Shown here in pieces: positions 1 to 18,594 of a stretch of DNA of 18,594 nt. The notes below the pieces were generated by a model that saw only the letters and a program-made list of their open reading frames with translations, searched no databases and had not been told where the DNA came from. Each line of letters opens with the position of its first letter. Position 1 is the first letter of the stretch. Made by a program: the position numbers and the translations under genes. The stretch is from Bdellovibrionales bacterium (GTDB taxonomy: Bacteria; Myxococcota; XYA12-FULL-58-9; SYDY01): NCBI GenBank assembly GCA_005801425.1, contig SYDY01000079.1, forward strand, positions 1-18,594. The letters run 5' to 3'.

Positions 1-312
1 AATGTATTGTGTCGGATTGGTATCAGAGATCGTTTCCTGCGGTTTCAGTGGATAATAGAGGTAAGGCCCTGGATCGACGGGATCTTCAACAATGAAGAAG
101 CGACCCGTGTGATCCAGCAACGTATGTTCAGCATCGAAATTCCCCATGCGTTGCAGCTGTTCTTGCACACCGCGTTGCGCTTCAGAGGACAGCGACGACA
201 TCTGATTTTGCATTTGCACGGGCAGAGATTGAAACGCAATGGGATCAGCAAAACCGACGGTTGAAAACAAAGTAACCACAAGCCCAACACACCCCGAAAG
301 TGTAGGTTTCAT
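1..312 (-). CDS. secreted protein, N-terminal part (runs off window)
   Basis: The minus-strand frame opens with ATG at 312 and stays open to base 1, giving 104 residues with no stop, so the C-terminal part lies outside the window. Residues 1-22 form a signal peptide: Lys2, a hydrophobic stretch (GCVGLVVTLFSTVG) and an Ala-type cleavage site before Asp23 (GFA/DP). After it come a Gln/Ser-rich, probably helical segment and a more beta-like stretch (GRFFIVEDPVDPGPYLYYPL). A G-rich ribosome site (GGGGGTG) lies 6-7 bases upstream of the ATG and abuts a hairpin. The gene follows folD by 52 bases on the same strand, so it may share that transcript. I do not recognise the family. A secreted hydrolase or metallopeptidase propeptide is possible, but nothing visible proves it. 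The gene call is firm; the function is unknown. Confidence 0.8.
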   Translation of the reverse strand, partial: MKPTLSGCVGLVVTLFSTVGFADPIAFQSLPVQMQNQMSSLSSEAQRGVQEQLQRMGNFDAEHTLLDHTGRFFIVEDPVDPGPYLYYPLKPQETISDTNPTQYI

Positions 313-320
313 ACATCACC

Positions 321-352
321 CCCATATTATTATTGTAGCAATAAAATATGGG
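321..352 (-). promoter_or_regulatory. hairpin between folD and the secreted-protein start
   Basis: An inverted repeat with 8-bp arms (CCCATATT / AATATGGG) continues, after a one-base bulge, into a second 6-bp stem (TTATTG / CAATAA) closed by a 3-base loop. It lies between the folD stop and the next ATG on the minus strand. There is no U-run after it, so it is not a classic intrinsic terminator. Its 3' arm on the transcript ends in GGG, which merges with the G-rich ribosome site of the next gene. It could mask that site, stabilise the folD 3' end, or do both. Confidence 0.55.
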
Positions 353-364
353 TATGCATTGGTT

Positions 365-1216
365 TTAAGGAGCCTTGGATTCGCCCAGTTCCAATGTATT
401 CTGAAGAAGCATGGCAATCGTCATAGGACCTACACCGCCAGGCACAGGTGTAATGAAACTTGCGCGCTGTGATGCCGATTCAAAATCCACGTCGCCGCAG
501 AGTTTATCGCCCACGCGGTTGATACCCACATCGATCACAATGGCGCCTGGTTTAAGCCATTCGCCGCGCACAAGACCCGGACGACCCACCGCCGCAATCA
601 CAACATCCGCCATGGCAACTTCAGTGGCGAGATCCTGTGTTCGTGAATGGCACAGGGTCACGGTTGCATCGGCATCTAAAAGCATCGCAGCAATAGGACG
701 GCCCACGATATGGCTTCGCCCGATCACCACCGCTTTTTTACCACGCAGTGCTATGCCCGTTTCAGCGAGCAAGCGCATGCATCCACGCGGCGTGCAGGGT
801 TGAACACCACCCTGCCCCATCAACACCGCGCCGAGATTGGTTGGGTGCAAACCATCGGCATCTTTTTTAACATCAATGCGCAAAAGCACCGCCTGTGTAT
901 TCACCTGAGAAGGCAACGGAAGCTGGACAATAAATCCATCGATGTTGGGATCATCGTTCAGTGCATCAACCGCACACAAAACATCGTCGGTGGATGAAGA
1001 AGCAGCCAAACGATCGGTGCGTGAATAAAATCCAGCACCCTCGGCCGCACGCATTTTATTATTAACATACACATGAGAGGCCGCATCATCGCCGACAAGC
1101 AACACACCAAGGCCCGGTTTACGGCCGTGTTTTTGGACGAACAGGCGTGCCCGTTCTTCCATGGCCTTGCGAAGTTCCTGTGCCAGTTGTTTGCCGTTTA
1201 AGATCGTGGCTGTCAT
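365..1216 (-). CDS. folD: bifunctional methylenetetrahydrofolate dehydrogenase / methenyltetrahydrofolate cyclohydrolase
   Basis: FolD interconverts 5,10-methylene-, 5,10-methenyl- and 10-formyl-tetrahydrofolate with NADP in the cytoplasm, feeding purine and formyl-methionine synthesis. The 283-residue length is normal for the family. Family hallmarks are intact: Tyr50 and catalytic Lys54 in YVNNK, the VQLPLP motif with Gln98, Asp121 in KDADGLHP, the nucleotide-binding loop GRSHIVGRP at 166-174, and the C-terminal TPVPGGVGPMT at 257-267. The start is supported by the typical MTATILNGK opening and a GAGG ribosome site 5 bases upstream of the ATG. The first 98 bases overlap the 3' end of the upstream exported-protein gene in another frame. 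A housekeeping folate gene at the end of an envelope-protein operon is odd, and nothing here explains the link. Identification is very secure. Confidence 0.97.
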   Translation of the reverse strand: MTATILNGKQLAQELRKAMEERARLFVQKHGRKPGLGVLLVGDDAASHVYVNNKMRAAEGAGFYSRTDRLAASSSTDDVLCAVDALNDDPNIDGFIVQLPLPSQVNTQAVLLRIDVKKDADGLHPTNLGAVLMGQGGVQPCTPRGCMRLLAETGIALRGKKAVVIGRSHIVGRPIAAMLLDADATVTLCHSRTQDLATEVAMADVVIAAVGRPGLVRGEWLKPGAIVIDVGINRVGDKLCGDVDFESASQRASFITPVPGGVGPMTIAMLLQNTLELGESKAP

Positions 1217-1778
1217 CGGGGCCTCGCGTCAATCGAAAGCGATGTGTTTCCCCCGGAGCCATGCGAACAGGCGCTGTAAGGCCCAAGGGCACGGCCTTTA
1301 CACCATGCAGATCCGATGACGTCAATTGCCAGGGTGGAATAGCCTGCACAAAAACCTCAACGTCTGAGGTTTTGGGTAGGATGTGGATGATGAGATCGCC
1401 CGAAGCGGGCGGGACGCCCGCGCTCCCAGGCCATTTCCAGGTACTGAGCGCCGTGGCTTCCACATGGACGGACCGATGATCATTTTTTTTTAACCGCGCA
1501 TCGATACTCCATTCTTCAATGGGGGTATCGTTCCATGCGACGCGAAGTCCCGACAATGCCTGCTTCGTCATGGCATGGGCCTGGGGCAAGATCCCCAATG
1601 CGCCTTTGCGCGAAATGGCCGTACGGCTTAAAATCCCCACCCCCGCGTCGTCCACTTGAAAAACAAAGGACAGATGGGTTTTGGCAGAATGAGCGTGCGC
1701 CTGCCATGCACTTAAGATGGCAACAACAACAATCAGTGATGGCCACTGATGTGCATAAAGACGCGGCGAATATCCCAT
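1119..1778 (-). CDS. small exported protein of unknown family
   Basis: This 219-residue protein (ATG at 1778) begins with a signal peptide: a short n-region, hydrophobic core (LIVVVAILSAW) and an AHA/H cleavage site near residue 29. GGGAG lies 7 bases before this ATG, which favours it over an in-frame TTG at 1784. The mature part looks beta-rich and ends in a tail (APGETHRFRLT) common at the end of Ig-like or beta-sandwich domains. I do not recognise the family. It starts 46 bases inside the 3' end of the large PHP lipoprotein gene, so translation is probably coupled. Two oddities: an in-frame palindromic repeat encodes PGSAGVPPASG near residues 117-127, and the last 98 bases overlap folD. 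The tail in the overlap (Gly/Thr/Arg/Pro-rich) looks unselected, as if a stop was lost. A secreted partner of the upstream lipoprotein is possible from context only. Confidence 0.7.
   Translation of the reverse strand: MGYSPRLYAHQWPSLIVVVAILSAWQAHAHSAKTHLSFVFQVDDAGVGILSRTAISRKGALGILPQAHAMTKQALSGLRVAWNDTPIEEWSIDARLKKNDHRSVHVEATALSTWKWPGSAGVPPASGDLIIHILPKTSDVEVFVQAIPPWQLTSSDLHGVKAVPLGLTAPVRMAPGETHRFRLTRGPDDSHDLKRQTTGTGTSQGHGRTGTPVRPKTRP
1397..1430. repeat. GC-rich palindromic repeat inside a coding region
   Basis: The block contains GCCCG-AAG-CGGGC (1398-1410), then GGGAC and a further GCCCG, so two alternative hairpins share one arm. On the minus strand it reads in frame as Pro-Gly-Ser-Ala-Gly-Val-Pro-Pro-Ala-Ser-Gly. 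This peptide is the usual translation of a widespread GC-rich intergenic repeat, by my recollection of predicted proteins. Only one copy is visible in the window, so its dispersed nature is inferred. Confidence 0.55.
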
Positions 1779-4700
1779 GGCCAATCTCCCTTGCTTTCAG
1801 GCACTGTTTGCTCAGAAGCCACACTGCGACCGACGCTACGCCCTGGGGCTCGCGCAGCACATTGTTCTTTGGTCAACGCCTTGGGTGCTGGCCCAAAAGA
1901 TACCGTGTTGCCGGGTGGATCAAAATGACCGTCGTTGTCGACATCAAGCCAAATGGGATTGGTCAACGCATAGGCATAAACTTTTTGAACAAAATCAGGC
2001 GACAAAATACCAGCAGCAAAGGTGGACCCACCGCCTGTTAATGATCCCGTGATCCCCGTCAATGCCTCGCTGATATTCGCAGGTGGCGTTTCATTGGGCG
2101 TGGCCACCGGGAACATGCTGTGTGTGCTCACCGCTTCGGCCACCAGCACCACGTCTTTCGCCACACTAAAAGTCCGCACCACCGTGTATTCTGAATTTTG
2201 CCCAGCACGGCTTCGATCGACAGGGACGCTATGAATGATTTCTCCATTGGCATAAATGTTGATGGTATCCACACTGATCCACGGCGCCGTACGCAAATCG
2301 AGAACCACCGTCACCGTTTTGGTATCATCAGAACCAGGCAAGGGCACCAAACTCCCCTGGTGCCACTCCTTCTTGCTCGCATCACGCACACGCAGCAACA
2401 AAAAGGGCCCGGTGCTTATGGTGACCCGTTGCGATCGAAACGCATCGACAAGATCGCGGTCAGAGAAAATCCCTGGGTGGCCATCGCGATTTCTCCCATT
2501 GCTATCTCGCGTCACGTGAAAATAGGTTCGCGGATTTCCAATTTCTTCGCCCGTATCATGGCTGTCAGAATTGCCTGTTGCAGTAATACGCAATCCACGG
2601 TTGAGTAAATGCAACCAGTCATCGACCGCCCCTGGATACTCGTGTTGTCCATTGCTATCCAACAAAATTTTTCCAGCACCGTTTTCGGGGTGACCCCCAT
2701 TGCAATCAGAATCAAGAATTTTGGTAACCGCCGCGTCCGGCACGTCGATTGGCACACGAAAGGGATGATTCATATCCATGCGCTTGCCGTTGAAGACTTC
2801 GATGGCATCAAAATTCACCGAGAATTTTCCAGCCGCGAATTGCTTGGTCGTGACATTGTTGGGCGAAAAATACGATCGCGTATCGGGATTAAGAATCGAT
2901 GGTTCGCCAGGAGGCTCTGCCTCCATCGTATACGAATTCGTATAGTATTGATGAAAATATCCCAAAATAGCATCACGCGGATGATTGACCTGAATAATCG
3001 TATTTTCAGATCCTAAGCTCCCGATAGCACGCAGCGACGAAAACAGTTGATCGGGCGAGCATTGTACCCAGTCAAACGCAATACCGCGCGCTTTCTCGCC
3101 TTGTGCAGGAAAACACGATTCCACAAAGGGGAAATGAGAGGGTGTATCCGGTGTGTATTTGAGAGGAAAACCATTAAAATGGCCCATCTCCAAAGTCGAC
3201 AATTCAACACCCACCACGTTGCGTACCCAATCGTTCAATCCCAACATACCAATGGTCGGACGATAATCGGTGATCACGTTGTGATCGGTCGACACCAACA
3301 CTTCAAGACCTTCGGCCGCTGCAGTGATCACGCGGCTGTCAAAGGCCATGCTCGAATCAAGCGATGCGCCGCCATGCACGTGAAAGTCTGCCGACAGATA
3401 ATCATCGGTATTGATTGCGCGTAGCAACTGCACACGAAATGGTGTTGTTTCACCTGCCTTCAGCGTCACGCCTTCTTCAACATGCAGCGTGTATTCGGGA
3501 CCATGGGAAATATAAATTTGATACGTACACTTGGCATCGCCATCACAGCGCGATGGCCGCACAGGCAACACCGCAAAACCATTGCGTGCAAAACCTTGGG
3601 CTTGAATAAACTGTCGCTTGCGTTGCCCCACAGGATCACGCCACGTCAAGTCCGTGGGTTTGCGTGATGCGCCCAGATGAAATTGAAACAAAAATTCTTT
3701 GGGGTCGAGTTCATCATGCTGCGAACCATACTCACCCACCACGGTCACTTTGGCGGGAAGAGCACGGCCATCGCCATCACGCACGTCGACCATCAAAATG
3801 GCTGGATCCGGCAACCGAATATAGGACCATTCGGTATCCCCTGCCGCATCGATCGTAAACGTAAAATTCGCATCGGGTGTTTCAGGGAATGGATAGCGGC
3901 CTTCGGATGTTACCTGGTAGGTATACGTTCCAGGCTCAAGTTCTCCCACAAATTCACCCAATGTATTGGTACGCATCTGATTGTAGGGATTGCCATCCTG
4001 GTCAAAAATATGAACCCATGCGTTTTGTATGGCTTGGCCTGTGTGTTCGCTTAATATTTGTCCCGCAAATGTTCCTGTCGCAATCCCTCGAATTTTGTAA
4101 AGTTCATCGCGAATGGACGACACATCGCCATTCCCCACAATAAAGTAACGTGTGTACTCAAACGTATCGCCAAAATTTTCAAGCGTCGGTGGTACTTCAT
4201 ACATCACCGCAGCAAATGCGCTGATCAAAAAAGGAACCAGCATGCTGTGCTTGGTGATTTTTGCTTGGGGATCACGACCGTAATAATCGCGATTACGCCA
4301 TGTATAATTGCGTTCACTGTCACCGACGGCAAAACCGTAACTCACATCATCACCGGCGGTTGCCAAAAAGTCGGTCACCATGCCTGGAAACAAAAGCGTG
4401 CTTGGCGCAGGATTGGGCGGGGGCAATTTGTAGCTTTCTTCCACTGCAAATCGCAGATCAAACCCAATGGGCTTTTTATTGCCAAGTCGCGCTTGGTGCT
4501 CAGGCCGTCTACTTACCGAACCTGGGGCAAAAATCGTATTGCCACCCCCAAAGAGCGCGACCTCCCCTAAAGGAATATCGGAATTGACCAAATCAAGGCC
4601 TTCAGGAAGTGCGGATTCCAAAGTCGCCGCACTGCTTGTTGGAAATGTTAAACGTTCGTTGGACTGGCTGATCAAACGCCCCACCACGCGCACATGGGAT

Positions 4701-5329
4701 GCACCCGGTTCCAAAATATAATCGGTTTCAAAAAAAACAGATGGCAGCAGATTGCTTAATAGAAAATGGGCCATGGTGAGAAAATCACCGCCTTTGGCCC
4801 GTGTACGGATCACAGCGGCTTTGCCGTCGCTGCCATCGTTGATTACTTCAATACCTGCAAGATCGACTGTTTTATTCTGTGCAAGATCAAAACGCTTTTG
4901 ATCGTCCACATCAAAGGCTTGCAAAAAAAGGGCAGGAAACAATTCTCCGAAATTGTCGAGGCCAAGCCCACCCGATCCGTCAACGCCCGTGGATGGGCGA
5001 ACAATATCGGCATCAATAATACCGCCACCAAAAACACCAAATCCCCGCGACCATCCTTGGTCTTGAATGATCACACGGATGCGATCGTTGCCAAGGATGT
5101 AATCCCCCACAGTACCAATGGCACCGGGTCCACCGATCAATTGTTGCGATGTGCTCACGCGCGCAGCGTAGGCATGGGGATCGGTGTTTTCGCATGCGAG
5201 AAAACACATCATTGAGAAGAATAAAACGATGTAGGGGCGCTTCGCGAAGCGCCCGTGCAGCATTTGAATCAAAGTCTTATTGGGCGGTTCACGAACCGCC
5301 CCTACAGCGGGGGTCATGTTTGTTCTCAT
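1733..5329 (-). CDS. large lipoprotein with CehA/McbA-type PHP metallohydrolase domain
   Basis: This 1198-residue protein has a complete set of PHP-type metal-binding motifs: FHVH (H650, H652), TDHN (D682, H683), E709, H717, VNHPRD (H783) and GNSDSH (D922, H924). This pattern is typical of the CehA/McbA branch, whose members hydrolyse ester, carbamate or phosphoester substrates; the substrate here is unknown. The N-terminus carries a hydrophobic segment ending in FLAC, with C46 as the probable lipidated cysteine. Residues about 50-410 look like a beta-rich domain, 415-500 like a transthyretin/carboxypeptidase-regulatory-like sandwich (GQILSEHTGQAIQNAWVHI), and 1000-1070 like another beta domain. 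The ATG at 5329 overlaps the porin stop as ATGA, which supports this start and translational coupling. An in-frame palindromic element supplies residues 9-33, giving an unusually long leader; ATG at 5263 is an alternative start. The protein is much larger than a lone PHP domain. Confidence 0.88.
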   Translation of the reverse strand: MRTNMTPAVGAVREPPNKTLIQMLHGRFAKRPYIVLFFSMMCFLACENTDPHAYAARVSTSQQLIGGPGAIGTVGDYILGNDRIRVIIQDQGWSRGFGVFGGGIIDADIVRPSTGVDGSGGLGLDNFGELFPALFLQAFDVDDQKRFDLAQNKTVDLAGIEVINDGSDGKAAVIRTRAKGGDFLTMAHFLLSNLLPSVFFETDYILEPGASHVRVVGRLISQSNERLTFPTSSAATLESALPEGLDLVNSDIPLGEVALFGGGNTIFAPGSVSRRPEHQARLGNKKPIGFDLRFAVEESYKLPPPNPAPSTLLFPGMVTDFLATAGDDVSYGFAVGDSERNYTWRNRDYYGRDPQAKITKHSMLVPFLISAFAAVMYEVPPTLENFGDTFEYTRYFIVGNGDVSSIRDELYKIRGIATGTFAGQILSEHTGQAIQNAWVHIFDQDGNPYNQMRTNTLGEFVGELEPGTYTYQVTSEGRYPFPETPDANFTFTIDAAGDTEWSYIRLPDPAILMVDVRDGDGRALPAKVTVVGEYGSQHDELDPKEFLFQFHLGASRKPTDLTWRDPVGQRKRQFIQAQGFARNGFAVLPVRPSRCDGDAKCTYQIYISHGPEYTLHVEEGVTLKAGETTPFRVQLLRAINTDDYLSADFHVHGGASLDSSMAFDSRVITAAAEGLEVLVSTDHNVITDYRPTIGMLGLNDWVRNVVGVELSTLEMGHFNGFPLKYTPDTPSHFPFVESCFPAQGEKARGIAFDWVQCSPDQLFSSLRAIGSLGSENTIIQVNHPRDAILGYFHQYYTNSYTMEAEPPGEPSILNPDTRSYFSPNNVTTKQFAAGKFSVNFDAIEVFNGKRMDMNHPFRVPIDVPDAAVTKILDSDCNGGHPENGAGKILLDSNGQHEYPGAVDDWLHLLNRGLRITATGNSDSHDTGEEIGNPRTYFHVTRDSNGRNRDGHPGIFSDRDLVDAFRSQRVTISTGPFLLLRVRDASKKEWHQGSLVPLPGSDDTKTVTVVLDLRTAPWISVDTINIYANGEIIHSVPVDRSRAGQNSEYTVVRTFSVAKDVVLVAEAVSTHSMFPVATPNETPPANISEALTGITGSLTGGGSTFAAGILSPDFVQKVYAYALTNPIWLDVDNDGHFDPPGNTVSFGPAPKALTKEQCAARAPGRSVGRSVASEQTVPESKGDWPWDIRRVFMHISGHH
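5230..5306. repeat. palindromic repeat element with inverted ends, in frame in the lipoprotein leader
   Basis: The outer ends are a 10-bp perfect inverted repeat (TGTAGGGGCG at 5230-5239, CGCCCCTACA at 5297-5306). Each end holds its own palindrome: GGGCGCTTCG/CGAAGCGCCC at left (perfect, 20 bp) and GGGCGGTTCA/CGAACCGCCC at right (one mismatch). About 27 bases of non-palindromic sequence lie between them. This resembles a MITE-like or paired-REP unit. The part from 5231 to 5305 is exactly 75 bases, so it leaves the surrounding reading frame intact. Confidence 0.8.
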
Positions 5330-6708
5330 CGGAACAATACCTGCCCCGCCAAGGCCACGATATCATTGGGGATGGATCGTCCGCCTTCTTCAAGGCTTCG
5401 TGTGTAATCAAGAAGCATGATGATAGGCCAGTTGCTTGGTGCATAACGCAGGCCCACCGTATGATGCATCACCCGTGCGAAGTCTTCGCTGGTGCCTGTG
5501 CCTCCGGTGCGACGAAACCGTGGATCGTAATAGGCATAACGATAACTCAAAAACAGATCATCCCACATAGGGATGATATTCACCGAAAGCTGCGCATGGC
5601 CACCGAGGGCATGCTCTTTTACATTCCCGATATCGCGATCGGTGAGTTGATAAATAACCTGTCCACGAAATCGAAACATCCACCGGTGTCCACGAAAATG
5701 AAACATCCGCCAGTTGACCGTCGCATCGAAACTTGCGGCGCCCACGTCATCGGAAATTTTATCAGGCGCATTGCCCGAGCTTACACGATTGTAAAAGCCA
5801 CCGATGCCCAATACCGAATACAAACCTTCTGTCTTTTTATTGTTTTGGGTCGCTGGACCTTCTTCGTCACCGTTCTCTTCTTTTCCCGTGGTCAATGACA
5901 TGCGGGCGTACACTGCCGGCAAATCGTTGTCGTTGAGCGACATCGTCGCTTTGCTTCCGTTGGTCACGGCAAGGGCGTATTCGAGACTTTGACGCCTGGA
6001 CAATGCCTGTGAACCCGAGAGCATCATGCCCACTTGATACCCCTGATCAAAACCATGGAGATCGTTACCGATGCCTTCATTGCGCACCACACCACGCGAT
6101 TCCAAAGCACGACGCACAAAATATTGCTCAAAGACAGGGGTTAACGATTCCATATCAAACGGCGGTTTGAAACGCCCAGCCCACAGCGTGGCCAGATTAT
6201 GAAATTTAAAACTCAAATAGGCGTTTTTTACCCCCACCGTCACTTCACCCGACGGACTGTTGGCATCGGTGTAACGAACCACCGAGGCATCAAGACCGAT
6301 ACGTGCATAGAGTCTTTCTTTGTATGAAGCACGCAGATTGATGCGCGCATCATCGATCCCAAAACCGTCGTTGCGCCCAACGTTGGGATCGCGCACGCTT
6401 TCGTTATCGTCCTTGGTCGGAATAAAAAAGAAACGACCTGCCGTGCTGGTTGTAAAACCTGCCGTCAAATAACCGTCAAATGAAAGTTTAAAACCATTTT
6501 TGGTGGTAAGCGCTGTGATGCCCGGCGGTGGCGTGGGGGCTGGCGCTGGGGCGACCGAAGGCGTAAGCACAACAGGAGGTGCCGGAACTGCCACAACGGG
6601 CTCCGCAGGAACCACGGGCTCACCGGGGGATGCGGCTGTTTGTGCAAGGGCCAGCGAAGAAAAAAGAAGAACAAAACAACACAAAGCAACACCAGCACTT
6701 CTCCCCAT
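5326..6708 (-). CDS. outer-membrane porin, Porin_O/P (OprP/OprO-like) type
   Basis: The protein has 460 residues from ATG 6708. A signal peptide (hydrophobic ALCCFVLLFSSLALA, cut before Gln) is followed by a Pro/Ala/Val-rich linker to about residue 65. Amphipathic beta strands with alternating aromatics then run to the end (DYTRSLEEGG...QVLFR), as in outer-membrane barrels. Diagnostic of the phosphate-selective porin family are GFKLSFDGYLTAGF, the DDARINLRASYKERLYARIGLD strand pair and WAGRFKPPFDMESLTP. The exact ion or solute is unknown: selectivity residues of OprP cannot be assigned by eye, and many family members are not phosphate-specific. GAGGTGG 6 bases before ATG 6708 decides this start over the in-frame TTG at 6723. 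It is the first gene of the tightly packed minus-strand run, sharing ATGA with the PHP lipoprotein gene. Confidence 0.85.
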   Translation of the reverse strand: MGRSAGVALCCFVLLFSSLALAQTAASPGEPVVPAEPVVAVPAPPVVLTPSVAPAPAPTPPPGITALTTKNGFKLSFDGYLTAGFTTSTAGRFFFIPTKDDNESVRDPNVGRNDGFGIDDARINLRASYKERLYARIGLDASVVRYTDANSPSGEVTVGVKNAYLSFKFHNLATLWAGRFKPPFDMESLTPVFEQYFVRRALESRGVVRNEGIGNDLHGFDQGYQVGMMLSGSQALSRRQSLEYALAVTNGSKATMSLNDNDLPAVYARMSLTTGKEENGDEEGPATQNNKKTEGLYSVLGIGGFYNRVSSGNAPDKISDDVGAASFDATVNWRMFHFRGHRWMFRFRGQVIYQLTDRDIGNVKEHALGGHAQLSVNIIPMWDDLFLSYRYAYYDPRFRRTGGTGTSEDFARVMHHTVGLRYAPSNWPIIMLLDYTRSLEEGGRSIPNDIVALAGQVLFR

Positions 6709-6714
6709 TACAAA

Positions 6715-6721
6715 CCACCTC
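6715..6721 (-). promoter_or_regulatory. ribosome binding site that sets the porin start
   Basis: GAGGTGG on the minus strand lies 6 bases before ATG 6708. The in-frame TTG at 6723 overlaps this site and is therefore unlikely to be the start. A TTGACA hexamer lies further upstream (minus strand, near 6774-6779), but no convincing -10 follows at normal spacing. Confidence 0.6.
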
Positions 6722-6847
6722 AACTATATTTTGCTGCTACGAACATGCATTTCGTGCACAGAACATACATCAGCTGTCAATGGGATTTTGTGAAGCGCGA
6801 ATAACAATCATAATAAGAAAAATAACAAAAAAAAGAGACGGCAAAGT

Positions 6848-7699
6848 TCAAAGAGATTCTATTGCTGCAAACAATGCTGCCTTTTCTTTCACACGCGCAA
6901 TCACATCTTCGAGCGGAACGCGACGGTACAGATTGTTTTCTCCCATCGGGTACCAGCTCAACGACGATGTTTTTCGAACATCACCTTCCCAATCGGATAA
7001 AAGAATACCCATTCTAGTTCCATCAGCACATGGAGAAATACCACCCAAGAATCCCACGTGCTCGGTACTCATCGGAACGCCGGATTGGATATCGATCTCC
7101 ATAACGATGTCAGCCCAATGGGCATCGGTCACCGTGCTGTGTGCCGTAATCCACTCCCCCGGGCCATCCATCCACGCAATGCCTGGTGCACAATAGCGCG
7201 TATCGCTGCACACGAGATCGCCTTCATCATTTTCTTCATCGGCATATTTTTCATCTTCTTCAAGATAAAAGCAGTGAACCTCATGCGCTGTCAGAAGTTT
7301 AGCGGCGACCAATTCACTCAAAACAAACGATGCACAATTTAAAGGTGTTGGTGCGGGCAAAGGCGACGGAAACGATTGACCGCCCTCGACTGCCGTAGCA
7401 AGCCAGGTACGAAATGGATATGGCGCCTCCACATAGGCTTCAGGGAAAAGGTCATAGGGATCATGCGGAATAGAATAGCCTGACAATACTTCGTAATCTG
7501 CTGCCCTCGGGAGGGTCAAAGCAATCAACTCTTGATAGGGCATTGTACGTGGTTCACCCCACACAATCCCTTGGGCACGACGATGTTCAGCGCTCTGAAG
7601 GATCCCCATACGCGTTTCCAGTGAAATCGCAGGCACCGTGGTTTTGGGACGAGCATCCGACGCAGGAATAAATTCTATGGTTCTAATATGGGACACCAT
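6848..7699 (-). CDS. protein A: unrecognised protein with NlpC/P60-like Cys...His pattern
   Basis: This 283-residue protein (ATG 7699) is a clear paralog of the protein encoded at 9731-10588. Shared blocks are HRRAQGIVWG near residue 40, PLPAPTPLNCxSFVLSELV around C122, MDGPGEWITA, WADIVM at 195-200, HVGF at H214, LLSDWEG and GENNLYRRVPLE. NCxSFV followed by ADIVM and HVGF resembles the NlpC/P60 order (DCSGFV, GDLVFF, HVGIYLG), so C122 and H214 are candidate catalytic residues and D236 a possible third. An acidic stretch (EEDEKYADEENDEGD) lies between Cys and His. No signal peptide or membrane segment is seen, so it is predicted cytoplasmic unless exported another way. No ribosome site is visible. 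I chose ATG 7699 because it aligns with the paralog's MVS start; ATG 7717 is an in-frame alternative. The peptidase assignment is a hypothesis; the gene and paralogy are firm. Confidence 0.75.
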   Translation of the reverse strand: MVSHIRTIEFIPASDARPKTTVPAISLETRMGILQSAEHRRAQGIVWGEPRTMPYQELIALTLPRAADYEVLSGYSIPHDPYDLFPEAYVEAPYPFRTWLATAVEGGQSFPSPLPAPTPLNCASFVLSELVAAKLLTAHEVHCFYLEEDEKYADEENDEGDLVCSDTRYCAPGIAWMDGPGEWITAHSTVTDAHWADIVMEIDIQSGVPMSTEHVGFLGGISPCADGTRMGILLSDWEGDVRKTSSLSWYPMGENNLYRRVPLEDVIARVKEKAALFAAIESL

Positions 7700-7783
7700 G
7701 CGCAAGTGTACAAACATGGCCGAAGAAAATCAGGATATTGTTGGCGAAGGATGTTTGGGCACCTTGCGCACATCACACGATAC

Positions 7784-9586
7784 TCACACCAAAGCCGCTT
7801 TAAAGCTTGGCACAGGTGCACGGTATTCTTTAAGAAGCGCTGTGATATTTTCTAACGTTCCACGTTTGCGGCAATAGAGTTCACATGCATCGCCAAGCTG
7901 CAACGCGGGTTTGCCATGGCCTGCCAGAAGCTCGCCCATACGAATGGCAATATCGTGACTATGCGCTGCCGCATATTTAGCATAATCCGTACGCTGATTT
8001 TGCGACACATGGGCATTGATGGCCAAAGCCTTCCCCGCAACATCAGCCGCCGTTCCAGAAACGATGGTATTGGCCTCATGGTCTCCCAAACGGCCCCATG
8101 GGGTTTCTGCAATCATGAGTGTGAAATCAAGTGATGGATCTTCACGCAGCATCGCTTCCATGGCCATCAAAGCAACCTCTGCCGATTGTCTGTGCGTTGC
8201 ATGCAAATCGTTTGGTGGAGGGATCACTACAATATTGGCCTCACTTTTCTGCAAAGCTTCGCGCATACGTTGCACATCGACCTCATTGATATGTTTCGTA
8301 TCATAAAGCGGCAACGCCAAACATTCGGCCTGCACCCCCAGAGAGGCGCCTTCAAGCAACGCTTCATCACTGCGTATTTTAGCGCGTTCGGCATCGTTTT
8401 GGGTGCCTGGAATTTCAGCACGTGCGCCCGTCGTGGCCACCAAGATCTGTGGTTTTCCGCCATGTCTTTTCACATGCTGCATCAAGACAGACGCACTGAT
8501 GGCGCTATCGTCGGGATGGGGAGAGATCACAGCAATATTTTGTTTCCGCATAGGATTGTTCTTATCGACAACGCAAAATCCATTGACAGGCAATGCAGAT
8601 GCACGCTGTTGCCCAGGGACACGCACCGACGTGATATGCTGCAACGTGTCTTCACAAACCATCGCGGTGACGGAGGGATGTTCACGCAGCCATGTCACGG
8701 GCCATGTGGAGTCCACGGGCCCAGACAGCAGCGCATGCACAGCTGCCGATTTACTCGGGCCATTGGCCAAAAACAAAATTTGTTTGGCACACAGAATCGT
8801 CTCAATACCAACCGACAGTGCCTTCGTTGGAACACGTTTCGGATCATTCCCATAAAAATGTTTGTTTACATCGATGGTACTTTGTTCAAGCGAAACAATG
8901 CGCGTCACACTGTCCCGTGCCGATCCTTTTTCATTAAATGCCACATGCCCTTCGACCCCGACGCCAACAATCCAAAGATCCGGAGGATGCGAACGAACAA
9001 ACGATTCATAGCGATGTGCTTCTGCCACCAAATCAGACGCCATACCGTCGGGGATATGCGTATTTTTTGGATCAATACCCAGCGGCCCAAAAAGATTGTC
9101 TCGCATCTCATGGGCATAATCGGCATTGCCAACATAGGTATCGAGATTGATCCAAAGAACCTTCTCTCGCACCTCGGATAACAGGGATTTGAAATCACCC
9201 GATGTTAACTGTCGCACAATTTCGGCATACGTCGCACGGGGCGTCGATCCAGTGGCACAACCGATCACCGGATTGCGACCAGCCGCCAGCGCCTCTTCGA
9301 TCGTTTTCAACACCAACAGCGCTGCTTTTTTCGCCATCGCCGCAGGGTCCGCGCAACGTACAAGCTTCGGTACATGCGTAGGGTTCACAGGAAATGCCGG
9401 GGGCTGCACTGCAATCTTCGACGATGCTGGGGCATGCATCGGCAGCGTCAACTCCCATCGCCTTTTCTGCGCCGGCGTTACATCGATGGCCAATGGCCCT
9501 ATGGCCACCCGTTTATGTTGAATAAAATGATGACTCGGCGGAAAAACCGTAAATTCCGATGTTTTTGCTTTTTCGACAGACCCCAT
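7784..9586 (-). CDS. two-domain glucosamine-6-phosphate deaminase-like (NagB) / PIG-L (LmbE) deacetylase-like protein
   Basis: Six hundred residues in two domains. Residues ~85-335 are NagB-like: ATGSTP at 111-116, NLDTYVG with D149 (E. coli NagB D72), and GVGVEGHVAFNE with H214 and E219 (E. coli H143 and E148). The position matching E. coli D141 is E212, a conservative change, and the DEYVG glutamate is Thr150. Residues ~348-585 are PIG-L/LmbE-like: SPHPDD at 355-360 (H357, D359, D360) and NDLHATH with H465, the usual zinc-site pattern for N-acetyl-glucosaminyl deacetylases. This architecture is known, for example from Bacteroidetes proteins annotated as NagB-like; usual members are slightly longer. 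Together the domains suggest N-deacetylation plus deamination/isomerisation of an amino-sugar (phosphate), in the cytoplasm. The start has AGGAG 8 bases upstream. The first 80 residues are not recognised. It is flanked on both sides by paralogs A and B. Confidence 0.88.
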   Translation of the reverse strand: MGSVEKAKTSEFTVFPPSHHFIQHKRVAIGPLAIDVTPAQKRRWELTLPMHAPASSKIAVQPPAFPVNPTHVPKLVRCADPAAMAKKAALLVLKTIEEALAAGRNPVIGCATGSTPRATYAEIVRQLTSGDFKSLLSEVREKVLWINLDTYVGNADYAHEMRDNLFGPLGIDPKNTHIPDGMASDLVAEAHRYESFVRSHPPDLWIVGVGVEGHVAFNEKGSARDSVTRIVSLEQSTIDVNKHFYGNDPKRVPTKALSVGIETILCAKQILFLANGPSKSAAVHALLSGPVDSTWPVTWLREHPSVTAMVCEDTLQHITSVRVPGQQRASALPVNGFCVVDKNNPMRKQNIAVISPHPDDSAISASVLMQHVKRHGGKPQILVATTGARAEIPGTQNDAERAKIRSDEALLEGASLGVQAECLALPLYDTKHINEVDVQRMREALQKSEANIVVIPPPNDLHATHRQSAEVALMAMEAMLREDPSLDFTLMIAETPWGRLGDHEANTIVSGTAADVAGKALAINAHVSQNQRTDYAKYAAAHSHDIAIRMGELLAGHGKPALQLGDACELYCRKRGTLENITALLKEYRAPVPSFKAALV

Positions 9587-9686
9587 GATTTATTCTCCTA
9601 CGCGGCCTGCTCACCTATGCAGTCTTAATCAGAATTGTCAAAACAAGACCGTTGTGGCGGGAAATGCGTGGATGATAGCTGACTGT

Positions 9687-9720
9687 GTTACTTCGCCCGC
9701 TGACACGGGCTCGCAATGAT
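9687..9720. repeat. dispersed repeat, copy 1 (GCTTCGCCC...GGGCTCGCAATGA type)
   Basis: GTTACTTCGCCC, a short spacer, then GGGCTCGCAATGA, with an inner stem GCCCG-CTGACA-CGGGC at 9695-9710. A second, shorter-spaced copy is at 16977-17007. The complement (TCATTGCGAGCCC...GGGCGAAG) matches a repeat type I recall as common between genes in many bacterial genomes. Here it sits between the paralog B stop and the NagB/PIG-L ribosome site, where the hairpin could attenuate transcription or protect mRNA ends. Confidence 0.65.
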
Positions 9721-9730
9721 GGATCTTAGA

Positions 9731-10588
9731 TCAAACGTCCATAGCGTTTGCCGCATACCATGCAGCTTTTTCCTTCACACGCGCAATGACACCTTCGAGA
9801 GGAACGCGACGGTACAGATTGTTTTCTCCCAAGGGACACCAGTTTAATGTCGATGTTCTTCGAACGGAGCCTTCCCAATCCGATAACAAAACACCGGTAC
9901 GTCCGCTTCCATTGGGGTCTTGGCCAATACCCGTAAAAAATCCCACGTGTACTGTGTACATCGGAACCTCGGATTGCGTATCCACCGCCATCACGATATC
10001 CGCCCACTGGTGGGCATCAGACGCTATATTTTGCGCAGTAATCCATTCTCCCGGACCATCCATGCTGCCGATGATGGACGAGCAATAACGTGGATCCGTA
10101 CAATCGCCCTCATTTTCATCATCGATATCTTCGTATCCATATTTTTCATCTTCTGCGCGATAAAAAAGATGAACTTCTTGTGCAGTAAGAAGTCTCGCAG
10201 AAACCAATTCGCTTAAGACAAAAGAGACGCAATTCAAAGGTGTGGGTGCAGGCAACGGTTGCGGGAAATGATCGCCTGTATCGGCGGCGGTTTCGAGCCA
10301 CTCTCGAAAAAAATAGGGCACTTCACCATAGGTCTGACCAGGAAGACGATACGCCGAATAACCCGTCAGTGTTTGGTATCCAAGGATTGCGGGGGCTTCC
10401 AACGTCATGAATTTTTCATCGGGCATCATGCATGGTTTGCCCCATACAATCCCTTGGGCCCGTCGATGCTGAGCACTTTCAATGATCCGCATTCGGGTTT
10501 CTACTGCAATTTCAGGCACAATGATTTTTGGCGGTGCGCCAGCAGCAGAAACAAATCCAATTGTTCGAAAATCACATCGAGAAACCAT
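9731..10588 (-). CDS. protein B: paralog of protein A, NlpC/P60-like Cys...His pattern
   Basis: This 285-residue protein starts at ATG 10588 (MVSRCDF). It shares nearly all blocks with protein A: HRRAQGIVWG, PLPAPTPLNCVSFVLSELV with C120, MDGPGEWITA, WADIVM at 195-200, YTVHVGF with H214, LLSDWEG with D237, and the near-identical end NNLYRRVPLEGVIARVKEKAA. Differences cluster around residues 50-110 and in the acidic stretch (AEDEKYGYEDIDDENEGD). It has no signal peptide or membrane segment, and no ribosome site is seen. The reading frame is open upstream to a TAG, with only CTG as an extra possible start, and the DNA upstream of the ATG is also similar to that of gene A. It is the first gene of the long minus-strand run and lies 144 bases before the NagB/PIG-L gene. 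Cysteine-peptidase function is inferred from motif order only. Confidence 0.75.
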   Translation of the reverse strand: MVSRCDFRTIGFVSAAGAPPKIIVPEIAVETRMRIIESAQHRRAQGIVWGKPCMMPDEKFMTLEAPAILGYQTLTGYSAYRLPGQTYGEVPYFFREWLETAADTGDHFPQPLPAPTPLNCVSFVLSELVSARLLTAQEVHLFYRAEDEKYGYEDIDDENEGDCTDPRYCSSIIGSMDGPGEWITAQNIASDAHQWADIVMAVDTQSEVPMYTVHVGFFTGIGQDPNGSGRTGVLLSDWEGSVRRTSTLNWCPLGENNLYRRVPLEGVIARVKEKAAWYAANAMDV

Positions 10589-10696
10589 GCCGAAAGATAC
10601 AAACAGGTCAAGAGAAAATCTGGGCTAAACCACAAACGTCGGTTGATTGTTGATGAACGATGTCTGGATAAAGCAAAGCATTGATTGCAGTGATGG

Positions 10697-10733
10697 AAAA
10701 AAGGAGCGGGACTGAGAAAACTCCCAATCCCGC
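10697..10733 (-). terminator. intrinsic terminator of the 74-residue gene
   Basis: On the minus strand GCGGGA...TCCCGC forms a 6-bp stem that continues through GAG-TTTT-CTC with a small bulge. It is followed by TCC and six U residues (A-run 10697-10702 on the plus strand). It lies 46 bases past the stop of the small gene, as expected for its terminator. Confidence 0.75.
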
Positions 10734-10778
10734 CCCAAACCCAGGATGAACTATTCTTAGTAAAAACGAACCTGAGAC

Positions 10779-11003
10779 TTAATAGTCTTCAGGAGCCTCC
10801 ATACGTGGTTCTTTGGTCATTCTACCTCCTGCGCCTGCATCGCGATGTGCAGGCCCCTGCCCATGTGGCTTAGCACCAGGCGCCTGCTTGTCCTGGCGTG
10901 GATTCACATCGCCCTGCTTCCCAGGGACCTGCGTGCCACGTTCTGAATCTGCGGGGCGTTTTGTGGTATCTGGACGGTTTTGATTGCCTTGATTTGTACT
11001 CAT
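10779..11003 (-). CDS. small hydrophilic disordered protein (hydrophilin-like)
   Basis: Seventy-four residues with no Leu, Ile, Phe, Trp or Cys at all. The protein is rich in Gly (10), Pro, Gln, Asn, Arg, Lys and Asp and near charge balance, so it should be fully disordered. The small ORF is well supported as a gene: AGGAG lies 7 bases before the ATG, an intrinsic terminator follows, and a plausible promoter with a dyad lies upstream. The high-Gly, highly hydrophilic make-up is what defines hydrophilins, some of which protect cells during drying or osmotic stress. That role is only a suggestion here. There is no signal peptide and no recognised domain. It appears monocistronic and is divergent from the SNF2 helicase gene, with 120 bases between the starts. 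Confidence 0.75.
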   Translation of the reverse strand: MSTNQGNQNRPDTTKRPADSERGTQVPGKQGDVNPRQDKQAPGAKPHGQGPAHRDAGAGGRMTKEPRMEAPEDY

Positions 11004-11024
11004 AATATATCTCCTAATGAAGTC

Positions 11025-11054
11025 ATAACACCTACATATCTTCTCATATGTAAA
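11025..11054 (-). promoter_or_regulatory. possible sigma70-type promoter with operator-like dyad
   Basis: On the minus strand TTTACA (11049-11054, five of six to consensus) is followed by 18 bases and TGTTAT (11025-11030, four of six). Between and touching them lies a perfect 7-bp inverted repeat TACATAT-CTTCTC-ATATGTA (11033-11052). A dyad placed in the spacer is typical of repressor operators. The start codon of the 74-residue gene is 22 bases downstream of the -10. The assignment is by eye. Confidence 0.4.
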
Positions 11055-11123
11055 TAAAATTTGTGCAAAAAAATTCGTGTTTGATCCATATTTTTTTAGG
11101 GGGTACGTGTTAACACTAAATTC

Positions 11124-14006
11124 ATGACCTCATCCTCACTTTTCGCAAGCGTGCGTGAAGCCGCAGAAACGGCAATATGGTCCCGTGGGATCGAGCATGT
11201 TCGCGGTGAACGTGTTTCCATTGCGGAACAAAATGCAAACAATATCGATGTTCGCGTGCTGGAACCTGGACGTCCCATCGCACGTCACGTTGTTTTGTAC
11301 CCAAAAACGAATGACTGGGAATGCAATTGCATGGATGGTGATGATCCATGCCAACATGTGACTGCCGCAGCCATTTTTATCAAACAAAACCCCAATGCGA
11401 CGGTATCCACAGCGCCCACGCGCGCAAGCGTTGCTTACAAATTTATAAGTAAACAAGGTGCACTCACGCTTACGCGACATCTTGCGTGGAAAAATAACAC
11501 CGCACCGCTCCAAGGTTCTGTGGTCGGAACATCGCCCGAAGGTATGCCGCCCATTGATGCCACCGATCTTGATGTACGCATCGAAGGACTTCTCATCCAA
11601 AACCGAAACGCCGGCTCTGTTCTTGCCGGTGCACAGCTTCGCACCCTGCTCTCCTTGCTGATCCAACATCCGAGGGTTTTCCTCGACGGTGAATCGGTCC
11701 AAGTCATCGAACCCGTGGCAGGCGTACGGGTGCACCTTGCGCGCATACCTTCCGGCATGCGTCTTTACGCAGAACAAGATCCCAGCATCCGCCGTGTATT
11801 CGACGGTGCTGCCCTCACGCCCAAAGGTTTCTGCAGCATCAACACGCCACCGCCAGGCATCGATGTTGGCGCTCTAAAGCGTGGCATGGTGTTTTCAGAT
11901 AACGACATGCCCATGCTTGTGGGCGAACTTTTGCCAAAGATACAAACGTGGTGCCCTATTGAACATCACGACGTCATGCTCCCCACGCTGATGCAAGGCT
12001 TAAAACCACGCATTCATATTGACGACGAAAAGGCACAGAACGGCGTTGTGGTGCTTCCTACGATTGTCTATGGCGATCCACCCATTGCACGCATCGATGG
12101 TGAACACTTGCATCTTGTGGGAAACATCGTTCCTGTGCGCGACAAAACAGCCGAGCGTATTCTTGCAGAACGCTTGCAACGACAAACCGGTTTAAAACCA
12201 GGATATAAACAACGCCTCACAATCCAAGAAACCATTGCATTGGTGGACGGTTGGCACGATTTCGATCCATCTGAACGCCACACACTTAGCGGCGACCTCA
12301 CCCATACATTTTTTATGGCCGGCGATTTACAGCCCGGCTTTGATCAACACGGCATCAATTTTTCAACCAACAAAAACGGGCATGCCAATCCCTCAGACGT
12401 ACTTCAAGCATGGAGAAGCAACGAACCACTCGTCAAATTACTGGACGGTGGCTTTGCAAAAATCCCACAGGCCTGGCTCGATGCACATGGATCGGCCCTT
12501 TTGGACATTTTTGAAGCAAGCGACGCAAATCCAACACTCGGCGCACTTGTGAAAGCAAGCATGGCCTCGGAATTTAGCGACCGCGTTCCGGAAATACCAA
12601 CTGCCCTACGCGATCTCATGCAAGATCCGGCTGAGCTTCCCCTTCCACCCATTCCTGAAGCAACCATCCAAGCCCTGCGACACTACCAACAAGATGGCGT
12701 ACGTTGGCTGTATGCACGCGGAAATCATGGATTGGGCGCATTGCTTGCCGATGACATGGGTCTTGGGAAAACGCTGCAAGCCCTTTGTGCTGCGCAAGGC
12801 CGTACACTGGTCGTATGCCCCACCAGCGTTCTTTCTGCGTGGCTTAACGAATGCACGCGGTTTCGCCCAGATTTTCAAGGTCACATTTACCACGGTGCAA
12901 AACGTGAACTTGATGAACGCTATGACGTCATGATCACATCCTACGGACTTCTACGGCGCGATCTTGACCAAATAAGCGCCATTGCATGGGACACGATAAT
13001 TCTCGACGAGGCACAAACCATTAAAAATCCCGAGAGCCAAGTGGCCCAAGCGGCCTATCAATTGCGTGCACAAAGACGTATCGCGCTGACTGGCACGCCC
13101 ATTGAAAATCACTTGGACGATTTGTGGAGTCAATTTCAATTTTTAAATCCAGGTCTTTTAGGAGGTCGCAACGACTTTCGCACCCGAACCATTCAACCGA
13201 TGCAAGCGGGCGATCTCCGGGCACAAAACCGTTTGCGCGCACGCGTGATGCCATTGCTTTTGCGCCGTAAAAAAGTGGAAGTCGCCAAAGAATTGCCATC
13301 ACGTACCGTGGTGACGTTGCAATGCACGTTATCACAAAACGAACGACAACTTTACGATGCGGTGTACGCCGCAACCGTTCCTGGTGTTCTTGCACAACTG
13401 CAAGAAGGTCAAGGGGCGATCAACGCACTTACCGCATTGATGCGCTTGCGTCAGGCCTGTTGTCATACGGGATTACTTCCTGGACAACATGCAGAAACAT
13501 CGTCAAAAATTATCGTATTGCTTGAACAGCTTACAACACTCACCGAAGCAGGCCACAAGGCACTTGTATTCTCCCAGTGGACAGGCTTTCTCGATCTGAT
13601 CGAGTCCCATCTCGTCAACGCCAACATCAATTTTTTACGCATCGATGGGAGCACCAACAATCGCGGTGAGGTTGTGGAAGCATTTCAACGCGATGATGGC
13701 CCCCCAGTGATGTTGATTTCTCTCAAAGCAGGCGGCACAGGCCTTACGCTTACCGCGGCAGATCATGTGTTTATTTTGGATCCTTGGTGGAATCCCGCCG
13801 TGGAAGATCAAGCGGCCGACAGAGCCCATCGTATTGGACAAACCAAGCCTGTTCTCATTCAACGTCTGGTTGCAGAAAACACCGTAGAAGAGCGTATTTT
13901 GGCGCTACAAGACAAAAAACGAGCACTTGCCTCATCGTTGCTTGATGGTGAACCCGGCGGTGTTGATCTTACGCGCGATGAGATGATGCAGTTATTTCAA
14001 GATTAA
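11124..14006 (+). CDS. SWIM zinc-finger SNF2/RapA-family helicase-like ATPase
   Basis: A 960-residue cytoplasmic DNA translocase of the Swi2/Snf2 superfamily. The N-terminus has a SWIM zinc motif (C67-x-C69...C76-x-H78). Residues ~100-500 match the usual bacterial SNF2-associated region. The ATPase core is complete: motif I DDMGLGKT (543-550), motif II DEAQ (628-631), motif III TGTPIEN (656-662), motif V AGGTGLTLTAAD (869-880) and motif VI DRAHRIGQ with R900 and R903. Such proteins remodel protein-DNA complexes or assist transcription recycling and repair; the specific role is not predictable. No ribosome site lies at normal distance (the nearest AGGGGG is about 20 bases upstream), but no better start in frame is seen upstream and the SWIM domain needs this N-terminus. 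A 10-bp palindrome GTGTTAACAC (11107-11116) lies just before the start. Its stop interlocks with that of the convergent lipoprotein gene. Confidence 0.93.
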   Translation: MTSSSLFASVREAAETAIWSRGIEHVRGERVSIAEQNANNIDVRVLEPGRPIARHVVLYPKTNDWECNCMDGDDPCQHVTAAAIFIKQNPNATVSTAPTRASVAYKFISKQGALTLTRHLAWKNNTAPLQGSVVGTSPEGMPPIDATDLDVRIEGLLIQNRNAGSVLAGAQLRTLLSLLIQHPRVFLDGESVQVIEPVAGVRVHLARIPSGMRLYAEQDPSIRRVFDGAALTPKGFCSINTPPPGIDVGALKRGMVFSDNDMPMLVGELLPKIQTWCPIEHHDVMLPTLMQGLKPRIHIDDEKAQNGVVVLPTIVYGDPPIARIDGEHLHLVGNIVPVRDKTAERILAERLQRQTGLKPGYKQRLTIQETIALVDGWHDFDPSERHTLSGDLTHTFFMAGDLQPGFDQHGINFSTNKNGHANPSDVLQAWRSNEPLVKLLDGGFAKIPQAWLDAHGSALLDIFEASDANPTLGALVKASMASEFSDRVPEIPTALRDLMQDPAELPLPPIPEATIQALRHYQQDGVRWLYARGNHGLGALLADDMGLGKTLQALCAAQGRTLVVCPTSVLSAWLNECTRFRPDFQGHIYHGAKRELDERYDVMITSYGLLRRDLDQISAIAWDTIILDEAQTIKNPESQVAQAAYQLRAQRRIALTGTPIENHLDDLWSQFQFLNPGLLGGRNDFRTRTIQPMQAGDLRAQNRLRARVMPLLLRRKKVEVAKELPSRTVVTLQCTLSQNERQLYDAVYAATVPGVLAQLQEGQGAINALTALMRLRQACCHTGLLPGQHAETSSKIIVLLEQLTTLTEAGHKALVFSQWTGFLDLIESHLVNANINFLRIDGSTNNRGEVVEAFQRDDGPPVMLISLKAGGTGLTLTAADHVFILDPWWNPAVEDQAADRAHRIGQTKPVLIQRLVAENTVEERILALQDKKRALASSLLDGEPGGVDLTRDEMMQLFQD

Positions 14007-15508
14007 TCCGAATCCCATTCATACGCCCCAGTGCTCCAACCGGTTTCGAGTTCACCCCCAGATGGACTGCGTTTCACACCTCTGAGATCCGTCGCCCCAG
14101 GATACTCTGAAGACAGATTGAGACCCATGGTATCGATGCATGGCGACGATTGAGGACCTGCCAAACACGTTTGCCTCCAAGTGTTATTGTACGGGCTGTC
14201 AAATATGCCACCCACAAGATAAAAAGGAAACGTATCGGTACTTTGATCGAATTTAGAATCATTGCCATCGTACCAAGATTCTAGCAAATAAAACGATGCA
14301 TCATAGTCACCTTTTTCATGGCGATTGTGATTCAAGAGAGGGTACACACAATCATCGTTCCGCGATCTGCAGGCCACCCAAACATTTCCAAAAAGATCGT
14401 TGTTTTGGACTTTCGCATCGGACTGATCGGTCCACAACACAGATCCATTAGAAACATCGATTGTATTGTTGATGATCTTAGGTGTTGTGCTAGCACTCAT
14501 TCGAATGCCATGAAGGCTCCAATTGCCTGTAATAGCAATATGATTACCAAAAATCAGCGTATCCCCAGAATTTTCTTGCAAATAGATCCCTGTGGTTGAA
14601 TTCGTATCATTCGTCGTAGTCACATTCACATGATTACGCACTATTTCCGAACCCGAACCATAGACGTTGAGGATCGTTAATACTTCGGTCGTCTCATAAT
14701 CAATCACATTATGGGCAAACAACATCGACGCATTTTCTTCGATCACCACTTGGCCTGTAATACGCAAACCATTCACCACGGTATGCGCTGTCCGACTCTC
14801 GCCGTTCACCGTCAAACGACCATTTAGAATCGCGGTGCTGCCCGAACCAAACAATGAAACTGCTTTGCTTAGCGTAATATTTCCCGCGTAGTCGCCACTG
14901 GCGACCAAAATCCGGTACCAATGCGTATTGCTTGCATTGACGTTGGCGGCCGTTACGGCGCTGGTGATTGTTTTGAATGGTGCGGAAATACTTCCATCTT
15001 CTGTTGATACAACAGAAGCACTGTTCACATAATAAAACGTCACCTGCAATGTTGATGCATCACTCAAATTCCCAGCTTCGGTACCAAGCACTTTGGATTT
15101 GACTGTAACCGTGTCTTGTTCCGAAGGAAGTATTAAAAACGTATCGTTGTTGTATTGCGTAGAATTCTCTACAGGCTCAGTGCCATCAACCGTCACCACC
15201 ATATTGCTTCCCCCGCGCCATCCCAATAACCGGGGATCGTTCTTAAAACGATGAGGGCTGTATGCGGTGGGGGCTTGCGGACGGACAACACACACTATCC
15301 CATTCCCCGTGTAACCTTCATTGCACGCACAGGTAAAGCCATCTAACCTGTCTGTGCATGTGGCGTTTGTATCGCAATCATCGGTGTCATTTTCACATTC
15401 ATCAACAACCGCACGAGGCGTTTCCGCCACATGGTCATTGGATTTTTGACACGCACCCAAGAGCATAAAAAAGCAACAGACCACCGCCCCGTGCACACGA
15501 TTCCCCAT
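14003..15508 (-). CDS. EGF-domain / right-handed beta-helix lipoprotein
   Basis: This 501-residue surface lipoprotein has a signal peptide ending in LLGAC with C20 as lipidation site. One EGF-like module follows with six cysteines (C38, C45, C51, C60, C62, C73) and a calcium-binding-type DEC start. Residues ~83-157 resemble a chitobiase-C-terminal-like sandwich (VVTVDGTEP...). Then comes a DUF1565-like opening (DGSISAPFKTITSAV, ~171-185) and repeating Asn-rich beta-helix turns to ~380. The end (YPGATDLRGVKRSPSGG...TGWSTGAYEW) is shared with the paralog at 17134-18594. Beta-helix proteins bind or cleave polysaccharides or act as adhesins; no catalytic residues can be assigned. No ribosome site is obvious at ATG 15508, though the signal peptide fits only this start. 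The stop codon overlaps that of the SNF2 gene. Confidence 0.85.
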   Translation of the reverse strand: MGNRVHGAVVCCFFMLLGACQKSNDHVAETPRAVVDECENDTDDCDTNATCTDRLDGFTCACNEGYTGNGIVCVVRPQAPTAYSPHRFKNDPRLLGWRGGSNMVVTVDGTEPVENSTQYNNDTFLILPSEQDTVTVKSKVLGTEAGNLSDASTLQVTFYYVNSASVVSTEDGSISAPFKTITSAVTAANVNASNTHWYRILVASGDYAGNITLSKAVSLFGSGSTAILNGRLTVNGESRTAHTVVNGLRITGQVVIEENASMLFAHNVIDYETTEVLTILNVYGSGSEIVRNHVNVTTTNDTNSTTGIYLQENSGDTLIFGNHIAITGNWSLHGIRMSASTTPKIINNTIDVSNGSVLWTDQSDAKVQNNDLFGNVWVACRSRNDDCVYPLLNHNRHEKGDYDASFYLLESWYDGNDSKFDQSTDTFPFYLVGGIFDSPYNNTWRQTCLAGPQSSPCIDTMGLNLSSEYPGATDLRGVKRSPSGGELETGWSTGAYEWDSD

Positions 15509-15599
15509 AGGGTTAGGATAGCCTATGATTCATGCGCACCAATAAAGCTGCAACACTTCTTGTATTGCGAACCCAGCGCCACAGATCTAACATGAAAAG

Positions 15600-16922
15600 A
15601 TGACTCCTAAAATCTTCCCAACTCTAAACGAAGCATCTGCCCGACCCCATCCTCATCAAGAAGCGCTGGACATACTTGGGCAGAAAAAATCAACCCCACT
15701 GTCACAGGCGACAGACGCTCTTTTATTAGACAATCAGCCCATGCCGCGGAGCACGCTTCCACTTCACCCAAGTCCTTCCCCGCAACCAAGCAAGGCAGGG
15801 ATCAGCACCCGTCTCCCCAAGCCGCTGCTGCCGCAATCCGAAGAGATCCTCAATATCTTTTGTAAAGCACCATGGAAACAGACCGACACCCTGCCCCCTC
15901 GCCATCATCACACTGATATCGCGTATCAACTTGCGTTAGAGGATCAAGATCCCGTGAAAGGTTTTCTGGCACAATATATCAACCAACATCAGCCCGGAGT
16001 GCTACCTGACCGCGCTACGCTTGTATGCATGCACGCGCATCTTGTTGCGCAGGTATCTGTATTCTCCAAAATATGGAGCGAAACGCTTGTATGTATCAGC
16101 AAAGAGGGAGTCACATTCTACCTCACACGGGAGGTAGAATGTAATCCCGTGAAAGTACCAATATGGAAAAGTCCGTACGGAATGCTCAAAGGCAACCTCT
16201 CAACGAAGTACAACGAATACGTTACTCCGGATATCAGAACACTTGGCTCGTTATGCGATCCTAATGCATTGCATACATCATCGCATCCTTCAGATTTCAA
16301 ATTACATCCGGAGTTCTGGGATACGGATTGGCAAAGAAAAGGGGAAGGCGAAAGCTTTTACAGAGATTCACGACCAAGAACAGCCGCCATGGTGCATGAA
16401 ATATTTCTCCTCGGAAACCTGCCCAAAGACGCATTGATCATCGATATGGGGTGCGGCAAAGGGGAACTTTTGCATTTGATGATGAACGGCTATTTTCCAG
16501 CGCATATGATGCCCGAACTTCAGTTTTTTGGGTTTGATTTCAGCCGTTCGAGCATCGCAGAGGCGCGTACAAAGGCCCCTCAAGACACTCGCGGAAAATT
16601 TTGTCATGGCAGCATTGATGATGTTGAAAAGCTGCTTGCAGCAATCTATCCCGATGGCAAACGGCCCCATGTCATCACCGTCTCAGGTATTTTCACAACC
16701 GGCGTGACAACCCAACAGCAGTCGATCCATGCGCTGCAATCATGTCATCGCATCTTAGCGCCTGGGGGATTTATCATCATCACCGGTCTTGAGGCCTCCC
16801 ATCTCAATGTGGACGATTTTAAGATGACTGGATTTGAGGTTCTCCACGAATTTAGTCCTGTGACGCGATCCTACTTCTACGTGTTACGCAAATCGTTGCA
16901 CGCAGATGCCAGCCCTGCATGA
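15600..16922 (+). CDS. class I SAM-dependent methyltransferase with long disordered N-terminus
   Basis: Of 440 residues, about 1-105 are rich in Pro, Ser, His and Gln and likely disordered. About 106-260 form an unrecognised domain (AYQLALEDQDPVKGFLAQYI...). About 262-430 form a Rossmann-fold methyltransferase: motif I LIIDMGCGKGE (279-289), an acidic ribose-binding D313 in FFGFDFS, ITVSGIF near 359-365 and a post-motif CHRILAPGGFIIITG (382-396). The substrate is unknown. ATG 15600 is preceded only by a weak GAAAAG; a three-codon frame (ATG AAA AGA TGA at 15592) overlaps this start and may be chance. The gene lies alone on the plus strand between two EGF/beta-helix lipoprotein genes, divergent from one and convergent with the other. 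A strong 12-bp inverted repeat lies within its coding region. Confidence 0.8.
   Translation: MTPKIFPTLNEASARPHPHQEALDILGQKKSTPLSQATDALLLDNQPMPRSTLPLHPSPSPQPSKAGISTRLPKPLLPQSEEILNIFCKAPWKQTDTLPPRHHHTDIAYQLALEDQDPVKGFLAQYINQHQPGVLPDRATLVCMHAHLVAQVSVFSKIWSETLVCISKEGVTFYLTREVECNPVKVPIWKSPYGMLKGNLSTKYNEYVTPDIRTLGSLCDPNALHTSSHPSDFKLHPEFWDTDWQRKGEGESFYRDSRPRTAAMVHEIFLLGNLPKDALIIDMGCGKGELLHLMMNGYFPAHMMPELQFFGFDFSRSSIAEARTKAPQDTRGKFCHGSIDDVEKLLAAIYPDGKRPHVITVSGIFTTGVTTQQQSIHALQSCHRILAPGGFIIITGLEASHLNVDDFKMTGFEVLHEFSPVTRSYFYVLRKSLHADASPA
16113..16142. repeat. perfect 12-bp inverted repeat inside the methyltransferase gene
   Basis: ACATTCTACCTC (16113-16124), loop ACACGG, GAGGTAGAATGT (16131-16142). 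The arms are perfectly complementary, and no T-run follows. It lies in coding sequence for the middle domain. Confidence 0.7.
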
Positions 16923-16976
16923 TCTCATCACAACGATGTATTATACCGAATCTGTTTGATTTGAATGATTAGGCTG

Positions 16977-17016
16977 GGTTGCTTCGCCCCGTGGGCTCGC
17001 AATGACGATTTTTTTT
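16977..17016 (+). terminator. dispersed repeat copy 2, acting as a likely terminator
   Basis: GGTTGCTTCGCCCCGTGGGC and CTCGCAATGACG form the second copy of the repeat at 9687-9720. Outer TTGC/GCAA and inner GCCC-CGT-GGGC stems fold as an imperfect hairpin, followed after a few bases by eight T residues (17009-17016). It lies about 55 bases after the methyltransferase stop, as expected for its terminator. The remainder of 16923-17133 shows no gene; a small GTAAC-ATCA-GTTAC hairpin sits at 17104-17117. Confidence 0.55.
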
Positions 17017-17133
17017 CAAAACTATCCAATATGTGATGTGACCAAACGACAGTGCTTCACAAAGTGGAGTGGAGATGAAAATCAACGCAGCTAAGTACTC
17101 CGCGTAACATCAGTTACAAATTTGGAATAACGT

Positions 17134-18594
17134 TCAATCCGTCTCAACCGCCCCGATGCTCCAACCATGTCCCGAACCATCACCCGTACGAGGCGCACCG
17201 TTGAGATCCGTAGCGCCTGGATAATCTGACGAAAGGTCGAGGCCTGCGGTGTTAACTCCAGAATTATCAAGGTCAGAGCCTATGATACTATGGTCAGCAT
17301 ACTGTAAATTATCAATATCGACCTTAGTTGCGTACTCCGTTCCGTCCGTGTAACCCGTTTTGAGTGCCGTACACTGCGTGTACTGATTGGTATCCAGTAT
17401 CCGAGGAAGATGAGATGCACTTTCGATAAGAACACAGAACCCTCCTCCGATGATTTTATTATTTTTCACCGTGGCATTCTTCGTACTAAGCCAGAGGGTT
17501 GCCATGCTGGCCCCCTCAGGAAGTGTGAATGTATTATTGATAATTTGTGAGTTTTCGCCACCCGAATTATAAATGCCAATTCCATTGCTAGCATTGACTG
17601 TTATATTATTCCCAAAAACGACAGTATCTGAAGTCAAAAGCGCTATCGCCGTATAACTATTGCCCGAGATATCATTGCGAATTATTTCCGTATTCGCACC
17701 CGATATATTCACATTACGTATACTGGCGCACGTACTGCACGTCACTGTATTGTGTGACAACAACACAGAGGAAGAGGACGCAACAACGACGCCTTCCATG
17801 ATATTCAAACCATTCACCACAGTATACGCTGTGTTACTCTCACCATTCACCGTCAAACGACCATTAAGAATCGCATTCGAACCGGAAGCAAACAAAGATA
17901 CAGCCTTAGTAAGTGTCACATCTTCGTTGTATGTCCCATTCGCGACTATAATCCGAAGCCATCGCTGAGGAGATACGACGTTAATATATCCATTCACTGC
18001 TTCGGTGATTGTACGCAACGGCGCATCAAAACTACCGTTTTCCATAGAACCAGAATAATTTGAATCCACATAATAAAACTTGATAAACAACGTCGATGTG
18101 TCACTCAAATTCCCCGCTTCAACGCCAACACTTTTCGCTTTAATGGTGACCTCATCACTTGTCCCATCGAGTCTCAAAAATAATGTTGCATTGTAATCCG
18201 TTGAATTTATGTTGGGCTCACTGCCATCTGTCGTCACAACAATACGGTTTCCACCGCGCAAGCCCAACAAACGAGGATCGTCCTTAAATCTATGGGGACT
18301 GTAAAATATTGGAGCCGACGGCGGCACGCCACATTGGACACCATTACCACGGTAACCATCATTGCAAGCACATGTAAAACTGCCAGCCGTATTTGTGCAC
18401 GTGGCGTTGGCATGGCAATTGTCGGTATCAAGCTCGCATTCATCATCATCACTGCAGGTTGTGCCATCGCCCGTATAACCATCATTACAAGCACATGTAA
18501 AACTGCCAGCCGTATTTGTGCACGTGGCGTTGGCATGGCAATTGTCGGTATCAAGCTCGCATTCATCATCATCACTGCAGGTTGTGCCATTGCC
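17134..18594 (-). CDS. EGF-repeat / beta-helix protein, C-terminal part (runs off window)
   Basis: The frame is open from the right edge (base 18594, reading Gly-Asn-Gly) to a stop at 17134: 486 residues, with the 5' end outside. A GTG at 18325-18327 is internal, not the start, because the upstream frame encodes in-frame EGF modules. The visible part starts with at least two EGF-like modules (DDDEC opening, six cysteines, FTCACNDGY closing). After them come a chitobiase-C-terminal-like sandwich (IVVTTDGSEP), a DUF1565-like opening (NGSFDAPLRTITEAV) and Asn-rich beta-helix turns. The end (YPGATDLNGAPRTGDGSG...WSIGAVE) matches the lipoprotein at 14003-15508, so the two are paralogs. By analogy the missing N-terminus should be a lipoprotein signal, but this is not seen. 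It is probably a surface-exposed or secreted adhesin or glycan-binding protein. Confidence 0.85.
   Translation of the reverse strand, partial: GNGTTCSDDDECELDTDNCHANATCTNTAGSFTCACNDGYTGDGTTCSDDDECELDTDNCHANATCTNTAGSFTCACNDGYRGNGVQCGVPPSAPIFYSPHRFKDDPRLLGLRGGNRIVVTTDGSEPNINSTDYNATLFLRLDGTSDEVTIKAKSVGVEAGNLSDTSTLFIKFYYVDSNYSGSMENGSFDAPLRTITEAVNGYINVVSPQRWLRIIVANGTYNEDVTLTKAVSLFASGSNAILNGRLTVNGESNTAYTVVNGLNIMEGVVVASSSSVLLSHNTVTCSTCASIRNVNISGANTEIIRNDISGNSYTAIALLTSDTVVFGNNITVNASNGIGIYNSGGENSQIINNTFTLPEGASMATLWLSTKNATVKNNKIIGGGFCVLIESASHLPRILDTNQYTQCTALKTGYTDGTEYATKVDIDNLQYADHSIIGSDLDNSGVNTAGLDLSSDYPGATDLNGAPRTGDGSGHGWSIGAVETD
18365..18594. repeat. 123-bp tandem repeat encoding EGF modules
   Basis: A 123-bp unit (41 codons) occurs at 18365-18487 and again from 18488 to the window edge (107 bases visible). 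By eye the two copies differ at one base in the overlap (CCATCGCC versus CCATTGCC). The array continues outside the window, so total copy number is unknown. Confidence 0.85.

Follow-up and report, generated by a model that had tools for sequence, protein, structure and literature searches.

Within genes, GTAG-tagged REP dimers that encode 20–30 residues were described by Di Nocera et al. (2013), who found them often at the N-terminus and frequently in genes of DNA synthesis and repair (PMC3733652). REPINs (Bertels and Rainey 2011, PMC3116915) and BIMEs are inverted REP pairs that, with their spacer, make one long hairpin and disperse as a doublet; REPINs were described as extragenic, each class having a neighboring RAYT (PMC3116915). 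The Rickettsia palindromic elements (RPEs) are palindromic repeats held in frame in unrelated protein genes and were ~150 bp long as first reported (Ogata 2000/2002, reviewed in PMC10969869); two short families, RPE-4 and RPE-6, carry a CGTC tag (PMC3733652).

We analyzed an 18,594-nucleotide stretch of the genome of an uncultured Bdellovibrionales bacterium assigned to the Myxococcota, referred to as the window. It contains a palindromic element that has the sequence characteristics of GTAG-type REPs and of REPINs. As in the REPs of Di Nocera et al. (PMC3733652), there is a GTAG head, a palindromic stem, an inverted dimer and in-frame coding. As in REPINs and BIMEs, an inverted REP pair and its spacer disperse together. 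Unlike the REPINs of PMC3116915, the element lies in frame within ORFs, and no intact cognate RAYT was found. The original prediction had likened it to RPEs. The in-frame palindromic insertion is indeed common to both, but the RPEs are longer and belong to a different lineage; moreover, the CGTC tag of RPE-4 and RPE-6 is absent from the window element, both ends of which are GTAG-headed. Strictly speaking, the nearest precedent is found in the intragenic GTAG-type REPs and not in the RPEs.

The element and its host gene

The dispersed element spans exactly 75 bp (5231–5305, GTAG...CTAC). Its minus-strand translation provides residues 9–33, VGAVREPPNKTLIQMLHGRFAKRPY, of a 1198-codon ORF; the predicted position, length and residues were exact in both sequence and translation. 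GTAG heads both REP units, whose palindromic stem-loops are GGGCGGTTCGTGAACCGCCC and GGGCGCTTCGCGAAGCGCCC. The REP motif matched the window four times, as compared with zero expected, and all four matches were inside the element: the palindromic repeat is far above chance. When extended beyond the ends of the element, the inverted repeat had arms of 41 nt with 76% complementarity. The RNA from 5215 to 5345 (131 nt) had a folding energy of −56.6 kcal/mol versus −35.0 ± 4.1 kcal/mol for dinucleotide shuffles (z = −5.25), and in the predicted fold the inverted doublet and spacer form one long hairpin in the transcript.

Features of the locus, with coordinates in the window
Feature	Position	Strand	Basis
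75-bp REP doublet (REPIN/BIME-like), 25 in-frame lipoprotein-leader codons	5231..5305	-	dispersed copies, in-frame translation
REP unit 1 of coding strand: GTAG + GGGCGGTTCGTGAACCGCCC	5282..5305	-	
27-nt spacer separating the REP units; in-frame ATG 5263 inside	5255..5281	-	
REP unit 2, opposed: GTAG + GGGCGCTTCGCGAAGCGCCC	5231..5254	+	
CehA/McbA-family metallohydrolase lipoprotein, start ATG 5329	1733..5329	-	NF038032, CarboxypepD_reg, orthologs
Codons 1–8 (MRTNMTPA), coupled start to element	5306..5329	-	
Hydrophobic core and lipobox, IVLFFSMMCFLAC	5192..5230	-	sequence; FLAC also in ortholog L065
Porin upstream; stop overlaps lipoprotein start (ATGA)	5326..6723	-	Porin_O_P

The host ORF matched NF038032 (CehA/McbA metallohydrolase) with an E value of 2.3e-29. 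The protein had been predicted to be a PHP lipoprotein: the lipoprotein assignment stood, and the family was refined to CehA/McbA. Read by eye, an n-region, a hydrophobic core and a lipobox cysteine are all present (IVLFFSMMCFLAC). The porin-lipoprotein gene order occurs in nine loci, including the window. In four of the nine, from four genomes, the porin stop overlaps the lipoprotein start in the conserved context CAGGT...ATGA.

The orthologs supported the proposal that the element was inserted in frame: they are element-free, and their leaders match that of the window protein once the 75 bases are subtracted. Specifically, the ortholog from G001, a repeat-free genome of the same order, has the leader MNCRIGLVALLLLGGGLISC, a 20-residue stretch up to the lipobox cysteine. 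Without the element, the window protein (MRTNMTPA joined to IVLFFSMMCFLAC) reads MRTNMTPAIVLFFSMMCFLAC and has 21. The 25 residues are likewise missing from the other orthologs, so the observation named in advance as contrary to an insertion, their presence in repeat-free orthologs, was not made. The nearest orthologs are ~45–50% identical, so the exact pre-insertion sequence is presumptive.

The ortholog in G004 (~50% identical) retains the ATGA start and has ~82 residues before the lipobox cysteine. Most of these residues, from approximately codon 12 to codon 55, match a different dispersed repeat, for which the G004 genome has 42 matches; the copy in the leader is a fragment of a longer repeat. 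This unrelated repeat (L032, G004:C27) is in frame and has a core of 132–135 bp; G004 belongs to another family of the order. The G004 lipoprotein may instead use a downstream GTG start. The case is a lead, not proof, that the lipoprotein leader is a recurrent insertion site.

Elsewhere in the window, two similar ORFs of ~285 residues each (6848–7717, without a Pfam match, and 9731–10588) flank a gene that fuses glucosamine-6-phosphate isomerase and PIG-L domains. The two look like a local duplication.

The dispersed family

As the original prediction had proposed, the genome was searched for the element and for copies within genes. BLAST retrieved ~40 copies from the 3.38-Mb genome, most with 85–95% identity. 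Strict pairs of the form GTAGGGGCG-N35..65-CGCCCCTAC numbered 38 in the genome, as compared with one for the reversed-pattern control; the order's other genomes that were searched, seven in number, had none. The count of GTAGGGGCG was 144 per strand in the genome versus 38/34 for the control. The canonical length of 75 bp was observed in 27 of the aligned copies. Frame 0 was stop-free on each strand in 26 of these 27, with consensus translations of VGAVREPPDKTLIQRPHGRFAKRPY or VGALREAPVRPLNQSFIGRFTNRPY. The window copy departs from the consensus at four positions, and other copies share three of these changes. Around many copies the repeat extends further (...GGTGTTCTCTT[75]ATAAGAAAAATAAG...); in the window, only the core is present. 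The flanks of L003, L005, L016, L021 and others share a longer consensus (TTCCTAAGAAACTTGAATTGAGCAGGTGTTCTCTT ... ATAAGAAAAATAAGTGG), which suggests that the 75-bp core may belong to a larger composite repeat.

We infer that the element was moved by a RAYT-type transposase. The genome has four Y1_Tnp matches; no intact RAYT with REPs of this kind on its flanks was found. The best candidate and most RAYT-like gene, L082 (G000:C1:5033-5197), has GTAGGGGCG near its 5' end and no full REP hairpin. It is broken after NHFHLVLWP by an insertion of ~190 bp, the ends of which look complementary, and its 3' half resumes downstream.

The family is mostly extragenic: reading frames were traced in the sequence surrounding the hits, and convincing ORFs contain seven of the ~50 copies examined, including the copy in the window. 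In an MlaE permease (C80; PF02405, E 7.5e-40), the element is N-terminal (MKKHKDVILA[25]KRTPDLL...), and the segment is missing from order-level orthologs. In HemD (C100; PF02602, E 2.4e-36), it occupies a variable stretch that extends from IPLI to FEWIAFASRNGV and comprises 37 residues, as compared with roughly 15–24 in four orthologs. Subtracting the element leaves only 12 residues, which makes a loss of host residues probable. The match of HemD to solved structures was too weak for placing the insertion, and order-level relatives were used instead. A helicase-nuclease (C21) has a 67-bp relative that encodes residues 501–522, between its UvrD_C and PDDEXK_1 domains. Its length of 67 bp is not divisible by three; had this copy been inserted, adjacent bases would also have had to change. 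This GTAG dimer in the linker of a UvrD-type enzyme (L086, G000:C21:3274-3340) fits the bias toward DNA-repair genes published by Di Nocera et al. (PMC3733652).

Four of the seven in-ORF copies (C71, C16, C15 and C81) lie in leaders of lipoproteins or secreted proteins, a point on which the family differs from the intragenic REPs of Di Nocera et al. (PMC3733652). In the second lipoprotein, C16, the orthologs have short leaders of ~17–20 residues. In the exported proteins C15 and C81, the closest start codon in frame is within the element itself. The 72-bp copy in C81 (L078, G000:C81:20661-20732, minus strand) provides AGGGG and a GTG at the head of an exported-protein ORF of 436 codons that does not run in frame 0; this GTG is possibly an element-born start. 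A long plus-strand ORF at L078 was rejected as antisense to the minus-strand exported-protein ORF. A search for orthologs of the secreted protein at L016 returned only two weak matches. It is conceivable, and for now tentative, that palindromic repeats in this lineage preferentially land or survive in export leaders, where they would supply n-regions and sometimes start codons. Besides these four copies, the idea draws on the unrelated repeat in the G004 leader; the concentration concerns only seven cases and was recognized post hoc.

Insertion, start codon and alternatives

Based on the orthologs and the dispersed copies, a GTAG-type REP doublet (REPIN) was probably inserted after codon 8 of the lipoprotein gene and tolerated in frame, a reading to which we assign a probability of about 0.84. 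One REPIN among the ~40 related genomic copies would have landed behind codon 8, its 25 extra residues lengthening only the n-region of the signal peptide. This peptide should be removed at the lipobox cysteine, leaving the mature protein unaltered, and translation most likely still begins at 5329 by coupling to the porin stop. The insertion would have survived because 75 bp is divisible by three, frame 0 is open on both strands and the position is disposable. We infer that export and processing are normal and that the effect is near-neutral.

Alternatively, the hairpin could be retained for a role in the RNA where the porin and lipoprotein genes meet; there it would stabilize the 3' end of the porin mRNA and lower lipoprotein expression, its coding being incidental. 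The element starts 20 nt beyond the porin stop, a usual place of a REP (PMC3733652), and forms a highly stable RNA structure in the predicted fold. Against this, the frame is translated and ribosomes would melt the hairpin; the junction in G001 has a short, unbroken leader; and copies of the family also occur mid-gene, in HemD and the helicase-nuclease. We regard this alternative as unlikely.

The ATG at 5263, which the original prediction had raised as a gained start, would yield a 24-residue signal, MLHGRFAKRPYIVLFFSMMCFLAC, of normal length and with a basic n-region, the first half of the element then being untranslated leader RNA. Di Nocera et al. warn that many N-terminal REPs may indeed be untranslated (PMC3733652). 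Predicted accessibility failed to separate the candidate starts, but the pairing with the anti-Shine-Dalgarno sequence did: it was −8.5 kcal/mol at 5329, the only good value, and near nil at 5263 (−1.5 kcal/mol), which has no Shine-Dalgarno sequence before it. This ATG also sits midway in the long hairpin; the AGG-to-ATG change that creates it recurs in two 75-bp copies outside long ORFs; and it is the ATGA start at 5329 that is conserved. Initiation at 5263 is therefore quite improbable. An assembly or binning error in which the repeat joins unrelated DNA is very improbable: the draft genome comprises 121 contigs, and copies of the repeat lie at or close to the ends of several, but the ORF is unbroken over 1198 codons, and the join across the element is right because the flanking porin and lipoprotein are a pair conserved in eight other loci.

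In-frame insertion of GTAG REPs was already known (PMC3733652); the Myxococcota lineage and the recurrence in export leaders, in a few cases, are new. The terms "myxo", "Haliangium" and "lipoprotein" do not occur in the main text of PMC3733652. Our literature search returned nothing relevant on intragenic REPs in Myxococcota and no earlier report of a REP or RPE insertion in an export leader or signal peptide. With the preferred reading, an insertion after codon 8, the locus would extend to the Myxococcota the conversion of repeat DNA into protein sequence known from Rickettsia, here by way of GTAG-type REPs. The copies within ORFs suggest a simple rule for the survival of such insertions, namely that they persist in domain linkers, in variable loops, in N-terminal tails and in leaders that are cleaved off. 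Since the signal peptide does not remain in the mature protein, coding sequence derived from repeats, and new start codons with it, could enter genes at little cost through leaders.
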